A DNA stretch of 64,000 nt from an uncultured Trueperaceae bacterium (GCA_937873495.1 CALMXZ010000011.1:62001-126000); one strand, 5' to 3'; shown: positions 1 to 64,000, numbered from the stretch's first letter. The notes: a model not told the origin generated them from the letters alone. Made by a program: numbers and translations.

Positions 1-315
1 AGGGCCCTCGGCGCGAGCACGCCGAAGATCATGCTGCGCCACATCCTCCCGAACTCCATCACCCCGATCCTCGTGCAGGCCTCCCTCGACGTCGGCACCG
101 TGATCCTCGCCACGACCGGCCTCGCCTTCATCGGGCTCGGCAGTCAACCGCCGGCGGCGGACTGGGGCCTGATGATCGAGGACGGGCGCGCCCTCCTGCG
201 CACGGCCTGGTGGACGAGCACCTTCCCCGGCCTCGCCATCTTCCTGGCGGTGCTGAGCTTCAACCTCGTCGGAGACGCGCTACGCGACCTCTTCGACCCC
301 AAGGAGTACAGATGA
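1..315 (+). CDS. Peptide/nickel-type ABC transporter permease (DppC/OppC family), C-terminal part
   Basis: The reading frame is open from the first base, so only the last ~104 residues are present. It begins in the conserved cytoplasmic EAA loop (RALGAST...ILPNS), which contacts the ATPase. It then shows two hydrophobic segments and the typical family ending in which GDALRDLFDP precedes the stop. This would be one of the two inner-membrane subunits of a dipeptide/oligopeptide importer; the other subunits lie upstream of the window. The nitrilase-family gene follows 25 nt downstream on the same strand, so the importer may bring in a nitrogen compound that the amidase processes; that link is inferred from position only. 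Confidence 0.9.
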   Translation, partial: RALGASTPKIMLRHILPNSITPILVQASLDVGTVILATTGLAFIGLGSQPPAADWGLMIEDGRALLRTAWWTSTFPGLAIFLAVLSFNLVGDALRDLFDPKEYR

Positions 316-340
316 GACCTCTAGTGAGCGAGGCCGCCTC

Positions 341-1234
341 GTGAGCCGGCCGTTCGGGTTGGCCGCCGTGCAGATGGCCGTAGAGCCGTGGGACCCGCCT
401 GCCACCGTCGCCAAGATGACGGGCGTGGCGCAGCGCATCGTGCACTCCTTCCCGTGGGTGGACATGCTCGTCTTCCCGGAGCTGGCCGCCTCCGGGGTCG
501 CGCAGTTCGGGCGCCTGCCCAGCCGCGAGGAGTACGCGCTCTGCCGCGCGCCCATCCCAGGACCGCTCACCGACGAGCTGTGCGCGCTCGCCAAGCGCCT
601 GGGCCGCTGGCTCGTGCCGGGGTCGCTCTACGAGCTGGAGGGCGACGCCTGCTACAACACCGCCATCGCCATCTCGCCCGCCGGCGAGATCGTGGCGCGC
701 TACCGCAAGGTCTTCCCCTGGTACCCGTTCGAGGCGGAGGCCAAGGCCGGCACCGAGTACGGCGTCTTCGACGTACCCGGCGTGGGCCGGTTCGGCCTCT
801 CGATCTGCTACGACATGTGGTTCCCTGAGACGGTGCGAACGCTCGCCTGGATGGGCGCCGAGGTGATCCTCCACCCCACCCTGACGACGACGCAGGACCG
901 CGAGCTCGAGACGGTGCTCAGCCGCGCGCACGCCATCACGAACCAGGTGTACTTCCTCGACGTCAACGCGGTCGGCGCGTGGGGCGGCGGACGCTCGCTG
1001 CTCGTCGGTCCTGAGGGGCTCGTCTTGCACCAGGCCGGTGAGCGTGAGGCGTTCTTCGTGCAGCGCATCGACCTCGACGAGGTCAGCCGGGCCCGGGAGA
1101 CGGGCACCTTGGGCATCGCCCAGACGTGGAAGCAGCTCCGCGATTACGGCATGCGCTTCCCGCCGTACCAGGAAGGGTTCGAGCGCGGCGAGGTCTTCAA
1201 GGGCCTCGGCGAGTTGAAGCTGACCGGGCGCTGA
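341..1234 (+). CDS. Carbon-nitrogen hydrolase (nitrilase superfamily amidase)
   Basis: The 297-residue protein has the whole nitrilase fold and a complete Glu-Lys-Cys triad: Glu47 in FPELAASG, Lys123 in YRKVFPW and Cys156 in SICYDMWFPE. Family members hydrolyse amides, nitriles or N-carbamoyl compounds in the cytoplasm. The exact substrate cannot be read from the sequence; length and motif spelling resemble short aliphatic/formamide-type amidases. The start is a GTG 25 nt after the ABC permease stop, so co-transcription with a peptide-type importer is likely. No signal peptide is visible. Confidence 0.88.
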   Translation: MSRPFGLAAVQMAVEPWDPPATVAKMTGVAQRIVHSFPWVDMLVFPELAASGVAQFGRLPSREEYALCRAPIPGPLTDELCALAKRLGRWLVPGSLYELEGDACYNTAIAISPAGEIVARYRKVFPWYPFEAEAKAGTEYGVFDVPGVGRFGLSICYDMWFPETVRTLAWMGAEVILHPTLTTTQDRELETVLSRAHAITNQVYFLDVNAVGAWGGGRSLLVGPEGLVLHQAGEREAFFVQRIDLDEVSRARETGTLGIAQTWKQLRDYGMRFPPYQEGFERGEVFKGLGELKLTGR

Positions 1235-1357
1235 CGGCGGCTCGGCCACCTGGGGGGTCGTACGGTCGGCCGGCTGTGCCGCATCCGCCGTTCCGAAGGT
1301 CACTACGCTCTACTATCGCCTCGGGCAGGACATCCCACGAGGCCTTAGGAGCCGAGC

Positions 1358-2491
1358 ATGACCAACGAGACGGTCCCCTCCCAGCGCCGCCGCCGACCCG
1401 GTCGGCGGTTCGCAGGCGCGGCGTCGATCGCCGTCCTCCTGGCGGTGTGCGGCACGCTTACGGCGTGCAGCACGCCCACACCACCCCCGAGCGACGACGC
1501 CAACGTCTTCCTCCTCATCGCCAACTACTCGGGGCACCACATCGAGGTGCTGAGCGCGGTGGACGACCCGGCCGCGCTACAACACGACACGGGCGCCGGC
1601 TTCACGACGGAGGACGACGCCTCCGTGGCCATGGCCGTCTTCGGGCCCGACGGCCGCATCTACGTAGCCGACCACGGCGTCGGGCGGATCCTCGTCTACG
1701 ACGCCGATGCGGCCTTCGCCGCCTCCGCCCCTGCTCCGGTGGCCGTCATCACGAGCGCGGACATCATCGAGCCCGTGGCACTGGCCTTCAACGCGGCGGG
1801 CGAGCTCTGGGTGGTGGACCGCAGGCGCTCGTCGGAAGGCGATCCGCACGCCAACCGTCTGGTCAAGCTGCATAGCGCCGGCACGGCCGTTGGGCCAACG
1901 GACCTGGACGGTACGACCGTCGTCGAGTTCGACGACGCCGCCTCGCCGGACTTCAAGTACGACCAGCTCGGTGGGCTGTTCATAGACCAGACGGGCAACA
2001 TCTGGGTAACGGACGTGCTGAACTGGAACGTCGCCCGCATCGACGACCCGGACGGCCTGCTAGGCGTCGTGCTCGGCGTGGTACCGGACCTGCAGTTCAA
2101 GTCCGTCGACTTCGCCGCGCCGGACGACTCCGCCATCCGCAACCCGACGAGCCTCGCCATGGACGCGGACGGCCGGCTCTACATCGGCAACCGCGGCCAG
2201 ACGAGCGTGGCGCGCTTCGACGACCCGTACGCGGTGACGAACAACGCCCTTAGCGTGGCGCCGTCGGCGGTCATCGTCTCCGGGCTGCCGAACACGACCC
2301 TGGTCGCGGTCGACGGCGACGGGGCGTTGTGGGTGGCGTCATCCGGGCCGGCTGACCCCGCCACCATCGCTCGCTTCGCGAACCCAGGCAGCGGCATGGG
2401 CCTGCAGACGCCCGCCGCGAGCACCACCTTCGCCTGGGCGCCCGCCAACGCCTACGCCGCGGGCGGGGGGATGCTCTTCCACACGCGCTGA
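1358..2491 (+). CDS. Lipoprotein with NHL/SMP-30-like beta-propeller
   Basis: The 377-residue product has an arginine-rich n-region, a hydrophobic stretch and a lipobox (LTAC, followed by a threonine/proline-rich linker), so it should be a lipid-anchored envelope protein. The rest consists of repeated blades of the type FGPDGRIYVADHGVGRI, FNAAGELWVVDRR, IDQTGNIWVTD and MDADGRLYIGNRG. This is the NHL/SMP-30-like pattern of a six- to seven-bladed propeller. No catalytic residues are evident, so a binding or structural role is more likely than catalysis. A good ribosome site (TTAGGAG) precedes the ATG. The lipobox and linker match the unrelated lipoprotein at 21101-22195. Confidence 0.8.
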   Translation: MTNETVPSQRRRRPGRRFAGAASIAVLLAVCGTLTACSTPTPPPSDDANVFLLIANYSGHHIEVLSAVDDPAALQHDTGAGFTTEDDASVAMAVFGPDGRIYVADHGVGRILVYDADAAFAASAPAPVAVITSADIIEPVALAFNAAGELWVVDRRRSSEGDPHANRLVKLHSAGTAVGPTDLDGTTVVEFDDAASPDFKYDQLGGLFIDQTGNIWVTDVLNWNVARIDDPDGLLGVVLGVVPDLQFKSVDFAAPDDSAIRNPTSLAMDADGRLYIGNRGQTSVARFDDPYAVTNNALSVAPSAVIVSGLPNTTLVAVDGDGALWVASSGPADPATIARFANPGSGMGLQTPAASTTFAWAPANAYAAGGGMLFHTR

Positions 2492-2525
2492 GCCCGGGTC
2501 CGTGCGGTAGCGGGCTACGCTTGCG

Positions 2526-2993
2526 CTATCGGCGCAACCTCACGACCTCGCGCCGCGAGTGGTCGTCGATGTACTGGAACCACTCCGTCACGCTCAGCGG
2601 CCCCAGGTCCTTATGGACCACGACGGCCGCGGGGTTGACGTCGGCGCGCGCCAACCTCCTGGCCGCGGCGATGGTCTCCTCGCGCGCAGCCGCGAACGCA
2701 CGCTGCAGCTCCGCCAGCGAGGCGCCCTCGGGGAGTCGGAAGCGGCGGTACGACTGGGGCTCGTTGGGGTGCTCCCAACTCAGGGCGTTGTCAAGGCTCC
2801 ACCGCTCTATCCCGAGCCAGTGGTTGATGGCCTCCCGGTTGCCCGGCGTGTCGCGGGCGGCCATCACCCTTGGCATCAGGTAGTCGCGCGAGGCGGCGAG
2901 CTCGTCGGCCAACTGCTCCAACGTCTTGCCCCGCGCCTTGCTCTTCACGCGCGGCCGCAAGGCCGCCCCGATCAACCGCTGCAGGAGGCTCAT
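2526..2993 (-). CDS. DinB-superfamily protein (four-helix bundle)
   Basis: The ~155-residue protein is predicted all-helical and carries DinB-like landmarks: an early histidine in INHWLGIERW and a C-terminal helix ending WFQYIDDHSRREV, whose histidines would bind a divalent metal. DinB/YfiT proteins are thiol-dependent transferases or DNA-damage-inducible proteins of mostly unknown substrate; bacillithiol-using bacteria carry many. I chose the ATG at 2991-2993; an in-frame GTG at 3026 would add 11 residues. The gene converges on the propeller lipoprotein. It stands 2 kb from a second DinB-fold gene (5063-5857). Confidence 0.7.
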   Translation of the reverse strand: MSLLQRLIGAALRPRVKSKARGKTLEQLADELAASRDYLMPRVMAARDTPGNREAINHWLGIERWSLDNALSWEHPNEPQSYRRFRLPEGASLAELQRAFAAAREETIAAARRLARADVNPAAVVVHKDLGPLSVTEWFQYIDDHSRREVVRLRR

Positions 2994-3070
2994 ATGCCTG
3001 GGAGTGTACTCGCGAACGCGGTGCACCCCGGCGCACCGCCTGACAGGCGGCGGCGTGGGAGACTGGAGCC

Positions 3071-3592
3071 GTGACGCCGCCCAGCAGCCCGAGGACCGGC
3101 ACGAACGCGGCCGAAGCGTACGAGGCCGCGGGCCAGGTGGCGGCCTATGAGCCCGTCCCCGCTGACGCAGGCCCGATCCTCCTCTTCGACGGCGTCTGCA
3201 ACCTGTGCAACGCGGCGGTCCGCTTCGTGATCGACCGCGATCCGCGCGGCACCGTGCGCTTCGCGTCCTTGCAGTCGGAAACGGGCATGGCGCTGCTCGC
3301 GCGCTACGCCGGGCAGCTGCCGGACGACTCGGTGCCGGAGCGCGCGGACGACGACCCGCCGACCGTCTTCCTGATCGAGGGAGGGCACATCTACCACCGT
3401 TCCACCGCCGTGCTGCGGCTCCTGAAGCACCTGAACGGCCTGTGGCCAGTACTGAGCGTCTACGTCGTCCTGCCCGCGGCGCTGCGCGACGCCGCCTACG
3501 ACTTCGTCGCCAAGCGCCGTTACCGCTGGTTCGGACGCACGGACTACTGCCGGCTGCCGAAGCCGGACGAGGCGCGGAGGTTCCTCGGCTGA
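3071..3592 (+). CDS. DCC-family thiol-disulfide oxidoreductase (DUF393)
   Basis: The 173-residue protein shows the DCC signature: ILLFDGVCNLCNAAVRFVIDRD near residue 37 with paired cysteines in CNLC, then the RFASLQS segment and a later YRWFGRTDYC. These thioredoxin-fold proteins are presumed redox proteins with few characterised substrates. The start is a GTG, and no signal peptide is seen, so a cytoplasmic location is expected. It is divergent from the DinB gene at 2526-2993. The two intergenic starts are close enough to share regulation, but no operator is apparent. Confidence 0.88.
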   Translation: MTPPSSPRTGTNAAEAYEAAGQVAAYEPVPADAGPILLFDGVCNLCNAAVRFVIDRDPRGTVRFASLQSETGMALLARYAGQLPDDSVPERADDDPPTVFLIEGGHIYHRSTAVLRLLKHLNGLWPVLSVYVVLPAALRDAAYDFVAKRRYRWFGRTDYCRLPKPDEARRFLG

Positions 3593-3644
3593 ATGGGGCA
3601 AGTTCGCGCGACTACGCGCCACGGGCACGCCATACTGGTCCGCC

Positions 3645-5045
3645 ATGAGAGCCGAGAGAGCCCCGCGTAGCACGTCACGTAGAGCCCTGAGTAGCAGCTC
3701 CCGCTTCCCCGTTCGCACGTTCCGTCCGCTCGTCGCCACGGTGCTCCTGTTCCTGGGCGCCGCCGCCTTCGCGGAGCCGTTCTTCCTGCCGACCGGCGAG
3801 GAGGTCTACAACACCGGCGACCCGCGGGTGCGCGCCGACGCCGCCGGCGGTCTCCACCTCGTCTACCCCCTCGTCGCCGCTACCGGCGCCGCCTACTCGT
3901 ACTGCCCCCCTGGCTGCGGCAGCGCGGAGGAGATGGCGACCGTGGTGTTCCAGACCGGCGATTTCGGCGCCGTTGGCAACGCCCTCATCGCGTTGGACGG
4001 CGGCGGCAGGCCGCGGGTCCTCCTCACCACGCACCAGTCCGTCTTCTACGGTGAATGCAGCGGCGATTGCCGCCTCGGCAGCTCCTGGGCCCTCATGGAG
4101 ATCTACGCGCATGACGGCCATTGGGAGCTGACCGGCGAGGCGTTCGCGCTCGACCCGAAAGGCCGCCCGCGCTTCCTGATGCACGCCGAGCAGACCTACC
4201 TTGGCCTCTTCGCGCCCGATCCGGCGACCGCGTTCTTCTCATGCGACTCCGACTGCCTCGACTCGGACAGCTGGCGCCGGGGGGTAATCAGCGAGCAGAG
4301 CTGGCTGGAGCCGACGTTCGCGTACGACGCCCGGGGCGTAGCGCACGTAGCGACCGTCATCCCCATCGAGGGCGCGGAGCTCGTGGCGTACCTCACGTGC
4401 GCAGCCGACTGCGGCTCGGAGACCGTCGACAATTGGCCCGGCATCGGCCTCGGCTACGCGTTCTACGACCTGTACATCGAGGAGATCCAGCCGACGGTGA
4501 GCATGGCGGTGACGAGCACGGGCGGTGTGCGCCTGGCCTTCCTCGGCAAGAACGACGACAGCCGGTTCCTCGCCTACTTCGAGTGCGACCACGACTGCAC
4601 GCAGGAGGACGGCGAGACCTGGGGGGCGCTTGCCCTCATCGGGAACGAGGCCGCCAGGCAGTTGGGAGACGGCATCCAGCTCATCCTCACGCGTGAGGAC
4701 AAGCCCAGGCTGGTGTACACGCATAACTCCAACATCTACCTGGGACACTGCGACGCCGACTGCGTCGGGAACTCCGGCTCGGACGGTTGGGGCGCCGAGC
4801 TCGTCGAGGCCGGCGAGAGCATCCCGCCCGACACCATCTTCCTCAACCGCGGCTGCAACGTCGGTTTCTGGTTCCTGCGGCAGCCGTCCGTGGCTCTGAC
4901 CGCGTCCGGCGAGGCGCTCGTCGCCTACCGTGCCGAGGACGTCAGCGCCGGCTGGACGCCATCGCCGACCGACCCGACCGTCCGCGGTTGCGCCGCCGGT
5001 GTCGACATGACCCTGGGGCGGCTGGCGCGGTTGGGCGGGAACTGA
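3645..5045 (+). CDS. Secreted protein with six CxxxC propeller-like repeats
   Basis: I do not recognise this 466-residue protein. Residues 1-43 form a long twin-charged signal peptide ending AAAFA|E, so it is exported. The mature part has six similar units of 51-62 residues. Each has a DxxGxPR-type beta strand, an aromatic strand and then a CxxxC pair, usually ending DC and followed by Trp 6-11 residues later. The cysteine pairs are at 87/91, 138/142, 200/204, 252/256, 314/318 and 369/373. This looks like a BNR-style beta-propeller stapled by one short disulfide per blade. A -10-like CATACT lies just upstream. Function is unknown. Confidence 0.75.
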   Translation: MRAERAPRSTSRRALSSSSRFPVRTFRPLVATVLLFLGAAAFAEPFFLPTGEEVYNTGDPRVRADAAGGLHLVYPLVAATGAAYSYCPPGCGSAEEMATVVFQTGDFGAVGNALIALDGGGRPRVLLTTHQSVFYGECSGDCRLGSSWALMEIYAHDGHWELTGEAFALDPKGRPRFLMHAEQTYLGLFAPDPATAFFSCDSDCLDSDSWRRGVISEQSWLEPTFAYDARGVAHVATVIPIEGAELVAYLTCAADCGSETVDNWPGIGLGYAFYDLYIEEIQPTVSMAVTSTGGVRLAFLGKNDDSRFLAYFECDHDCTQEDGETWGALALIGNEAARQLGDGIQLILTREDKPRLVYTHNSNIYLGHCDADCVGNSGSDGWGAELVEAGESIPPDTIFLNRGCNVGFWFLRQPSVALTASGEALVAYRAEDVSAGWTPSPTDPTVRGCAAGVDMTLGRLARLGGN

Positions 5046-5062
5046 CCGGCTCGGCGAACGCC

Positions 5063-5857
5063 GTGTTGTGGCTGCAGGAACTGACCGGTAACGAGAGCGG
5101 CTGGTCGGTATGGGACCTGCGCTACCTGGGGTTCGCGACGTGGGGTCCGACGCGGGCGGTGGCCTTGAGCCGCGCGCCGGAACGCCTGGCGAGCCATAAG
5201 CGCTGGCTGGCCGCTCACGACCTGGACGTCCGGCCGGCGCTCGCGAGCCACGGCCGCCACCTCGCCGGCGACGAACCGGCCGCAGCGCAACCGCATGCGC
5301 CAGGGCCGACCGCGGCGGAATCGCATGCGGTACGCCCGACCGCCGCCGAGCCTCGCATAGCCGAGAGCATCCGCGGCAACGAAGTACTCTTCGAGCACGA
5401 CCGCCGGCCAGCCTCCCGCGCCGAGATAGAGCTCTGCGCGACCCTCCTGGCCTGCACGCGCGCCGACCTGTTGGACGCGGTGACCGGCCTACCGGACGAG
5501 CTGCTCGACTGGGACCCGCCCTACGCGGCGTACCTCTCCTGGGCGCGCTGGCGCACCGTCCGCGAGATCCTGACGCACGTCGCGCAGACCGAGGTGGGTT
5601 ACTACCTGCCCGCCATCGGCTACGCGGCGCCGGACGCCGAAACGTTCGCCTCGCTCCGCTGGCTTGAGCAGTTGCGGCTCGGCCGCGAGCACACGCTCGC
5701 TCGCCTCGCCGACCTCGCCGAGGCCGACGACAGGCTGCGGCTCACCGAGGGCGACGAGGGCTGGTCGGTGCGCAAGGTCCTACGCCGCCTCGTCTGGCAT
5801 GAGCTGCTGCACCTGAAGAGCATCAGGCGGATCGTCGCGGCCTTCCCGGGTCGTTGA
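5063..5857 (+). CDS. DinB-family protein with N-terminal HicB-like domain
   Basis: The 264-residue protein starts at a GTG (TTG at 5066 is also possible). Residues ~1-55 look like a small HicB-like alpha/beta domain (GWSVWDLRYLGFATWG...RAPERL). A degenerate alanine/proline linker with repeated PTAAE words covers ~75-105. Residues ~110-264 form a DinB helical bundle with His in REILTHVAQTE and in WHELLHLKSI as likely metal ligands. HicB-like/DinB fusions are known in several GC-rich phyla, but their substrates are not. The 3' end overlaps the convergent ROK kinase gene by 35 nt. Confidence 0.72.
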   Translation: MLWLQELTGNESGWSVWDLRYLGFATWGPTRAVALSRAPERLASHKRWLAAHDLDVRPALASHGRHLAGDEPAAAQPHAPGPTAAESHAVRPTAAEPRIAESIRGNEVLFEHDRRPASRAEIELCATLLACTRADLLDAVTGLPDELLDWDPPYAAYLSWARWRTVREILTHVAQTEVGYYLPAIGYAAPDAETFASLRWLEQLRLGREHTLARLADLAEADDRLRLTEGDEGWSVRKVLRRLVWHELLHLKSIRRIVAAFPGR

Positions 5858-6701
5858 GCGCCCACGCCGCCGCCCCCACCAACCCCGCGGACTGGCCGAG
5901 CTCCGCCGCGAGCACAGGGACGCGCACCAGCTCGTCCACCGCGAGGAGCGCCGTCTCGAGAGCGCTCCTGAACACGGGGTTCAGCCCGACGCCGCCGCCG
6001 AGGACGACGACCTCAGGGTCGAGGAGGTACTTCACGTCCACGAGGGCTCCAGCCAGGGCCGTCGCGGCATCGGCCAGGAGACCGCGCGCCCACGGCTGCC
6101 GCTCCTCGGCCGCCGCGACGAGCTCGCGGGCCGTCGTGGCGTGACCGAACTCGGCCGCCCTGCGCGTGAGCGCCGTACCGGAGGACACCCGCTCCAGGGC
6201 GCCGCCGCCGACGTGACCGAGGTGGCCGGCCAGGCCGGTGGCGCCCTGCCAGAGCCGATCGCCGATCACGAAGCCTGCGCCGACGCCGGTCGACACGGTG
6301 ACGAAGAAGGACGAACCGCGCCCGCGCCCTGCGCCGTGCAACGCCTCGCCGTAGGCAGCGGCCTGGGCGTCGTTGAGGGCGGTCGTCGGCAGCCCGAACG
6401 TCCGCTCGAGCCTGGCGACGAGCGGGAAGTCGTCCCAGCCCGGCAGGAGCTCACGGCTCACGGCCCGCACCTTGCCGCCACGCACGAGGCCGGCGCAGGC
6501 CACGCCCAGCGCCGTCGGCGGCGCGGCGGAGCGCGCCAGGAGGGGCGCCGCCGCGCCCCTGAGCGCTTCCACGACGGCCTCAGGCCCGTCTGCCGCCGGG
6601 GTATCGGTCAGCTCCTGGTCGACGATCTCGGCCCCCCGCACGAGCGCGACGGCCAGCTTGGTGCCGCCGACGTCGATGGCGAGTACGGGTGCTAGTGCCA
6701 C
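5823..6701 (-). CDS. ROK-family sugar kinase, probable N-acetylmannosamine kinase
   Basis: The 292-residue protein has the ROK phosphate-binding start (AIDVGGTKLAVAL), the catalytic aspartate in LNDAQAAAYGEA, and glycine motifs TGVGAGFV and VVLGGGVG. The usual zinc-binding CxCGxxGCxE loop is missing: the region between GHLGHVGGG and ERVSSGTAL is shortened and has no cysteine. The start is a GTG 3 nt after the RpiR stop, with AGGAG upstream, so regulator and kinase form one operon. With nanE in the facing operon, phosphorylation of ManNAc to ManNAc-6-P is the simplest role; glucokinase or another hexosamine kinase is possible. Confidence 0.8.
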   Translation of the reverse strand: MALAPVLAIDVGGTKLAVALVRGAEIVDQELTDTPAADGPEAVVEALRGAAAPLLARSAAPPTALGVACAGLVRGGKVRAVSRELLPGWDDFPLVARLERTFGLPTTALNDAQAAAYGEALHGAGRGRGSSFFVTVSTGVGAGFVIGDRLWQGATGLAGHLGHVGGGALERVSSGTALTRRAAEFGHATTARELVAAAEERQPWARGLLADAATALAGALVDVKYLLDPEVVVLGGGVGLNPVFRSALETALLAVDELVRVPVLAAELGQSAGLVGAAAWALNDPGRPRRSA

Positions 6702-6704
6702 GGT

Positions 6705-7529
6705 TCACATGCTCCTGTCCGCGACGACCTGGGCCGTGCGCCGCACGCCCTCCTTGAACTCGTCGTCCGCTTCCGCCATGAGCCGCACGAGCCCCTCCAA
6801 CACGAGGAGCTGGCCGATCTTGGCGAAGACGTCGCCGCCGGTCAGCGGAGACTCGGGTGGCGAGGCGAACAGGCTGCGGTCGGCGACCTTGGCGAGCGGG
6901 CTCTTGAACCTGTTCGTGACGGCGACGGTGAAGGCGCCCGCCGCCTTGGCCACCTTGACGGCCTGGAGCGTGTCGATGGTGGAGCCCGAGCTGGAGATGC
7001 CGATGGCGACGGCCGTCGGCGAGAGGTTGGAGGCGCTCATGGAGCCGAGGTGCATATCCGTGTACGCCTGGGCCGTCAGCCCGAAGCGCAGGAGCTTGTA
7101 AGCGAAGTACTGCGCCACGACCCCCGAGGCGCCGACCCCGTAGACGTCGACGCGGGTCGCGGACGCCAGGCGCGCGGCCACGGTCGCGAAGACGTCCCGC
7201 TCGAAGAGCGTGGCGGTCTCGGCGAGCGTGCCGGCGGCGTGGTGGGCGAGCTTGGCCAGGAGGCTCGTCTCGCCGTTCGGCTCCTCCATGCGGCTCGGCG
7301 TGCCCGACTCGACGGCGAGCGTCAGCTTGAACTCCTGGAACCCGGAGAAGCCGAGGTCCTGGCAGAAGCGGATGATGCTGCCCTCGCTGCTGCGCGCCGC
7401 CTCGGCGAGCTCGGTGACGCTGTGGTAGATGACCGCGTCGGGGTGCTCGAGCACGTACTCGGCCACGCGCCGCAGCACGGGGCTGAGGTCGGGGAGCGAG
7501 GCGCGGAGCTTGGTCAACAGGCGCGACAT
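6705..7529 (-). CDS. RpiR-family transcriptional regulator with SIS sugar-phosphate domain
   Basis: Residues ~1-77 form the RpiR helix-turn-helix domain (VAEYVLEHPDAVIYHSVTELAEAARSSEGSIIRFCQDLGF). Residues ~115-265 form a SIS domain with the glycine/serine-rich phosphosugar-binding segments GVGASG and GISSSGSTIDT. Such proteins sense sugar phosphates such as GlcNAc-6-P, ManNAc-6-P or MurNAc-6-P and usually repress catabolic operons. It is divergent from the discoidin/ABC/NanE operon, with an inverted repeat between the two, and is in the same operon as the ROK kinase. I infer that it represses the forward operon until an amino-sugar phosphate accumulates. Confidence 0.9.
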   Translation of the reverse strand: MSRLLTKLRASLPDLSPVLRRVAEYVLEHPDAVIYHSVTELAEAARSSEGSIIRFCQDLGFSGFQEFKLTLAVESGTPSRMEEPNGETSLLAKLAHHAAGTLAETATLFERDVFATVAARLASATRVDVYGVGASGVVAQYFAYKLLRFGLTAQAYTDMHLGSMSASNLSPTAVAIGISSSGSTIDTLQAVKVAKAAGAFTVAVTNRFKSPLAKVADRSLFASPPESPLTGGDVFAKIGQLLVLEGLVRLMAEADDEFKEGVRRTAQVVADRSM

Positions 7530-7571
7530 GAGGCAGGCGATGCGTGCAGCCCTGGGCGGGAGGTCCGACCC

Positions 7572-7600
7572 TTGACAGAGCTACCCTCCGCACCTAGCAT
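7572..7600 (+). promoter_or_regulatory. Sigma-70-type promoter of the amino-sugar operon
   Basis: TTGACA (7572-7577) is a perfect -35 box. It is followed after exactly 17 nt by TAGCAT (7595-7600), a good -10. Transcription would begin near 7607 and read into the discoidin gene at 7713, giving a ~105-nt leader. This is one of the two best -35/-10 pairs in the window. Confidence 0.75.
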
Positions 7601-7614
7601 GCCATAACGAGTGT

Positions 7615-7645
7615 GGCTCAATATCAAGTTCGCGAATTTTGAGCC
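7615..7645. promoter_or_regulatory. Probable RpiR operator (inverted repeat)
   Basis: GGCTCAA at 7615-7621 is mirrored exactly by TTGAGCC at 7639-7645 with 17 nt between. A further half-site GCTCAAT follows at 7648-7654. It begins ~8 nt after the predicted transcription start of the forward operon, where a bound protein would block RNA polymerase. The spacing fits a dimer contacting two successive turns. Confidence 0.6.
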
Positions 7646-7712
7646 TCGCTCAATCTGGGATGCGGCGACCAGCTACTGCAGGCGGTCGGTCGGCACCCAT
7701 CAGGAGGACCGC

Positions 7713-8798
7713 ATGCATCTCCGGCTGATCAGGACCCTCACCGCGACGCTGACCCTCTCCGTGGCGCTCTTCGGTGCGCTCGCCTTCGCCCAATCCGCGG
7801 ACTTCGACGTCGCGTCAGGCAAGGTCGTCACCTCCAGCCGCCCGGCCGCCGAGTCGTACCCGGACGGCGACGGGCTCAAGTTGACCGACGGCGCCTACGC
7901 CTTCTCGTGGGCCGACATGGTCGGCTTCGAGGGCACCGAGCCCGTCACCCTGACCGTCGACCTCGGCGCCGTCTACGACACCATCAGCTACGTCGCGCTC
8001 AAGGTCATGCGCTCCGACGGTTCCGCCGTCGGCCTCCCGACCGCGATCGTCTCCGTCTCGGAGGACGGCCTCCTCTGGGAAGACCTCGGTCTGGCCAACG
8101 TCGCGCTCGAGGGCGTGATCGCGAACGACACGGTCGGCACCCTCGTCTGGGCCGATGAGGCGTGGGCGGGCTACGGGCAGTTCGTCCGCGTCGAACTCCT
8201 TCCCACGAGCGGCTGGGCGATGGTCGCCGAGCTCCAGGTAGGCAACGGCTCCATCCCGGTCGACCGGTTCCCCGTCGGCTCGGTGAACGCGCCCACCACC
8301 GCCGAAGCCGTGAACGTGTCCCTCGGTAAGTCCTACTCCCTCCAGCCCGCCGCCTCCGAGGCCTACCCCGATCCCGACGGCACCAAGCTGACGGACGGCT
8401 CGTACGCCTACGCGTGGGGCGACATGGTCGGCATCGCGGACGCCACCTTCAACCCTGTCGTCGTGATCGACCTCGGCGAACACGTCGACGGCATCACGCG
8501 CGTCGCCGGTCTGTTCATGCGCTCGTTCGCCTCCGCCGTCAACCTGCCGTACAGCATCCTCGTGTCCGTGTCCGACGACGGCGAGAACTTCCAGATCGTC
8601 GGCCTCGCGGCCAAGACCGCCCCCTCCCCCGCGATGAACGAGCTGATCAACTCCGTCTACTGGCAAGACCTGCAAGAGCCCGTCGGCGGCCGCTACGTCA
8701 AGCTGCAGGTTCGGCAGCGCACCGGCTGGCTCATGCTGGCCGAGGTCGTGGTGCAGACGGGAGCAGCCGACCCGGAGGTTCAGGAAGCAGCGGAGTAG
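7713..8798 (+). CDS. Secreted protein with two discoidin (F5/8 type C)-like domains
   Basis: The start is the ATG at 7713 with AGGAGG 5 nt upstream. The 361-residue product has a signal peptide ending AFA|Q (residue ~26). Two discoidin-like jelly-roll domains follow at ~30-160 and ~205-350. They share the words KLTDGAYAFSWADMVG / KLTDGSYAYAWGDMVG, an acidic VDLG strand, a MRS segment and SVSEDG / SVSDDG. Discoidin domains bind carbohydrates at cell surfaces. As first gene of the sugar ABC operon it may capture the glycan in the periplasm or at the surface. No catalytic domain or membrane anchor is seen. Confidence 0.8.
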   Translation: MHLRLIRTLTATLTLSVALFGALAFAQSADFDVASGKVVTSSRPAAESYPDGDGLKLTDGAYAFSWADMVGFEGTEPVTLTVDLGAVYDTISYVALKVMRSDGSAVGLPTAIVSVSEDGLLWEDLGLANVALEGVIANDTVGTLVWADEAWAGYGQFVRVELLPTSGWAMVAELQVGNGSIPVDRFPVGSVNAPTTAEAVNVSLGKSYSLQPAASEAYPDPDGTKLTDGSYAYAWGDMVGIADATFNPVVVIDLGEHVDGITRVAGLFMRSFASAVNLPYSILVSVSDDGENFQIVGLAAKTAPSPAMNELINSVYWQDLQEPVGGRYVKLQVRQRTGWLMLAEVVVQTGAADPEVQEAAE

Positions 8799-10295
8799 AT
8801 GACGAAGCGCGACCAACTGCGTAACGCCGTGCTCACCGGGGCCATCGCCCTGGTGAGCACGGCGTTCGCCCAGACGGAGCCCGTCCTCTCCGGCACGTTC
8901 GTGCAGTTCAACTACCAGCTCGCCACGCTCGGCGCGGACGGCTGGCGCGCCGAACTCGCCGACATGCGGGCGGTCGGCTTCGACACGCTGATCGTGCAGT
9001 ACTCCCGCTACGGCGAAGTGAGCTACTTCCCGACGGCGACGACCGTCCCGGGCGCGCCGCCGCCGGCCTCCACGCTGCCGCCGAACGAAGCCATCGCCAC
9101 CCTCGCCTGGCAGGCCGACGCGCCGGCCCAGGCGACCCACCTGCGCATCGTCGTCGCGCCCAACAGCAAAGAGTGGACGATGATCCCCGAGGTCCGCGTG
9201 CTCGACCAGGGCCGCAACGTCGTGGCCGGCCGCGGCTACGCGCTGACACCGGCCCCGTCCGGCACCTACCTCGACCCCAACGCCGCGACGGGCGGGAAGC
9301 TGACCGACGGCAGCGCCAACTTCGCCTGGCAGGACATGGTCGGCTGGCAGCTGCCCGGCGGCGAGATCGCCGTCGACTTCGACCTCGGCGAGCCGACGGC
9401 CTTCGACCGGGTCGAGGTCCAGTTCATGCGCTCAGACGTCTCGGCCGTCGAACTGCCCGCCTCGATCGCGATATCCGTCTCCGGCGACGGCTCGCACTAC
9501 CTGAGCCTCGGCCGACCGGCCGGTTGGAACGACGCCACCACCACCGGGGCCGACATGCGGTCGTGGGACCCCATCGGCGAGCTGCTCACCGCCGCGGAGG
9601 ACGCCGGCTTCCAGGTCTGGCTCGGCCTCGCCCTCGACCCGGCGTACTGGGAAGGCAAGTTCGACCCGACCGCCTCCGCGGCCGGCAACACGGCGCTGAT
9701 GCTCCAACTCGAGGAGCTCTACGGCGCCTCGCCCGCCCTTGTCGGCTACTACCTGCCCGAGGAGATCGACGACCGGAGCTTCGTGACGCCGACCGCCCAC
9801 GAGGCGATGACGACATACCTGGCCGCCATGGCGGACGCCGCGCACACGCAGGTAGGGCGCCCCGTGATGGTGGCGCCGTACTTCGGCATGCGGCCGGACG
9901 GCGCGGCGTACGCCGCCTGGTGGGACGCCACGCTGGCCAAGGCCGAGCTGGACGTCATCGCCATGCAAGACGGCGTCGGCACGCGGCGGACGACCGCTGA
10001 GGAGGGCGTGCCCGTCTACCGGGCCCTCAAGGCCGTGACCGACGCGCGCGGCGTCGCCCTCTGGTCCGACTTGGAGGTCTTCGAGCAGACGCACGGCTGG
10101 CCGGTCGACGACCTCGCCTGGCAGGCCACGAGCGCGAAGATCGCGACGGTGCGGAACCAACTCGAGCTGGAGGCGCCGTTCGTGGCGAAGTTCGTGGCGT
10201 TCGCCTTCCCCGACCACATGAGCCCGCGCGCCGGGGGAGCGGCGGCCCGCCTCTACCAGGACTACCTCGCGTACCTGAAGGAGCTCGACCCGTGA
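8799..10295 (+). CDS. Secreted DUF4434 (glycosidase-like barrel) protein with inserted discoidin-like domain
   Basis: The ATG directly follows the stop of the preceding gene. The 498-residue product has a signal peptide (TAFA|Q, ~24). Residues ~28-70 are the first strand and helix of a TIM-barrel of the DUF4434 type (GTFVQFNYQL...GFDTLIVQYSRYG). A discoidin-like domain then interrupts at ~95-240, with KLTDGSANFAWQDMVG matching the neighbour. The barrel resumes at ~250 (LLTAAEDAGFQVWLGLAL, GYYLPEEIDD, MVAPYFGM, VIAMQDGVG, ALWSDLEVFE). DUF4434 resembles glycoside hydrolases; acidic residues at barrel strand ends (PEE, QDG, DLE) are candidates for catalysis. Activity is unproven. Confidence 0.78.
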   Translation: MTKRDQLRNAVLTGAIALVSTAFAQTEPVLSGTFVQFNYQLATLGADGWRAELADMRAVGFDTLIVQYSRYGEVSYFPTATTVPGAPPPASTLPPNEAIATLAWQADAPAQATHLRIVVAPNSKEWTMIPEVRVLDQGRNVVAGRGYALTPAPSGTYLDPNAATGGKLTDGSANFAWQDMVGWQLPGGEIAVDFDLGEPTAFDRVEVQFMRSDVSAVELPASIAISVSGDGSHYLSLGRPAGWNDATTTGADMRSWDPIGELLTAAEDAGFQVWLGLALDPAYWEGKFDPTASAAGNTALMLQLEELYGASPALVGYYLPEEIDDRSFVTPTAHEAMTTYLAAMADAAHTQVGRPVMVAPYFGMRPDGAAYAAWWDATLAKAELDVIAMQDGVGTRRTTAEEGVPVYRALKAVTDARGVALWSDLEVFEQTHGWPVDDLAWQATSAKIATVRNQLELEAPFVAKFVAFAFPDHMSPRAGGAAARLYQDYLAYLKELDP

Positions 10296-11596
10296 GGAGC
10301 GTGACCATGCCGTCCACCAGTCGCCCGACCCGTCGGCCCCGCCGAAGCCGCTTCGCCGGCGCCTGGCTCGCGTTGCTCCTCCTCGCTTCCGCGGCGTCCG
10401 CCCAGACCGAGATCACGTTCTGGCAGGCCTGGGGCGGCTCCGAGGGGCAGGCCATGCAGGCGCTCGTGGACGAGTTCAACGCCAGCCAGTCCGAGGTGAG
10501 GGTGCGTTCGTCGTTCGTGCCCATCGGCGACGGCGAGCGCATCCTCGCCTCGCTCGCCGGCGGGGCGCCCGCCGACCTCGTGACCGTCTGGGACTGGATG
10601 GTCGTGCCGCTCGGCTACGGCGGCGCGCTCGCCGACCTCACGGCCGACCTGAGCGCCGCCGGCGTTGGCCAGGACGACTACCTGCCCGGCATCTGGGAGT
10701 ACGGCACCTACCAGGGTGCGAAGTACGGCGTGCCGACCACCATCAACGTCTACGCCTTCATGTGGAACAAGGACGTCTTCGCCGCGGCCGGCCTCGACCC
10801 CGAAGCGCCCCCACGCACCATCGCGGAGCTGGACGTCCTCACCGAGCAGCTCACGACCGTCGACCCGCGCGGCAACATGCGCCGCCTGGGCTTCTACCCG
10901 AATGTGACGGCCATCTACTGCTACGCGTTCGGCGGGCAGCTCTACGACCCGACCACGCTCGAGGTCACCCTCGACCACCCAGGCAACGTGGCCGCCTTCG
11001 AGTGGCTCGCCGCCTACTACAAGAAGTACGACATCGCGAAGATCCGCCGCTTCCAGGCGGGCTGGGGCGACATGGCCAGCCCCTTCAACCCCTTCTACCG
11101 CGGGCAGATCGCTATGCAGGAGGGTGGGCAGTGGGAGGTGGCGTTCACGCGCGAGTACGCCCCAGACCTGAACTGGGGGGTCACGACCTTCCCGGCGCCG
11201 GAAGGGGGGAGGACGGACGTCACGCCGGTGCAGAGCTCCTTCTGGGTGATACCGGCCCAGGCGACGCACAAGGCCGAGGCGACGCGCTTCCTCCTGTGGT
11301 TGAGCGCGCCCGAGCAGTCGGCGCGCTTCGCAGCTGCCCTCGCCAACATCCCGCCGCGGCGCGACGCGCTGGCCATGCCCGCCTTCGCGGACACCATCAC
11401 GCCCCAGATGCAGACGTACATCGACATGCTGCTGACCGGCTACGTCTACACGCCGCCCGGCCTCCCCGTCGGCCTGTACCTGAGCGATCAGCTCAACCAG
11501 GCGCTCGCCGCCGTCCAGGACGGCACGGTGTCGGCCCGCGAGGCGCTCGAGACGGCCCAACGTAACGTGCAGCGCGAGCTGGAGAAGTACCGCTGA
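10292..11596 (+). CDS. Sugar ABC transporter substrate-binding protein (UgpB/MalE type)
   Basis: The ~434-residue protein is a family-1 extracellular solute-binding protein. After the signal peptide (ASAASA|Q) it opens with TEITFWQAWGGSEGQAMQALVDEFN, the usual first strand of oligosaccharide binders, and later has YGVPTTINVYAFMWNKDVF. There is no lipobox, so it should be free in a periplasm. The GTG at 10292 overlaps the previous stop and has AAGGAG upstream; an ATG at 10307 with GAGGAG is equally plausible. It forms an importer with the two following permeases. The ligand is inferred to be an amino-sugar glycan from NanE in the operon. Confidence 0.92.
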   Translation: MRSVTMPSTSRPTRRPRRSRFAGAWLALLLLASAASAQTEITFWQAWGGSEGQAMQALVDEFNASQSEVRVRSSFVPIGDGERILASLAGGAPADLVTVWDWMVVPLGYGGALADLTADLSAAGVGQDDYLPGIWEYGTYQGAKYGVPTTINVYAFMWNKDVFAAAGLDPEAPPRTIAELDVLTEQLTTVDPRGNMRRLGFYPNVTAIYCYAFGGQLYDPTTLEVTLDHPGNVAAFEWLAAYYKKYDIAKIRRFQAGWGDMASPFNPFYRGQIAMQEGGQWEVAFTREYAPDLNWGVTTFPAPEGGRTDVTPVQSSFWVIPAQATHKAEATRFLLWLSAPEQSARFAAALANIPPRRDALAMPAFADTITPQMQTYIDMLLTGYVYTPPGLPVGLYLSDQLNQALAAVQDGTVSAREALETAQRNVQRELEKYR

Positions 11597-11644
11597 TGAA
11601 CCCCTCCCCTGCCGGAGGCGCCGGCGCGGATCGGTCGGTCGGGC

Positions 11645-12574
11645 ATGCGTGGGAGCCGGCACCGCGCCGGACGGCCGAACGTGCTTAGGCACATGACCCG
11701 CCGGCAGCGCCGGGACCTCTGGTTGGGGCTGGCGTTCGTATCGCCGTGGCTCATCGGGTTCGTGGTCTTCACCGTCTACCCCGTGCTCGCCTCGCTCTAC
11801 TTCTCGTTCACCGACTACAACGTCGTCTCCGCGCCCAGGTGGATAGGCACGCGCAACTACACGGACTTGATCCGGGACCCGCTCTTCGGCAAGACGCTCT
11901 ACAACACGCTCTACCTGGCCGCGATCGGCATCCCGTTCTCGCTCGGCCTGAGCCTGGTCATCGCGATGCTGCTCAACAACAAGGTGCGCCTGCAGGGGCT
12001 CTTCCGCACGGTGTACTTCCTGCCGAGCGTCGTGCCGGCCGTGGCGGCCGCGCTCCTGTGGCGCTGGTTCCTCAACCCCGACTACGGCCCCGTCAACGAG
12101 TTCCTGTGGCAGCTCGGCATCAACGGCCCCGGTTGGCTCGCCGATCCGGCCTGGTCGAAGCCAGCCCTCATCCTGGCGAGCCTGTGGGGCGTCGGCGGCT
12201 CGATGGTCATCTACCTGGCCGGGCTCCAGAACGTCCCGGTGGCGCTCTACGAGGCCGCGGACCTCGACGGGGCGAGCAGGTGGCAGCGCTTCCGCTTCGT
12301 GACGCTCCCGATGCTCTCCCCCGTCATCCTCTTCAACCTCATCATGGGCATCATCACGTCGTTCCAGGCCTTCACGAACATCTACATCATGACGGGCGGC
12401 GGGCCGTCCAACTCGACGCTCGTCTACGCTCTCTACCTCTACCAGAACGCCTTCCAGTTCTTCCGGATGGGCTACGCCTCGGCCATGGCGTGGGTGCTGC
12501 TCGCGATCACTGCCGTCGCCCTCGTCGGGGTGTTCCGCACCTCCGGCTGGGTCTACTACGAGGCGCGGAGCTGA
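11645..12574 (+). CDS. Sugar ABC transporter permease (UgpA/MalF type)
   Basis: Six hydrophobic segments are visible. The EAA loop LYEAADLDGASRWQRFRFVTLPML sits in the expected place near residue 205 for docking an ATPase. The length (309, or 293 from the ATG at 11693) fits UgpA-type subunits. The first ATG lacks a clear ribosome site, so the start is uncertain. The stop overlaps the ATG of the partner permease by one base (TGATG), showing translational coupling. Confidence 0.9.
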   Translation: MRGSRHRAGRPNVLRHMTRRQRRDLWLGLAFVSPWLIGFVVFTVYPVLASLYFSFTDYNVVSAPRWIGTRNYTDLIRDPLFGKTLYNTLYLAAIGIPFSLGLSLVIAMLLNNKVRLQGLFRTVYFLPSVVPAVAAALLWRWFLNPDYGPVNEFLWQLGINGPGWLADPAWSKPALILASLWGVGGSMVIYLAGLQNVPVALYEAADLDGASRWQRFRFVTLPMLSPVILFNLIMGIITSFQAFTNIYIMTGGGPSNSTLVYALYLYQNAFQFFRMGYASAMAWVLLAITAVALVGVFRTSGWVYYEARS

Positions 12575-13404
12575 TGACGCGCCGCCGTAGCCTTTGGAGT
12601 GTAGCCATCTACGTCGTGCTCGTAGCGGGCGCGGTCTTCTTCCTCACGCCCTTCGTCTGGATGATCTCCACGTCGCTGAAGACCGATGCGCAGGTCTTCG
12701 CCATCCCGCCGGAGTGGGTGCCTGCGCCCGTGATGTGGTCGAACTACTGGCGCCTCATGACGGAGATCCCGTTCCTGCGCTACCTCGCCAACACGGTGTT
12801 CGTGACCGTTACGAGCGTCGCGTTCTACGTCGCCTCATCGGCCGTCGTGGCGTACGGCTTCTCGCGCATCAGGTGGCCGGGCCGCGAGGTCCTCTTCTAC
12901 TGCCTGCTGGCGACGATGGTCCTCCCGCCCCAGGTGACGCTCATCCCGCAGTTCGTGATGTTCCAGAAGCTCGGGTGGGTCGGCACGTTCCTGCCGCTCA
13001 TCGTGCCGGCGCTGACGGGCAGCGCCTTCGCCGTGTTCCTGCTGCGGCAGTTCTACTCCGCCATCCCGAACGACATCTCCGACTCCGCGCGGATCGACGG
13101 GGCGAGCGAGTGGCAGATCTTCGTGCGCATCGTCCTGCCGCTCGCGAAGCCCGCGCTCGCCACGGCGTCGCTGTTCATATTCATCTGGACGTGGACCGAC
13201 TTCCTGAACCCCCTCATCTATCTGACCGACGACCGCCTCTACACGCTCGCCATCGGTCTGCAGCAGCTTGCCAGCACGCGCGCCGCCGCCTGGCCGTTGC
13301 TCATGGCCGGTTCGCTCCTCATGAGCGTGCCGATCATCCTCCTGTTCTTCTTCGCTCAGAAGACGTTCATCGCGGGCGTCTCGACGGCGGCCGTGAAGGG
13401 TTGA
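12574..13404 (+). CDS. Sugar ABC transporter permease (UgpE/MalG type)
   Basis: The 276-residue inner-membrane protein begins with a hydrophobic helix (IYVVLVAGAVFFLTPFVWM) and has the MalG-type landmark SLKTDAQVF. Its EAA loop is SDSARIDGASEWQIFVRIVLPL. It completes the membrane part of the importer. No ATPase gene occurs anywhere in this operon, so a shared MsiK/UgpC-type ATPase encoded elsewhere must energise it, as is common for this importer class. The TGATG junction couples its translation to the preceding permease. Confidence 0.92.
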   Translation: MTRRRSLWSVAIYVVLVAGAVFFLTPFVWMISTSLKTDAQVFAIPPEWVPAPVMWSNYWRLMTEIPFLRYLANTVFVTVTSVAFYVASSAVVAYGFSRIRWPGREVLFYCLLATMVLPPQVTLIPQFVMFQKLGWVGTFLPLIVPALTGSAFAVFLLRQFYSAIPNDISDSARIDGASEWQIFVRIVLPLAKPALATASLFIFIWTWTDFLNPLIYLTDDRLYTLAIGLQQLASTRAAAWPLLMAGSLLMSVPIILLFFFAQKTFIAGVSTAAVKG

Positions 13405-13438
13405 CGGCCGAAGCGCCGCCGCACATGAGCCGACGCCC

Positions 13439-15115
13439 ATGAAGGGATCAACGACCATCGACTCTCTCCTGCTCATCCCCCTAGACGAGCGCCCCATCAA
13501 CGCCGCCTACCCCCGCCTCCTGACGGACGCGCTCGGTTGGGACCTGGAGTGTCCGACGGACCTGTTGGGCGGCCGCAAGACGCCGGCGGACGTGGCCGGG
13601 CTGGCCACCTGGCTGCTCGCCGCCGCCGGCGGCGCCGGCGGCGCCGGGCGACCGCTCGGCGCCGTCATCGCGCTCGACACCCTCGCCTGGGGCGGGCTGA
13701 TCCCTTCGCGCCAGTCCGGCAACGACCTCGGCGCCGCCCTGCAGCGCCTCGACGTGCTGCGGCGCGTGCGGGAGCTGGCTCCAGGCCTGCCCATCCTCGC
13801 GTTCAGCAGCATCCAGCGCGTTAGCCGCGAGGACGACGACGCGGAGGAGCCCGGCTACTACCGCTCGTATGGGCGCGCCATCTTCAGGCGCTCGGTGCTG
13901 GAGCACCGCGCCGCGGCCGCGGCGCTGACCGCCGAGGAGGAGCGCGAGCTCGCCCGCCTGCGTTCCGACCTGCCCGCCGACGTCTGGCAGGACCAGCTCG
14001 AGATCAGGCAGCGCACGCTCGCGGTCAACCTGGCCGCGCTCGACCTCGTGGCGGACGGTGTGGTCGACACGCTCGTACTCAACCAGGACGACACCGCCGA
14101 GTGGGGCCTCAACGTCATGAACCGGCACCGGCTCGAGGCGGAGGTGCGCCGCCGTGGCTTGGACGACCGCGTGCTCGTCTACCCCGGCGCAGACGAGGTC
14201 GCTCAAGCTTTGATAGCGCGCCTCGCCTCCCGGGTGCTCGGGCGCAGGGCCCGCGTGAGCGCGTTCTACGCGTCGCGTCGCGGCGCCGACGTTCGGACGG
14301 CGTACGAGGACCGGCCGCTCGGCGACCTCATCACCGTCCACCTCCGCGCCGCCGGCGCGGTGCAGGCGCCGCACGGCACGCCCGTCGACCTGTGGTTGGG
14401 CGTCAACAGCCCGTCGACGGCGCAGGGCCAGGGCGGGGTGTCGCACGCCCTGGCCTACGCGGCTGGGCACCCTGGGGCGTTGACGGATGAGGAGCTGAGC
14501 TGGCTCGCCGCCTCCGAGGCCCCCGTGGACGGGCTCGATCGGTCGCTGCCCGCCTTCCGCGATAGCCTCAAGGCGTTGCTGGACGGCTCGAGGCTGGTGA
14601 GCGTGGCCGACGTCGCCCACGTCAACGGTGCGGACGACCTGCTCATGACCGGGCTGGCCGCCGACGGCGCCCTGCCGTGGCTCGTCGGTTACGGGGGGTG
14701 GAACACGGCCGGCAACGCCCTCGGCTCCGCCGTGACGCTCGGCTGCCTCGCCGCCCTCGGCGCGAGCCGAAGCGACCTCGAACTGGCCGTCGCGGCACGG
14801 CTCATCGACGACTGGCTCTACCAGGCGCGCGTGCGCACGCGGCTCCTGTTGCAACCGGGGCTCAAGCCGCTCGGGCTGGGCGGGTTCGTGCCCGACGCGC
14901 GGCAGGGCGCCGTAGCGGCCGAGGCGCGCGTGGCGCTTGACGCGGAGCTGCGCGAGTTCGGCCTGCCGTACCGGGTCACGCGCCTCGCGTTCCCGTGGCA
15001 GCGCGTCTTCGAGATCGACTACGCCATCGAACGTGCCGGCGAGCTCGCCGGCGTCGAGGCGGGCGGCGAGCGCCGCGCCGAGGCCGGTACTGAGCGCTCG
15101 GGAGGAGCGGCGTGA
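13439..15115 (+). CDS. DUF4127 family protein
   Basis: The 558-residue protein matches the DUF4127 pattern: it opens with LLIPLDERPINAAYPRLL and has GGLIPSR, FSSIQRVSREDDD, LNQDDTAEWGLN, DEVAQALIARL and YGGWNTAGNALG. No signal peptide or membrane segment is seen, so it acts in the cytoplasm. The family has no established function. Clusters of conserved acidic and glycine residues (DERP, QDDTAEWG) suggest an enzyme. It sits between a sugar importer and NanE and overlaps the nanE GTG by 4 nt. I infer that it acts on the imported sugar, for example cleaving it to a ManNAc moiety. Confidence 0.82.
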   Translation: MKGSTTIDSLLLIPLDERPINAAYPRLLTDALGWDLECPTDLLGGRKTPADVAGLATWLLAAAGGAGGAGRPLGAVIALDTLAWGGLIPSRQSGNDLGAALQRLDVLRRVRELAPGLPILAFSSIQRVSREDDDAEEPGYYRSYGRAIFRRSVLEHRAAAAALTAEEERELARLRSDLPADVWQDQLEIRQRTLAVNLAALDLVADGVVDTLVLNQDDTAEWGLNVMNRHRLEAEVRRRGLDDRVLVYPGADEVAQALIARLASRVLGRRARVSAFYASRRGADVRTAYEDRPLGDLITVHLRAAGAVQAPHGTPVDLWLGVNSPSTAQGQGGVSHALAYAAGHPGALTDEELSWLAASEAPVDGLDRSLPAFRDSLKALLDGSRLVSVADVAHVNGADDLLMTGLAADGALPWLVGYGGWNTAGNALGSAVTLGCLAALGASRSDLELAVAARLIDDWLYQARVRTRLLLQPGLKPLGLGGFVPDARQGAVAAEARVALDAELREFGLPYRVTRLAFPWQRVFEIDYAIERAGELAGVEAGGERRAEAGTERSGGAA

Positions 15116-15837
15116 GCGCCGTGTCGGTCTCGCCGACCGGCCGTCCGCGTAAGCGCGCCGTGATCGAGGCGCTGCGCGGCGGCCTCGTCATCTCGTGCCA
15201 GGCGCCGGAAGGCTCGCCGCTGCGCCACCCGAGTCACATGGCGGCCATGGCGGAGGCGGCCGAGCTGGCGGGAGCCGTGGGAATCCGGGCGGACGGCCCG
15301 GCGTTCGTGGCGGCCATCCGGCAGCGCGTCGCCATCCCGATCATCGGCATCGACAAGCGCCCTGACATCGACCCGGTCGCCTACATCACGCCGAGCTTCG
15401 CCTCCGTCGAGGCGCTGGTCGCCGCCGGCGCCGACCTGGTCGCCGTGGACGCGACGCTGCGGCCGCGGACCGGCGAGAACGTGCCGACCGCGGCAGAACT
15501 CATCCGGCTGGTCCGCGAGGCGTTCGCCGATCTGCCGATCATGGCCGACGTGTCCAGCGTCGCGGAAGGCGTTGCCGCCGCGGCCGCCGGGGCCGACCTG
15601 GTCGCCACCACGCTCTCGGGCTACACGAACGGCGCGCCGCCGCCGAACGGTCCGGACGTAGAGCTGGTCGCCGGCTTGGTGGCGGCGCAAGACCGGCCCG
15701 TCGTGGCCGAGGGGCGCTACGGCACGCCGGAGCAGGTCAAGGCCGCGTTCGCGGTCGGGGCGCACGCGGTGGTTGTCGGCACGGCCATCACCGACACGTT
15801 CGCGCTCGCCAAGCGGTTCATCGCCGGCGTGAGGTGA
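15112..15837 (+). CDS. nanE: N-acetylmannosamine-6-phosphate 2-epimerase
   Basis: The 241-residue TIM-barrel protein has the NanE hallmarks: an initial GGLVISCQAPEGSPL strand, the lysine in IIGIDKRP, the catalytic-type acidic segment VVAEGRYGTPEQV, and a terminal phosphate-binding GAHAVVVGTAIT. It converts ManNAc-6-P to GlcNAc-6-P. The GTG start overlaps the DUF4127 stop, with GGAGGAG just upstream. With the ROK kinase it would complete the ManNAc-to-GlcNAc-6-P steps; NagA/NagB and sialate lyase genes are not in the window. Confidence 0.92.
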   Translation: MSAVSVSPTGRPRKRAVIEALRGGLVISCQAPEGSPLRHPSHMAAMAEAAELAGAVGIRADGPAFVAAIRQRVAIPIIGIDKRPDIDPVAYITPSFASVEALVAAGADLVAVDATLRPRTGENVPTAAELIRLVREAFADLPIMADVSSVAEGVAAAAAGADLVATTLSGYTNGAPPPNGPDVELVAGLVAAQDRPVVAEGRYGTPEQVKAAFAVGAHAVVVGTAITDTFALAKRFIAGVR

Positions 15838-15840
15838 CGC

Positions 15841-16638
15841 TCAGTCGGGTCGCTCCAGGCTCGCGACGGGGATGACCATCGGCGTCTCGGACACGGGGTC
15901 GACGACGATGCGCGCTTCGAGGCCGAACGTGTGCGCGAGCAGCTCGACCGTCAGGACGTCGGCCGGCGCGCCGGTGGCCACGACCGCGCCGTCCTTCATG
16001 ACGACGAGGTGGTCCGCGTAGCGTGCGGCCTGGTTGAGGTCGTGGAGCACCATCACGAGCGTGCGGCGCTCCTCGCGGTTGAGCTTGCGGCAGAGCTCGA
16101 GCACGTCCAGCTGATGGGCGATGTCTAGGTAGGTGGTCGGCTCGTCGAGGAGCATGAGGGGCGTCTCCTGCGCCAACACCAGTGCCAGCCACACGCGCTG
16201 GCGCTGACCGCCGGAGAGCTCGTCGACCTCGCGGTCAGCCAGAGCGGTGACGCGCGTCAGCCGCATCGCCGCCTGCACGGCCGCCTCGTCCTCGACCGAC
16301 CACTGCCTGAACAGCTCCTGGTGGGGGAAACGCCCCCGCGCGATCAGGTCGGCCACCGTGATGCCGAACGGCGCCGTCATGGCCTGCGGCAGCAGCCCAA
16401 GGCGCCTTGCGACCTCCTTGGTGCCGTACCGGCGGATGTCCTTGCCGTCGAGCACGACGTTGCCGCTCTTGGGCGCCAGTAGGCGCGCCAGCGCTCGCAG
16501 CAACGTGGTCTTGCCGCACGCGTTCGGGCCGATGATGACCGTGATGCGGCCCGGCGGCACGACGACGGTGACGTCGCGCGCGACCGTCGTCCCGTCGTAC
16601 GCCAGCGTCAGGCCTTGAGCGGCCAGGAGTTCGCTCAT
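15841..16638 (-). CDS. Iron-siderophore ABC transporter ATPase (FepC type)
   Basis: The 265-residue ATPase has Walker A GPNACGKTTLL, signature LSGGQRQR, Walker B PLMLLDEPT, and the LHDLNQAARYADH switch-histidine region typical of FecE/FepC proteins. It energises import through the two FecCD-type permeases encoded just upstream. Its ATG overlaps the permease stop by 4 nt. This is the last gene of the minus-strand operon that starts at 19673. Its 3' end converges on nanE with only 3 nt between, so no terminator is visible there. Confidence 0.95.
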   Translation of the reverse strand: MSELLAAQGLTLAYDGTTVARDVTVVVPPGRITVIIGPNACGKTTLLRALARLLAPKSGNVVLDGKDIRRYGTKEVARRLGLLPQAMTAPFGITVADLIARGRFPHQELFRQWSVEDEAAVQAAMRLTRVTALADREVDELSGGQRQRVWLALVLAQETPLMLLDEPTTYLDIAHQLDVLELCRKLNREERRTLVMVLHDLNQAARYADHLVVMKDGAVVATGAPADVLTVELLAHTFGLEARIVVDPVSETPMVIPVASLERPD

Positions 16639-17726
16639 AGGTTCTTGCCGCGCGTGAGCAGCCAGATGAGGTACAGGCCGCCGACGATGCCCGTCATGCG
16701 TCCGATCGGCAGGTTGGCGCCCCACGGGGCGAGCTGGGTGAGGAGGTCGGCGGCCACGAGCAGGCAGGCGCCCATCGCGGCGGCACCGACCACCGGGAGG
16801 TCGGAACGGCCGCCGAGGCGGACCACGAGCTGCGGCGCGGCCAGCGCGACGAACGCGATGGGCCCCGTGGCGGCCGTGGCGAGGGCGGCCAGGAGGACGG
16901 CGCCGAACACGCTCAGCAGCCTCGTGCGTTCGACCGTCACGCCCAGCTGCTTGGCCAGGTCGTCGCCCATCTCCATGAGCGAGAGGCGCCTGGCCGCGAG
17001 CGCGAGTAGCGGCACGACGACCACCGCCCCGAGCATGACCGGGTAGACGTGGGTCCACTTGCGCGCGTTCAGCGAGCCGGCGAGCCACAGGTTGGCGCTC
17101 ACGGCGTCGTCGAGCGCGCCCCTGACGAGCAGCAGCCCGTTCAGGGCGCCGAGCACGGCACCGACCCCGATGCCGGTGAGCAGCAGGCGGTAGCCGCCCA
17201 CCATGCCGCCCTTGAGCGCCAGGACGTAGACGACCGCGGCGGTGAGCACTCCACCTATCACGGCGGCGGCCGCCACCTGGTTGGGGCCGCCGCCGAAGAG
17301 GACGATCTGGGAGATGGCCCCCGTAGCGGCGCCGGTCGTGAAACCGATGACGTCGGGCGAGCCGAGGGCGTTGCGCGACACGGACTGGAACACGGCGCCG
17401 GACGCCCCGAGCGCCGCCCCGGCGAAGACGCCGGCCAGCACGCGTGGCAGGCGGATGGTCATGACGATGCGCTCGCCGACGCCGCCGTCTCCCCTGCCGA
17501 CGAGGATGGCGAAGACGTCGGCGAGCTCCACGCGGAAGGTGCCGATCGTCATGGCGAGCGCGGCGACCAGGGCGGAGACGGCGAACAGCACGAGCACGAC
17601 CGCCGCCTGCCTTGGCCGCCAGGCGAACGACACACCGCGCCGCCGCCACACCGCCCAGCCCGCGGGCGTCCAGCCTCCGCCGGCGGCCCGGCCCGCGCGC
17701 GGCGGGTGAGCGACCGGCGCGCTCAC
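16635..17726 (-). CDS. Iron-siderophore ABC transporter permease (FepG/FecD type)
   Basis: The 363-residue FecCD-family permease starts at a GTG whose last two bases overlap the upstream stop (GTGA). It shows the ~10 hydrophobic segments of the family, the SRNALGSPDVIGFTTGA segment and the GPIAFVALAAPQL motif that marks the ATPase-contact loop. The N-terminal ~40 residues are unusually long and rich in Pro/Gly/Ala. It pairs with the permease at 17723-18724 as a heterodimer. Confidence 0.93.
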   Translation of the reverse strand: MSAPVAHPPRAGRAAGGGWTPAGWAVWRRRGVSFAWRPRQAAVVLVLFAVSALVAALAMTIGTFRVELADVFAILVGRGDGGVGERIVMTIRLPRVLAGVFAGAALGASGAVFQSVSRNALGSPDVIGFTTGAATGAISQIVLFGGGPNQVAAAAVIGGVLTAAVVYVLALKGGMVGGYRLLLTGIGVGAVLGALNGLLLVRGALDDAVSANLWLAGSLNARKWTHVYPVMLGAVVVVPLLALAARRLSLMEMGDDLAKQLGVTVERTRLLSVFGAVLLAALATAATGPIAFVALAAPQLVVRLGGRSDLPVVGAAAMGACLLVAADLLTQLAPWGANLPIGRMTGIVGGLYLIWLLTRGKNL

Positions 17727-18724
17727 AGCTGCACCAGTTTCCGGCTGCGCACGAGGTAGACGAAGAACGGACCGCCGATGAGCGCCACCATGATCCCGAC
17801 GCCGACCTCGCCGGGCGGCGCCACGACGCGGCCGAGCACGTCGGCGCCGAGGACGAGCACGGCCGAGAAGAGCATCGAGACGGGCAGCACCCAGCGGTGA
17901 TCGGGGCCGGTGACGAAGCGCGCGAGGTGCGGAGCCGTGAGACCCACGAAGCCGACCGGGCCGGCGGCGGCGGTGGCCGCCCCGCTGGTGAGGATCACGG
18001 CGAGGGCAGCGAGGCTCCAGACCCTGACCGGGTCGGCACCGAGCGCCCGCCCGACCTCCTCCCCGAGGACGGCGGCGTTGAGCGCCCGCGCCAGCCCGAA
18101 AGCCGTCCCCACGCCCACGAGCGCCAGGAGGCCGACGGGCAGCACCACGCTCGTCCCGCGCCCCTGCAGCGAGCCGACCGTCCAGTGCCTGAACTGATCG
18201 AACACCGTCTCCTCGCTGTTGACGATGACGACCTGGGTCAGAGCGAGCAGCACGATGGAGAGGGCGGCGCCGGCGAGCACGAGCCTCACCGGGCTCGAGC
18301 CGCGCCGCATGCCCCCGAGGAAGTACACGGCCACGCCGGCCAACGCCGCGCCGAAGAGGCCGAACCACATGTAGCTCGTGACGCTGGTGACGCCGAAGAA
18401 CGCGATGGCCGCCGCGATGGCGGCGGCCGCACCGGCGTTGACGCCGAGGATCCCCGGGTCGGCAAGCGCGTTACGCGTGAGCGCCTGCATGACCGTTCCC
18501 GCCACGCCGAGGCAGCAACCCACCACGACGGCGAGCACCGTGCGCGGCACGCGCAGGTACCTGACGAGGAGGTGGTCGGAGTTGCCAGGGTCGAAGGCCA
18601 CGACGGCGTCCCAGGTGGTGCTCAGGGCCAACGGCTTCGTGCCCACCGCGAAGCCGAGCAGGGCGAGCACCACCAGGACTGCCAAGCTGGCGACCACCAC
18701 GAGCGGGCGGCGCCAGGACCTCAC
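17723..18724 (-). CDS. Iron-siderophore ABC transporter permease (FepD/FecC type)
   Basis: The 333-residue membrane protein carries the FecCD signature: RVPRTVLAVVVGCCLGVAGTVMQ, TRNALADPGILGVNAGA, and AGPVGFVGLTAPHLAR. The GTG start lies at the very end of the binding-protein gene, with 1 nt between that stop and this start. It is the first permease of the catecholate-type importer whose binding protein, esterase and ATPase surround it. Confidence 0.93.
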   Translation of the reverse strand: MRSWRRPLVVVASLAVLVVLALLGFAVGTKPLALSTTWDAVVAFDPGNSDHLLVRYLRVPRTVLAVVVGCCLGVAGTVMQALTRNALADPGILGVNAGAAAAIAAAIAFFGVTSVTSYMWFGLFGAALAGVAVYFLGGMRRGSSPVRLVLAGAALSIVLLALTQVVIVNSEETVFDQFRHWTVGSLQGRGTSVVLPVGLLALVGVGTAFGLARALNAAVLGEEVGRALGADPVRVWSLAALAVILTSGAATAAAGPVGFVGLTAPHLARFVTGPDHRWVLPVSMLFSAVLVLGADVLGRVVAPPGEVGVGIMVALIGGPFFVYLVRSRKLVQL

Positions 18725-18725
18725 T

Positions 18726-19673
18726 TCAGTTGCCGAACTCGGCGACGATCCCGTCGACGATCTCGGTGGCGCTGTAGTAGTCGATGCGGAACGAGTTCAC
18801 ACCGAGACCGTACACCTGGCCGGCCTTCACGGACGGCATGTTGGCGAGGACGGGCTCGGCCACGAACGACGCGACGCCGTCCGGGCCGAAGCGCAGGAGG
18901 AAGGTCGTCTCAGACGTGAGGTCCGTCAGGCGCTCGAACTCGGCCCAGACGAAGTCGTTGCGGAGCGAGGCCTGCGTGTGCCAAGCGACGTCCGGGTCCT
19001 CGATCACGAAGCCGAGGCTGGTGAGGAGCTGCGCGTGCGGGCCGACGACGCGGCCGATGGGGTTCGAGGTGCCCGCGCCGTTGAAGCTGATGATGTTGGC
19101 GGTCCCGGCCGGCACGTGAATCCGGATCTTGGCCGCGGCCACGTAGGCATCGAAGTCCGCGATGACCTCGGCGGCGTGTGCCTCGCTGCCGATGGCCGTC
19201 GCGAGCTGGGTGGCGAGTTGCTGCCAGGTCTGGCCGCCGTAGTCGACGACGATCGTCGGGGCGATCTCCTGCAGTTCGGCGAGCTGGTCGATGGTGGAAT
19301 CCGCACCGCTCGTGGAGACCACGATGAGGTCGGGCTCGACGGCGTACGCGGCCTCGAGGTCGACCGCGCCGGCCGGCCACACGTTGACGACGCCGCGCTC
19401 GTCGGCCACCTTGGCCCACTGCGCGAAGTAAGTGCCGTTGCCGGCGGAGCCGCTGGCGACGACGGGGGCGTCGATGGCGAGCAGGCTGCCCGTCACACTG
19501 ACGGACGTGGAGAGGATGCGCTGCGGCCGGCTCGGGATGACGGTGGTGGTGCCGTTGGCGTTCGTGAACGTGCGGGGCCAACCCGCGTCCTGGGCCGAAC
19601 CGATGGCCACGAGCGCGAGCGCCAGGGCGAGGACGAGGCTGCGAAGGGTGAAACGACCTGCTGAAGTCGTCAT
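18726..19673 (-). CDS. Iron-siderophore periplasmic binding protein (FepB type)
   Basis: The 315-residue class III binding protein has a signal peptide ending AIGSA|Q. The opening GTTTVIPSRPQRILSTSVSVTGSLLAI is typical of enterobactin-type binders. No lipobox is present, again pointing to a soluble periplasmic protein. It is the first gene of a minus-strand operon with two permeases and an ATPase. It diverges from an enterochelin esterase gene, so a catecholate siderophore such as Fe-enterobactin is the likely ligand. Confidence 0.92.
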   Translation of the reverse strand: MTTSAGRFTLRSLVLALALALVAIGSAQDAGWPRTFTNANGTTTVIPSRPQRILSTSVSVTGSLLAIDAPVVASGSAGNGTYFAQWAKVADERGVVNVWPAGAVDLEAAYAVEPDLIVVSTSGADSTIDQLAELQEIAPTIVVDYGGQTWQQLATQLATAIGSEAHAAEVIADFDAYVAAAKIRIHVPAGTANIISFNGAGTSNPIGRVVGPHAQLLTSLGFVIEDPDVAWHTQASLRNDFVWAEFERLTDLTSETTFLLRFGPDGVASFVAEPVLANMPSVKAGQVYGLGVNSFRIDYYSATEIVDGIVAEFGN

Positions 19674-19751
19674 GTCGTGGCGGTCCTTTCCTGTCCGTGG
19701 TCGGCCGGTGCGTGCGCCGCAGCCTGGTCCGACCGGACGTCGAACGGTGAG

Positions 19752-19781
19752 ACGCTACCCTATCCCTAGTAAATCGGTCAA
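19752..19781 (-). promoter_or_regulatory. Promoter of the siderophore import operon
   Basis: On the minus strand, TTGACC (reverse complement of 19776-19781) and TAGCGT (reverse complement of 19752-19757) are separated by 18 nt. They point at the binding-protein gene, leaving a ~75-nt leader. CCTA/TAGG words flank the -35 (CCTAATC at 19781-19787 and TAGG nearby), possibly part of an iron-regulator site. The match to DtxR or Fur boxes is poor, so the operator is only a suggestion. Confidence 0.5.
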
Positions 19782-19790
19782 GATTAGGCG

Positions 19791-21104
19791 ATGGAAGACC
19801 CGCTGCCGCGCCCGATCTCTGGCATCACCGTCCCCCCGAAAGGCCAAAGGCCAGGCCCGACGCTCGCCGACAGCCCAGCCGTAGAGGCGCTGAGGGCCGC
19901 CCTCGACGCCGGCGACGGTGGCGCCCTGGCCGCCTTCTGGCGCCGCGTCGAGGAGTCAGGCACCCCGCTGATCGAGCCGGCCCCTGACTCCCCGAACGAG
20001 AGCCTCGTCACGTTCGTGGCCCGCGAGGCCGACCAGGTGAAGGACGTCGTGCTACTGGCCAACCGCGTCACGGAGCCCGACGCCTACCGAGACAGCGTGC
20101 TGCGGCGCCTGCCCGGCACCGACCTGCGCCACCTGACCCTACGCATGCGCTCGGACTGGCGGGCCGGCTACACCCTCGGCACGCCGCCGGAAGAACTGCC
20201 GGAGAGCGCGGCCACCTTCGTCGAACGCTCGCTGGCGGCCGGCAGTGGCACGCCGCGCGCGGACCTCGAGCGATGGTTCGGCGCCCAGGCGTGCGCCCGC
20301 CCGGACCCGCTGCATAGGCGGGCGGGGGCGTGGCAGGCGCTCGTGACGGACGGGTCGTGGGTGGAGCTGCCTGACGCCCCGGCCACGACCGTGAACCCGC
20401 CACCCGCGGCAACTCCTGGTCGGCTCGAGGAGACGCGCTTCGCCAGCGCGCTGCTCGGCAACGAACGCTCCGTGTGGACCTACTCGTCGGCCGCCGGACG
20501 CGGCGACTGGCTGCTCGTCATGACCGACGGCGAGGGCTGGGTGCGGCACGGCCTGATCGACGCGGTGCTCGGCGGCCCGATGGCGGCGGGCCTCCTCCCG
20601 CCCATGACGGCCGTGCTGATCGACTCCATCGACGTGCCGACGCGCCTGCGGGAACTCGCCTGCTCGCCGGCGTTCGTCGACGCCCTCGACGAGGAGCTGC
20701 TCCCGCAACTGGCCGCCGCGGGCCTCGCCTACGCCCCTGAGCGCACGATCATCGCCGGCGCCAGCCTCGGCGGGCTCACGGCCGCCTACGCGGCCCTGCG
20801 GGCGCCCCACCGGTTCCGCAACGCCTACAGCCAGTCTGGCTCGTTCTGGTGGCCGACGACGAAGACGCTCGGTGAGGAACCGGCGTGGCTCAACCGCTGC
20901 TTCGCGACCGCCGAGCGCCTACCCGTCAAGTTGAGGCTGGAGGTCGGCCTGCACGAACGCGGGATGCTGCAGCACACTCGCCACCTGCGCGATGTGCTCC
21001 TGGCCAAGGGCTACGACCTCAGCTACCTGGAGTTCAACGGCGGGCACGACCGGCTCTGGTGGGCCGCGTCGTTGGCCGAGGGCTTGGCTGCGCTGATCGG
21101 CTAG
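19791..21104 (+). CDS. fes: Enterochelin esterase-type hydrolase (Fes)
   Basis: The 437-residue protein has the two Fes parts. An N-terminal beta domain spans ~1-210 (VTFVAREADQVKDVVLLAN, DLRHLTLRMRSDWRAGYTL). A C-terminal alpha/beta hydrolase has nucleophile Ser in AGASLGGLTAAY, an aspartate in the conserved MTDGEGW region and His in FNGGHDRLWW. Fes cleaves the trilactone of ferric enterobactin in the cytoplasm to release iron. It is divergent from the importer operon by 117 nt. No signal peptide is seen. It converges with and overlaps the lipoprotein gene at 21101 by 4 nt. Confidence 0.88.
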   Translation: MEDPLPRPISGITVPPKGQRPGPTLADSPAVEALRAALDAGDGGALAAFWRRVEESGTPLIEPAPDSPNESLVTFVAREADQVKDVVLLANRVTEPDAYRDSVLRRLPGTDLRHLTLRMRSDWRAGYTLGTPPEELPESAATFVERSLAAGSGTPRADLERWFGAQACARPDPLHRRAGAWQALVTDGSWVELPDAPATTVNPPPAATPGRLEETRFASALLGNERSVWTYSSAAGRGDWLLVMTDGEGWVRHGLIDAVLGGPMAAGLLPPMTAVLIDSIDVPTRLRELACSPAFVDALDEELLPQLAAAGLAYAPERTIIAGASLGGLTAAYAALRAPHRFRNAYSQSGSFWWPTTKTLGEEPAWLNRCFATAERLPVKLRLEVGLHERGMLQHTRHLRDVLLAKGYDLSYLEFNGGHDRLWWAASLAEGLAALIG

Positions 21105-22195
21105 TCCAGTTCGACCTCGTAGATGGTGACGGCGGACTCGCTGCCGGCGACGGCGTACAGCTTGCCGCCCGCCGACGCGATCCCCCGCACGGACAACGCG
21201 CCCGTGCCGTCCAACTTGTAGGTCTGCTCGGCCTTGCCGTCGTCGCCGACGATCACGAGCGACGAGTTGTCGAGGAGCGCGTAGACCGTGCCGCCATGCA
21301 GCGTGGCGGCGATGACGAAGGCTCCCCACAGGGCCTCGCGGTCCTCGACGACGGCGAGCGTGCCGGCGTTGGCGGTGATCAACCTGGTGAGGGGCTCGTC
21401 CCCCACCCACTCCCGGCCGCCGATGACCGCGTTGGTGCCGTCGAAGTAGCCGAACCGCACACCGAAACCGTTATGCAGCGGGTAGAAGTCCGTCCAGGCG
21501 AGGGACGTGTCAGTGGAGAGGTCGAAGTAGTCGAGCGTGTTGGAGCCGCCGCAGTAGCACTGGCCGTAGAACAGGTCGTCGCTGCGCGCCGCCACCACCC
21601 AGCGGTGGTAGCCGCCGCTGACGTAACCCGTGTACGAGCGCGGCGCGCCGAGAGTATCGGTGAGGGTGTCGTAACCGACGATCGCCTCGTCACCCTGGTT
21701 GAAGTACAGGACCGTGCCGACCCCGCTCAGGGTGCTGGCGCCACCCAGCCCGACGTCCGAGGTGAAGAACGTGGTGGCATGCGCTTCCAGGCAAGGGGTC
21801 ACGAGCGGCCCGCTCGTGAGGCGGTCGAGGGTGATGGTGTCGGTAGCTGTCTTCAGCACGACCTGGTTCGTGCGGACCTCGGCGCTGTAGTACGTGCCGT
21901 CCAGGAGCACGACGTTGCCAGGCAGGATGGAGTAGACGTCCTGCTCGCAGACTGTCACACCGCTCGAGTCTTTGAGGCTGAGGAAGGTGGCCATGCCGCC
22001 CGAGCCCGCTCCGAACTCGAGCGTCGTGGTGCCCCCGCTGCCGTAGACCGTGCCGATGCCCGGCGTGACCCGCCATAACCCTTCGAGGCTCAGCCCCTTG
22101 GGCGGGGGCGGGGTGGGTGTGCTGCAGCTCACCAACGCCGTGCAGGCGACCAAGGCGATCGCGATGAAACCGAACGTTCGACGATTTGAACGCAT
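21101..22195 (-). CDS. Lipoprotein of unknown function
   Basis: The ATG at 22193-22195 has GGAGGG at good spacing. The 364-residue product has a lipobox (LVSC) followed by a threonine/proline linker like that of the propeller lipoprotein at 1358. The mature part looks all-beta, with VLYFNQGDEAIVGYDTLT, GGYHRWVVAARSDDLFYGQ and GGTVYALLDNSSLVIVGDDG resembling propeller blades. An early LEGLWRVTPGIG domain contains Cys residues that could pair. No enzyme motif is seen. The protein should face the periplasm or cell surface. Confidence 0.7.
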   Translation of the reverse strand: MRSNRRTFGFIAIALVACTALVSCSTPTPPPPKGLSLEGLWRVTPGIGTVYGSGGTTTLEFGAGSGGMATFLSLKDSSGVTVCEQDVYSILPGNVVLLDGTYYSAEVRTNQVVLKTATDTITLDRLTSGPLVTPCLEAHATTFFTSDVGLGGASTLSGVGTVLYFNQGDEAIVGYDTLTDTLGAPRSYTGYVSGGYHRWVVAARSDDLFYGQCYCGGSNTLDYFDLSTDTSLAWTDFYPLHNGFGVRFGYFDGTNAVIGGREWVGDEPLTRLITANAGTLAVVEDREALWGAFVIAATLHGGTVYALLDNSSLVIVGDDGKAEQTYKLDGTGALSVRGIASAGGKLYAVAGSESAVTIYEVELD

Positions 22196-22335
22196 GCGTC
22201 CCTCCGAGGCCCATCCCACGGGCTGCTACCACCCGGCTCCACCCGTCGGCCGGTCTTGCGATGAACCTAGGCGAGTATGCGTCCCAGCAGCGCGGCCTGG
22301 GCGTGAGGAGGCCCACAACGGGCCGCCCGGCGTCG

Positions 22336-22365
22336 TTGACACCCCCGCGAAAGCGCACATATACT
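22336..22365 (+). promoter_or_regulatory. Strong promoter of the tRNA-Ser pair
   Basis: TTGACA (22336-22341) and TATACT (22360-22365) are near-consensus boxes with an 18-nt spacer, pointing to the two tRNA-Ser genes. A ~108-nt leader separates the predicted start from the first tRNA. Confidence 0.75.
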
Positions 22366-22479
22366 TGTCGACGCTGATCGACCGGACGGTCCAGAACGCG
22401 GTTCCTACGCGGAGCGCGCCGGGGCCAGGCCGGGCACAGGGAGCCGCCGCAGGGTTATGTTGTGCTTCAGCGGTTGACC

Positions 22480-22569
22480 GGAGGGTTGGCCGAGCGGTTG
22501 AAGGCGGCGGTCTTGAAAACCGTAGACGGGGTGACCCGTCCGGGGGTTCGAATCCCTCACCCTCCGCCA
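22480..22569 (+). tRNA. tRNA-Ser (anticodon UGA)
   Basis: The acceptor stem GGAGGGT pairs with ACCCTCC. The anticodon TGA lies at 22514-22516 in a CT-TGA-AA loop. The long variable arm (ACGGGGTGACCCGT) is typical of class II serine tRNA, and the T-loop is GGTTCGAAT. The 3' CCA is encoded. It reads UCA and, by wobble, other UCN codons. Confidence 0.97.
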
Positions 22570-22592
22570 AGGTACGATCAGCAGGGCAACGT

Positions 22593-22686
22593 GGAGAGGT
22601 GGCCGAGCGGCTGAAGGCGCTCCCCTGCTAAGGGAGTATGGGGGCCAAAACCTCCATCGAGGGTTCAAATCCCTCCCTCTCCGCCA
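22593..22686 (+). tRNA. tRNA-Ser (anticodon GCU)
   Basis: The acceptor stem GGAGAGG pairs with CCTCTCC. The anticodon GCT lies at 22627-22629. It has a long variable arm with GGGGGCC, a GGTTCAAAT T-loop, and an encoded CCA. It reads AGC/AGU. It lies 23 nt after the first tRNA-Ser, so the two are very likely processed from one transcript. Confidence 0.97.
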
Positions 22687-22713
22687 AAACTCGTCGCCGC
22701 ATGGCGCGCTGCA

Positions 22714-22736
22714 AGCCGGTCTCGTATAGGCCGGCT
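22714..22736. terminator. Possible bidirectional terminator between tRNA-Ser and DUF817
   Basis: AGCCGG (22714-22719) pairs with CCGGCT (22731-22736) across an 11-nt loop and is followed by CTTATGTT on the plus strand. It sits between two convergent transcripts. The stem is short and the T-tract weak. Confidence 0.4.
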
Positions 22737-22737
22737 C

Positions 22738-23592
22738 TTATGTTGGACCGGCACCCGAAGCCCCGAGCTCGACGTCCTGCCGCTGGTCCGCCCTCGCGCC
22801 CTTGACGTGCTTGAGCTGCACCACCGCCATCAGGCTCACGATCACGAGCAGCGCCCAGGAGGAGAGCTTGTGGATGCTAACGATCCGCCAGCCGTCCTGC
22901 TGGTGCGGGTACTGCCAGGCGCCGAAGTAGGTCGCGATGTTCTCCGCGAACCACACGAAGACCCCTATCAGCAGGAAGGCCAACGGCAGCGGGATGCGCC
23001 GCTCCTTGGTGAGCGGCGTGAAGACCACCCACGTGCGGCCGAAGACAGCCAGCACCGCCACGACGAGCCAGAAGCGCAGGTCGGGGAGGAAGTGGTTGGT
23101 GAAGAAGTTCAGGTAGATGAGCGCGCCGAGGGGTACCACCAGCACGGCGCGCGGCCAGCGCAGGAACCGCAGCCGAAGTAGCCGCCACGCCTGGATCATG
23201 TAGCTCGCGACACTGGCGTACATGAAGCCGCTGTAGAGCGGCACGCCCCACACCTTCGCGAACGCCGCCTCCGGGTACGACCACGAACCCGCGTGCGTCT
23301 TGAACAGCTCGAGGCCGAGGCCGAGCAGGTGGAAGAGGGTGATGACCTTCAGCTCGTCGCGCGTCTCGAGCCCGGTGGCGAGCATGACCGCCTGCATGGC
23401 GAGGCAGGCGCACAGCATGAAGTCGTAGCGCGCCAGCGGCAACGGCACCAGCTGCGAGAGCGCCAGCATGGCGAACACGAAGACCGGGAAGACGCAGGCC
23501 CGGGCGTTCTTGAGGCCGAAGTGTACGAGTTCGAGGCCGTAGCCCGCGAGGCGGTCGCGGGTCACCGTGATCGGGCTGCCGGACACTCGCAT
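22738..23592 (-). CDS. DUF817 family integral membrane protein
   Basis: The 284-residue protein has about eight hydrophobic segments and DUF817 features: LVHFGLKNARACVFP near the start, HLLGLGLELFKTHAGSWSYPE, PLYSGFMYASVASYMIQAWRLL, and WFAENIATYFGAWQYPHQQDGWR near the end. The function of the family is unknown; conserved His/Glu residues in or near membrane segments could suggest an enzyme. GGAGG precedes the ATG. The upstream region holds an odd repeat of ATGTGTAA words (23615-23634 on the minus strand). Confidence 0.85.
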   Translation of the reverse strand: MRVSGSPITVTRDRLAGYGLELVHFGLKNARACVFPVFVFAMLALSQLVPLPLARYDFMLCACLAMQAVMLATGLETRDELKVITLFHLLGLGLELFKTHAGSWSYPEAAFAKVWGVPLYSGFMYASVASYMIQAWRLLRLRFLRWPRAVLVVPLGALIYLNFFTNHFLPDLRFWLVVAVLAVFGRTWVVFTPLTKERRIPLPLAFLLIGVFVWFAENIATYFGAWQYPHQQDGWRIVSIHKLSSWALLVIVSLMAVVQLKHVKGARADQRQDVELGASGAGPT

Positions 23593-23680
23593 CAGCGCCT
23601 CCGTTCCCGAGCGTGTTACACATCTTACACATCATGAGTGTCGTAAGCGCTCATGCCGGGTCAGGCGGTCTGCTCGCCGC

Positions 23681-24895
23681 TCAAGCCCGTGACCGCAGCA
23701 CGCGCGACAGCGCCAGGACCAGGACCCCGGCGACCGGCACGACGAGCAGCGCCGTGCGCAGGTCGCTGGCGTCCGAGATCAGCCCGATGACGGGCGGTGA
23801 GAGCAGGAAGCCGAGGCGCATCAGCCACGTGAGCAGCGCCAGCCCGGTCCCCGGCCGCAGCCCTGGCAGCGCGTCGGCGGCTTGCAACGCGGCGGGCACC
23901 AGCGTCGCGACACCGAAGCCGGCGGCGGCGAAGCCTAGGAGCGTGCTCGGCACCGTCGGGAAAGCCAGGGCGGCGCCCATGCCGAGCGTGGCGAGCAGAC
24001 CGCCAAGGCGGGCGACGGCGCGCTGACCGAAGCGGTCGACCATGCCGTCGCCCAGCAGCCGCCCAAGGAAGTGGAAGCCCACCAGGCTGATGTACCCCAA
24101 CGCCGCCAGGGCGCCCGGCGCGCCCAACGACTCGCGGAGGTACAGGCTGGACCAGCTACCGCCAACGTCCTCGACCGTGACACCAGCGATGGCGATGAGC
24201 GCGAGCGCCACCACGCTGGGGGCGAGGCGCCGGAGTGTGGCCAGGCTCCCCGCGACCGAGGCGCCGGGCGCCTGCCCCGCCCCCGCGGCGCTCGCCCGGC
24301 CGCCGGCCTCGTCCGGACCCGGCAAGCAGGACCTCAGCGCCAGGAGCGCGACCGCCGAGAACAGCGCGCCCGTAGCCGTCAGGTGAACGGTCAACGGCAG
24401 CCGCAACGCGACGGCGACGGCCGAGAGCAGGCCGCCCGACACCGCGCCGAGCGACCAGATAGCGTGGAAGCCGTTGATGATCGAACGCCTGTAGCCACGC
24501 TGCACACGCAGGCCATGAGCGTTCTGGGCCACGTCGGTGACGGAGTCGAGCAGGCCGACCACGAAGAGCGCTAGGGCGAAGAACAGCGGCGTGGTGGCGA
24601 GCCCGACAGCCAGGATCGCCAGCGAGAGCACCACCGACCCGTAGGCCGCCAACCGGGCCGAGCCGACGCGGCGGACGAGCGTCGCCGCGGCCAAGCCCGA
24701 CAGCAGCGCGCCGACCGGCAGGGCGGCGATGGAGAGCCCGTAGGCCGCGTCGCTCAGGTCGAGCGACGCCTTGATCTCGGGGTAGCGCGGGAGGATGCTG
24801 GCGTACATGGCGCCGTTGCAGAAGAAGAGCGCCGAGACCGCGGCCCTGGCGCGGTGCAGCCTGGGGGCCTGGGCGGTAGCGGCGGGCGTCGTCAT
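23681..24895 (-). CDS. Major facilitator superfamily transporter (YbjJ/FucP-like)
   Basis: The 404-residue protein has twelve hydrophobic segments, an FFCNGAMYASILPRYPEIKASL first helix and loop resembling YbjJ-type MFS proteins, and a central Gly/Ala-rich cytoplasmic loop at ~185-215. The substrate is unknown. It is alone on its strand; the next gene upstream is a divergently oriented tRNA-Arg. Confidence 0.85.
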   Translation of the reverse strand: MTTPAATAQAPRLHRARAAVSALFFCNGAMYASILPRYPEIKASLDLSDAAYGLSIAALPVGALLSGLAAATLVRRVGSARLAAYGSVVLSLAILAVGLATTPLFFALALFVVGLLDSVTDVAQNAHGLRVQRGYRRSIINGFHAIWSLGAVSGGLLSAVAVALRLPLTVHLTATGALFSAVALLALRSCLPGPDEAGGRASAAGAGQAPGASVAGSLATLRRLAPSVVALALIAIAGVTVEDVGGSWSSLYLRESLGAPGALAALGYISLVGFHFLGRLLGDGMVDRFGQRAVARLGGLLATLGMGAALAFPTVPSTLLGFAAAGFGVATLVPAALQAADALPGLRPGTGLALLTWLMRLGFLLSPPVIGLISDASDLRTALLVVPVAGVLVLALSRVLRSRA

Positions 24896-25053
24896 GCGGT
24901 CCAGTGCCGGCTCGCGGCCCCGTCAGCCTACGCCAAGCGGCCCGACCGGCTGCAGCCTCCAACCCACCGGGTACTGCCTGCCCCAGCCCAACCGACGCCG
25001 CCGGCCGCTCCCACGCGGCGCGGCGCTCCGGCCCGCGAACGAGCCGGACCCGG

Positions 25054-25082
25054 TTGCACAACCAGCGCCCGCCCGTGATATC
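25054..25082 (+). promoter_or_regulatory. Probable promoter of tRNA-Arg
   Basis: TTGCAC (25054-25059) is followed after 17 nt by GATATC (25077-25082; TGATAT one base earlier). The start would fall ~25 nt before the mature tRNA. Apart from this, the 220 nt between the MFS gene and the tRNA hold nothing I can identify. Confidence 0.5.
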
Positions 25083-25115
25083 CTTTCGTGCCCAGGCCAC
25101 GAGGCCCGGCGGCAC

Positions 25116-25192
<77 letters not shown>

Positions 25193-25222
25193 CAGTAAGG
25201 CCGCCCATCGCGGCGCTTCGTA

Positions 25223-25254
25223 GAGGTTGGCCCCGCTCACGCGGGGCCAACCTC
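25223..25254 (+). terminator. Strong intrinsic terminator of tRNA-Arg
   Basis: A perfect 14-bp stem (25223-25236 with 25241-25254) with a TCAC tetraloop is followed by GTTCTT. This is the strongest hairpin in the window and lies 31 nt after the tRNA. Confidence 0.85.
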
Positions 25255-25450
25255 GTTCTTGGGCGCAGTGAAAGCACCTTCTCCTCGACGGCATCGGTCT
25301 ACTTGCGCGAACGAGGCTCGGCCACGGCCGCGCCGCGTCAGCGGTCACTGTGATCGTCATCGGTGTTCAGTGAGTGTTAGGGCAGCAAACTAGGCGCCAG
25401 GATTCGACCAACCTAGCATCGGGGTCCGCAACACCGAAGGAGGGTGCCCA

Positions 25451-25972
25451 GTGGCTCAAGGATCGACGGAGCGGGACGACCTGACCTGGTCGAGTCAGCC
25501 TTGGCGATTACCGCTATGGTTCTGGCTCAGCCTCGCAGCCATGGCCGTCAGTATCATGCACATGCTCCTGGACTTCGGGGTCGGACTGTTTCCGATGCAG
25601 GACACCCTCGCGCCGGGTGTCGTGGTAGTCGTGCTGTTGATACCGCTCATTCAGGTCTGGTGGGTTCTCTCGCTCATGGCCGGTGCGCGAGGCGCTCGCG
25701 GCGGAGTGGCAAGCGCCGTGATCCTGGGACTTGGATGGACGCTGCTGACCAACGGCTCATCGATCCAGTTCTGCCCACCCCGCTGTCCTTACGCCGCACC
25801 GATGAGTGACGTCGCGCACGTCGGAAGCGTTGTGCTCGGCATCGTTGCACCCTTAGCCGGAGTCATGGCGCTACTGCGGATGCGCACACGGGTCGGCTGG
25901 GTGTTGCCCGTAGGCGCGCTGGTGCTCGTGGTGGCAACGATTTGGTCGCTAGCCACCTCTGTTCCCGATTGA
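25451..25972 (+). CDS. Small membrane protein of unknown function
   Basis: I do not recognise this 173-residue protein. It has four or five hydrophobic segments (WFWLSLAAMAVSIMHMLLDF, VVVVVLLIPLIQVWWVLSLM, GVASAVILGLGWTLL, VVLGIVAPLAGVMALL, WVLPVGALVLVVATIW) and two cysteines in a loop (QFCPPRCPYA). A GTG start with GAAGGAGG 7 nt upstream and a -10-like TAGCAT at 25415 support it as a real gene. It stands alone between the tRNA-Arg terminator and DUF2461. Codon use is somewhat less GC-biased than in its neighbours, which could mean recent transfer. Confidence 0.65.
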   Translation: MAQGSTERDDLTWSSQPWRLPLWFWLSLAAMAVSIMHMLLDFGVGLFPMQDTLAPGVVVVVLLIPLIQVWWVLSLMAGARGARGGVASAVILGLGWTLLTNGSSIQFCPPRCPYAAPMSDVAHVGSVVLGIVAPLAGVMALLRMRTRVGWVLPVGALVLVVATIWSLATSVPD

Positions 25973-26000
25973 GGTCGACCGGTCCCGGTAGGCGGCCCCT

Positions 26001-26651
26001 TCAGCCCACGTGCCGCCGCAGCCACACCACCAGCGGCTCCACGTCGCCGAACACCTTGGCCACCCGGTCGAGTGCCTCCGGTCGATACAGCCAGGCCGCC
26101 GGACCGAACGAGCGGCCGACGTAGATCCCCTTGTGCTTTAGCAAGCGGATGCGCGGGTGATCCGCCTCGAAGCCCCGCGGCGGGCGCTGCAGCGTCTCGC
26201 CCTCCACGGCGTAGCCGCCGTGCTCCAGCTCGCTCAGGATCTCGACCAGCTCCGCGCCGCTGCGCTCCTCGCCAACGGCGGTCCGGAAGCGCGCCAAGCT
26301 CTCCGGCGCCAGCATGTAGGCACCCCCGCCGGCATAGAGCCCCTCGCCGTCCAGTTGCACGTAGCGCGACCCCACCGTCATCGGCCCGTTGCCACCGAAG
26401 ACCATGGAGACCTGCAGCTTGTAAGGCCGCTTGTCCTTGCTGAAGCGCACGTCGCGGTAGGGACGGAAGAGGTGAGGCTCGCCGAAGACGCCCTCGAGGG
26501 CGGCGCCGAGCGCCACCATCGGCGCTTTGACGTGTTCGTCGTAGCGCGTCTTGTTCGCCAGCCAGAACGAGCGCTCGTTGTTCTCCCGCAGCTCGCGGAA
26601 GAACGGCAGCGCGTCCGGATGGAACCCTGCGAACGTCGGGGAGGCGGTCAC
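26001..26651 (-). CDS. DUF2461 family protein
   Basis: The 216-residue protein shows the DUF2461 (TIGR02453) pattern throughout: FAGFHPDALPFFRELRENNERSFWLANKTRYDEHVKAPM, FRPYRDVRFSKDKRPYK, then GGGAYML. Its function is unknown in any organism. No signal peptide or membrane segment is present. The GTG start lies at 26649-26651. It is divergent from the uracil-DNA glycosylase gene. Confidence 0.9.
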   Translation of the reverse strand: MTASPTFAGFHPDALPFFRELRENNERSFWLANKTRYDEHVKAPMVALGAALEGVFGEPHLFRPYRDVRFSKDKRPYKLQVSMVFGGNGPMTVGSRYVQLDGEGLYAGGGAYMLAPESLARFRTAVGEERSGAELVEILSELEHGGYAVEGETLQRPPRGFEADHPRIRLLKHKGIYVGRSFGPAAWLYRPEALDRVAKVFGDVEPLVVWLRRHVG

Positions 26652-26753
26652 ACGGACACCCGCTCGCCGCCGGAGACCGCGAGCGCGAAGAGAAGTGTCT
26701 GACGTCCTGAGCTCATACCGACGGCTCCAACGCTACCATCCGCCCGAGAGCGT

Positions 26754-26759
26754 TACCCT
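26754..26759 (+). promoter_or_regulatory. Leaderless-type -10 box before the uracil-DNA glycosylase gene
   Basis: TACCCT ends 6 nt before the ATG at 26766, so the transcript would start at or next to the start codon. No ribosome-binding sequence is present. Confidence 0.55.
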
Positions 26760-26765
26760 GCCTGG

Positions 26766-27503
26766 ATGAGTTCGACGAACGCCGGCCCGGCTTCTGACGC
26801 CCCCTTCGACCCCTACCCGCTCGCCTTGGCGACCTGTCGCCTGTGCCCTCGGCTGGTCGAGTACCGCGAGCGCGTCGCGAGGGAGAAGCGCCGCGCCTAC
26901 CGCGACGCCGAGTACTGGGGCGCGCCCGTGCCCGGCTTCGGCGACCCGAACGCCAAGCTCGTCCTCGTCGGGCTGGCGCCCGGCGCGCACGGGAGCAACC
27001 GCACTGGGCGCATGTTCACGGGCGACGGCTCGGGCGACTTCCTCTACCCCGCCCTGCACCGCGCCGGCCTGGCCTCCCGGCCCACCGCCACCGCGCGCGG
27101 CGACGGGCTCGCGCTCACGGGGGTCTGGATCACGGCGGCCATGCGCTGTGTGCCGCCCGGCAACAAGCCGGAGCGCAGCGAGTTGGGCAACTGTCGAGCC
27201 TGGCTGGCCTACGACTTGGGCGGCCTACGCTCGGCCCGCGTCGCGCTGGCGATCGGCAAGATCGGACACGACGCGGCCCTCTCGGTGTGGCGCTCGCGCG
27301 GCCTGCTCACGACGCTGGCGGCCCACCCATTCGCCCACGGGGCGGTACACGAACTAGGCGAGTTGCCCGGCGGACAGGAGAGCGGCGCCCTCACCCTCGT
27401 CGATAGCTATCACGTCAGCCTGCAGAACACCAACACCGGTAGGCTCACTCCGGCGATGTTCGACGAGGCGATCGGCAAGGCCAAGGAGCTCGCCGGGCTC
27501 TGA
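26766..27503 (+). CDS. Type 5 uracil-DNA glycosylase (UDGb), 4Fe-4S
   Basis: The 245-residue protein has the UDGb motif A GLAPGAHGSNRTGRMFTGDGSG and the C-terminal motif SYHVSLQNTNTGRLT. Four cysteines fit an iron-sulfur site: CRLC near residue 24, then MRCVPPGNKP and GNCRAW. Motif A lacks the Asp/Asn of family 1 enzymes, as is normal for family 5, which also removes hypoxanthine and other deaminated bases. It belongs to base-excision repair of deaminated DNA, fitting a GC-rich, stress-tolerant lineage. It is expressed from a leaderless-type promoter. Confidence 0.92.
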   Translation: MSSTNAGPASDAPFDPYPLALATCRLCPRLVEYRERVAREKRRAYRDAEYWGAPVPGFGDPNAKLVLVGLAPGAHGSNRTGRMFTGDGSGDFLYPALHRAGLASRPTATARGDGLALTGVWITAAMRCVPPGNKPERSELGNCRAWLAYDLGGLRSARVALAIGKIGHDAALSVWRSRGLLTTLAAHPFAHGAVHELGELPGGQESGALTLVDSYHVSLQNTNTGRLTPAMFDEAIGKAKELAGL

Positions 27504-27520
27504 GCGCTAGCTCAGGAGCC
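27496..27520. terminator. Hairpin between convergent genes
   Basis: CTGAGC and GCTCAG (27500-27515) form a stem around GCTA, extendable with one bulge to GGCTC/GAGCC. It overlaps or abuts both stop codons of the glycosylase and TrmJ-like genes. It lacks a T-tract. Confidence 0.3.
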
Positions 27521-28396
27521 GTCGTCCTCGGAGCGCGGCGTAGGCGCCGGCCCGGCGGCCGCCTGCCCAGCCGCCCAGACCGTCTGGCTGAGCAACCCGC
27601 GAAAGGCGGCCACCTCGTGGGCCGTCGGCTCCGCCCGGTCGACGAGCCCGCGGTACACGCGCAGCATGCCGGCCGCGCGGCGCTCGTCCGTATAGCCGAT
27701 CCTCAGCATCGTCTCCTCGAGCTGGGCGTAGAAGCGTTCGAGCTGGTCGCGGCTGGCGGACACGTGCCTGGGGTCGGCATGCCCGGGGTCCGCGTGTCCG
27801 CCGCCGGCCCGCTCCCCGGCCCGAACGCCGCCACCGCCGGCCTGCTCCCCGACCCGACTGCCGCCGCCGGCCTGCTCCCCGGCACGACCGCCGGCCTGGG
27901 CATACTCGTAAGCGACCACCAGGACGGCCTGGGCGAGGTTCAGCGACGCGAAGTCCACGGTCGGGATCACGATCTGCGCCTGGCAGCGCGTGAGCTCCTC
28001 GTTGGCAAGCCCGTGGTCCTCCGGGCCGAACACGACGGCGGCAGCAGCGCCGAGCTGCGTGGCGGCGGCGCGCGGCGAGACGACCCGGTAGTTCTCGGCC
28101 TTGCGCGGCCGCGCGCTCGTGCCGAAGGCCACCGTGACGTCCGCCAAGGCCTCGTCGAGCGTATCGACCTGGGTGATGCCCTTCAGCACGGGCTCGGCAT
28201 GGGTAGCGAGGTCGTACGACCGATGATCGACGCGGCAGCGCGGCGCCACGAGCCATAGGTCGTGAAGCCCGAAGTTGAACATGGCCCTCGCGGCGGCGCC
28301 GATGTTCGCGGACTCCTTGGTGCGCACGAGCACGACCCTCGGGCCACCCCTCGTCTCTCCGCGGCTAGGAGCGCTCTCGGACAGTCCTGCGTTCAT
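27512..28396 (-). CDS. trmJ: TrmJ-like SPOUT RNA 2'-O-methyltransferase
   Basis: The 294-residue protein has SPOUT/TrmH-fold motifs: VVLVRTKESANIGAAARAMFNFGL (motif 1), VVFGPEDHGLANEEL (motif 2) and IPTVDFASLNLAQAVLVVAYEY (motif 3, knot). A C-terminal helical domain (SASRDQLERFYAQLEETMLRIGY) is typical of TrmJ, which methylates position 32 of tRNA. Between the two lies an odd Gly-rich insertion at ~175-215 built from repeats of the word VGEQAGGG. The ATG is preceded 6 nt upstream by a TATGCT box, so it is probably leaderless. Confidence 0.85.
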   Translation of the reverse strand: MNAGLSESAPSRGETRGGPRVVLVRTKESANIGAAARAMFNFGLHDLWLVAPRCRVDHRSYDLATHAEPVLKGITQVDTLDEALADVTVAFGTSARPRKAENYRVVSPRAAATQLGAAAAVVFGPEDHGLANEELTRCQAQIVIPTVDFASLNLAQAVLVVAYEYAQAGGRAGEQAGGGSRVGEQAGGGGVRAGERAGGGHADPGHADPRHVSASRDQLERFYAQLEETMLRIGYTDERRAAGMLRVYRGLVDRAEPTAHEVAAFRGLLSQTVWAAGQAAAGPAPTPRSEDDGS

Positions 28397-28402
28397 CCGT
28401 TC

Positions 28403-28408
28403 AGCATA
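28403..28408 (-). promoter_or_regulatory. Leaderless-type -10 box before the TrmJ-like gene
   Basis: On the minus strand TATGCT ends 6 nt before the ATG at 28396. No ribosome site occupies the gap. Confidence 0.5.
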
Positions 28409-28480
28409 GCGAGGCGCATGACGCGGCGCGGCGCCAGGTCAGGGCCGCCGCAGCGCGAAACCAGCGAGGCGCATGAAACG

Positions 28481-28511
28481 AGGACCGGCGGACTGCAAGC
28501 CCGCCGGTCCT
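28481..28511 (-). terminator. Intrinsic terminator of rpsT
   Basis: An 11-bp perfect stem (28481-28491 with 28501-28511) and 9-nt loop is followed on the minus strand by CGTTTC. It lies ~40 nt after the rpsT stop. A smaller GCGGCC/GGCCGC hairpin lies between (28519-28535). Confidence 0.7.
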
Positions 28512-28551
28512 GGCAACGCGGCCCTCACAGGCCGCCCGCTGGCTGCTAGCC

Positions 28552-28830
28552 TTAGCGAGCCTCGCCCTGCTGCAACGAGTTGATGCGCTTGGCGAGACGC
28601 GACTTGCGGCGCGCGGCCGTGTTCGCGTGCAGGGTGGACGACTTGATGGCGCGGTCGACGAGGCCCTGGACGACCTTCTGATACTTGGCGGCGGCGGCGA
28701 AGTCGCCTGACTCCGCGGCGGCCACGGCCTTCTTCGTGAAGGTGCGGATGGTGCTCTTCTTGGCCCGGTTGGCGAGGCGCCGTTCTTCGGACTGGCGGTG
28801 GCGCTTCATCGCGGATGCGTTCTGTGACAC
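28552..28830 (-). CDS. rpsT: 30S ribosomal protein S20
   Basis: The 92-residue basic protein matches S20: MKRHRQSEERRLANRAKKSTIRTF, KYQKVVQGLVDRAIKS and HANTAARRKSRLAKRI. It binds 16S rRNA helices early in 30S assembly. A GTG start preceded by GAGGAG gives the expected length; an internal ATG at 28809 would remove the N-terminal tail. It is transcribed alone and ends at a clear hairpin. Confidence 0.96.
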   Translation of the reverse strand: MSQNASAMKRHRQSEERRLANRAKKSTIRTFTKKAVAAAESGDFAAAAKYQKVVQGLVDRAIKSSTLHANTAARRKSRLAKRINSLQQGEAR

Positions 28831-29045
28831 GTTGCTCCTCGTTCTTCCCTTTACGCATGGGCCGTGCGGGCCCTGCTTGGCGCTTTGGAATTACGTCGGG
28901 CCCCGTGATGGAACCCACTCCCTCGTTCCCGAGCCCGGAACGGACCCTGTCCGCAACGAACCCTCGGCTCGAGGTGCCGATAGCCTGTCGATGCTAGCAC
29001 ATGGACGTAGTGCGCTCAAGGAGGGTGCCGGGCGCTCCGGCCTGT

Positions 29046-29051
29046 TAGCGT
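29046..29051 (+). promoter_or_regulatory. Leaderless-type -10 box before the 29058 membrane protein
   Basis: TAGCGT ends 6 nt before the ATG at 29058, with no ribosome site between. The ~200 nt between rpsT and this box show nothing else except GC-rich sequence that must hold the rpsT promoter. Confidence 0.5.
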
Positions 29052-29057
29052 CTAGGG

Positions 29058-29753
29058 ATGCTCGACCTGGGGACCTTGATCGGGCTCGTCCGCGACACCC
29101 TCCTCCTGCAGCCGGGCACCACCGAGCTCCTCCGCCTCGGCGGCAGCGCCCTACGACTGGCTTTCTACGTCCTCCTAGCGGCCGGCCTCTCTGAGGCCGT
29201 CGGGGAGAGCGTGGTGCTCTTCGTCAACCGCGTCTCGCCGCGGCGCTTCGCCATCTCGCTCCTGATCTCGGCCTTCATCTTCGCGTTCGGCTACCTATTC
29301 TTCGCCCTCTCCGTCTACCTGCTGGCGCGGTACGCCCTGCGCATCGACGCGCCGTTCTCGTTCGTGGCAGGCATCGTGGCGCTCGGCCAGGCGCCCCGCC
29401 TGTTCGGCTACCTCGCGTTCATCCCGTACCTGGGGCTACCGATCTCGGTGCTGCTCTGGACCTGGAGCGTGGTCACCACGATCGTCGGTGTGGCCGAGGG
29501 GCTGCGGCTGGCGCCGCTCGAGGCCCTGCTCACGGTCGCGCTCGGCGCGCTCATCCTCGTCAGCGCCCAGCGCACCGTCGGCCGGCCCCTCATGGCTCTC
29601 GCCCGGCTGGCGCGCAGGCAGGCCGCCGGCGTGCCCCTCGTGACCAACAGGCGCCAGTGGCTCGAGCTCATCGACTCCGCGCCGGAGCCGGGCCTAGCCG
29701 AGCACCGGGAGCGGGCCAGGCGGCGAGCGGGCAGGGCGGGTCGGGCGCCATGA
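29058..29753 (+). CDS. Multi-pass membrane protein of unknown function
   Basis: The 231-residue protein has about five hydrophobic segments (~25-45, 60-95, 110-130, 135-155, 160-178). The LFVNRVSPRRFAISLLISAFIFAFGYLFFALSVYLLARY stretch resembles Yip1-like membrane proteins. A basic Arg/Ala-rich cytoplasmic tail follows (~185-231). Its stop overlaps the ATG of the next gene (ATGA), so the two are translated together and probably work together. I cannot assign a function. Confidence 0.65.
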   Translation: MLDLGTLIGLVRDTLLLQPGTTELLRLGGSALRLAFYVLLAAGLSEAVGESVVLFVNRVSPRRFAISLLISAFIFAFGYLFFALSVYLLARYALRIDAPFSFVAGIVALGQAPRLFGYLAFIPYLGLPISVLLWTWSVVTTIVGVAEGLRLAPLEALLTVALGALILVSAQRTVGRPLMALARLARRQAAGVPLVTNRRQWLELIDSAPEPGLAEHRERARRRAGRAGRAP

Positions 29754-30715
29754 TCACCCTCCTCGTCCTCGTCGCGCTGGCGGCGCTCACGCTCTCGCTC
29801 CTGCTGTCGCCCGTCGAGGCGCTCGGCTGGTGGGCCGGCTGGTACGGCGAAGGCCTCGAGCACCCCCACGAAGCGAGCCACGCGACCTACCGGAAGATCG
29901 GCGGCGAGAAGGAGCCGCGCCAGTTCGTGGTGTACCTCGACGGCATCGCCAAGGTCGGCGCCGAGAACTACGATGACGTCCAAGGCCTCCTCGACCAGCT
30001 CAACGAGGCCCTGCCGCGCGCCGTCATCCTCGGCGACCTGATGCCGTACTCCGTGCGCAACGTCGGGCTGCTCGACGAGCGCCCGCTGGCGCGCTTCTGG
30101 CGCCGCATGTTCGAGTACAAGCTCGCCGGCAAGCACTCGCTCCTGGCGTTCAGCATCAACATCCGCAACCTCTTCCAGGTCCTCGTGGCCGCCGACCAGC
30201 GTTACGGCTCCGTCTACGGGCGCGGCGAGGCCCAGGTCATGCTCACCTCGCTCCTGCGCGCCGGGTACGTGCTGGGCAGCGGCGTGCCCATCACCATCCT
30301 CGGCTACAGCGGAGGCGTCCAGATCGGCATAGTCGCCGCGCGCTTCCTGAAACGGGCCCTCGATGCGCCGCTCACCGTCGTGTCGCTGGCCGGCGTCATG
30401 GCTAGCGATGCCGGGTTGGACGTGCTCGACCGCCTCTACGACCTGGCGAGCCCCACCGACCGCGTGCCCCTGTACGGGCGCGTCCTGTTCCCCGGCCGCT
30501 GGCGGATCGCGCGCGGTTCGCACTGGAACCGGCTCCGCCGCGACGGGCGCCTGGTGAACGTGGCGCTCGGGCCTATGCGCCACAACGGACCGGGGAGCTA
30601 CCTAGACGACGAGGCGTTCGCGAACGGCGCCGACGTGAACAACCAGACCGCGACCGCGACCGCCATCATCGCCCTGCTGCGAGAAATCGAGGGGCGCTCA
30701 GCCGGCGAGCGGTGA
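29750..30715 (+). CDS. Membrane-anchored alpha/beta-hydrolase-like protein
   Basis: The 321-residue protein has one N-terminal hydrophobic segment (LLVLVALAALTLSLLLSPV). A soluble domain follows with QFVVYLDGIAKVG, IGGEKEPRQ, then ITILGYSGGVQIGIVAARFL, a G-Y-S-G-G nucleophile elbow of the alpha/beta hydrolase type. Later it shows VVSLAGVMAS and MRHNGPGSYLDD, with a possible catalytic His in RHNG. It is coupled by ATGA overlap to the membrane protein before it. The pair may process or sense lipids; this is inferred from fold only. Confidence 0.65.
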   Translation: MITLLVLVALAALTLSLLLSPVEALGWWAGWYGEGLEHPHEASHATYRKIGGEKEPRQFVVYLDGIAKVGAENYDDVQGLLDQLNEALPRAVILGDLMPYSVRNVGLLDERPLARFWRRMFEYKLAGKHSLLAFSINIRNLFQVLVAADQRYGSVYGRGEAQVMLTSLLRAGYVLGSGVPITILGYSGGVQIGIVAARFLKRALDAPLTVVSLAGVMASDAGLDVLDRLYDLASPTDRVPLYGRVLFPGRWRIARGSHWNRLRRDGRLVNVALGPMRHNGPGSYLDDEAFANGADVNNQTATATAIIALLREIEGRSAGER

Positions 30716-30812
30716 CGGCCCGCGCCGCCTCCGTGCCGGCATGTCGGGCATGTAACACGTCCACCGCGACGATGTCGTAGAGTGGCTAAGCGCTTTCCGC
30801 TTGCCCTGAACT

Positions 30813-30837
30813 TTCCTGGCTCGTGGTTGGCCAGGAA
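30813..30837 (+). promoter_or_regulatory. Leader hairpin that overlaps the Shine-Dalgarno of the DEAD-box helicase
   Basis: TTCCTGGC (30813-30820) and GCCAGGAA (30830-30837) form a perfect 8-bp stem with a 9-nt loop. The 3' arm runs into the only purine-rich ribosome site (AGGAAGGA), so the folded leader should hide it. A -10-like TAGAGT at 30778-30783 would start the transcript just before. This could give temperature or helicase-dependent control. Confidence 0.5.
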
Positions 30838-30853
30838 GGATACACACAACAGC

Positions 30854-32428
30854 ATGCAAAACCAAGATTCGTTCGACGGGTTCGACCTGGACCCGCGGGT
30901 AGGCCTGGGCGTGCGCGCCGCGGGCTACACGAAGCCGACGCCCATCCAACAGCAGACGATCGCTGCGGCCATGGAAGGCCGGCACGTGCTCGGCCTCGCT
31001 CAGACGGGCACCGGCAAGACCGCCGCGTTCGTCCTCCCGATACTTCACCGGCTGCTCCTCGGCGCCGGCCCCGTAGGCTCCGTGGGCGCCCGCCACAACA
31101 ACGGCGGCAAGCGCCGCACCGTGCGCGCCCTGGTGGTCGCCCCCACGCGCGAGCTCGCCGAGCAGATCAACGACGAGTTCCGCACCCTCGGCCAGGCGAC
31201 CGGCCTGCGCAGCGCCACCGTCTACGGCGGCGTCGGCTTCCAGCCGCAGGTCGACGCGCTCCGCGGCAGGGCCGACATCATCGTCGCCTGCCCCGGTAGG
31301 CTCCTCGACCACATGCAGCGGGGCAACGCCGACCTCACCCAGGTGGAGGCGCTCGTCCTCGACGAAGCGGACCACATGTTCGACATGGGCTTCCTGCCCT
31401 CCGTCAGGCAGATCCTCAAGGCCGTGCCGGCCGAGGCCCAGCGGCTCCTCTTCTCCGCCACCATGCCCCAGGAGATCGCGTACCTCGCCGACGACCTCCT
31501 GACGGACCCGCTCAAGGTCGAGATCAGCCGTGTCGCCCCTGCCGAGACCATCGACCACGCCCTCATCCCGGTGGACGAGGCCGCCAAGACGGACCTCCTC
31601 CTCCAGATGCTCAAGGGCAAGGATCTCCGCTCCGTGCTCGTCTTCACCCGCACCAAGCACCGCGCCAAGCGCCTCGCCGCCACGCTCGACAAGGCGAACC
31701 ACTTCGTCGCGGAGCTGCAGGGCAACCTGTCGCAGCGGCGTAGGCAGGAGGCGCTGGACGGTTTCAAGGACGGCACGTACCACGTGCTCGTCGCCACCGA
31801 CATCGCGGCCCGCGGCATCGACGTCGCCCGCGTGTCGCACGTCATCAACTACGACTTCCCCGACACGCCGGAGGCATACACGCACCGCATCGGCCGCACC
31901 GGTCGGGCCGAGCGCAGCGGCGAAGCGCTCACCTTCGTCACCATCAACGACCTCGACAACGTGCGCCAGCTCGAACGGCGCCTGCGCATGCGCATCGAAC
32001 GCCGACCCGTCGACGGCTACGCCGGCCCGGTGACGGAGCTCGAGGCTCTCGACAGCAAGCGTGAGGGCTCGGGCGCCCGCGTCGGCGGAGCCGGCGGGGA
32101 GCGTCGCGGCAGCGGCAGGGGGCGTTCGGGCAACGGGCGTGGGCAGCGCGGCCCGCAGGCGGCCTCAGGTTCGGCGGGCGGGCGGGGCCAGCGTCCGGCG
32201 CCCGCGGGAGCCGGGCAGGGCAGCGAACGCCCGCGGGGTCCGAGCACCCAGGGCGAAGGCCGTACGAGCCAGCAGCAGGCCGGGCAGTCCAGGCGCCCGC
32301 AGCAGGAGCGCCAGCACCGCGCCGACGACCGGGGCGGCAGGAGCGGCGAGCGCGGTGCGGGCGGCGGTCGCCCGTCGCAGCACCGGCGCAGCGGCCCGCG
32401 CCGGCAGGAAGCCGTCCGTCAGGACTGA
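30854..32428 (+). CDS. DEAD-box RNA helicase
   Basis: The 524-residue protein has the Q motif GYTKPTPIQQQTI, Walker A AQTGTGKT, PTRELAEQI, DEAD in VLDEADHMFDMGF, SATMPQE, and the C-terminal VFTRTKHRAKRL, DIAARGIDV and HRIGRTGR motifs. Residues ~400-524 form a disordered Gly/Arg/Gln-rich tail with RGG-like words that would bind RNA. I chose the ATG at 30854, which begins a typical N-terminus; an upstream GTG at 30782 would add 24 unlikely residues. It probably acts in ribosome assembly or cold adaptation. Confidence 0.92.
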   Translation: MQNQDSFDGFDLDPRVGLGVRAAGYTKPTPIQQQTIAAAMEGRHVLGLAQTGTGKTAAFVLPILHRLLLGAGPVGSVGARHNNGGKRRTVRALVVAPTRELAEQINDEFRTLGQATGLRSATVYGGVGFQPQVDALRGRADIIVACPGRLLDHMQRGNADLTQVEALVLDEADHMFDMGFLPSVRQILKAVPAEAQRLLFSATMPQEIAYLADDLLTDPLKVEISRVAPAETIDHALIPVDEAAKTDLLLQMLKGKDLRSVLVFTRTKHRAKRLAATLDKANHFVAELQGNLSQRRRQEALDGFKDGTYHVLVATDIAARGIDVARVSHVINYDFPDTPEAYTHRIGRTGRAERSGEALTFVTINDLDNVRQLERRLRMRIERRPVDGYAGPVTELEALDSKREGSGARVGGAGGERRGSGRGRSGNGRGQRGPQAASGSAGGRGQRPAPAGAGQGSERPRGPSTQGEGRTSQQQAGQSRRPQQERQHRADDRGGRSGERGAGGGRPSQHRRSGPRRQEAVRQD

Positions 32429-32492
32429 GTAGCCACCCGGCGTCTGGCCGAGGGCCGGCGCCTAGCCACGCTAGGCTCACTACCCTGGCCAC

Positions 32493-32526
32493 GGTCCCGC
32501 CCCTGAGCGATGCTCGGGGCGGGACC
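32493..32526 (+). terminator. Long hairpin between the DEAD-box and UvrD-like helicase genes
   Basis: GGTCCCGCCCC (32493-32503) pairs with GGGGCGGGACC (32516-32526). An inner GAGC/GCTC extends the stem with one bulged T, and TTCTC follows. It should end the DEAD-box transcript. It stops only 5 nt before the next gene's ATG, so it could also act as leader structure. A second perfect repeat, CCTAGC-CAC-GCTAGG, lies at 32461-32475. Confidence 0.6.
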
Positions 32527-32531
32527 TTCTC

Positions 32532-34310
32532 ATGCGCTCTTCCAGCGAAACAGCGGGGCGATCGGGGCGTCGGTCACGGCCACCAGCGCCGGCACCGGCC
32601 ACCCCGAGCCCTTACCAACGCGCCGTCTTCGAGCACGTCGAGAGGACGAGCCGCCACGGCCTCGTCATGGCCACCGCCGGGAGCGGCAAGACGACCACCC
32701 TCGTCGGCGTCGCGCGGCGCCTGCCGCCCGGCGCCAAGGCGTGCTTCCTCGCCTTCAACCGGGCGACGGCGGCCGAGCTACGTTCGCGCCTCCCGCCGGG
32801 CGTCGAAGCCACGACGATCCACGCCCTCGGGCGCGCCGCCCTGGCGCGCAGCCACCCGGCGGTAGCGAGCAGACCGCCTTCGACCGGCAAGTACCGCCGG
32901 CTCGCCCTCGCCATGCTCCAGGACCGCGCCCCCGAGTACGCGGCTGGGGCGGCGGCCGACTTCCTCGCCAAGCTCTGCGATCTGGCGCGGATCGAACTCG
33001 TTGAACCTTCGGACGAGGCCGCCGTCGCCGCCCTCGCGGCACGCTACGGCCTGGAGAGCCCCGTCCCTCGGAGCGCGCTGCCCTTGGTGCTCGCGCTGGT
33101 GGCGCCCCTCCTCGAGTCGGGGAAGCTCGCGCTGGAGCACGGGGAGGTCGACTTCACGGACATGGTCTACCTCCCGGCCACGTACCCCCATTCACTCGAC
33201 CGCTACGACTTCGCGTGCGTCGACGAGGCGCAGGACCTGAGCCGCATGAGTCTCGAGCTCGTCATGCGGCTGGTGGACGAAGGCGCAAGGGCGCTGTTCG
33301 TCGGCGATCCGCGCCAAGCCATCTACGCCTTCGCGGGCGCGGACCGCCGTTCGCTCGAACGGATCGGGCAGAGGACCGCCGCCACGGTGCTGCCGCTCTC
33401 CGTCTCGTACCGGTGCCCCGTCAGGCACGTCATGCTGGCGCGGCGCTTCGCACCCGAGATGGAGCCGGCGCCTGGCGCCGCGCTGGGCTCCGTGCGGTTC
33501 GGTACGGAAGGCAACCTGACGCGCGGCGCTCGAGCAGGCGACCTGGTGCTGAGCCGCGTCAACGCCCCGCTGGTACGCGCGGCGCTGGCGCTGGCCGAGG
33601 CGGGGGTGCCGGCAAGGGTGCTCGGCGAGGAGGTCCTGAGCACCGTGCTGGAGCTGGCGCAGGCCGTCTTCGCCGGCGCCGCCCGCCTGCCATCGGCTGC
33701 TGTGAGCATCGTGGAGCGGCATGCGCGGGAGGCCGCCGCGCGCCTGGAACAGGAACTCATCACCAGCTCGGCCCTACCGGAGCGCCTTACCGCCACCGCC
33801 GACGCACACCACGCCCTCGCGCTCGTGCTGCGCGCGGCGCAGGAGCGGCGTTCCGAGAGGCGGCTGACGGGCCTCGTGCGGGCTCCCGTCGTCACTTTCG
33901 CTGAGTTCGAGGCGCTGGCGCGCGACCTCCTCGACCCCGCTGAAGCACGCGCCGGCGTCCTCCTCTCGACGATCCATAAGGCCAAGGGGCGGGAAGCCGA
34001 GCGGGTGCTCCTCCTACGCCCGGAGAGCCTAGGCATCGCCGCGCAGGAAGCGGCGGACGACGAGGCCGAGGCCAACGTCCTGTTCGTGGCCCTCACGCGC
34101 GCCAAGCGCGAGTACGTGTTCCTGGAGGGGCATGGCGGGGCGGCGGCCGAGCGGCTGAGGCGTCACGCCAAGGCCCCGCCGGTCAACATGCTGGAGAGGC
34201 GCTGGGACGGCGTGTTGAAGCTGGCCATGGTCATGGCGCGGCTGGGCGACCGGCCGGCTAGGCGACCTTCTGCCTCGGCGGCAGCACGGCGACGGTCTTC
34301 CGGATCGTGA
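32532..34310 (+). CDS. UvrD/Rep-type DNA helicase
   Basis: The 592-residue protein is a compact superfamily 1A helicase. It has Walker A ATAGSGKTTTL, the FLAFNRATAAEL motif Ia, FACVDEAQDLS (Walker B), FVGDPRQAIYAFAGAD, SYRCPVRHV, STIHKAKGREAERVLLL and NVLFVALTRAKREYVFL. It is shorter than UvrD (~720), with a reduced 2B region and no C-terminal RNAP-binding domain, resembling the small Rep-like helicases of GC-rich bacteria. The last ~17 codons overlap the convergent TusA-like gene by 53 nt. The first ~25 residues are low-complexity, so the true start may be later. Confidence 0.9.
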   Translation: MRSSSETAGRSGRRSRPPAPAPATPSPYQRAVFEHVERTSRHGLVMATAGSGKTTTLVGVARRLPPGAKACFLAFNRATAAELRSRLPPGVEATTIHALGRAALARSHPAVASRPPSTGKYRRLALAMLQDRAPEYAAGAAADFLAKLCDLARIELVEPSDEAAVAALAARYGLESPVPRSALPLVLALVAPLLESGKLALEHGEVDFTDMVYLPATYPHSLDRYDFACVDEAQDLSRMSLELVMRLVDEGARALFVGDPRQAIYAFAGADRRSLERIGQRTAATVLPLSVSYRCPVRHVMLARRFAPEMEPAPGAALGSVRFGTEGNLTRGARAGDLVLSRVNAPLVRAALALAEAGVPARVLGEEVLSTVLELAQAVFAGAARLPSAAVSIVERHAREAAARLEQELITSSALPERLTATADAHHALALVLRAAQERRSERRLTGLVRAPVVTFAEFEALARDLLDPAEARAGVLLSTIHKAKGREAERVLLLRPESLGIAAQEAADDEAEANVLFVALTRAKREYVFLEGHGGAAAERLRRHAKAPPVNMLERRWDGVLKLAMVMARLGDRPARRPSASAAARRRSSGS

Positions 34311-34530
34311 ACGTGGTGCTCGCGAAGAGCCAGACGCCCGAACGCACCAGCGAGACCAGCTCCAGCCCTTGCCGCTCCACCCACGCCGGCACCTCGTAGG
34401 GGGCGAAACGGTCGCGCGTCACGACCTCGAGTACGTCGCCCAACGGCATCTCGGCCAGGCGCTGCTTCACCCGCAGGAGCCCGAGCGAGCAGGGCGAGCC
34501 TCGATTGTCCAGCTGATGAACGGTGCCCAC
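34258..34530 (-). CDS. TusA-like sulfurtransferase
   Basis: The 90-residue protein has the TusA core: an N-terminal strand ending in CSLGLLRVKQRLAEMPLGDVLEVVTRD, in which the Cys (in place of the CP motif, here PCS) would carry sulfur. The GTG start lies 2 nt after the stop of the CopD-like gene, so the two form one operon. TusA proteins pass sulfane sulfur to tRNA-thiolation, molybdenum-cofactor or sulfur-oxidation enzymes. The partner membrane protein suggests handling of imported sulfur or copper, but that is inference. Confidence 0.78.
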   Translation of the reverse strand: MGTVHQLDNRGSPCSLGLLRVKQRLAEMPLGDVLEVVTRDRFAPYEVPAWVERQGLELVSLVRSGVWLFASTTFTIRKTVAVLPPRQKVA

Positions 34531-34532
34531 CT

Positions 34533-35480
34533 TCAGTCCTCGGCCGGTCCGAGGTCGTCCAGGTTGCACACGCCGCGGACGGGCGAGCAGGCCCGGTAGA
34601 GCGGGCAGGTGATGAAGATGACGACGAGCGCCAGGATCAGCGCGAGCTTCAGCGGTACGAGGAGGCCTAGACCGGAGTGCCAGAACGAGCTGGTGACGCC
34701 CCCGTAGCGTAGAGCCAGCCACACGCCCGTGAGGATGACGGTCGGTAGGGCCGTCCGCACGACCCACCTGAAGCGCTCCAGTTGGCGCGCGCCGGCCACC
34801 ACGGCGTCGAGGTTGGGGTTGCGCCGCCCGGCAGGCACCGCCGCGCCAAGGTTGAAGAGCGCGCCGCCAAGCCAGGCGGCGAACGCCAAGAGGTGCACGG
34901 TCCTGATCGCGGCCAGCGCGGCGAGCCCCAGGCTGTCCGACCAGCCCCAGAGGGCGAGGCCCGCCGACCCGAGGAAGAACGCGGCAAACGCGAGCGACCG
35001 ACGCTCGTGCGCGCCAAGGACGGCGCCGGCCGTCGCCAGGCTGATCGTCGTGAGCGCGGCGGCCTGCCACGGGCCAAGGTAGTGGACGAACCATGGCGCC
35101 GGCGCTCCCACCAGCAGCAGTAGGACGAGGAAGCGGCGCAGCACACCGACCCGCCTCAGGAGATCGCGGGAGAGCGCGCCGACGCGGTCGTCGTTCAGGC
35201 CCATCTCCGAGCGCCGCAAGTAGAAGAGGCGCCAAGCGAGCATGCCCGACGCGAGGGCGAGACCCCAGAACTGAAGCCAGCGCCACACGAGCCCTATGCC
35301 CTCGAGGCCGTGGAGCCTGCCCGTGAGATAGACGCCAGCGAGCGAGGCGACCGAGATGAGGAAGAACGCGGCCTTGGGGAGGAACGGCGTCTCGGTCTTG
35401 ACCTCGACGCTCACGTTCGAGAGACGCGCCGCCACGTTGCTTGCGATGGCGGGGGCGATCGGTGCGGGCAGGTCTGCCAT
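34533..35480 (-). CDS. CopD-like multi-pass membrane protein
   Basis: The 315-residue protein has about eight hydrophobic segments and the CopD-type region AIRTVHLLAFAAWLGGALFNLGAAVP followed by LERFRWVVRTALPTVILTGVWLALRYG. The conserved His in TVHLLAF is a metal- or heme-ligand candidate. The C-terminus leaves the membrane with three cysteines (FITCPLYRAC...GVC), an unusual ending. It is co-transcribed with the TusA-like gene. Copper or heme handling is the family expectation; sulfur transfer through the tail cysteines is possible. Confidence 0.7.
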   Translation of the reverse strand: MADLPAPIAPAIASNVAARLSNVSVEVKTETPFLPKAAFFLISVASLAGVYLTGRLHGLEGIGLVWRWLQFWGLALASGMLAWRLFYLRRSEMGLNDDRVGALSRDLLRRVGVLRRFLVLLLLVGAPAPWFVHYLGPWQAAALTTISLATAGAVLGAHERRSLAFAAFFLGSAGLALWGWSDSLGLAALAAIRTVHLLAFAAWLGGALFNLGAAVPAGRRNPNLDAVVAGARQLERFRWVVRTALPTVILTGVWLALRYGGVTSSFWHSGLGLLVPLKLALILALVVIFITCPLYRACSPVRGVCNLDDLGPAED

Positions 35481-35554
35481 GTCAGACGCAGACTAATCCC
35501 GAGCCGGATACTACGCTTTGACCCTGGTCAACCTTGGTGCACACGCGGTGGCGC

Positions 35555-35560
35555 TATCAT
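35555..35560 (+). promoter_or_regulatory. Leaderless-type -10 box before the lipoate ligase genes
   Basis: TATCAT ends 7 nt before the ATG at 35568. No ribosome site lies between. Confidence 0.55.
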
Positions 35561-35567
35561 CGTCCGC

Positions 35568-35873
35568 ATGCCCCTTCACGGCGAGTTCAAACAACCCGGC
35601 GGCAAGCTGGTGGTGGTCGACCTGGAACTTAGCGACGGGCGCCTGACCGACGTCCACGTCAGCGGCGACTTCTTCCTCGAACCCCCCGAGGCGCTCGACG
35701 ACATCGTCGCCGCCCTGACAGGCGCGCCCGCCGAGGCCGGCGAGGACGACCTGGCCGGCCGGATCGACGACAAGCTCGGGCCGGACGTCATGCTGATGGG
35801 GTTCGACGCGCGCAGCGTCGCGGTGGCGGTCCGCCGCGCGGTGACGGACGGCAGCCCGCGGGAGCGGCTATGA
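35568..35873 (+). CDS. Lipoate-protein ligase accessory subunit (C-terminal-domain-like, LplB type)
   Basis: The 101-residue protein matches the separate C-terminal domain of archaeal-type lipoate ligases: PGGKLVVVDLELSDGRLTDV, VSGDFFLEPPEALDDIVAAL. In Thermoplasma this domain is a second polypeptide needed for adenylating lipoate. It precedes and overlaps the catalytic subunit gene (ATGA), the reverse of the domain order in single-chain LplA. It begins directly after a leaderless-type -10 box. Confidence 0.8.
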   Translation: MPLHGEFKQPGGKLVVVDLELSDGRLTDVHVSGDFFLEPPEALDDIVAALTGAPAEAGEDDLAGRIDDKLGPDVMLMGFDARSVAVAVRRAVTDGSPRERL

Positions 35874-36727
35874 GCGCCGCGGCCGGTGATACCGGAGCCG
35901 AGAAGGCCATGAGCGCGCGGGACGAGGGCGCCCAGGCGAGCCGCTTCGCCCGCTTCAGCCCCCGCTGGAGCGAGTTCGACTGGCAGCTCATCCGCACGGG
36001 CCCGCAAGCGCCCGAGCTCCACATGGCGCTCGACGAGGTGCTCACCTACGAGGTCGGCACCGGGCGTAGGAAGCCAACGCTGCGGATCTGGGAGTGGGCG
36101 AGCAACGCCGTCATCCTCGGGCGCTTCCAGTCCGTGCGCAACGAGGTGGACCCGGAGGGCGCGGCCAGACACGACATCGCCGTCATGCGCCGCATCACGG
36201 GCGGCGGGGCCATGTTCATCGAACCGCAGAACACCATCACCTACTCGATCTACGCGCCCGACTCGCTCGTGAAAGGTCTCTCGTTCATCGACTCGTACGC
36301 CTTCATGGACGAGTGGGTCATCCAGGCCCTGCGCTCGCTCGGTGTCGAGGCCGAGTACGTGCCCATCAACGACATCTCCTCCACCGCAGGCAAGATCGGC
36401 GGCGCCGCCCAGACCCGGCGCGGCGGGGCCGTGCTGCACCACGTGACCATGGCTTACGACATGAACCCGGCGAAGATGCTCGAGGTGCTGCGCATCGGGC
36501 GCGAGAAGCTCTCGGACAAGGGCAGCGTGAGCGCGAACAAGCGCGTCGCGCCCCTGCGGCAGCAGACGCAGCTGCCACGCCAGACGGTGATAGACCGGCT
36601 GGTCGACACCTTCAAAGGCCTGCGCGGGCTCACCGACGACGAGATCCTGCCCGCCGAGCTCGCCAAGGCCGAGGCGCTCGCCAAGGAGAAGTTCCTGTCC
36701 AACGAGTGGCGATACCTGCTGCCCTGA
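35870..36727 (+). CDS. lplA: Lipoate-protein ligase catalytic subunit
   Basis: The 285-residue protein shows the BPL/LplA family motifs: LHMALDEVL, GRFQSVRNEVD, VMRRITGGGAMFIEPQNTITYSI, and the catalytic lysine region INDISSTAGKIGGAAQTRR with VLHHVTMAYDMN. It attaches lipoic acid, via lipoyl-AMP, to dehydrogenase E2 and glycine-cleavage H proteins in the cytoplasm. It lacks the C-terminal domain, which the preceding gene supplies. An internal ATG at 35909 could be the start instead. Confidence 0.9.
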   Translation: MSAAAGDTGAEKAMSARDEGAQASRFARFSPRWSEFDWQLIRTGPQAPELHMALDEVLTYEVGTGRRKPTLRIWEWASNAVILGRFQSVRNEVDPEGAARHDIAVMRRITGGGAMFIEPQNTITYSIYAPDSLVKGLSFIDSYAFMDEWVIQALRSLGVEAEYVPINDISSTAGKIGGAAQTRRGGAVLHHVTMAYDMNPAKMLEVLRIGREKLSDKGSVSANKRVAPLRQQTQLPRQTVIDRLVDTFKGLRGLTDDEILPAELAKAEALAKEKFLSNEWRYLLP

Positions 36728-36797
36728 CGTTCGGAACGCTACTCGATGGCTGGCGAACCGTTACTGTCGCAGATCCTGGTCGTGACGGGCAGCGGCA

Positions 36798-36827
36798 CTA
36801 TACTTGAGTGAATCGCTCGGTTATAGT
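36798..36827 (+). promoter_or_regulatory. Possible iron-regulated promoter/operator of the second siderophore operon
   Basis: ACTATA (36798-36803) and TATAGT (36822-36827) form an inverted repeat. TATACT (36799-36804) is a perfect -10 inside the left arm, and between the arms is GAGTGAATCGCTC, itself nearly palindromic. It lies 80 nt before the binding-protein ATG. The arrangement suits a repressor site over a promoter, but no named box is matched well. Confidence 0.4.
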
Positions 36828-36906
36828 CGCTCCTCACGTGGTGGTCTCCACCACAAGCCATAGGAGAGCGGCCAGACGGCCGCGCTCCCCAGAAGGAGTC
36901 GAGCCG

Positions 36907-37848
36907 ATGCATCTCCGCACGTCTTTGCGCCGGTCGCTGGCGCTGATCATCCTCTCCCTCTTCGCGGCCAACGCCGCGTTCGCGCAGATCGCCGTGGTAG
37001 TCGGTGAGACCCCCGAGGGCCGCACTGTCAGGCATGGACTCGGCGAGACCGTGGTACCCGCCAACCCGCAACGCATCGTCTCGCTCCACAACATCTTCTC
37101 GGAGGCGCTCGTCGCCTTCGGCCATCCGCCCGTCGGCGCGACCGTCAGGCCGACTGGCCTGCCGGATCAGCTGGCCGACGGCCTGGCCGACGTCGTGACC
37201 ATCGGCGAGTCTGGCAGCCCCGACTTCGAGGCGATCCTGGCGCTCGAGCCCGACCTGATCCTCGGTCAGGCCGACGTGCACGGGGAGTTCTACGACCTGC
37301 TCAAGGCCATCGCGCCTACCGTCCTCCTCGACGAGCCTGAAGCGGAGTGGCGCGAGTGGTTCTCCGCCTTGGGCGCCGCGCTTGGCATGCAGGTGGAAGC
37401 CGACGCCGCCGTCGCGGCCTACGACTCGGAGGCCGAGCGCGTCAAGGCTCGGCTGGCCGCAGAGCTACCGGGCGAGACCGTGCTCGTGCTGCGCGTCAGG
37501 GAGAAGGACATCCGCGTCTACGGCGGCTCGCGCCGCTCCGGCCCCGTGCTGTACACCGACCTCGGCCTCACGCCCCACCCCCTCGTGCCGCTCGACAAGG
37601 AGCACGAGACCATATCCAACGAGATCATCCCCGAGCTCACCGCCGACCACATCTTCCTGATGGTCGAGGACGAGGCGAGGCAAGCCGGCCTGGAGGCCAC
37701 CGCGCTCTGGCAAGGTCTGCCCGCCGTGCAGGCCGGCCACGTTTACCGGGTGAACATGGAGCCGTGGAACCGTTCGACGGGCCCGATCAGCTTCGGCGCC
37801 ATAGTGTCGGACGTCGAGCAGCTCCTGCTCGGTGGCGCCCTCCGCTAA
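36907..37848 (+). CDS. Iron-siderophore periplasmic binding protein
   Basis: The 313-residue class III binding protein starts at the ATG with AAGGAG upstream. It has a signal peptide ending NAAFA|Q. The mature start continues into GETVVPANPQRIVSLHNIFSEALVAFG and later GESGSPDFEAILALEPDLILG, the FecB/FhuD pattern. It lacks a lipobox, like the first siderophore binder. It differs clearly from the FepB-type protein at 18726, so it probably binds a different siderophore (citrate or hydroxamate type); this is inferred. It heads a five-gene plus-strand cluster. Confidence 0.9.
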   Translation: MHLRTSLRRSLALIILSLFAANAAFAQIAVVVGETPEGRTVRHGLGETVVPANPQRIVSLHNIFSEALVAFGHPPVGATVRPTGLPDQLADGLADVVTIGESGSPDFEAILALEPDLILGQADVHGEFYDLLKAIAPTVLLDEPEAEWREWFSALGAALGMQVEADAAVAAYDSEAERVKARLAAELPGETVLVLRVREKDIRVYGGSRRSGPVLYTDLGLTPHPLVPLDKEHETISNEIIPELTADHIFLMVEDEARQAGLEATALWQGLPAVQAGHVYRVNMEPWNRSTGPISFGAIVSDVEQLLLGGALR

Positions 37849-37860
37849 GCCGCGTAGCGC

Positions 37861-38874
37861 TTGCTAGGCAGGATCCTAGGTAAGGCCTTAGGCCCCGGCG
37901 TGGTGCTCCTCGCCGGGGCCGTCGCCCTTGTGGCCGCGCTCGTCTGGTCCGTGTCCGTCGGGGCGGCGAGCATCGACCTCGGCACCGTGTGGCAGGCCGT
38001 CTTCGCCTTCGACCACTCTTCCAGCCAGCATCTGGTCATCCAGGAGTTCCGCCTACCGAGGGTGGTCGCCAGCGCCGTGGTGGGCGCCAGCCTGGCAGTA
38101 GCGGGCGCGCTGATGCAGGGCCTCACCCGCAACCCGCTCGCCAGCCCGACGCTCATGGGCCTGAACGGCGGTGCCAGCCTCCTCCTCGTCATCGGCATAG
38201 CGTTCCTGCCCAGGCTAGGCTTCACCGGTCTGATGCTCATGTCGTTCGTTGGCGCCGCTCTCGGCGTCGGGCTCGTGTACGGGCTCGGCAGTAGCGGGCG
38301 CGGTGGTCTCACCCCCGTGCGCCTCGCTCTCGCCGGCACGGCCGTCTCGGCCCTGCTCGGGTCGTTGGCCGACGGGATCGTGCATGCTACGCGCATCGCG
38401 CAGGACGTCCTCTTCTACCTGGCGGGCGGCGTCCAGGGCGTGCGGTGGCCCCAACTCGACCTCATGCTGCCCTGGGCGCTCGGCGCGCTGGCGCTTGCCA
38501 TCCTGCTGGCGCCCGGCGTAGCGCTCCTGAACCTCGGCGAGGACGTCGCGCGCGGGCTCGGACAACGCACCGGCCGGCTACGCTTCCTCGCGAGCGTCTG
38601 CACCCTCGTCCTCGCGGGCGGCGCGGTGGCGCTTGCCGGTGGCGTCGGCTTCGTCGGGCTGGTCGTACCGCACGTGATGCGGTTCATGGTCGGCGTCGAC
38701 TACCGGTGGATCATCCCGGGCTCGGCCGTCTTCGGGGCCCTGCTGCTCGTTCTGGCGGACCTCGGCGCCAGGATGGTCAACCCGCCCTACGAACTCCCCG
38801 TCGGCCTCATCACCGCGCTGATCGGAGTGCCGTTCTTCGTCTACCTGGCCCGCCGCGGCGACCAGGGGCTGTGA
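37861..38874 (+). CDS. Iron-siderophore ABC transporter permease 1 (FecC type)
   Basis: The 337-residue FecCD-family permease has RLPRVVASAVVGASLAVAGALMQ, TRNPLASPTLMGLNGGASL and GGVGFVGLVVPHVMR. The start at 37861 is a TTG 12 nt after the binding-protein stop; no better start is visible nearby, and the true initiation codon is uncertain. Its stop shares a base with the ATG of the next permease (TGATG). It forms a heterodimer with that protein. Confidence 0.9.
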   Translation: MLGRILGKALGPGVVLLAGAVALVAALVWSVSVGAASIDLGTVWQAVFAFDHSSSQHLVIQEFRLPRVVASAVVGASLAVAGALMQGLTRNPLASPTLMGLNGGASLLLVIGIAFLPRLGFTGLMLMSFVGAALGVGLVYGLGSSGRGGLTPVRLALAGTAVSALLGSLADGIVHATRIAQDVLFYLAGGVQGVRWPQLDLMLPWALGALALAILLAPGVALLNLGEDVARGLGQRTGRLRFLASVCTLVLAGGAVALAGGVGFVGLVVPHVMRFMVGVDYRWIIPGSAVFGALLLVLADLGARMVNPPYELPVGLITALIGVPFFVYLARRGDQGL

Positions 38875-39869
38875 TGAGTCGCCCTCTAGCCCTAGCCATC
38901 GTGCTGCTGCTCGGCGCCACCGTACTCAGCCTCAACCTCGGATCGTTCCGCATCACGCCCGGCGAGCTCCTGCGGACCGCCACGGGGCGCGGCGACGCGA
39001 ACCAGGAGCTCGTGCTCTACCGGATCCGCCTGCCGCGCCTCGCGATGGCCGTCCTCGTCGGGGTGGGGCTCGCGACGGCGGGAGCCGTCCTGCAGGGCGT
39101 CACCCGCAACTCTCTCGCCGACCCGGGCATCCTCGGGCTCACGGCAGGAGCAGGACTCGCGGTCATCCTGCTCATCTACCTGCAGGAGCGGGGCCTCGCC
39201 GCACCACCGGGTATGCGGCCGGTGGTCGCCTTCGCGGGTGCCGGCCTCGCGGCCGCCGTGACCTTCCTCGCTGCCAGGCGGCGCGGCGTGGTGCTGCCCT
39301 CGCAACTCCTGCTAGCTGGGATAGCGGTGAACGCCGGGCTGTCGGCCGTAACGCTCGTGCTGTCCATGCGCCTCGATCGCAAGCTCTACGATCAGGCCGT
39401 GACGTGGCTCGCGGGGACGTTGGTGGGGCGCGACTGGCAGCAGGTCCTCGCCCTACTGCCATGGCTGCTCGTCTTGCTTCCCATACTGTGGGCCCGTTCG
39501 CGGCCGCTCGACATCCTAGCGCTCGGCGACGGCGCCGCCACCGGCCTAGGGGTCGATGTGCGCGGCGAACGTGCCTGGCTGCTGCTCGCGGCCGTGGGGC
39601 TGGCCGGGAGCAGCGTGGCCTTGGCCGGCGGCATCGGGTTCGTCGGCCTGCTCGGACCGCATCTCGCACGGCGCCTGGTCGGGCCGCAGCACGGGCGGAT
39701 GCTCCCGCTGGCTGCCTGCCTCGGCGCCCTGTTAGTCGTTACCGCCGACATCGTGGCGCGCAACCTGCTGAGGCCAACCGAGCTCCCCGTCGGGGTCGTG
39801 GTGGGCGCCATCGGCGCACCCTACTTCCTGTACCTGCTCGCGCGAGCCGGCCGCGAGGGCGAGGTATGA
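38874..39869 (+). CDS. Iron-siderophore ABC transporter permease 2 (FecD type)
   Basis: The 331-residue permease carries the FecCD motifs RLPRLAMAVLVGVGLATAGAVLQ, TRNSLADPGILGLTAGAG and GGIGFVGLLGPHLARR. Overlaps on both sides (TGATG before, ATGA after) tie it tightly to permease 1 and the ATPase. Confidence 0.93.
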   Translation: MSRPLALAIVLLLGATVLSLNLGSFRITPGELLRTATGRGDANQELVLYRIRLPRLAMAVLVGVGLATAGAVLQGVTRNSLADPGILGLTAGAGLAVILLIYLQERGLAAPPGMRPVVAFAGAGLAAAVTFLAARRRGVVLPSQLLLAGIAVNAGLSAVTLVLSMRLDRKLYDQAVTWLAGTLVGRDWQQVLALLPWLLVLLPILWARSRPLDILALGDGAATGLGVDVRGERAWLLLAAVGLAGSSVALAGGIGFVGLLGPHLARRLVGPQHGRMLPLAACLGALLVVTADIVARNLLRPTELPVGVVVGAIGAPYFLYLLARAGREGEV

Positions 39870-40684
39870 GGCGCCCCTCCCCGCCGGCCCACGACCACGA
39901 GCCGGCCGCAAGCGGACTGCGCACGGAAGGGCTGTCGTTCACCTACCGCGACGACCTCGTCCTGAAGGAACTCGACATCGAGCTGCCGGCCGGCCGGATC
40001 ACCGCCATCATCGGCGCGAACGGCTCCGGCAAGAGCACCATCCTGAAGAACCTGGCGCGCCTCCTCAGGCCGACCACGGGCGCCGTCTACTTAGGCGGCC
40101 AGGCCATCCATCGCCTCCCCACCAGGTCGGTCGCGCAACAGCTCGCCGTGCTACCCCAGGCACCGCAAGCCCCGGAAGGCCTCAAGGTGCGCGAACTGGT
40201 CCGCTACGGCAGGCACCCGTGGCAGGGCGGCATGCGACCGTTGAGCAAGCAGGACGAGGCGAAGGTCGACGAGGCCATCGCCCTGGCGAACCTGGAGGAC
40301 CTCGCGCACCGCCCCGTTGGCAGCCTGTCGGGAGGCCAGCGTCAACGTGCTTGGATCGCGCTGGCCCTCGCGCAGGACAGCCCGCTGCTCCTCCTGGACG
40401 AGCCCACGACGTCGCTCGACCTCGCCCACCAGTTCGAGGTGCTAACACTGCTCGAGCGCCTCAACCGCGAGCGCGGCAAGACCGTCGTACTCGTGCTGCA
40501 CGACATCAACCATGCGAGCCGCTACGCGCACCACGTCGTCGCGCTGCACGACGGCCGGGTCGTGGCGGCCGGGCCGCCCCGAGAGGTGCTGACGGCCGAC
40601 AACCTGCGGACCGTATACGGCATCGAGGTCAGGCTGATCGAGGACCCTGTGAGCGGTGGCCTGCTCTGCCTACCCGTCGGGTAG
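39866..40684 (+). CDS. Iron-siderophore ABC transporter ATPase (FecE/FhuC type)
   Basis: The 272-residue ATPase has Walker A GANGSGKSTIL, signature LSGGQRQRAW, Walker B LLLLDEPTTSLDL, and switch LHDINHASRYAHH. The YGRHPWQGG segment after the Q-loop is characteristic of FecE/FhuC-type enzymes. Its ATG overlaps the permease 2 stop. It completes the second iron importer. Confidence 0.95.
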   Translation: MRRPSPPAHDHEPAASGLRTEGLSFTYRDDLVLKELDIELPAGRITAIIGANGSGKSTILKNLARLLRPTTGAVYLGGQAIHRLPTRSVAQQLAVLPQAPQAPEGLKVRELVRYGRHPWQGGMRPLSKQDEAKVDEAIALANLEDLAHRPVGSLSGGQRQRAWIALALAQDSPLLLLDEPTTSLDLAHQFEVLTLLERLNRERGKTVVLVLHDINHASRYAHHVVALHDGRVVAAGPPREVLTADNLRTVYGIEVRLIEDPVSGGLLCLPVG

Positions 40685-40696
40685 GCTGGGCGTCAC

Positions 40697-41971
40697 ATGT
40701 CTACCCCCATGCGGGCGACCGGACCGGCGCCTCACCGCTGGCGCGGACTGATCGCGCTGCTGGCCGCCAACGGCCTGGCTTGGACGGGCACCAGGCTGGC
40801 GTCGCTCGCGGTCCCGTGGTTCGTCCTGAGCACTACCGGCAGCGCGCTGCAGACCGGGCTGGTGGTCTTCGCGCAGATGGCGCCGTACGTGCTGGCCCAG
40901 GCGCTCTCCGGACCCCTGATCGACCGCATCGGCCCGAAGCGCATCAGCGTCCTCGGCGACGTGGTCGTCGCCGTTGCCATGGGTGCGATACCGCTGCTGC
41001 ACGCGTCCGGCACCTTGAGTCTGCCTCTGCTGATGCTCCTGCTGGCCGTCGTCGGCGCCGCGGAGGGACCGGCCAACTCCGCCAAGAGCGTGTTCGTGCC
41101 AGACGTGACGACCAGGGCCGGGGTACCGCTCGAGCGGACGACCGGGCTCCTCGGCACGGTCGAGCGGACGGCGTCCACGCTGGGACCGGCCATCGGCGGG
41201 GTGCTCATCGGCGCATGGGGCGGCTCCGGCACCTTGGCCGTTACGGCCGTACTCGCCGCCGTGAGCGCCTGCCTCACGGCCCTCGCGCTGCCCGACTCGA
41301 GGGGCGAGGACGCCGGTACCGACGCTCACCCGCCGACCGGCTACTTCGCACGTCTCAAGCACGGGTTCGGCTTCATCCGCGGCGATTCGCTGCTCCTCGC
41401 GATCTACTGCATGGTCGCCATCACCAACCTGCTCGACGGCGCCATGTTCTCCATCCTCATGCCGCTGTGGGTCATGGACCGCGGGCTAGGACCGGAGTTC
41501 CTCGGCCTGCTCGCCGCCGTGCTGAGCGGCGCGTCGATCGCTTCGAGCCTCGTCGCGGCCGCGTGGGGCCATCGTCTCCCCCGCCGGCTCGTGTACCTGG
41601 GCGGGTTCTTCCTCGCCGGCGCGCCCCGCTTCCTGGTGTTGGCGCTCGGGGCCGGGGTCCCCGCCATCCTCGGCACCTACCTGATCGCCGGGTTGGGCAG
41701 CGGCTTCCTGAACCCGATCATCGGAGCGTTGCAGTTCGAACGCATCCCCCGCACCATGCTCGGCACCGTGCGCGGGCTCGGGACCGCGATCTCGTGGGCC
41801 GGCATACCGTTCGGGGGCCTGCTCGGCGGGGCGCTCGTGACGGCCTTCGGGCTGATGAAGGCACTGCTGATAAGCGGCGCGGCCTACTTCGTGACCACCA
41901 CGTTGCCCGGGCTCTTGCCGCAGTGGGCGGGGATGCGGGGCGGTAAGGACACTCCGGCAGAGCGGAACTGA
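40697..41971 (+). CDS. MFS transporter, possible siderophore exporter
   Basis: The 424-residue protein has twelve hydrophobic segments and the MFS motif GPLIDRIGPKR after helix 2. It resembles the EntS/YfmI-type MFS group in which the first half carries an NSAKSVFVPDVT segment. It begins 12 nt after the siderophore ATPase, preceded by a TAGGCT box 9 nt before the ATG. Export of a siderophore or its intermediates is the contextual guess; macrolide or other drug efflux is equally possible from sequence alone. Confidence 0.82.
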   Translation: MSTPMRATGPAPHRWRGLIALLAANGLAWTGTRLASLAVPWFVLSTTGSALQTGLVVFAQMAPYVLAQALSGPLIDRIGPKRISVLGDVVVAVAMGAIPLLHASGTLSLPLLMLLLAVVGAAEGPANSAKSVFVPDVTTRAGVPLERTTGLLGTVERTASTLGPAIGGVLIGAWGGSGTLAVTAVLAAVSACLTALALPDSRGEDAGTDAHPPTGYFARLKHGFGFIRGDSLLLAIYCMVAITNLLDGAMFSILMPLWVMDRGLGPEFLGLLAAVLSGASIASSLVAAAWGHRLPRRLVYLGGFFLAGAPRFLVLALGAGVPAILGTYLIAGLGSGFLNPIIGALQFERIPRTMLGTVRGLGTAISWAGIPFGGLLGGALVTAFGLMKALLISGAAYFVTTTLPGLLPQWAGMRGGKDTPAERN

Positions 41972-42006
41972 AGCCGGCCGGCGTCGTCAAGCGCGGCACA
42001 GCCTAC

Positions 42007-42077
42007 CTACAACCCGAACGCGGTCGCCAGCGCCCTCTGCCCGAGGTACACGAGCAGCGGCACCAGGATCGCCGTAC
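42007..42077 (-). pseudogene. Remnant of a membrane-protein C-terminus
   Basis: On the minus strand a short frame reads TAILVPLLVYLGQRALATAF and ends at a TAG, with an in-frame stop just before it. The composition is that of a genuine last transmembrane helix with polar end. No start or rest of the gene is present. It may be the eroded end of a gene lost from this spot. Confidence 0.25.
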
Positions 42078-42134
42078 CCTAGCTGGCAGTGCCGTCCGCA
42101 GCGTCCGGTGCTGTAAGTGGTGCTAGGTTGTGCC

Positions 42135-42785
42135 ATGTCCACGACGAAGCGCGAGCCGCGTACGGATGCGACTACCACGGACGACACGACGGTGACGGTC
42201 CTGCCGGCCAACGAGGCGTCATGGGACGACCTGCAGACGGTCTTCCGCGAAGGCGGAGACGCCGCCGGATGCCAGTGCCAGTGGTTCAAGCTACAGCGCA
42301 CCGAGTGGCGCACGACGCCACGTGCCGAACGGACCGCCCTCCTAAGGCAACAGACAGCCTGCGGCCACGCCGAGGCCACCCACACCACGGGCCTGGTCGC
42401 GTACCTGGATGGTGAGCCCGCCGGTTGGTGCGCCGTCGAGCCACGCACGGCCTACCCGCGGCTGCTGACGGCTCGGGTTCCCTGGGCCGGCCGCGACGAG
42501 GTCAGGTCGGACGAGAGCGTGTGGGCCATAACCTGCTTCGTGACCCGCCAAGGCTTCCGCGGCAAGGGGGTGAGCCGCGCCCTCGCCCGCGCCGCCGTCG
42601 AGTTCGCACGGAGCCGCGGCGCCAGCGCCGTCGAAGGCTACGCGCGCCGCACGAACCCGGGCGCCAAGCAGGCCCCGGGCCCGCTCTTCGTCGGAACACC
42701 GAGCATCTTCGCTGCCGCCGGGCTCCGAGAGGTGAGCCAGCCGACGCCTGGGCGCGTCGTCATGCGGATCGACTTCGGAGGGTGA
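42135..42785 (+). CDS. GNAT-family acetyltransferase
   Basis: The 216-residue protein has a GNAT core near its centre and end. VAYLDGEPAGWCAVEP is the beta-2/3 hairpin, and VWAITCFVTRQGFRGKGVSRALARAAVEFARSRGASAVEGYA is the beta-4 strand and acetyl-CoA loop (QGFRGKG fits the Q/RxxGxG/A motif). The substrate is unknown. An early CQCQWFK segment is cysteine-rich. A TAGGTT box ends 5 nt before the ATG, so it is probably leaderless. Confidence 0.82.
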   Translation: MSTTKREPRTDATTTDDTTVTVLPANEASWDDLQTVFREGGDAAGCQCQWFKLQRTEWRTTPRAERTALLRQQTACGHAEATHTTGLVAYLDGEPAGWCAVEPRTAYPRLLTARVPWAGRDEVRSDESVWAITCFVTRQGFRGKGVSRALARAAVEFARSRGASAVEGYARRTNPGAKQAPGPLFVGTPSIFAAAGLREVSQPTPGRVVMRIDFGG

Positions 42786-42900
42786 GGGGCGGGCCGGTCG
42801 AATGCCGGCGCAGTTCGGCTCGGCAGTCCAGCGGCGACCGCCTGCTTACCTGTGACCGGAAGCAGGCCACCTCGGTCCGCCCACCAGCACCCTCGCAGGC

Positions 42901-42929
42901 GAGCCGAGGTTACGCGATGACCGTGGCTC
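42901..42929. repeat. Palindromic element containing GTTACGCGATGAC (left copy)
   Basis: GAGCC (42901-42905) and GGCTC (42925-42929) bracket GTTACGCGATGAC at 42909-42921. The same core with one change occurs at 43894-43906 inside another GAGC/GCTC bracket. The two copies lie either side of the DUF899 gene. The rest of the 42786-42996 gap holds nothing I can assign. Confidence 0.4.
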
Positions 42930-42996
42930 GAGAACCTTGAGGGCGGCCTCTAGGTAAGGTCGGATCGAGGTCGAGCAGGTACAGGTCGGAACCGAC

Positions 42997-43563
42997 CTAG
43001 ACGCGTGGGCGCCAGTCCCCGGCAGCCCCACCGAACAGGTCCCACATATGCCAGATGGGCGAGAAGTCGTCGCCCGGTCCGAACCGCGTGTGCGACGTGC
43101 GGTAGATACGTCCGTCAGCGTCCTTGACGAAGGCCGACACGCCGGGCATGACGTGAGTGTCGGTCCGGTAACCCGCCGCGCGGGTGAACGCGTGGCTCTG
43201 GTCCGAGGCCATCCGGAACGGCCAGCTGCGGCTCGCCGCGAAGCTCGCCTGGGTGGCGGGGTCGTCCGGCGACACGATGACGAAGCTTGCCGCAGTCTCG
43301 ATATGCGGCAGCATGCCGACGAAACCGTCCGCCCACAGAGTGCAGTAAGCGCAGCCGCGGCCCATGTTGTGAACGACGAGCAGCTTGTCCTTGTCACCGA
43401 ACAGGTCCGAGAGGGAGACCGCGCCGCCGGGAGTCTCGAACATGTACTCGTCGATAGGTTCCGACTGAAGGGCAGCCCGGGCCTTGACGAGCTCGGCCTT
43501 GAGCTGGGCTATCTCCTCTTCCAGGCGGACAACTTCCTCGCGTCCCTTGGTTGGCTGCTCCAT
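42997..43563 (-). CDS. DUF899 family thioredoxin-like protein
   Basis: The 188-residue protein starts with a coiled coil (RLEEEIAQLKAELVKARAALQ) and continues into a thioredoxin-like fold. MGRGCAYCTLWADGF bears a CxxC, then FVIVSPDDP and WPFRMASDQSHAF follow, the typical DUF899 pattern. The ending PIWHMWDLFGG is also family-like. Function is unknown, with likely redox activity. I place the start at the ATG at 43561-43563. The frame stays open upstream into what looks like a foreign GNAT tail, so the reading frame was probably created by a junction. Confidence 0.85.
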   Translation of the reverse strand: MEQPTKGREEVVRLEEEIAQLKAELVKARAALQSEPIDEYMFETPGGAVSLSDLFGDKDKLLVVHNMGRGCAYCTLWADGFVGMLPHIETAASFVIVSPDDPATQASFAASRSWPFRMASDQSHAFTRAAGYRTDTHVMPGVSAFVKDADGRIYRTSHTRFGPGDDFSPIWHMWDLFGGAAGDWRPRV

Positions 43564-43614
43564 GGCGGCAACTATATGCGTGACCGATCCGGGATCGATC
43601 ATGAATGCCCGAAG

Positions 43615-43725
43615 GAGCACGGCTCCGTACCCGATCAAGCACATGAGTCTGTCACTGCCCGGGCTGGCATCCACGAAGCCGAACCGTCGGTACAACCCCG
43701 GAAAGCCGCGTAGCTCGCAGCATCG
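43615..43725 (-). pseudogene. Remnant of a GNAT acetyltransferase C-terminus
   Basis: Directly after an in-frame stop at 43726-43728, the minus strand reads ELRGFPGLYRRFGFVDASPG followed by SDRLMC. This is the usual last strand-helix of a GNAT protein (the YRRFGF word and a terminal hydrophobic strand). It then runs in frame toward the DUF899 start. No acetyl-CoA-binding region precedes it, so only a fragment is left. It lies in the 422-nt gap between DUF899 and pilC, which otherwise holds just the palindrome at 43882. Confidence 0.35.
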
Positions 43726-43881
43726 TTACAGGATTCACCGCGATCCCATCTTCGGCATGACACCATCGTCGCCGGCGACCGGCGCGCGGGAATGAGGCCC
43801 ATGCGCAGGCCCGCATGAGTACGGGCCGAAGCCTCATGCTGCAGGGTGCCGGCCCTCACGGTGGAGCACAGACACCCTCGA

Positions 43882-43914
43882 GAGCGAGCTACAGTTACGC
43901 GATAACTATCGCTC
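43882..43914. repeat. Palindromic element containing GTTACGCGATAAC (right copy)
   Basis: GAGCGA (43882-43887) mirrors TCGCTC (43909-43914). Inside them AGTTA (43893-43897) mirrors TAACT (43903-43907) around CGCGA. The core matches the left copy at 42909 at 12 of 13 positions. It could be a protein-binding site or a trace of an inserted segment. Confidence 0.45.
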
Positions 43915-43985
43915 CCAATAGAGGATCCGCGAAGAACACGAGGGCTGAGCAGGTGGTCGGTCCAAACGCCGGCCCAGACCAGCGC

Positions 43986-45215
43986 CTACTGGCTCAGCTG
44001 CCCGATGATCGAGAACATCGGCAGGAACATGCCGGCCACGATGAAGCCGACAATGACGCCTAGGAACACGATGAGCATGGGCTCGAGCGCCGCGGTCAGG
44101 CTCTCGACCGCCTCGTCGACCTCGCGTTCGTAGAAGTCGGCGACCTTCTGGAGCATGTGATCGACGGCGCCGGTCTCCTCGCCGATCGAGATCATGGAAG
44201 AGACCATCGGCGGGAACACGCCCGGGTACTTGATCAGCGTCGTGCTGATCTGCTCACCGCGCTGCACGTTGTCCTTCGTCTCGTCGAGGATGTCCTCGAC
44301 GATGGCGTTGCCGGCCGTGCCCTTCGTGATGTCGATGGACTCGATGATGTTGACGCCCGAGCGCAAGAGCAGCCCGAACGTGTTGGAGAAGCTCGCGATG
44401 GCGGTCTTCTGCACGAGGGTGCCTACGATGGGCATGCGCAGGATGAACCCGTCCAGCACGCGCCTACCGTTCTTGGTCCGGTAGAAGAGCACCAGCCCGA
44501 CGACGATCGCGATGACCAAGCCGAACAGGATGTACCACTGGTAGCGCAGGAAGTCGGAGACGGCGATGAGTGCCTTGGTGATGACGGGCATCTCGCCGCC
44601 CAGCTGGTCGAGGATCTGCGCGAACTGCGGGACGATCCCCGTAAGCAAGAACCACGTGACCGCCAGGGCGATGACGAGCACGACCGTCGGGTACGTGAGA
44701 GCCGTCTTGATCTTGCCGCGCAGGGCGGCCTGCTTCTCCATGTAGGCGGCGATGCGATCCAGGATGCCGTCCAAGTTGCCGGACACCTCGCCCGCGCGCA
44801 CGAGGTAGACGTACAGCTTGTTGAAGAGGCGCGGGTGCTTGGCGAGCGCACCGGAGAGCTGCTGGCCGGTCTCGATGTCCTCGCGTACCTGCTTGAGGGC
44901 GTCCTTCAGACCCTGTTTCGGCGCCTGGCGCTGCAATATGGCGAGGCTCTGCACGACGGGGAGGCCGGCGTTGATGACCGTGGCGAACTGGCGCGAGAAG
45001 ATCGTGATGTCGCGGACGTTCGGGACGCTCCCGATGTCGAGCCATTTGGGCAGCTTGAGGTCGGACTGGAGGCCGGTCTTCGGGGTCTTGATCTCCGTTA
45101 CGAAGTAGCCCTTCTGGCGTAGCGCGGTAGCCACGTCACGCTGGGAGAGCGCCTCGGTTGTGCCCGTGATGACCTTGCCTCCCCGGTCACGGACCTTGTA
45201 CTCGAAAATCGGCAT
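43986..45215 (-). CDS. pilC: Type IV pilus/type II secretion platform protein PilC (GspF family)
   Basis: The 409-residue protein has two copies of the T2SF domain (~70-195 and ~275-400), each with the FSRQFATVINAGLPVVQSL / FSNTFGLLLRSGVNIIESI helix and a membrane helix. A third membrane helix (LFGLVIAIVVGLVLFYR) lies between. It opens with MPIFEYKVRDRGGKVITG as PilC proteins do. It is the inner-membrane platform that works with PilB/PilT motors and pilins, none of which lie in this window. GGGAGG precedes the ATG. Confidence 0.94.
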   Translation of the reverse strand: MPIFEYKVRDRGGKVITGTTEALSQRDVATALRQKGYFVTEIKTPKTGLQSDLKLPKWLDIGSVPNVRDITIFSRQFATVINAGLPVVQSLAILQRQAPKQGLKDALKQVREDIETGQQLSGALAKHPRLFNKLYVYLVRAGEVSGNLDGILDRIAAYMEKQAALRGKIKTALTYPTVVLVIALAVTWFLLTGIVPQFAQILDQLGGEMPVITKALIAVSDFLRYQWYILFGLVIAIVVGLVLFYRTKNGRRVLDGFILRMPIVGTLVQKTAIASFSNTFGLLLRSGVNIIESIDITKGTAGNAIVEDILDETKDNVQRGEQISTTLIKYPGVFPPMVSSMISIGEETGAVDHMLQKVADFYEREVDEAVESLTAALEPMLIVFLGVIVGFIVAGMFLPMFSIIGQLSQ

Positions 45216-45359
45216 CCTGCCCTGCCTCCCTATGCACCGGTACGGGTCGTCGCCGGCACCGCGGCAACTGCGTCTCGAGCCGACCTAGACCGCACGCAAG
45301 CGTACCCGACCGCCTCGGCCGGAAGCTGGTGGATAGGTCACTTCACCACCGCCCAGGGT

Positions 45360-45365
45360 TAGCAT
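45360..45365 (+). promoter_or_regulatory. Leaderless-type -10 box that sets the nth start
   Basis: TAGCAT at 45360-45365 overlaps an in-frame ATG at 45364, so that ATG cannot be in the mRNA. The box ends 7 nt before the GTG at 45373, the same spacing as at other leaderless-type genes here. Confidence 0.55.
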
Positions 45366-45372
45366 GCGGGCC

Positions 45373-46032
45373 GTGCCGAGCCCGAAGCGGGAATCCCTGA
45401 AAGCGCGCCGCGAACGCGCGCTGCGCGTGTTGCACGGCCTGCGCGTCCTCTATCCTGACGCGCGCACCGAGCTCGACTTCCGCACGCCGTTCGAACTCCT
45501 CGTCGCCACCATGCTCTCCGCCCAGGCAACCGACGTGAGCGTGAACCTCGCGACGCCCGCCCTGTTCGCCGCTTACCCCGACGCGCCGAGCATGGCCAGG
45601 GCGAGCGCGCAGGACGTCGAGCCGTACATCAAGACGATCGGCCTCTTCCACACGAAGGCCAAGAACGTCGTCAAGACGGCAGAGCTCTTGGTGGAGCGCC
45701 ACGGCGGCCAGGTGCCGCGCACCATGGAGGAGCTCGTCGCGTTGCCAGGCGTTGGCCGCAAGACGGCCAACGTGGTGCTGGCGAACGCGTTCGGGGTGCC
45801 GACCATCGCGGTGGACACCCACGTCGGGCGCGTCTCCAGGCGCCTTGGCTTTACCCAGAACACCGATCCGGACAAGGTCGAACTCGACCTCCAGGCCATC
45901 TTCCCCCGCGACCAGTGGGTGTTCCTGCACCACGGCCTCATCCTCCACGGTCGCCGGGTCTGCTCGGCTCGCAAGCCCGACTGCGCGCACTGCCTCCTCT
46001 GCGTCGACTGCCCGTCGTGCGGCAAGGTCTGA
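45373..46032 (+). CDS. nth: Endonuclease III
   Basis: The 219-residue protein has the helix-hairpin-helix LPGVGRKTANVVLANAFG, with the catalytic lysine in GRKTAN, then the catalytic aspartate in VDTHVGRVSRRLG. The 4Fe-4S cysteines follow the C-x6-C-x2-C-x5-C spacing in CSARKPDCAHC...C. It removes oxidised pyrimidines and nicks abasic sites in base-excision repair. The start is taken as the GTG at 45373 because a -10 box overlaps the upstream ATG. Confidence 0.93.
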   Translation: MPSPKRESLKARRERALRVLHGLRVLYPDARTELDFRTPFELLVATMLSAQATDVSVNLATPALFAAYPDAPSMARASAQDVEPYIKTIGLFHTKAKNVVKTAELLVERHGGQVPRTMEELVALPGVGRKTANVVLANAFGVPTIAVDTHVGRVSRRLGFTQNTDPDKVELDLQAIFPRDQWVFLHHGLILHGRRVCSARKPDCAHCLLCVDCPSCGKV

Positions 46033-46208
46033 GCTCGGCGCCGCCTACGCCAAGCGGGTCCCGCCGGCCGGGGCGTACGGGCGCAGCCGCACCGGCGTGC
46101 GTCGAGCATGCGACAGCCGGTCTCCTGAGCGCGCGGCCGGCGGCATGACTGCCTAGCCGCTCTAGGCCGTTCGCCAACGAGGCAGCCATCGAGCGGCCAC
46201 GCACCTGG

Positions 46209-46214
46209 TACGGT
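46209..46214 (+). promoter_or_regulatory. Leaderless-type -10 box before the YpdA gene
   Basis: TACGGT ends 6 nt before the ATG at 46221. The rest of the 188-nt gap after nth shows no further signal. Confidence 0.45.
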
Positions 46215-46220
46215 CGCCCC

Positions 46221-47285
46221 ATGCTGGATCTGCTCATCGTCGGCGCCGGTCCGATAGGGATCGGCGCCGCCATCCTCGCCAAGCGCGCCGGTCTCTCCTA
46301 CCGAGTGATCGAGAAGGGCGCCGTGGTGGAGGCCATCAGGCGCTACCCGATCGGCATGCTCTTCTTCACCACGTCCGAACGGCTCGAGGTCGGCGGTCAC
46401 CCCCTCGTCTCCGCCGTAGACAAACCGACCCGCAAGGAGGCGCTCGACTACTACCGGAAGGTCGTCGCCAACGAGCGGCTCGAGGTGAGCACCTACACCG
46501 AGGTCGTGGCCATCGAGCGCGTGCTCATCGAAGGTACGGAGCCCGCCTTCGAGGTGCGCACCATGAGCGCCGAACCGTGGCGCCGTCGTGACCACCTCGA
46601 GGGGGTGGTGTACGCGCGCAACGTGGTGGTGGCGACCGGCTACTTCGACAACCCCAAGCTCCTCGGCGTGCCGGGGGAAGACCTCCCGCACGTCTCCCAC
46701 TACTACGACGAGGGGCACGGCCACTACGGCAGGAACGTGGTGGTCGTCGGGGCGGGCTCGAGCGCGGCGGACGCGGCGCTGGATCTGTACCGCGCCGGGG
46801 CGAAGGTGACCATCGTCCACCGCGGCGAGGACTTCCGGCGCAGCCTCAAGTACTGGGTGCGGCCGAACCTCGAGAACCGCGTGAAGGAAGGCTCCATCGC
46901 GGTCCGCTTCGGCGCCACCGTGAAGGTGATAACGCCGGAAGAGGTGGTCGTGAACGAGGCGGCCACCGAGACCAGCTTGCCGGCCGACCGGGTCTTCCTG
47001 CTCACGGGCTACTCCGCCAAGCCGGGCCTGCTCGCAGCGGCGGGGGTGGCGATCGATGGGCCGACGGCGGCGGCCCGGTTGGACAACGCCACCTTCGAGA
47101 CCAACGTGCCAGGCCTGTTCGTCATCGGTTCCGCCGGCTTCGGCACGCGCACGTCGGACGTCTTCATCGAGAACGGCCTCGTGCACGCCGAGGTCGCCCT
47201 CGCCACCATCGCCGGCCGGACGGCGCGCGAGCGGGCGCGAGGCGACAAGCGCTCCGACCACCGGGCCCCCTCCCTGGAAGGTTGA
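46221..47285 (+). CDS. ypdA: YpdA-family NADPH-dependent bacillithiol disulfide reductase
   Basis: The 354-residue flavoprotein has an N-terminal FAD motif (IVGAGPIGIGAAILAKRAGL), the YpdA-typical FFTTSERLEVGGHPLVS and RKEALDYYRKVV, VATGYFDNPKLLGVPGEDLPHVSHYYDEGH, an NADPH motif VVVGAGSSAADAALDLYR, and a final GSAGFGTRTSDVFIENG. Enzymes of this group reduce oxidised bacillithiol, the main low-molecular-weight thiol of Bacillota and Deinococcota. It is monocistronic or leads into the next small membrane gene. Confidence 0.9.
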   Translation: MLDLLIVGAGPIGIGAAILAKRAGLSYRVIEKGAVVEAIRRYPIGMLFFTTSERLEVGGHPLVSAVDKPTRKEALDYYRKVVANERLEVSTYTEVVAIERVLIEGTEPAFEVRTMSAEPWRRRDHLEGVVYARNVVVATGYFDNPKLLGVPGEDLPHVSHYYDEGHGHYGRNVVVVGAGSSAADAALDLYRAGAKVTIVHRGEDFRRSLKYWVRPNLENRVKEGSIAVRFGATVKVITPEEVVVNEAATETSLPADRVFLLTGYSAKPGLLAAAGVAIDGPTAAARLDNATFETNVPGLFVIGSAGFGTRTSDVFIENGLVHAEVALATIAGRTARERARGDKRSDHRAPSLEG

Positions 47286-47350
47286 GTGATGGCTTCGCAG
47301 CGGTCGCCGACGCCACGGAGCGCTACACTCGTCTCAGGGAGGTCCGCGCA

Positions 47351-47950
47351 ATGAAACAACGCGACCTGTGGATCGGCATCCTACTCATAGCCCTCGGGCT
47401 CTTGCTCCTCGTCGGGCCGACGGTCAACTTCAGCCAGTACGGCTGGCCGTTCTTCGTGCTCCTCCCCGGCATAGCGCTCCTCTTCATCGCGCTGACCACC
47501 ACCGTCAACAACAGCGCCCTCGCGGTGCCGGGCGCCATCGTCACCGTCATCGGCCTCATCCTGCTCGTCTTCTCGCTCACGGGTCATTGGCAGGGCTGGT
47601 CGTACGCCTGGGCGCTCATCATCGCCGCCACCGGCGTCGGCAACTACCTCAGGGGCAGGGCGACGAACGACGCCTCCCTGGTCGGCTCCGGCACGCGCAC
47701 GGCTCTCTACGGCGTCGTGGCTTTCGTCGGCCTCGGGCTCTTCTTCGAACTGTTCGTGTTCGGCGCCCGCAGCGCCTTCATGCGTTGGGTGCTGCCGATC
47801 GGCATGATCGCCGCCGGCGGCGTCCTCCTGTACCTGAACAGCCGTAACCGGGGGAGCGCCGCGGTGGCCGCGCACTCCACCCCTCCCAGCCCTCCCGTCG
47901 CGGTGGGTGCACAGCAGCCCACGGCTCCAGACAACGACGAGCGCGGTTGA
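47351..47950 (+). CDS. Multi-pass membrane protein (LiaI/DUF5668-like)
   Basis: The 199-residue protein starts at the ATG with AGGGAGG 8 nt upstream. It has six hydrophobic segments in tight succession, beginning RDLWIGILLIALGLLLLVGPTVNFSQYGWPFFVLLPGIALL. This opening resembles LiaI/LiaF-type transmembrane regions in envelope-stress proteins. A disordered Pro/Ala/Gln tail (~170-199) ends it. No soluble domain follows. The role is unknown. Confidence 0.75.
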   Translation: MKQRDLWIGILLIALGLLLLVGPTVNFSQYGWPFFVLLPGIALLFIALTTTVNNSALAVPGAIVTVIGLILLVFSLTGHWQGWSYAWALIIAATGVGNYLRGRATNDASLVGSGTRTALYGVVAFVGLGLFFELFVFGARSAFMRWVLPIGMIAAGGVLLYLNSRNRGSAAVAAHSTPPSPPVAVGAQQPTAPDNDERG

Positions 47951-47990
47951 CGAACCGACGGGCCGGCCTGCGGGCAAGGCGACGCGCCCA

Positions 47991-48007
47991 CCGGGCGGTA
48001 CGCCCGG
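47991..48007 (+). terminator. Hairpin after the 47351 membrane protein
   Basis: CCGGGCG-GTA-CGCCCGG forms a 7-bp stem with a 3-nt loop 40 nt after the stop. It has no T-tract. Confidence 0.3.
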
Positions 48008-48064
48008 CACCGAGCCGACGATGACGGGAGCCTGTGCAGGTAGGACCGACGCGCACGGTGTCCC

Positions 48065-50686
48065 GTGCGCCTGATTGTCACGCACGAACAGCCCGATTTC
48101 GACGCGCTCGCCAGCCTGGCGCTGGCCAGGCTCATCTACCCGGGCTCCGTCGCCACCATCCAGGGCGCCCTCAGCCGCCAGTTGAGCGCGTTCCTGCGCC
48201 TGTACAAGGACGAGCTCGACCTCACGCCAAGCGACCAGGTCGATGTCGCCGCCGTCACCGAGCTCGTCGTCGTCGACACGAACGACTCCGGGCGCATCAA
48301 ACCGTTCGACGTCCTTCTGGGCCGAGTGCCGGTCACGCTCTACGACCACCACCCGCAGGTGGCGGGGAACATCGCCGCGGCGCGCGGGATCAGCGAGCCG
48401 CTCGGTTCGACCGCCACCCTGCTCACCCGCGAGCTGATGGCAACGGCCATCACGGTTCCGGCGCCCGTCGCCACCCTCGCGCTCCTCGGCGTCCATGAGG
48501 ACACGGGCAACCTCACCTTCGACCAGACGACGCCCGACGACTACCGGGCGGCCGCGCACCTGCTCGCCAGCGGCGCCAACCTTCAGCTCGTCAGACGCTT
48601 CGCCCACGGCGCCCTCGACGCCGACCAGACGGCGTTCCGCGAGGCGCTGCTTGCCAACGCCGAGCTCGTGCACGTCGCGCAGCGACCCGTGGCGGCGGCC
48701 GCCTTCGCCTACCCCAGGTACGTCGCCGGCGTCAGCGGCACGGTCAACGACCTGCTCGACCTGTTCGCCGCCGACGCCGCCGTGGCCGCCGTCGGCATGG
48801 AGGGGCGCACGCTGGTGTTCGCGCGCAGCGGCGGTCGCTTCGACTGCGCCGCGGCGCTGGCCGCCGCCGTGGACGGCGGGGGCCACCCCGGCGCTGCCTT
48901 CGGGAGGTCGGACGCCGAGCCGACGGAAGCACTGGCAGCCGCGCTGGCCGCCCTCGCCGCCCACGCCACGCCCGCCGTCCTCGCGAAGGACCTCATGAGT
49001 AGCCCCGTGCGCAGCGTGACGGCGCAGACGACGGTCGCGGAGGCGGCCGACCAGCTCCTCCTCTTCGGGCACAACGGCATGCCGGTCGTGGATGAGGCGG
49101 GGCGCGTCGTCGGGATCGTGTCGCGCCGCGACCTGGACCGGGCCTCCCGCCACGGCCTTAGCGAAGCGCGCGTGAGCGGCTTCATGAGCCGCGACGTCGT
49201 CAGCGCCACGCCGACGACCTCCCTTGGCGAGCTCGAAGCGCTCGTGCTCGAGCACAACATCGGCCGCATCCCGATCGTCGACGGCGGCAGGCTCGTTGGC
49301 ATCGTCACGCGCACGGACCTGATCGGAGCCAACCATCGCGTCAGCCTCAGGCCCGACGGCGCCGAACAGCTGCTGCAGCGGCTCCCAAGCAGCGCCAAGG
49401 TCGTGCTCGCGGCCGCCGCCGAGGTGGCCACCGAGGTGGCCGCCATTGGGGCAGACGGCGCCGCGGCAAGCGTGGCCGGGCCCGCGGTGCGCGGGGGCGG
49501 CGGCGCGCGGTCCCCCCTCTACCTGGTGGGCGGGACGGTGCGCGACCTCATGCTCGGCGCCGGCGTCAAGGACCTCGATCTGGTGGTGGAGCGCGAGGCC
49601 GCCGAGAGCTTCGGCGCCAGGCTGCAGGCGCGGCTCGGAGGCACGCTCTCGTGCCACGTCGACTTCGGGACCTGCACCCTGGCACTGGACGACGGCGTCA
49701 CGCTCGACCTCGCCACGGCCCGCGAGGAGACGTACTCGCGGCCGGGCGTGCTGCCGGCCGTCACCCCTTCCACGTTGCGCAAGGACCTGGCGCGGCGCGA
49801 CTTCAGCGTCAACGCCCTGGCGCTCAGGCTCAGCCCCCTGCCGCACCAGCTCCTCGACCCGTTCGGTGGGGCGGCCGACCTGGCGGCCAGGCAGCTGCGG
49901 GCCCTGCACCCCTTGAGCTTCGTAGAGGACCCGACGCGCGTCCTGCGTGGCGCGCGGCTGGCGGGCCGCCTCGGGTTCAGGTTCGAGCCGACCACCTTGG
50001 CTCAGGCGCGAGCCGCGCTTGAGCGCAGGTTCATCGCCAACGTGAGCCACGCCCGCTTGCGCGCTGAGCTCGAGCTGACCTTCGAGGAGCCGAGGGTGAC
50101 GCCGGCGCTGCGGGTGCTGGTCGAACTAGGCGCCCTCCAGGAGATGTTCGGGTTGCCGAGGGCGGAAGGGCGCCTCGACCCGCTCGAGCTCAGCGCGGGC
50201 CTCGACGCGCTCCGGGAGTCCGGGACGGTGCCGAGCGAGTCCTACCTCCTCGCGCTCTTCCTGGGCGTGCCCGCCCCCACGCTCGAAGCGCACGTCGAGG
50301 CGTTCAACTGGCCACGCCGCCACCTCGTCACGGTGGCGAAGCTCCACCGGCTCATCGACCCGAACCTACGCCCGACGTACGCCGGGCGACCGGAAGCGCT
50401 ACGCGACGAGGAGCTCGAGGAGCTGGACGCGCCCGCCCGCCGTCTCCTGCGCGTCGTCGACCCCGAGCTGGCGCTCCGGCTGGAGCGCCTCGAGCAAGGA
50501 CCGCCCCGGAGGCGGCTGCGTGGAAGCGATGTGGTAGCTTTGGGGCTGCTGCCCGGACCCCGCGTCGGGCACGTGCTCGGTGAGGTCGCCCGCGCCAGGG
50601 CGGAGCGAACGGTGACCACATTCGAAGACGAACTCGCCCTCGCCAGACGGCTGATCGAAGAAGGCGAAGCGGGCGGCCCGGAGTAG
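48065..50686 (+). CDS. DHH-CBS-tRNA nucleotidyltransferase fusion
   Basis: The 873-residue protein has three parts. Residues ~1-300 are a DHH/DHHA1 phosphoesterase-like unit (THEQPDFDALASLALA, VVDTNDSGR, LYDHHP, HEDTGNLTFD, and DGGGHPGAAF). Residues ~305-425 are two CBS domains (DLMSSPVRSV, FMSRDVVSA). Residues ~470-873 are a class II nucleotidyltransferase (YLVGGTVRDLMLG, KDLDLVV, RRDFSVNALAL, DPTRVLRGARLAGRLGF). The metal ligands of both the DHH and transferase parts are visible. It matures tRNA 3' ends; Deinococcus splits CC- and A-adding, so it may add only the terminal A. The GTG start has no clear ribosome site. Confidence 0.9.
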   Translation: MRLIVTHEQPDFDALASLALARLIYPGSVATIQGALSRQLSAFLRLYKDELDLTPSDQVDVAAVTELVVVDTNDSGRIKPFDVLLGRVPVTLYDHHPQVAGNIAAARGISEPLGSTATLLTRELMATAITVPAPVATLALLGVHEDTGNLTFDQTTPDDYRAAAHLLASGANLQLVRRFAHGALDADQTAFREALLANAELVHVAQRPVAAAAFAYPRYVAGVSGTVNDLLDLFAADAAVAAVGMEGRTLVFARSGGRFDCAAALAAAVDGGGHPGAAFGRSDAEPTEALAAALAALAAHATPAVLAKDLMSSPVRSVTAQTTVAEAADQLLLFGHNGMPVVDEAGRVVGIVSRRDLDRASRHGLSEARVSGFMSRDVVSATPTTSLGELEALVLEHNIGRIPIVDGGRLVGIVTRTDLIGANHRVSLRPDGAEQLLQRLPSSAKVVLAAAAEVATEVAAIGADGAAASVAGPAVRGGGGARSPLYLVGGTVRDLMLGAGVKDLDLVVEREAAESFGARLQARLGGTLSCHVDFGTCTLALDDGVTLDLATAREETYSRPGVLPAVTPSTLRKDLARRDFSVNALALRLSPLPHQLLDPFGGAADLAARQLRALHPLSFVEDPTRVLRGARLAGRLGFRFEPTTLAQARAALERRFIANVSHARLRAELELTFEEPRVTPALRVLVELGALQEMFGLPRAEGRLDPLELSAGLDALRESGTVPSESYLLALFLGVPAPTLEAHVEAFNWPRRHLVTVAKLHRLIDPNLRPTYAGRPEALRDEELEELDAPARRLLRVVDPELALRLERLEQGPPRRRLRGSDVVALGLLPGPRVGHVLGEVARARAERTVTTFEDELALARRLIEEGEAGGPE

Positions 50687-50690
50687 GCGG

Positions 50691-51323
50691 ATGTTCCTCA
50701 GGCTCGTCAGCGAACCAACTGTCCTCGTCATCGCCGCCATCGTCATGGTCATGGCGTTGATCTTCCACAACATCGTGCAGGCGCTGGTCGCGGAGCGCCT
50801 CGGCGACCGCAGCCCCCGCCTCGCCGGCTTCGCCGCCTTCGAGCCGCAGCGGCAGCTCGACCCGTTCGGGGTGCTCTTCCTCCTGCTCCTCGGCTTCGGC
50901 TGGCCGCGCGCCGTGCCTGTCAACCCCCGCAACTACCGCGGGCGCGGGCGCGGCGAGGCCTGGGTGTGGCTCGCCGGCATCGGTTCGTACCTCGTCGCGG
51001 CGTTCGTCAGCCTGCTCGTCGCCGCCGTGTTCAGGAGCCTCGGCAGCTCGGTACTCTTCTTCTCCTTCGAGGTAGCCGCCAACTACGCCCTGCTCCACGC
51101 GGTCATCAACCTCGTCCCGCTCCTACCGCTCGACATGGGCCGGGCCGCCCTCGCCTGGGGCCATCCGGACGTGCGCCGCGTGATCATGCAGGTCGCCCAG
51201 TTCGGCATCCTCGGTTTCATGGTCTTCTTCTTCGTGCTGAACGCCACCGGCGTCATCGGGCGCGTGATGCTCTTCTTCGACCGGCTGTTCTCCGGCATCA
51301 TCGGCCTCATACCGGGGCTGTGA
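50691..51323 (+). CDS. Site-2 protease-like membrane protein with degenerate active site
   Basis: The 210-residue protein aligns with small M50 site-2 proteases through LGDRSPRLAGF, LDPFGVLFLLLLGFGWPRAVPVNPRNYR and INLVPLLPLDMGR. The zinc motif HExxH is HNIVQ here (His26, Asn27, Gln30), so both the catalytic Glu and the second His ligand are gone. The LDG word is LDMGR, with Asp148 kept. Five membrane helices remain. It starts 4 nt after the tRNA nucleotidyltransferase stop. It is probably not a protease and may bind membrane clients. Confidence 0.8.
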   Translation: MFLRLVSEPTVLVIAAIVMVMALIFHNIVQALVAERLGDRSPRLAGFAAFEPQRQLDPFGVLFLLLLGFGWPRAVPVNPRNYRGRGRGEAWVWLAGIGSYLVAAFVSLLVAAVFRSLGSSVLFFSFEVAANYALLHAVINLVPLLPLDMGRAALAWGHPDVRRVIMQVAQFGILGFMVFFFVLNATGVIGRVMLFFDRLFSGIIGLIPGL

Positions 51324-51360
51324 CCGGCTGACGGCTTCCCACCGGCCGAGGCGACCCCAT

Positions 51361-51375
51361 GCGCCCGGCGGGCGC
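51361..51375. terminator. Hairpin between convergent genes
   Basis: GCGCCC-GGC-GGGCGC is a perfect 6-bp stem in the 78-nt gap between the site-2-protease-like gene and the kinase gene. No T-tract accompanies it. Confidence 0.3.
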
Positions 51376-51401
51376 CGAAGCCCGGCCCGTCTCCCGGCCC
51401 C

Positions 51402-53465
51402 TCAGCCGACCAACGTCGAGATGGGCTCGCGCGACGGTTCGCGCACGTCGACGACCATGGTCACCATCGGCGCGTAGGTCTCGAACGTCTCGAGGAGGCG
51501 TCCGGCCGGGTCGTACTTGCGGATGAGGTGTCCGCCGCGCCGACCCGCGTACAGGTAGCCCGAGTCGTCGACCCCCAGGTCGACATGGGCGTCCGTCGCC
51601 TCGCCCTGACGAGCGTCGAGCGTGAACGACACGCCGACCTTGCCGTCCGAGGTGACCTTGCGGACCTTGCCGGCGCTGGCGTCCGAGACGTAGACGTTGC
51701 AGTCGCGGTCTACGGTCATGCCGTCGAGGAGCCGCAGGCCCGGCTGGTCGGCGGAGACCTTGAACGCCCAGCGCGTCTGGTACTCGCCGTCTGCGCTCAA
51801 ACGCTGCACTTGCCGGTTGCCGTAGTCGAGGACGTAGACGTTGCCCCGCACGTCGACCGTCAGGCCGCGCGGGTCGTTGAACACGCCGTGGCCGTTGCCG
51901 CGCCCACCGAAGCTCGCCAGGTGCCTGCCGTCGTTGGTGAAGCGCGAGACGAGGTGCGTCTCGCTGTCGAGCACGTACACCGTGTCGTCGGGGGCGACGG
52001 CGAGCGCCACCGGGTAGAGGAACTCGCCCGGCTGCATGCCGTAAGGCCCGAACGACGCCTTGACGCTGCCGTCCGGCGCCAGCTTGTGGATCATGCGGTG
52101 GCTCTGCTGCCCGACGCGGTACTCGAAGATCGCCGCGAAGAGGTCGCCGCCCGAGTCGACGCCGACGGAGAGTGGCGCCGCGGAGAAGTTGCTGGACCCC
52201 ACCCCGATGTCGCCGACGGAAGCGTGCAGGTTGCCGTCCGGGTCGAGGATGCGCAGCACGCCCTGGCGGGCGCTGACGGTGACGATGAGGCGCGTGGGGA
52301 GGTTCGCCGTCTCGTCGGCCTCTAGGTCGACCGTCTCGAGCGTGTCGTAGACCTCGTCGAGCGTCGGGCGTTCGTCCGGGTCCTTGGCGATCATGCGCAT
52401 GACGAGCTGATCGAGCGCCTTCGGGATGCGCAGGTCGACCTGGCGCGGCGGCGGGGGCGTCTGGAAGATCTGCTGGTGGACGATGGCCTCGTAGCCGCCC
52501 TTGAAAGCGGTCTGGCCCGTCAGCATCTCGTAGAACACGAGGCCGAGCGAGTAGATGTCGGAGCGATGGTCGATCTTGAGGCCCCGCGCCTGCTCGGGCG
52601 ACATGTAAACGGGCGTTCCGACGCGCGCGCCGGTCATCGTGAGGCGCGAGAGGACCTTGCCGCCCGCGATGCCGAAGTCCATGAGCTTGACGGCGTCCGG
52701 CTTCAGGCGGCCGCCCTCGGGGTGCCCGGCGTTCGACGGCTTGATGCCGCCCCGAGTGATCATCACGTTGGCCGGCTTGATGTCGCGGTGGATGATGCCC
52801 GCCGAGTGGATGTGCTGCAGGGCACGCACCACGCGCTGCATGATCTCGACCGACAGGTGGATGTCGAGCTCGTGCCCTTCGATGTAACCCTCGAGCGAGC
52901 GACCGTCGACGTACTCCATGACCATGTAGTGCTGCACACCGACCGCGCCGTGCTCCACGGTCCTCACGATGTTCGTGTGGTTGAGGCGCTGGGCGACCTC
53001 GGCCTCGCGGTGGAAGCGGCGAATGAACTTGGCGTCCGCCACGTACTGCTCCATCGGGATCTTGAGGGCGACGATCTGGCCGTCGTTGACGCGCCTGGCG
53101 CGGTAGACGCTCGCCATGCCGCCGGAGCCGACCTTCTCGAGGAGCGTGTACCCCGGCACATCGGCCGCATCGAACTGCTGCTGCGGACCCGCGCCGGCCG
53201 CCACCTTGGCCTCCGCGGCCCGCCTCGGACCGCGGCGCGCCGGCGCCACGCGGCTGCTCCTCGCCACCTGAACGGTGGCAGGCACGAGCAGCCCGAGCGC
53301 GAGGACGGTGAGGATGAGCGGCGTGATGGCGCGTTCCGCGCCGCCCAGCCACAGCACGCCGCCGGTGAGCACTACCGCGACCGTCAGGAGCACGCCGAGC
53401 ACCCAGACGGGGGCGCGGAACAGCAGCGCCACGAGCACGGCGCCGACGGCCCATAACAGGATCAC
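51402..53465 (-). CDS. Ser/Thr protein kinase with C-terminal NHL propeller
   Basis: The 687-residue protein has two N-terminal membrane helices (~1-65). A complete Hanks kinase domain follows at ~105-375: GSGGMASVYRA loop, VALKIP lysine, HRDIKPANVM, MDFGIAGG, MSPEQARG. NHL repeats cover ~400-680 (AVAPDDTVYVLDSETHLVSRF, TVDVRGNVYVLDYGNRQVQRL, TVDRDCNVYVSDASAGKVRKV, GVDDSGYLYAGRRGGHLIRKY). No membrane segment separates kinase and propeller, unlike mycobacterial PknD, so the propeller should be cytoplasmic. The GTG start lies 16 nt after the PP2C stop, giving a phosphatase-kinase operon. Confidence 0.9.
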   Translation of the reverse strand: MILLWAVGAVLVALLFRAPVWVLGVLLTVAVVLTGGVLWLGGAERAITPLILTVLALGLLVPATVQVARSSRVAPARRGPRRAAEAKVAAGAGPQQQFDAADVPGYTLLEKVGSGGMASVYRARRVNDGQIVALKIPMEQYVADAKFIRRFHREAEVAQRLNHTNIVRTVEHGAVGVQHYMVMEYVDGRSLEGYIEGHELDIHLSVEIMQRVVRALQHIHSAGIIHRDIKPANVMITRGGIKPSNAGHPEGGRLKPDAVKLMDFGIAGGKVLSRLTMTGARVGTPVYMSPEQARGLKIDHRSDIYSLGLVFYEMLTGQTAFKGGYEAIVHQQIFQTPPPPRQVDLRIPKALDQLVMRMIAKDPDERPTLDEVYDTLETVDLEADETANLPTRLIVTVSARQGVLRILDPDGNLHASVGDIGVGSSNFSAAPLSVGVDSGGDLFAAIFEYRVGQQSHRMIHKLAPDGSVKASFGPYGMQPGEFLYPVALAVAPDDTVYVLDSETHLVSRFTNDGRHLASFGGRGNGHGVFNDPRGLTVDVRGNVYVLDYGNRQVQRLSADGEYQTRWAFKVSADQPGLRLLDGMTVDRDCNVYVSDASAGKVRKVTSDGKVGVSFTLDARQGEATDAHVDLGVDDSGYLYAGRRGGHLIRKYDPAGRLLETFETYAPMVTMVVDVREPSREPISTLVG

Positions 53466-53481
53466 GGGCTCGCCTCGCAGG

Positions 53482-54249
53482 TCACGTGTCCACCTCGAAG
53501 ATCACTACCGTGATGTTATCCGGCCCGCCGCGCTCGTTGGCCTGGGCGAGGAGCACTTCGACGTTGAGTTGCCTATCGGAGTTCTCCTGGATCTCGGCGA
53601 GCATCTCCTCCGGCGAGACGAGGCCGTGGAGCCCGTCGGTCGAGAGGAGGAAGACGTCGCCGGCCTGCACGTCCAGCTCCGCGACGTCGGGCGCGACCTG
53701 CTGCCTGGTGCCGAGCACGCGCGTGATCAAGTTGCGCCACTCGTGGTTCTCCGCCTCCTCCTCGTTCAAGAGGCCCTTCTCGACCTGCTCCTCCACCCAG
53801 GAGTGGTCCTTGGTGAGCTGGTAGATCTTGCTGCCGCGAACGAGGAACGCGCGCGAGTCGCCGACGTGGCCGATGTAAGCCTTGCGTTTGCGGATGGCGA
53901 CGCACGTCAGCGTGCTGCCCATGCCGCGCCTGCCGGACTGCCTGATGGCCTCGCCGTACACGCGGCGGTTGGCAAGGCGCATGGCCTTGTCGATGAGGCT
54001 CTGGACCCCGACCACCGGTCGGCGCGAGCGCACCTCCTCCACGTAGCGGGAGAAAGACTCGTCTAGCACCTCCATGGCGAGCTTGCTGGCGACCTCGCCG
54101 GCGGCGGCGCCGCCCATGCCGTCGGCGACCGCCAGGAGCGTCAGGTCGCCCCCTTCCATGGGGAACTGCCAGACGCGGTGGAAGTCCTCGTTGAAAGGTC
54201 TTACGCGTCCGACGTCGGACCCGTGACCCACGTTATGACCGAGGCGCAC
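53482..54249 (-). CDS. PP2C-family protein phosphatase (Stp/PrpC type)
   Basis: The 255-residue protein has the PP2C metal-binding motifs: HGSDVGRVRPFNEDF, LLAVADGMGGAAAGEVAS, MGSTLTCVAI, YIGHVGDSRAFLV, LSTDGLHGLV and ERGGPDNITVVIFE, all intact. It removes phosphate from Ser/Thr residues and pairs with the kinase encoded just downstream. A TAGACT box ends 6 nt before the GTG start, so the operon probably begins with a leaderless mRNA. Confidence 0.95.
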   Translation of the reverse strand: MRLGHNVGHGSDVGRVRPFNEDFHRVWQFPMEGGDLTLLAVADGMGGAAAGEVASKLAMEVLDESFSRYVEEVRSRRPVVGVQSLIDKAMRLANRRVYGEAIRQSGRRGMGSTLTCVAIRKRKAYIGHVGDSRAFLVRGSKIYQLTKDHSWVEEQVEKGLLNEEEAENHEWRNLITRVLGTRQQVAPDVAELDVQAGDVFLLSTDGLHGLVSPEEMLAEIQENSDRQLNVEVLLAQANERGGPDNITVVIFEVDT

Positions 54250-54255
54250 GCCAAG

Positions 54256-54261
54256 AGTCTA
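54256..54261 (-). promoter_or_regulatory. Leaderless-type -10 box of the phosphatase-kinase operon
   Basis: On the minus strand TAGACT ends 6 nt before the GTG at 54249. Confidence 0.5.
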
Positions 54262-54294
54262 CCTTGCTTCCGGCCGCCGGAGGCCACTGTCGCC

Positions 54295-54924
54295 TCAGTT
54301 GCCTTTCGCCCGCGGGCGCCGCACCGTCTGGAGGTAGGGGTAGCGTTCAAGGAGCCGTCGAACGTCCTGGAAGAGCGCGATGGCCTCCTCTGCGTCGGCC
54401 GGCAGCTCCTGCAACCTGAGGTAGGCTGCCTGCCCGTCGGGGAACACGACGGTCGGGGTCCCGAAGACGTCGCGTGCGAGCGCCCGCATGTGCTCCTGCG
54501 CCAGCACGGTGCGGGCTTCGGGGTTGTGCAGCTCGTGCTGGAAGCGTGGCACGTCGAGCCCGACGGCCTCGGCGACCGCGGTGACGGTACCGGTGGTGAA
54601 CGGCCGGAAGGCCCTATGGTTGGCGCGCTGGAGCGCGAGGCGGAACGCGGCGTGCGCCTCGGGGCCTTGCTTGCGCGCCGCCAGCGAGGCGAGGAACGGC
54701 AGCAGCCCCTTGCAGCCGTAGCCGTCCGTCTCGTCGATGCGTTCGTTCCAGAGTTGCCAGGCGTTCTGCTTGGTCGCGCTCTGGTGGTGCTCGTTCTGGA
54801 AGAGCGAGAAGTGCTCCCAGCGCACGTCGAGGACCAGCGGCCCTGCGATCATGTCGAAGAGCTCGGCCGCGCGCCAAGAGTACGGACAGACATAGTCGAA
54901 GTAGACGGTGACGCGCTCCCGCAT
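54295..54924 (-). CDS. DsbA-family (FrnE/GST-kappa-like) oxidoreductase
   Basis: The 209-residue protein starts VTVYFDYVCPYSWRAAELFD, with a CPYS active site that has only the first cysteine, as in DsbA-like FrnE and kappa-class GSTs. A helical insert (~60-150) and FGTPTVVFPDGQAAYLRL with the cis-Pro (GTPT) follow. There is no signal peptide, so it works in the cytoplasm. Deinococcus FrnE affects oxidative-stress resistance, but equivalence is not shown. Start codon support is weak. Confidence 0.85.
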   Translation of the reverse strand: MRERVTVYFDYVCPYSWRAAELFDMIAGPLVLDVRWEHFSLFQNEHHQSATKQNAWQLWNERIDETDGYGCKGLLPFLASLAARKQGPEAHAAFRLALQRANHRAFRPFTTGTVTAVAEAVGLDVPRFQHELHNPEARTVLAQEHMRALARDVFGTPTVVFPDGQAAYLRLQELPADAEEAIALFQDVRRLLERYPYLQTVRRPRAKGN

Positions 54925-54987
54925 GCGGCCATGACACCACCGGCTCGCGCGCGCCCTCGTAGCCGACGTGACAGGCGAGCGGGCGGC

Positions 54988-55296
54988 TCAGTTGGGGTCT
55001 TCGCCTCCGTCGCCGCCGGGCGCGGCGACGCGGGCCACGCCTTCCTTCGGCACCACCGGCTCGGGGATCGCGCCGAACCGCGCCTCGTAGCGCCTGATGT
55101 TGTCCTCGAGGCTCCGCAGCAACGCCTTGGCATGGCGCGGGCTCGACACGAGCCTGGCCGTGACGACCGGCTGCTGGCCCGGCACCACCAGGACGAAGTC
55201 GAGGAGGAACTCGTCCGGCGTGTGCGCGATGACGGCGCCGTTGGTCGGCCTGCCGCGGGCCGTCTCCTTGTCTATCTCGAACTTGATGGGGTTCAC
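54988..55296 (-). CDS. DUF3467 family protein
   Basis: The 102-residue protein follows the DUF3467 pattern: a GAVIAHTPDEFLLDFVLVVPGQQPVVTARLVSSPRHAKALLRSLEDNIRRYEARFG core predicted as beta strands then a helix. The C-terminal tail is acidic/glycine-rich. Function is unknown. A GTG start lies 6 nt after a TACCCT box. Confidence 0.88.
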   Translation of the reverse strand: MNPIKFEIDKETARGRPTNGAVIAHTPDEFLLDFVLVVPGQQPVVTARLVSSPRHAKALLRSLEDNIRRYEARFGAIPEPVVPKEGVARVAAPGGDGGEDPN

Positions 55297-55302
55297 GCGA
55301 CC

Positions 55303-55308
55303 AGGGTA
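55303..55308 (-). promoter_or_regulatory. Leaderless-type -10 box before DUF3467
   Basis: On the minus strand TACCCT ends 6 nt before the GTG at 55296. The 20-nt words at 55309-55328 and 55348-55367, immediately beside it, are near-identical direct repeats. Confidence 0.45.
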
Positions 55309-55360
55309 CTCAACCAGGCCGCTCGACCACGGTAATCAGCCATGGTGCTCAACCAGGCGG

Positions 55361-55837
55361 CTAGACCCGACCGCCTCCGCCCAACCGTCCGGCCGAACCG
55401 GCCAGGATGGACTTGAGGGCGAAGCGGGCCCGGCCGATGTCGGCTTCCGAGGCCAGGCCGAGGACGATGACGTGATCGCTCGTCGTCAACGGGACCAACA
55501 GCAACGCGCCGTCGTCCAGGTTCAGCATGACCTGCTTGGGGACGGGAGCCGTCGCCTGCCCGCCCGCTCCCGCGCCGCCGGCGCCGTCCTCGAGGAGCCC
55601 CGTCAGGGCCGTGGCGGCCGCCAGCGCGCTCGTCACGACGTCCGTCGTGCGCCTCAGGGTCGCCTCGTCGGCTGCCCGCGACGCCAACACCACCCCTCCG
55701 CCGTCGGCGACGGCGGCCACGGTGGCGCCACGCACGGCCAGGAGCTCGTCGAGCACGGCGTCGAAGCCCGGCTGGGCCGGATCCGGCCGGCCGCCTCGGT
55801 CGGCGCGCTCGGCGTCGACCAGCGAACCGCCGCTCAC
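55361..55837 (-). CDS. Roadblock/LC7 domain protein 2
   Basis: The 158-residue protein has a roadblock fold: the helix FDAVLDELLAVRGATVAAVADGGGVVLASR, then VMLNLDDGALLLVPLTTSDHVIVLGLASEADIGRARFALKSI. A Gly/Ala insertion (~85-98) lengthens the central loop. The GTG overlaps the stop of roadblock protein 1 (GTGA), so the two are co-translated and probably form a heterodimer. Roadblock proteins serve as partners of small Ras-like GTPases such as MglA; no such gene is nearby. Confidence 0.85.
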   Translation of the reverse strand: MSGGSLVDAERADRGGRPDPAQPGFDAVLDELLAVRGATVAAVADGGGVVLASRAADEATLRRTTDVVTSALAAATALTGLLEDGAGGAGAGGQATAPVPKQVMLNLDDGALLLVPLTTSDHVIVLGLASEADIGRARFALKSILAGSAGRLGGGGRV

Positions 55838-56226
55838 GCGAACTCCGCGGCGAGCTGCTCGCAGACCCCGGCGACCGAGCGCCTCACCACGCCGAGGTCG
55901 GCCGTAGCGCCGACCACGACGAAAAGGAAGAGGTTGGCGTCCACCCGCCTCGCCAGGTAGCCGCCCGACTCGCCGAGCGCCACGAGCTCGTCGACGCGCG
56001 AGCCCAACTGCTTGCTTAGCTCACCACCGACGAGCGTGAAGGCGGTGGTCAGGTCCGCTGCCAAGTACTCCAACTCGTCGCCGCCCGGCGCGGAGCCGAG
56101 GGCGGTGCCGACGGCCACGGACGGGTGGCGCTCGACGAGGAGCCCGTCCATGCCTACGACGGCGGCCACGCGGCAGCCGGGAAGCTGCGCCCAGAGACCA
56201 GCCAGGACGTCCTCGAGGTTCGTCAT
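55834..56226 (-). CDS. Roadblock/LC7 domain protein 1
   Basis: The 130-residue protein has the roadblock core: GLWAQLPGCRVAAVVGMDGLLVERH, AADLTTAFTLVGGELSKQLG, and ARRVDANLFLFVVVGATADLGVVRRSV. It is first in a two-gene operon with the other roadblock protein. A TAGAGT box lies 9 nt before the ATG on the minus strand. The role may be in polarity or GTPase control. Confidence 0.87.
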   Translation of the reverse strand: MTNLEDVLAGLWAQLPGCRVAAVVGMDGLLVERHPSVAVGTALGSAPGGDELEYLAADLTTAFTLVGGELSKQLGSRVDELVALGESGGYLARRVDANLFLFVVVGATADLGVVRRSVAGVCEQLAAEFA

Positions 56227-56292
56227 ACCGGCGGCACTCTAGCACCCGTCCTCGCGCGCCCTCCGTATGGCTGTTCATATGTGGGCGGCTGG

Positions 56293-56298
56293 TATCGT
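56293..56298 (+). promoter_or_regulatory. Leaderless-type -10 box before the nucleoside phosphorylase gene
   Basis: TATCGT ends 7 nt before the ATG at 56306. It supports that ATG over the in-frame ATG at 56267. Confidence 0.5.
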
Positions 56299-56305
56299 GA
56301 GTCCG

Positions 56306-57058
56306 ATGACGCAACTCCATGTGCGAGCGGCGGAAGGCAGCGTGGCACCCATCGTGCTCCTTCCCGGCGACCCAGACCGCGCCACCCTGGTGGCAGAGCG
56401 CTTCCTCGAGGGTCCGAGGCGCTACAACTCGTACCGTCACCTCTACGGCTACACGGGCACCTACCAGGGCGTTCCAGTGAGCGTGCAAGCGACCGGCATG
56501 GGCTGCCCGAGCCTCGCCATCGTCGTGGAGGAGCTCGTGCGCCTCGGCGCGAAGACCCTCGTGCGCATCGGCACGAGCGGCGTGGTCGGCCCCGGCATAG
56601 CGCCTGGCGACCTGATCGTGGCCTCCGCCAGCGTCCCGAACGACGGCACGACGCGCCAGTACCTCGGCGGCGCCGCCTACTCCACGGTAGCGGACTTCGG
56701 GCTCACCCAGGCACTGGCGCGGAGCGCGAGCAAGCTGGAGCGCAAGACGCACGTCGGGCTCATCCAGACGGACGACGCGTTCTACGCCGTGACACCGGAA
56801 GCCGTGCCAGGCCTCGCCGCCACGGGGGTCCTGGCGCTCGAGATGGAGGCGTCCGCCCTCTTCCTGATCGGCAAGCTGCGCGCCGTGCGAGCCGGCTGCA
56901 TGCTGGTCGCGAGCAACCGCATCGGGGACGCCACCTTCGTCGAGCCGGCCGTCCTCGACGCCGCGATCCTCGACATGATCGGCGCTACGCTCGCGGCATG
57001 CGTCGAGCATCAGGCCATGGAGCAGAAGGCCGCGGCGACGGGCGGCACGGTCGCGTGA
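56306..57058 (+). CDS. Nucleoside phosphorylase (NP-I family; purine-nucleoside or uridine)
   Basis: The 250-residue protein has the NP-I family motifs: ILLPGDPDRATLVAERFL (phosphate loop), VQATGMGCPSLAIVVEEL, VRIGTSGVVGPGIAPGDLIVA and ALEMEASALFLIG. It splits a nucleoside with phosphate to give base and ribose-1-phosphate in salvage. NDGTTRQY is closer to purine-specific hexameric enzymes, but the call between purine and uridine is open. It begins a plus-strand run with hydroxyacyl-CoA dehydrogenase, starting 20 nt downstream. Confidence 0.88.
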   Translation: MTQLHVRAAEGSVAPIVLLPGDPDRATLVAERFLEGPRRYNSYRHLYGYTGTYQGVPVSVQATGMGCPSLAIVVEELVRLGAKTLVRIGTSGVVGPGIAPGDLIVASASVPNDGTTRQYLGGAAYSTVADFGLTQALARSASKLERKTHVGLIQTDDAFYAVTPEAVPGLAATGVLALEMEASALFLIGKLRAVRAGCMLVASNRIGDATFVEPAVLDAAILDMIGATLAACVEHQAMEQKAAATGGTVA

Positions 57059-57077
57059 GCGGCGAGAGGAGCAAGGC

Positions 57078-57917
57078 ATGAAGGTAGCGGTCGTCGGGGC
57101 CGGCACGATGGGTTCCGGCATAGCGCAGACGTGCGCTCTGGCGGGTCACGAGCTCGTGCTGGTCGACACTAACTCCGGGGCCTTGGAGCGGGCCAAGGAG
57201 ACCATGCGCGGCAGCCTCGCGCGCATGGTGAAGAAGGAGACCATCGGGGCGCACGACGCCGAGGACGCGCTCGGCAGGGTGACCTTCAAGCACGGCATCA
57301 CGGGCCTCGAGGACGCCGGGGTGGTCATCGAGGCCGTGTTCGAGTCGCTCCCCGTCAAGCGCGAGGTATGGACGGAGCTCGCGAGCAACACCTCGGAAGG
57401 GGCGCTCCTCGCCACCAACACGTCGAGCCTGTCCGTCACCGCGATAGCGGCGTTCAGCGGCAGGCCCGAGCGCTTCTGCGGCATGCACTTCTTCAACCCC
57501 GTGCCGATGATGGCGCTCGTCGAGGTCGTCAGGGGGCTGCGCTCGAGCGAGGAGGCGGTCGAACAAGCTCGCGCCTTCACCGAGGGCATCGGCAAGACGC
57601 CCATCGTCTGCGAGGACAGGCCGGGGTTCATCGTCAACCGCCTCTTGGTTCCGTACATCAACGACGCCGCCCACGCCCTCTCCGAGGGCGTCGCCAGCGC
57701 GGAGGACATCGACAAGGCCATGCGCCTCGGCGCGAACATGCCGATCGGCCCACTCGCCCTGGCCGACCTGGTGGGGCTGGACGTCTGCCTCGCCGCGGCC
57801 GAGTCGCTCCTGAGCGAGTTCGGCGACCCGAAGTTCCGCGTCGCGCCGCTCGTGCGCCAGATGGTGCGCGCCGGCAAGCTGGGGCGCAAGAGCGGCGAAG
57901 GCTTCTACACCTACTGA
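57078..57917 (+). CDS. 3-hydroxyacyl-CoA (3-hydroxybutyryl-CoA) dehydrogenase
   Basis: The 279-residue protein has the NAD motif VGAGTMGSGIAQTCALAGH, the conserved VIEAVFESLPVKREVW region, the ATNTSSLSVTAIA segment, and the catalytic His in CGMHFFNPVPMMALVEVV. It ends in the dimerisation domain (RPGFIVNRLLVPYINDAAHAL...GPLALADLVGLDV). It oxidises 3-hydroxyacyl-CoA, probably short chain, and is followed by an enoyl-CoA hydratase and, 4 kb on, a thiolase, giving a complete short-chain beta-oxidation set. Confidence 0.94.
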   Translation: MKVAVVGAGTMGSGIAQTCALAGHELVLVDTNSGALERAKETMRGSLARMVKKETIGAHDAEDALGRVTFKHGITGLEDAGVVIEAVFESLPVKREVWTELASNTSEGALLATNTSSLSVTAIAAFSGRPERFCGMHFFNPVPMMALVEVVRGLRSSEEAVEQARAFTEGIGKTPIVCEDRPGFIVNRLLVPYINDAAHALSEGVASAEDIDKAMRLGANMPIGPLALADLVGLDVCLAAAESLLSEFGDPKFRVAPLVRQMVRAGKLGRKSGEGFYTY

Positions 57918-57982
57918 CGAGCGTGAGGCGCCCTGAACGGGCGCCCGGCCGCGGCGTGAGGGCCACGGCGGGAAGGAGACGC

Positions 57983-58813
57983 ATGACCGACAACGAACCG
58001 CTCGACGAGGGCTTCGAGGACGACGCCCAGGAGGACGTGAGCTTCGAGCACCTGCGCTACGAGGTCGACGGCGAGGTCGCCATCGTCACGGTCGATCGCC
58101 AGGAGGCGCTCAACGCCCTCAACCAGGACGTGCTGTTCGAACTTGGGCTCGTCTTCGAGCTGGCGGCGGCCGACTCGGCCGTGCGCGCCCTCGTCATCAC
58201 CGGCGCCGGCCGGGCGTTCGTGGCGGGCGCCGACATCGCCGCCCTGCGCGAGCTCGGCGACGCCTTCGCCGGCAGAGAGACGTCGCTCGGCGGCCAGGAG
58301 GTCGCGAACACCCTTGCCTCCCTGCCCTTCCCGACCGTGGCGGCCATCAACGGCTTCGCGCTCGGTGGGGGGCTGGAACTGGCCCTGGCGGCCGACCTGC
58401 GCGTGGCGGCCACCAGCGCCCGCCTCGGCCTGCCCGAGGTCGGCCTCGGGCTCATCCCCGGCTTCGGCGGCACGCAACGCTTGCCGCGGCTGATCGGCGT
58501 CGGGCGCGCGCTCGACCTCATCCTCACCGGACGCCACGTGCAGGCCGAGGAGGCGCTGCAGCTCGGGCTCGTCAACCGGGTCGCCGACGACGCCCTTGCC
58601 ACCGCCGTGGCGCTGGCAAGGCAGGCGGCGCGCAACGCCCCCATCGCCCTCGGGTTGGCCAAGGAGGCCGTGTTCAGAGGCCTCGACGTGACGTTGCAGC
58701 AAGGCCTCGAAGTGGAAGCGGACCTCTTCGGGATGGTCGCTACGACGACGGACATGCGCGAGGGCACGAGCGCCTTCCTGGAGAAGCGCGCGCCGGAGTG
58801 GACGGACAGCTGA
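57983..58813 (+). CDS. Enoyl-CoA hydratase
   Basis: The ATG has GGAAGGAG upstream. The 276-residue crotonase-fold protein has ALNQDVLFEL, VTGAGRAFVAGADIAALREL (oxyanion hole), the first catalytic Glu in ALGGGLELALAADLRVA, and the second in GLPEVGLGLIPGFGGTQRLPRL. The N-terminal ~20 residues are acidic and disordered. It hydrates trans-2-enoyl-CoA in beta-oxidation, next to its dehydrogenase partner. Confidence 0.93.
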   Translation: MTDNEPLDEGFEDDAQEDVSFEHLRYEVDGEVAIVTVDRQEALNALNQDVLFELGLVFELAAADSAVRALVITGAGRAFVAGADIAALRELGDAFAGRETSLGGQEVANTLASLPFPTVAAINGFALGGGLELALAADLRVAATSARLGLPEVGLGLIPGFGGTQRLPRLIGVGRALDLILTGRHVQAEEALQLGLVNRVADDALATAVALARQAARNAPIALGLAKEAVFRGLDVTLQQGLEVEADLFGMVATTTDMREGTSAFLEKRAPEWTDS

Positions 58814-58823
58814 CCGGCAGCGC

Positions 58824-58860
58824 GGCCGTCGGGCGACAGCGCCACGGCCGCCCGACGGCC
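58824..58860 (+). terminator. Long GC hairpin after the enoyl-CoA hydratase gene
   Basis: GGCCGTCGGGCG (58824-58835) pairs with CGCCCGACGGCC (58849-58860), a 12-bp perfect stem with a 13-nt loop, 10 nt after the stop. It lacks a T-tract, common in GC-rich genomes. Confidence 0.5.
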
Positions 58861-58888
58861 CGCCCGGCCAGGGGCGAGCACTGAACGA

Positions 58889-58919
58889 CGGCATGCCGCA
58901 CGTAACATGTGGCATGCCG
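58889..58919. promoter_or_regulatory. Palindrome over the start of the inactive hydrolase gene
   Basis: CGGCATGCC (58889-58897) mirrors GGCATGCCG (58911-58919). TAACAT (58903-58908) in the loop is a -10-like box 5 nt before the ATG at 58914, which lies in the right arm. A protein bound here would block both promoter and start. Confidence 0.45.
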
Positions 58920-59927
58920 TTTCGCATCAAGGTCTCCCTCGTCATCGTGGCGCTGCTCGTCGCGCTGGTCGTCGTCGTGCCCCTCGTCGTCCCGCTCGGC
59001 GCCCCGAGCGGCGCGCGGCCGCTGGCCGAAGCGGTGGCGCAAGCGGGCAGGTCGGACGCGAGGCTCGTGCCGGCCGGGTCGGTCGAGCTCTACGCCGTGC
59101 AGCGTCCGTACTCCGGGCCAGGGACCGCCCCGCTCTCGTTCGTGCTCCTGCACGCGTACGGTTCCAACGCGTTCTCGTTCGACCTCGTCCTCGACGACCT
59201 GGCGCGCTACGGCGACGTAGTGGCGTTCGACCGCCCTGGCTTCGGGCTGAGCGAACGGCCCGCCCCGTCCGACTTCGGCGCGGACGCCAGCCCTTACTCC
59301 TACGCGGCGCAGGTGACGCAGACGGTGGCGCTGATCGAGCGCCTCGGCTTGAGGAACGTCGTGCTTGTCGGCGACAACGCCGGTGGGGTGCTGGCGCTCG
59401 AAGTGGCCATCGCCCGGCCGGACCTGGTGGCGGGCCTCGTGCTCGTCGGCGCGCCCGCGTACCTGCTGCAGCAGGGCGGCGGCGCGCCCGGCTGGGTCCT
59501 GCGCACGCCGCAGCTCGCGCGCCTCGGACCCGTGTTCATGCGCCAGCTCGCCGGGCAACCGGGCGAGCAGCTGTACGCCGGCGCGTGGTTCGACGCGGGC
59601 AGGATCACGCTCGCGCAGCGCGCGGCGCGGTCCGTCGGCACCACCGTCGACGGGTGGGACACGGCTCTATGGCAGGTGACCCTCGCGGGCGCGCCGCAGA
59701 GCCTCGTAGGGCGCCTTGGCGGCGTGACCGCGCCGGCTCTCGTTCTGGCTGGCGCGGCCGCCGGCAGCGTACCGGCGAGCGAGTCGGAGCGCCTGGCGGC
59801 CGAGCTCCCGCGCGCCAGCCTCGCACGCCTGGACGCCTGCGGCGACCTCCCACAGGAGGAGTGCCCAGGGCAGTTCGTCGACCTCGTCACGGCGTGGTTG
59901 GCAGGTCAGGGGTTGACCGGCCACTGA
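58914..59927 (+). CDS. Membrane-anchored alpha/beta-hydrolase-fold protein lacking the catalytic triad
   Basis: The 337-residue protein has one N-terminal membrane helix (~8-28) and a full alpha/beta hydrolase fold: SFVLLHAYGSNAFSFDLVL, VVAFDRPGFGLSERP, VVLVGDNAGGVLALEVA and LVLVGAPAYLL. The nucleophile elbow is GDNAGG: Asn155 replaces Ser, one base away from a serine codon. The usual His near the end (GHLPQEE) is Asp (GDLPQEE), and the acidic position also lacks Asp (LAGAAAGSVPAS). So catalysis is unlikely; ligand binding is possible. Confidence 0.82.
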   Translation: MPFRIKVSLVIVALLVALVVVVPLVVPLGAPSGARPLAEAVAQAGRSDARLVPAGSVELYAVQRPYSGPGTAPLSFVLLHAYGSNAFSFDLVLDDLARYGDVVAFDRPGFGLSERPAPSDFGADASPYSYAAQVTQTVALIERLGLRNVVLVGDNAGGVLALEVAIARPDLVAGLVLVGAPAYLLQQGGGAPGWVLRTPQLARLGPVFMRQLAGQPGEQLYAGAWFDAGRITLAQRAARSVGTTVDGWDTALWQVTLAGAPQSLVGRLGGVTAPALVLAGAAAGSVPASESERLAAELPRASLARLDACGDLPQEECPGQFVDLVTAWLAGQGLTGH

Positions 59928-60005
59928 CCGGCGCGACTCGCCAGAGCGAGCCACGAGCCCACCTCGGGCCGGCAGCCGGCGGCGGCGCGGTCGGCGGGCA
60001 CGCGG

Positions 60006-60011
60006 TACACT
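60006..60011 (+). promoter_or_regulatory. Leaderless-type -10 box before the M42 peptidase gene
   Basis: TACACT ends 7 nt before the ATG at 60019. Confidence 0.55.
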
Positions 60012-60018
60012 CCCTCTC

Positions 60019-61074
60019 ATGGATCTGCTGAAGAGATTGAGTGAAGCGCCCGGGGTCCCGGGGCGCGAGGAGCAGGTGCGCGCCGTCGTGCGCGCCGAGC
60101 TGGACGGCCTCGTCGACGAGCTGAGCGTCGACGCCTTCGGGAACCTGACGGCCGTCAAGCGCAGCGGGAAGCCCGGCGCGCCCAAGGTCATGGTGGCCGC
60201 CCACATGGACGAGATCGGCTTCCTGGTAAGGCACATCGACGACAAGGGCTTCCTGCGCGTGCAGCAGCTGGGCGGCTTCGACCCGCGCAACCTCTTCGCG
60301 CGTCAGGTCGACGTGCACGCCTCGCTCGCAGGCGAGACGCTCGTCGGCGTGATGAACCCGGCCGGCAAGCCCATCCACATCAGCACGCCCGAGGAGCGCA
60401 CGAAGGTGCCGACGCTCGACCAGTTCTACGTCGACCTCGGCTTGAGCGGCGAGCAGGTCAAGGCGAAGGTGCGCCTCGGCGACATGGTCACCCTGCGGCA
60501 GCCGTTCCAGGACCTCGGCGCCGTCGTGACAGGCAAGGCGCTCGACGACCGCACGGGCTGCTGGATCCTCATCGAGGCCATCAAGCGCCTCGACGCCGCC
60601 GGCATGGCGACCGACCTCTACGCCGTCTTCACCACGCAGGAGGAGGTCGGCCTGCGCGGCGCCCAGACGAGCGCTTACGCCGTCACGCCCGACGTCGGCA
60701 TCGCGCTCGACACGACGTTGGCCGTCGACACGCCCGAGATCCTCGAGCACCTACGCGTCACGCAGCTCGGCAAGGGCACGGCGCTGAAGGTGATGGATTC
60801 GAGCATCATCAGCACCCGCTGGCTGCTCGATCACTTCATCGAGTTGGCCGAGAAGAACGGCATCGCTTACCAGCTCGAGGTCCTGCCGCTCGGCGGCAAC
60901 GACGCCGCCGCCCTTCAGAAGGCCCGCGAGGGGGCGCCGTCGTTCACCATCTCCACCCCGTCGCGCTACGTCCATACCGTCACCGAGATGGTCTCGAAGT
61001 CGGACCTCGAGGGCGCGGTCCAGCTCCTGACGGCGTTCCTGCGCGAAGGCGTCCAGCTCGGTGGCCGCGACTGA
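60019..61074 (+). CDS. M42-family metallopeptidase (aminopeptidase)
   Basis: The 351-residue protein has the M42 motifs: VMVAAHMDEIGFLVRHI with the first metal His and Asp, ALDDRTGCW with the bridging Asp, FTTQEEVGLRGAQT with catalytic Glu pair, DVGIALDTTLAVDTP and, near the end, FTISTPSRYVHTVTEMVS with the last His. Members are cobalt/zinc tetrahedral-complex aminopeptidases that trim peptides in the cytoplasm. It is monocistronic with a leaderless-type start. Confidence 0.94.
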   Translation: MDLLKRLSEAPGVPGREEQVRAVVRAELDGLVDELSVDAFGNLTAVKRSGKPGAPKVMVAAHMDEIGFLVRHIDDKGFLRVQQLGGFDPRNLFARQVDVHASLAGETLVGVMNPAGKPIHISTPEERTKVPTLDQFYVDLGLSGEQVKAKVRLGDMVTLRQPFQDLGAVVTGKALDDRTGCWILIEAIKRLDAAGMATDLYAVFTTQEEVGLRGAQTSAYAVTPDVGIALDTTLAVDTPEILEHLRVTQLGKGTALKVMDSSIISTRWLLDHFIELAEKNGIAYQLEVLPLGGNDAAALQKAREGAPSFTISTPSRYVHTVTEMVSKSDLEGAVQLLTAFLREGVQLGGRD

Positions 61075-61155
61075 CCGACCCAAGCCACTGATGGGCACCG
61101 GCCCGGCGGTCGGTGCCGGAGCGGGTTGGCGCGCCGCGTCCGAGGGGGCTCCTCC

Positions 61156-61899
61156 GTGATCATCGGGGTGATAAGCGACGTGCACGCGAACGTCATCGCC
61201 CTGGAGGCCGCCCTGACGGCCATGAAGCGCCGCGGGGTCGACACGGTCGTGTGCCTCGGCGACCTGGTCGGCTACGGACCGGCGCCGAACGAGACGCTCG
61301 ACCTGATCCGCTCGGAGCACGTCATGTGCACGATGGGCGCGGCCGACGAGCGGCTCGCGTACGGCTTCGCCGCATCGGGAAAGCGCAGGCGGGGTGTGGC
61401 GGACGACATCCTCGCCTGGACGCTCGGCGTCCTGGAGCCAGGGCACCTGACGTTCCTCCGGAGCCTGCCCGTCCAGAAGCGCCTCTCGACCCCGGTCGGG
61501 TGGCTGCGCTTCTTCCACGGCACGACCGACGACACGGGCGAGCCCCTGAACCTGAACCAGGACCCGCACTCCCTGACCCGGCTCCTGGAGAGGAACCGCT
61601 GCACCGTCCTCGCGGCCGGGGGCACCCATGTGCCGTTCTTCCGCCGCGTCGGACCGACGGGGCTCGTGGTCAACCCCGGCTCGGTCGGCCTGTCGCTCAA
61701 CGGCGAGCCGGGCGCCGACTACGCAGTGCTGACCATCCAGGAGGGCTCGGTCGAGATCGAGATGGACAAGGTGGAGTACGACTACGCCGCCGTGGCCTTC
61801 GAGATCGTCGCCTGGGGCATCTCGCCTATGGTGGCCGAGGCGGTCCAGATGGGCCGCCTCCCGGAGAACCTCACGGGGCACGACGAAGGCAGGACCTAG
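61156..61899 (+). CDS. Metallophosphoesterase-fold protein with altered metal ligands
   Basis: I take the GTG at 61156 with GAGGGGG upstream, giving 247 residues that open on the first strand. The fold is that of calcineurin-like phosphoesterases: ISDVHANVIALEA (Asp8, His10), CLGDLVGYGP (Asp36), His121 in FFHGTTDD and VNPGSVG. Two hallmark motifs are changed: GNHD is GAAD (Asn62 to Ala, His63 to Ala) and GHTH is GGTH (His156 to Gly). Metal binding at the second site should fail, so this is probably an inactive or altered homologue. Confidence 0.82.
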   Translation: MIIGVISDVHANVIALEAALTAMKRRGVDTVVCLGDLVGYGPAPNETLDLIRSEHVMCTMGAADERLAYGFAASGKRRRGVADDILAWTLGVLEPGHLTFLRSLPVQKRLSTPVGWLRFFHGTTDDTGEPLNLNQDPHSLTRLLERNRCTVLAAGGTHVPFFRRVGPTGLVVNPGSVGLSLNGEPGADYAVLTIQEGSVEIEMDKVEYDYAAVAFEIVAWGISPMVAEAVQMGRLPENLTGHDEGRT

Positions 61900-61956
61900 G
61901 CTCCTCGGCGCCGCTTCGGCGTCCCCGGGGGCTGCCTCTGCGCGCGCCGGCGCTCC

Positions 61957-63129
61957 TCAGACCAGCTCGAGCCCCAGCGCCAGCCCTTCCCCGCCGCCGA
62001 TGCAGATGGTCGCCACTCCGCGGCGCTTGCCGCCCAGCCGCAGCGCGTTAACGAGGGTCACGAGGATGCGGGCGCCGGAGGCCCCGATCGGGTGACCGAG
62101 CGCCACGGCGCCGCCCAACACGTTCACCTGCGAAGCGCTCAAGCCGAACTCCTCCATCAGCGCCATCGGCACCACGCTGAACGCCTCGTTCACCTCGAAG
62201 AGGTCGACGCTCTCTGGCGTCCAGCCCAGCTTGGCGAACAGCTTGCGCGTCGCCTCGACGGGCGCGATGGTGAACCACTCCGGCGCCACGGCGGCGCCGG
62301 CCCAACCTGTGATGCGGGCGAGGACGGGCATGCCGCGGCGCGCGGCGACCTCTTCGCTTGTGACGACGAGCGCGGCGGCCCCGTCGTTCAAGGTGCTCGC
62401 GTTGGCCGCCGTGATGGTGCCGGTCGGCTCGAACGCCGGCCGCAGCTTGAGCATCTTCTCGAAGTCGACCTGGCTCGGCCCCTCGTCGTGCTCAACCCTG
62501 ACGCTGCCGCGGCGCCCGGCAACCTCGACCGGCACGATCTCGGCCGCGAACGTGCCGCCCTCGACGGCCGCCTGCGCGCGGCGGTAGGAGCGCTCGGCGT
62601 ACTCGTCCTGAGCGGCGCGGGTGAAGGAGTACTTGGCGGCGCAGAGCTCGGCGCACGAACCCATGTGCTTGTCGCCGTAGGCGTCCCAGAGGCCATCGTG
62701 AACGAGCGAGTCCACGAGCTTGGCATCGCCGAGGCGCAGGCCGGCGCGCGCGCCGAGCGTAAGGTACGGGGCGTTCGTCATCGACTCCATGCCGCCCGCG
62801 ACGACCACCTCGGCGTCACGGGTCAGGACCGCCCTCCCCGCTTGGATCACGGCCTCCAGGCCGGACCCGCACATCTTGTTCAGCGTCACGGCGGGCGTGG
62901 CCTGCGCGAGTCCGGCGTAGATGGCGGCCTGGCGGGCGGGCGCCTGGCCCTGGCCGGCCTGCAGGACGTTACCGAGTAGCACGGCGTCGACGCCGTCGGG
63001 TGCGACGCCGGCCCTGCGCGCCGCCTCGGCCACCACGGCCGCACCGAGGCGGGCGGCCGGCACGGTGGCGAACGCGCCCTGGAACGCGCCCATGGGCGTG
63101 CGCACGGCGCTGGAGATGACCAGGTCCAT
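61957..63129 (-). CDS. Acetyl-CoA acetyltransferase (thiolase)
   Basis: The 390-residue thiolase starts at an ATG with GGAGG upstream. It has the nucleophile Cys in LNKMCGSGLEAVI, the FEVNEAFSVVPMA motif, the His in GHPIGASGARI, and the second Cys in CIGGGEGLAL. It condenses or cleaves acetoacetyl-CoA. With the hydratase and dehydrogenase at 57-59 kb it would give short-chain beta-oxidation or, in reverse, C4 acyl-CoA synthesis. Confidence 0.95.
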   Translation of the reverse strand: MDLVISSAVRTPMGAFQGAFATVPAARLGAAVVAEAARRAGVAPDGVDAVLLGNVLQAGQGQAPARQAAIYAGLAQATPAVTLNKMCGSGLEAVIQAGRAVLTRDAEVVVAGGMESMTNAPYLTLGARAGLRLGDAKLVDSLVHDGLWDAYGDKHMGSCAELCAAKYSFTRAAQDEYAERSYRRAQAAVEGGTFAAEIVPVEVAGRRGSVRVEHDEGPSQVDFEKMLKLRPAFEPTGTITAANASTLNDGAAALVVTSEEVAARRGMPVLARITGWAGAAVAPEWFTIAPVEATRKLFAKLGWTPESVDLFEVNEAFSVVPMALMEEFGLSASQVNVLGGAVALGHPIGASGARILVTLVNALRLGGKRRGVATICIGGGEGLALGLELV

Positions 63130-63231
63130 CGGAGTACCTCCGGTCGACCGGCTCCCGCTACCGGGGGCGCACCAGCTTCCCCGGCGCGGGCCGGTCATCA
63201 AGTTACCGCCAGCGTACTAGGCCGGCGGCCG

Positions 63232-64000
63232 TCAACGTCTGAACGTGACTACGGCCTGCGCTCCGCGCCACTCGACCTGCAGGGGCGCGTAGAGGTCGAA
63301 GCCGGCCGGCAGGAGGACCACTCCGGCCACCGGCTCCGCCGGGCCGACACTATCCGAGCCGCCGCTCACCACCAGGAGGCGGTACGGATAGCGGACCTCG
63401 AGCTCCCTGTCGCCTTGGGAGAACCGCAGCGCCGGCTCCCAGGTGCCGTCCGCGAGCGCGACGACCTGCAGCAGGAGCAGGCTGTCGCCCGCCCCGGCGG
63501 TCCGCGCGGCCTCGTCGAGGACCGCGTCGACGGCGCGGGTGAGGTCGGGTCTGGCGATGGGCAGGAGCGCCAGGTCGAGGAGCGAGAGGCTCACGTCGCC
63601 GTCGAAGAAGCGCAGGACGGGCACGTCGCCAGGCAACACGTCGGCTTCCCACGGCGCGCCGTCGCCGTCCTCCACGGCGGCCCGGTCAGGCGGCCGTGCG
63701 CCGGGGAACGGTTCGAGCACGAGCGGGAACTCCTCGCCGTCCGCCGTGACGGCGGTGGCGGCGGCAGAGGCGGCGCCGGGTGCGGGTGCTACGCCGACGA
63801 GGTCGAGCGCCGACAGCGGCGCCCACCAGTCGGAGCCGACCTCGAGGACCGGCGCGCTCAGGCTCACCTCGACGGGTCCGGCGTCGCCGGGACGCTGCTG
63901 CAGCGCGTCGGAGGAGCCGGCGAAGAAGGTGACCACCCCCTTGGCGCCCCTGAAAGTCAGCGCGGTGCCGTCCGATGTCGCGACGGCACCGATGGCCCTC
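63232..64000 (-). CDS. Secreted or surface protein with copper-amine-oxidase-N-like domain (partial)
   Basis: The frame is open through the end of the window; 256 C-terminal residues are visible and the N-terminus lies beyond 64000. Near the edge it reads TSDGTALTFRGAKGVVTFFAGSSDAL, like the copper amine oxidase N-terminal-like stalk domains of cell-envelope proteins, followed by VGSDWWAPLSALDLVG, another strand of the same type. A ~130-residue segment of unknown type follows, with a final propeller-like or beta domain (DLYAPLQVEWRGAQAVVTF). Function is unknown. It lies upstream of, and on the same strand as, the thiolase. Confidence 0.55.
   Translation of the reverse strand, partial: RAIGAVATSDGTALTFRGAKGVVTFFAGSSDALQQRPGDAGPVEVSLSAPVLEVGSDWWAPLSALDLVGVAPAPGAASAAATAVTADGEEFPLVLEPFPGARPPDRAAVEDGDGAPWEADVLPGDVPVLRFFDGDVSLSLLDLALLPIARPDLTRAVDAVLDEAARTAGAGDSLLLLQVVALADGTWEPALRFSQGDRELEVRYPYRLLVVSGGSDSVGPAEPVAGVVLLPAGFDLYAPLQVEWRGAQAVVTFRR

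Follow-up and report, generated by a model that had tools for sequence, protein, structure and literature searches.

The catabolism of N-acetylmannosamine (ManNAc) is usually equated with that of sialic acid, and the nan clusters of Gram-positive bacteria accordingly combine a SatABC-type importer, the lyase NanA, the kinase NanK, the epimerase NanE and an RpiR regulator. The operon described here lies in a 64,000-nucleotide stretch of DNA from an uncultured Trueperaceae bacterium, referred to as the window. It has in common with the Gram-positive nan clusters an RpiR regulator, a ROK kinase, NanE and an SBP_bac_1 two-permease importer without an ATPase of its own; however, it is without NanA (in the operon or, over the cut-off, in the genome) and without an operon sialidase, and carries a DUF4127 and a DUF4434 protein instead. 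N-acetylglucosamine (nag) clusters, with NagA, NagB and a NagZ-type GH3, have the same end pathway, whereas the window operon enters it at ManNAc via NanE and has a ManNAc-type kinase. Taken as a whole, our best explanation is that the operon scavenges a ManNAc-containing glycan other than sialic acid, a proposal whose chances we consider evenly poised. A sequence-only reading of this DNA had assigned the release of ManNAc from such a glycan to DUF4434 and DUF4127 jointly. That interpretation is supported in part, the portion concerning DUF4127 holding and the portion concerning DUF4434 less so, and its core claim should shift from an operon with both proteins to DUF4127 as the uncharacterized but conserved member of a ManNAc cluster that is widespread and lacks NanA.

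All nine genes named in the earlier reading were found by Pfam where it had placed them. The reverse strand encodes a ROK-family sugar kinase, probably a ManNAc kinase without the usual zinc-binding cysteines (5823-6701; ROK, E = 7e-52), and an RpiR-family regulator (6705-7529; HTH_6, E = 9e-21; phosphosugar-sensing SIS domain, E = 5e-17). On the forward strand, overlapping or abutting genes (7713-15837) encode a secreted candidate glycan binder with two modules of the discoidin (F5/8) type (7713-8798; F5_F8_type_C, E = 6e-11); a secreted, TIM-barrel glycosidase-like DUF4434 protein with an inserted discoidin module (8799-10295; E = 9e-43); the SBP_bac_1 solute-binding protein of an ABC importer (10292-11596; E = 7e-33) with permease 1 (11645-12574; BPD_transp_1, E = 2e-19) and permease 2 (12574-13404); an uncharacterized, cytoplasmic DUF4127 protein, a putative enzyme (13439-15115; E = 7e-120); and NanE, N-acetylmannosamine-6-phosphate 2-epimerase (15112-15837; PF04131, E = 2e-51; NCBIfam match over cut-off). 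Permease 2 is read in the frame MTRRRSLW... inside ORF 11746-13404 and has homologs in relatives at 516-577 bits; ORF 12594-13442, considered for the second permease, was rejected as a shadow of this gene. The RpiR-ROK pair does not face the forward operon, as had been thought, but is divergent from it, back to back, so that one promoter region is common to both. This control region (7530-7712, no strand) holds a strong TTGACA-17-TAGCAT promoter, repeated GCTCAAT half-sites and an AGGAGG before the discoidin start; promoter and half-sites are kept in an alignment with four relatives, and the half-sites are a candidate RpiR operator. Signal-peptide-like N-termini occur in the binding, discoidin and DUF4434 proteins, and no such start was seen in the sequences of the DUF4127, NanE or ROK proteins. 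The gene set is not a product of chance, since four further members of the family (L033, L035, L036 and L037, the contig edge of L036 falling inside DUF4127, ahead of NanE) have these nine genes in the same order. Tail to tail with NanE lies a gene for a FecE-like iron-siderophore ABC ATPase (15841-17649, reverse strand), unrelated to the ManNAc operon and adjoined in L033 and L035 by more genes of apparently the same transporter.

The amino-sugar reading of the system, which had been made from the sequence alone, is strengthened by closer inspection of its enzymes. NanE scored 249.6 bits against a cut-off of 189 (NF002231), and its nearest solved relatives are NanE proteins (4utt/4utw), with which the Lys of GIDKRP and the Glu of AEGRYGTP align; we take these two residues to be catalytic. 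The six nearest solved relatives of the ROK kinase are all ManNAc kinases (2aa4, the best at E = 4e-36, 6jdc, 6jdb, 6jdo, 6jda and 6jdh), and its best NCBIfam matches are also ManNAc kinases, below their equivalog cut-offs (NF003461, 193 of 283 bits; NF047821, 174 of 450 bits); the zinc-binding cysteine motif is absent from its sequence. Elsewhere in the genome, NagA (231 bits; cut-off 225.65) and NagB (274 bits; cut-off 236.9) are present. As far as protein families go, these four proteins complete a predicted route that leads from ManNAc through ManNAc-6-P and GlcNAc-6-P on to fructose-6-P, and the step that supplies ManNAc is the one missing. We consider it probable that the operon does carry ManNAc to GlcNAc-6-P, although the sub-threshold scores of the ROK kinase count against the explanation as a whole. 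So does the binding protein, whose nearest solved sequence is 4r9f "MBP1" (E = 4e-50), which we take to be a binder of manno-oligosaccharides and not of amino sugars; the likeness is weakly consistent with a manno-configured ligand. No ATPase gene occurs among the operon genes.

In sialic-acid operons the missing step belongs to NanA, which is not among the genes of the window operon. No NanA over the TIGR00683 cut-off was found in the 111 genomes of the phylum (Deinococcota) or in 40 cluster-bearing genomes from other lineages. The cut-off is strict, only E. coli passing it among 14 controls, and therefore genuine but distant NanAs could be missed in genomes, though not within clusters. A NanA/DapA-type gene occurs in only 1 of 100 loci, several kilobases away.

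The protein found in its stead is DUF4127, for which AlphaFold gave a confident model (pLDDT 92.6, pTM 0.92). Sequence profiles detected no relative in the PDB (none at E ≤ 1), and Foldseek detected no PDB fold relative (best E = 8.8e-3; highest TM-scores ~0.2 by query length), so that no match to a solved protein places DUF4127 in a known enzyme family. The sole significant match in Foldseek's viral library (A0A346TNQ6, TM 0.75) is nameless and yields no function, no fusions were seen among 104 gene models, and a search of a literature collection returned no mention of DUF4127 (or of DUF4434, PF13552, PF14488 or N-acetylmannosaminidase), just as a combined search for the pathway gave no result. 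Thirteen positions are invariant in 59 sequences (D16, R18, R91, R127, R190, D218, D252, E290, D391, N396, N422, R466 and R522), a pattern as expected of an enzyme, and ~29 polar or aromatic residues, mostly where predicted strands terminate on their carboxy side, are kept in at least 90% of them. Judging from these sequences, the richness in conserved arginine suggests an anionic substrate. The six invariant arginines (R18, R91, R127, R190, R466 and R522) would also suit a replacement sialic-acid (nonulosonate) lyase, DUF4127 standing at NanA's place in a layout of RpiR, ROK, ATPase-less SBP_bac_1 importer and NanE that is otherwise that of Gram-positive nan clusters. We regard such a swap as quite improbable, given that a Pfam search of the operon genes found no sialidase, that the hydrolases recurring in related loci (GH3, GH38 and GHL10) are not sialidases, and that the nearest solved binding protein is no sialic-acid binder.

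To place DUF4127 in context, 80 DUF4127-bearing loci outside the source genome were collected from a public genome set by DUF4127 alignment, followed by gene calling and clustering. A home-made codon-usage caller was used, so small genes and some starts in these loci may be wrong, and since loci end at contig edges, absences there are weak evidence. Results showed NanE in 41 of the 80 loci, on the same strand as DUF4127 in 39 of these and as its immediate neighbor in 12, a ROK gene in 38, an importer in ~42, RpiR in 23, a GHL10-type gene in 19 and GH38 in 16. The NanE-linked loci are spread over seven phyla (Bacillota, Chloroflexota, Deinococcota, Pseudomonadota, Actinomycetota, Armatimonadota and Cyanobacteriota), some of them metagenome bins whose taxon names are possibly wrong. 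In three loci of Opitutaceae (Verrucomicrobiota), NanE is replaced directly upstream of DUF4127 by AGE, N-acylglucosamine 2-epimerase (score 618.6 bits, over the cut-off of 600; 621 bits with the solved 2gz6). AGE belongs to a different, non-homologous family and its substrate is unphosphorylated; however, it epimerizes the ManNAc/GlcNAc pair, as the NanE route does, and thus points to the same sugar. The weightiest single piece of evidence for ManNAc is that two unrelated epimerases acting on one sugar pair stand beside DUF4127. Moreover, within the phylum NanE occurs in 26 of 31 genomes with a long DUF4127 and in 7 of 80 without it (Fisher p = 3e-14, kinship ignored). DUF4127 is therefore tied to the ManNAc/NanE pathway. 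The sequence-only reading had staked its case on finding DUF4127 or DUF4434 beside NanE or ROK genes in other genomes; for DUF4127 this is borne out by the counts above, and for DUF4434 it is borne out more weakly, as described below.

Nag-type genes join the cluster as well: in Thermaceae it additionally has a NagA that passes the cut-off, along with a NagB-II-like SIS protein, and another lineage of Trueperaceae has DUF4127 directly behind a gene for a GH3 beta-N-acetylhexosaminidase that also passes its cut-off. A reading in which the operon is an ordinary one for sugar use, with passengers unrelated to it and an accidental link between DUF4127 and NanE, would accord with the short-form DUF4127 genes that also occur in housekeeping contexts in Thermus. 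This reading has almost no chance of being correct and is already contradicted by the survey, since the linkage persists in seven named phyla with altered gene orders, with an alternative epimerase in an eighth, and NanE would by rough estimate be expected in well under 1% of random 20-kb stretches, compared with about half of the loci observed.

Two features of the survey weigh against our best explanation. Neither NanE, AGE nor the NanE-like protein c16 is near DUF4127 in 30 of the 80 loci, many of which are truncated, and the commonest named direct same-strand neighbor of DUF4127 is the FAD oxidoreductase PF12831 (18 cases; 37 of the 80 loci in all), which is absent from the window operon and unexplained by our model. 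Gfo/Idh/MocA oxidoreductases (14 of 80) and xylose-isomerase-like TIM barrels (7 of 80) also recur. DUF4127 could accordingly act with the FAD oxidoreductase, by oxidation-assisted cleavage, on a sugar or aglycone that accompanies ManNAc; NanE and ROK would then process a different product, and the window operon would have lost the oxidoreductase or use another one. This alternative is also favored by a second long DUF4127 in the source genome (G000:C8, locus L032, 19 kb), whose cluster has no NanE and contains an ABC importer, LacI, PF12831, c16, a xylose-isomerase-like TIM barrel and a Gfo/Idh/MocA oxidoreductase. Nevertheless, DUF4127, NanE and ROK occur together with no oxidoreductase nearby in the window operon and in many Chloroflexota and Armatimonadota loci, and we judge this alternative rather unlikely.

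A set similar to that of L032 recurs in Nonomuraea and Jiangella. The c16 protein (~225 aa, no Pfam match; L032:5138-5839, reverse strand) occupies NanE's place in clusters of DUF4127 and FAD oxidoreductase and is also present in L034, L110, L116, L121, L125, L129 and L132. A pairwise hhalign comparison with NanE gave a probability of 95; since phosphate-binding TIM barrels resemble one another, we regard kinship with NanE as suggestive and do not claim it.

The DUF4434 protein proved less of an unknown than had been supposed. Foldseek led to 4h41 (E = 6e-11) and then to GH10, GH5 and GH26, and its sequence also leads to 4h41. These matches indicate a (beta/alpha)8 barrel, as in clan GH-A, in a model with an overall pLDDT of only 57.5, its barrel core being better. 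E322 follows strand 4 (314-321) and E426 follows strand 7 (420-425) of the model, the positions of the glutamates of clan GH-A, and both residues are kept in L058, L144 and 4h41; they are candidate catalytic residues. The DUF4434 relative 4h41 (BT_0435) thus resembles the window protein in its TIM barrel and paired glutamates, while the window protein differs by an inserted discoidin module, which follows strand 2 and matches in type the two mutually related modules of the upstream protein; the name of 4h41, "putative alpha-L-fucosidase," is the depositors' label and not an assayed activity. It had been claimed that the island contains no sialidase, sialate lyase or ManNAc-releasing glycosidase. 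For sialidase and NanA this agrees with the operon's gene content, but for the glycosidase it is too strong, given that DUF4434 has a recognizable TIM-barrel glycosidase fold.

The distribution of DUF4434 is narrow. It exceeds the cut-off in six of the 111 genomes of the phylum and belongs to this operon in five, which marks it as lineage-specific, and it was found in DUF4127-type clusters only in five genomes of the source family and at one Chloroflexota locus. Elsewhere GHL10, GH3 or GH38 genes accompany DUF4127 in its place. DUF4434 is thus a lineage-restricted accessory that, as a candidate glycosidase by its model, would form a glycan-cutting front end, a part that GHL10, GH3 or GH38 proteins may play in other lineages. 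The Chloroflexota locus, a NanE-DUF4127-importer cluster, encodes a single protein with three tandem DUF4434 domains (L058:15176-18193).

Considering these data together, we propose that the discoidin protein would bind the glycan outside the cell, where the discoidin-bearing DUF4434 protein, presumably a retaining glycosidase, would cut it. A small oligosaccharide would enter through the ABC importer, powered by an ATPase borrowed from elsewhere in the genome, and in the cytoplasm DUF4127 would free ManNAc from it, taking the place that NanA has in sialic-acid operons. The remaining reactions are those of the families: the ROK kinase would form ManNAc-6-P, NanE would convert it to GlcNAc-6-P, and NagA and NagB, encoded elsewhere in the genome, would lead on to fructose-6-P. 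RpiR would regulate the two divergent transcripts through the promoter region between them and probably sense a phosphosugar. That DUF4127 is the ManNAc-supplying step is plausible, if somewhat short of an even prospect. The broader suggestion, that it is a new-fold enzyme family of at least eight phyla whose substrate is a fragment of an anionic glycan other than sialic acid, and whose release of ManNAc from it opens a general pathway of ManNAc scavenging in NanA's stead, we put forward tentatively.

One anionic glycan of this kind is described: S-layer bacteria possess 4,6-pyruvyl-beta-ManNAc polymers, and in Thermus thermophilus mutation of csaB leads to loss of the pyruvate (PMC6801904, PMC6030368). 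The operon might then recycle the cell's own S-layer anchor, a pyruvylated beta-ManNAc secondary cell-wall polymer. CsaB is indeed present in the source genome (242 bits) and exceeds the cut-off in 98 of the 111 genomes of the phylum, but relatives without DUF4127 carry it too, so that its presence is not specific, and outside the phylum only 9 of 40 cluster-bearing genomes have CsaB over the cut-off. We therefore rejected self-recycling as a general function, and for the window operon it has a slim chance at best. Scavenging of the same polymer from other bacteria may occur.

A widespread cluster in which epimerases of ManNAc-6-P or ManNAc are coupled to an enzyme family not yet studied, and in which NanA is not detected, implies that ManNAc has a further natural source and an undescribed entry reaction. 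DUF4127, which occurs in Deinococcota, Bacillota, Chloroflexota and Actinomycetota, among others, and in culturable genera such as Meiothermus, Calidithermus and Fictibacillus, thereby gains a testable function. If our proposal is true, annotation pipelines are warned against taking NanE and ROK together as a sign of sialic-acid use. An uncharacterized cluster of Bacillaceae (L065, L089, L096, L102, L106, L108 and related loci) comprises an esterase, a binding protein, NanE, RpiR, ROK, two permeases, GH38 and DUF4127, often with a second ROK, a FAD oxidoreductase and GHL10 added. Finally, most Thermaceae-type genomes contain a short form of DUF4127 (~400-440 aa; e.g., L046:3999-5234, L049:9345-10664 and L050:9524-10738), in some cases with a signal-peptide-like start and housekeeping surroundings, which may be an exported paralog with another role.
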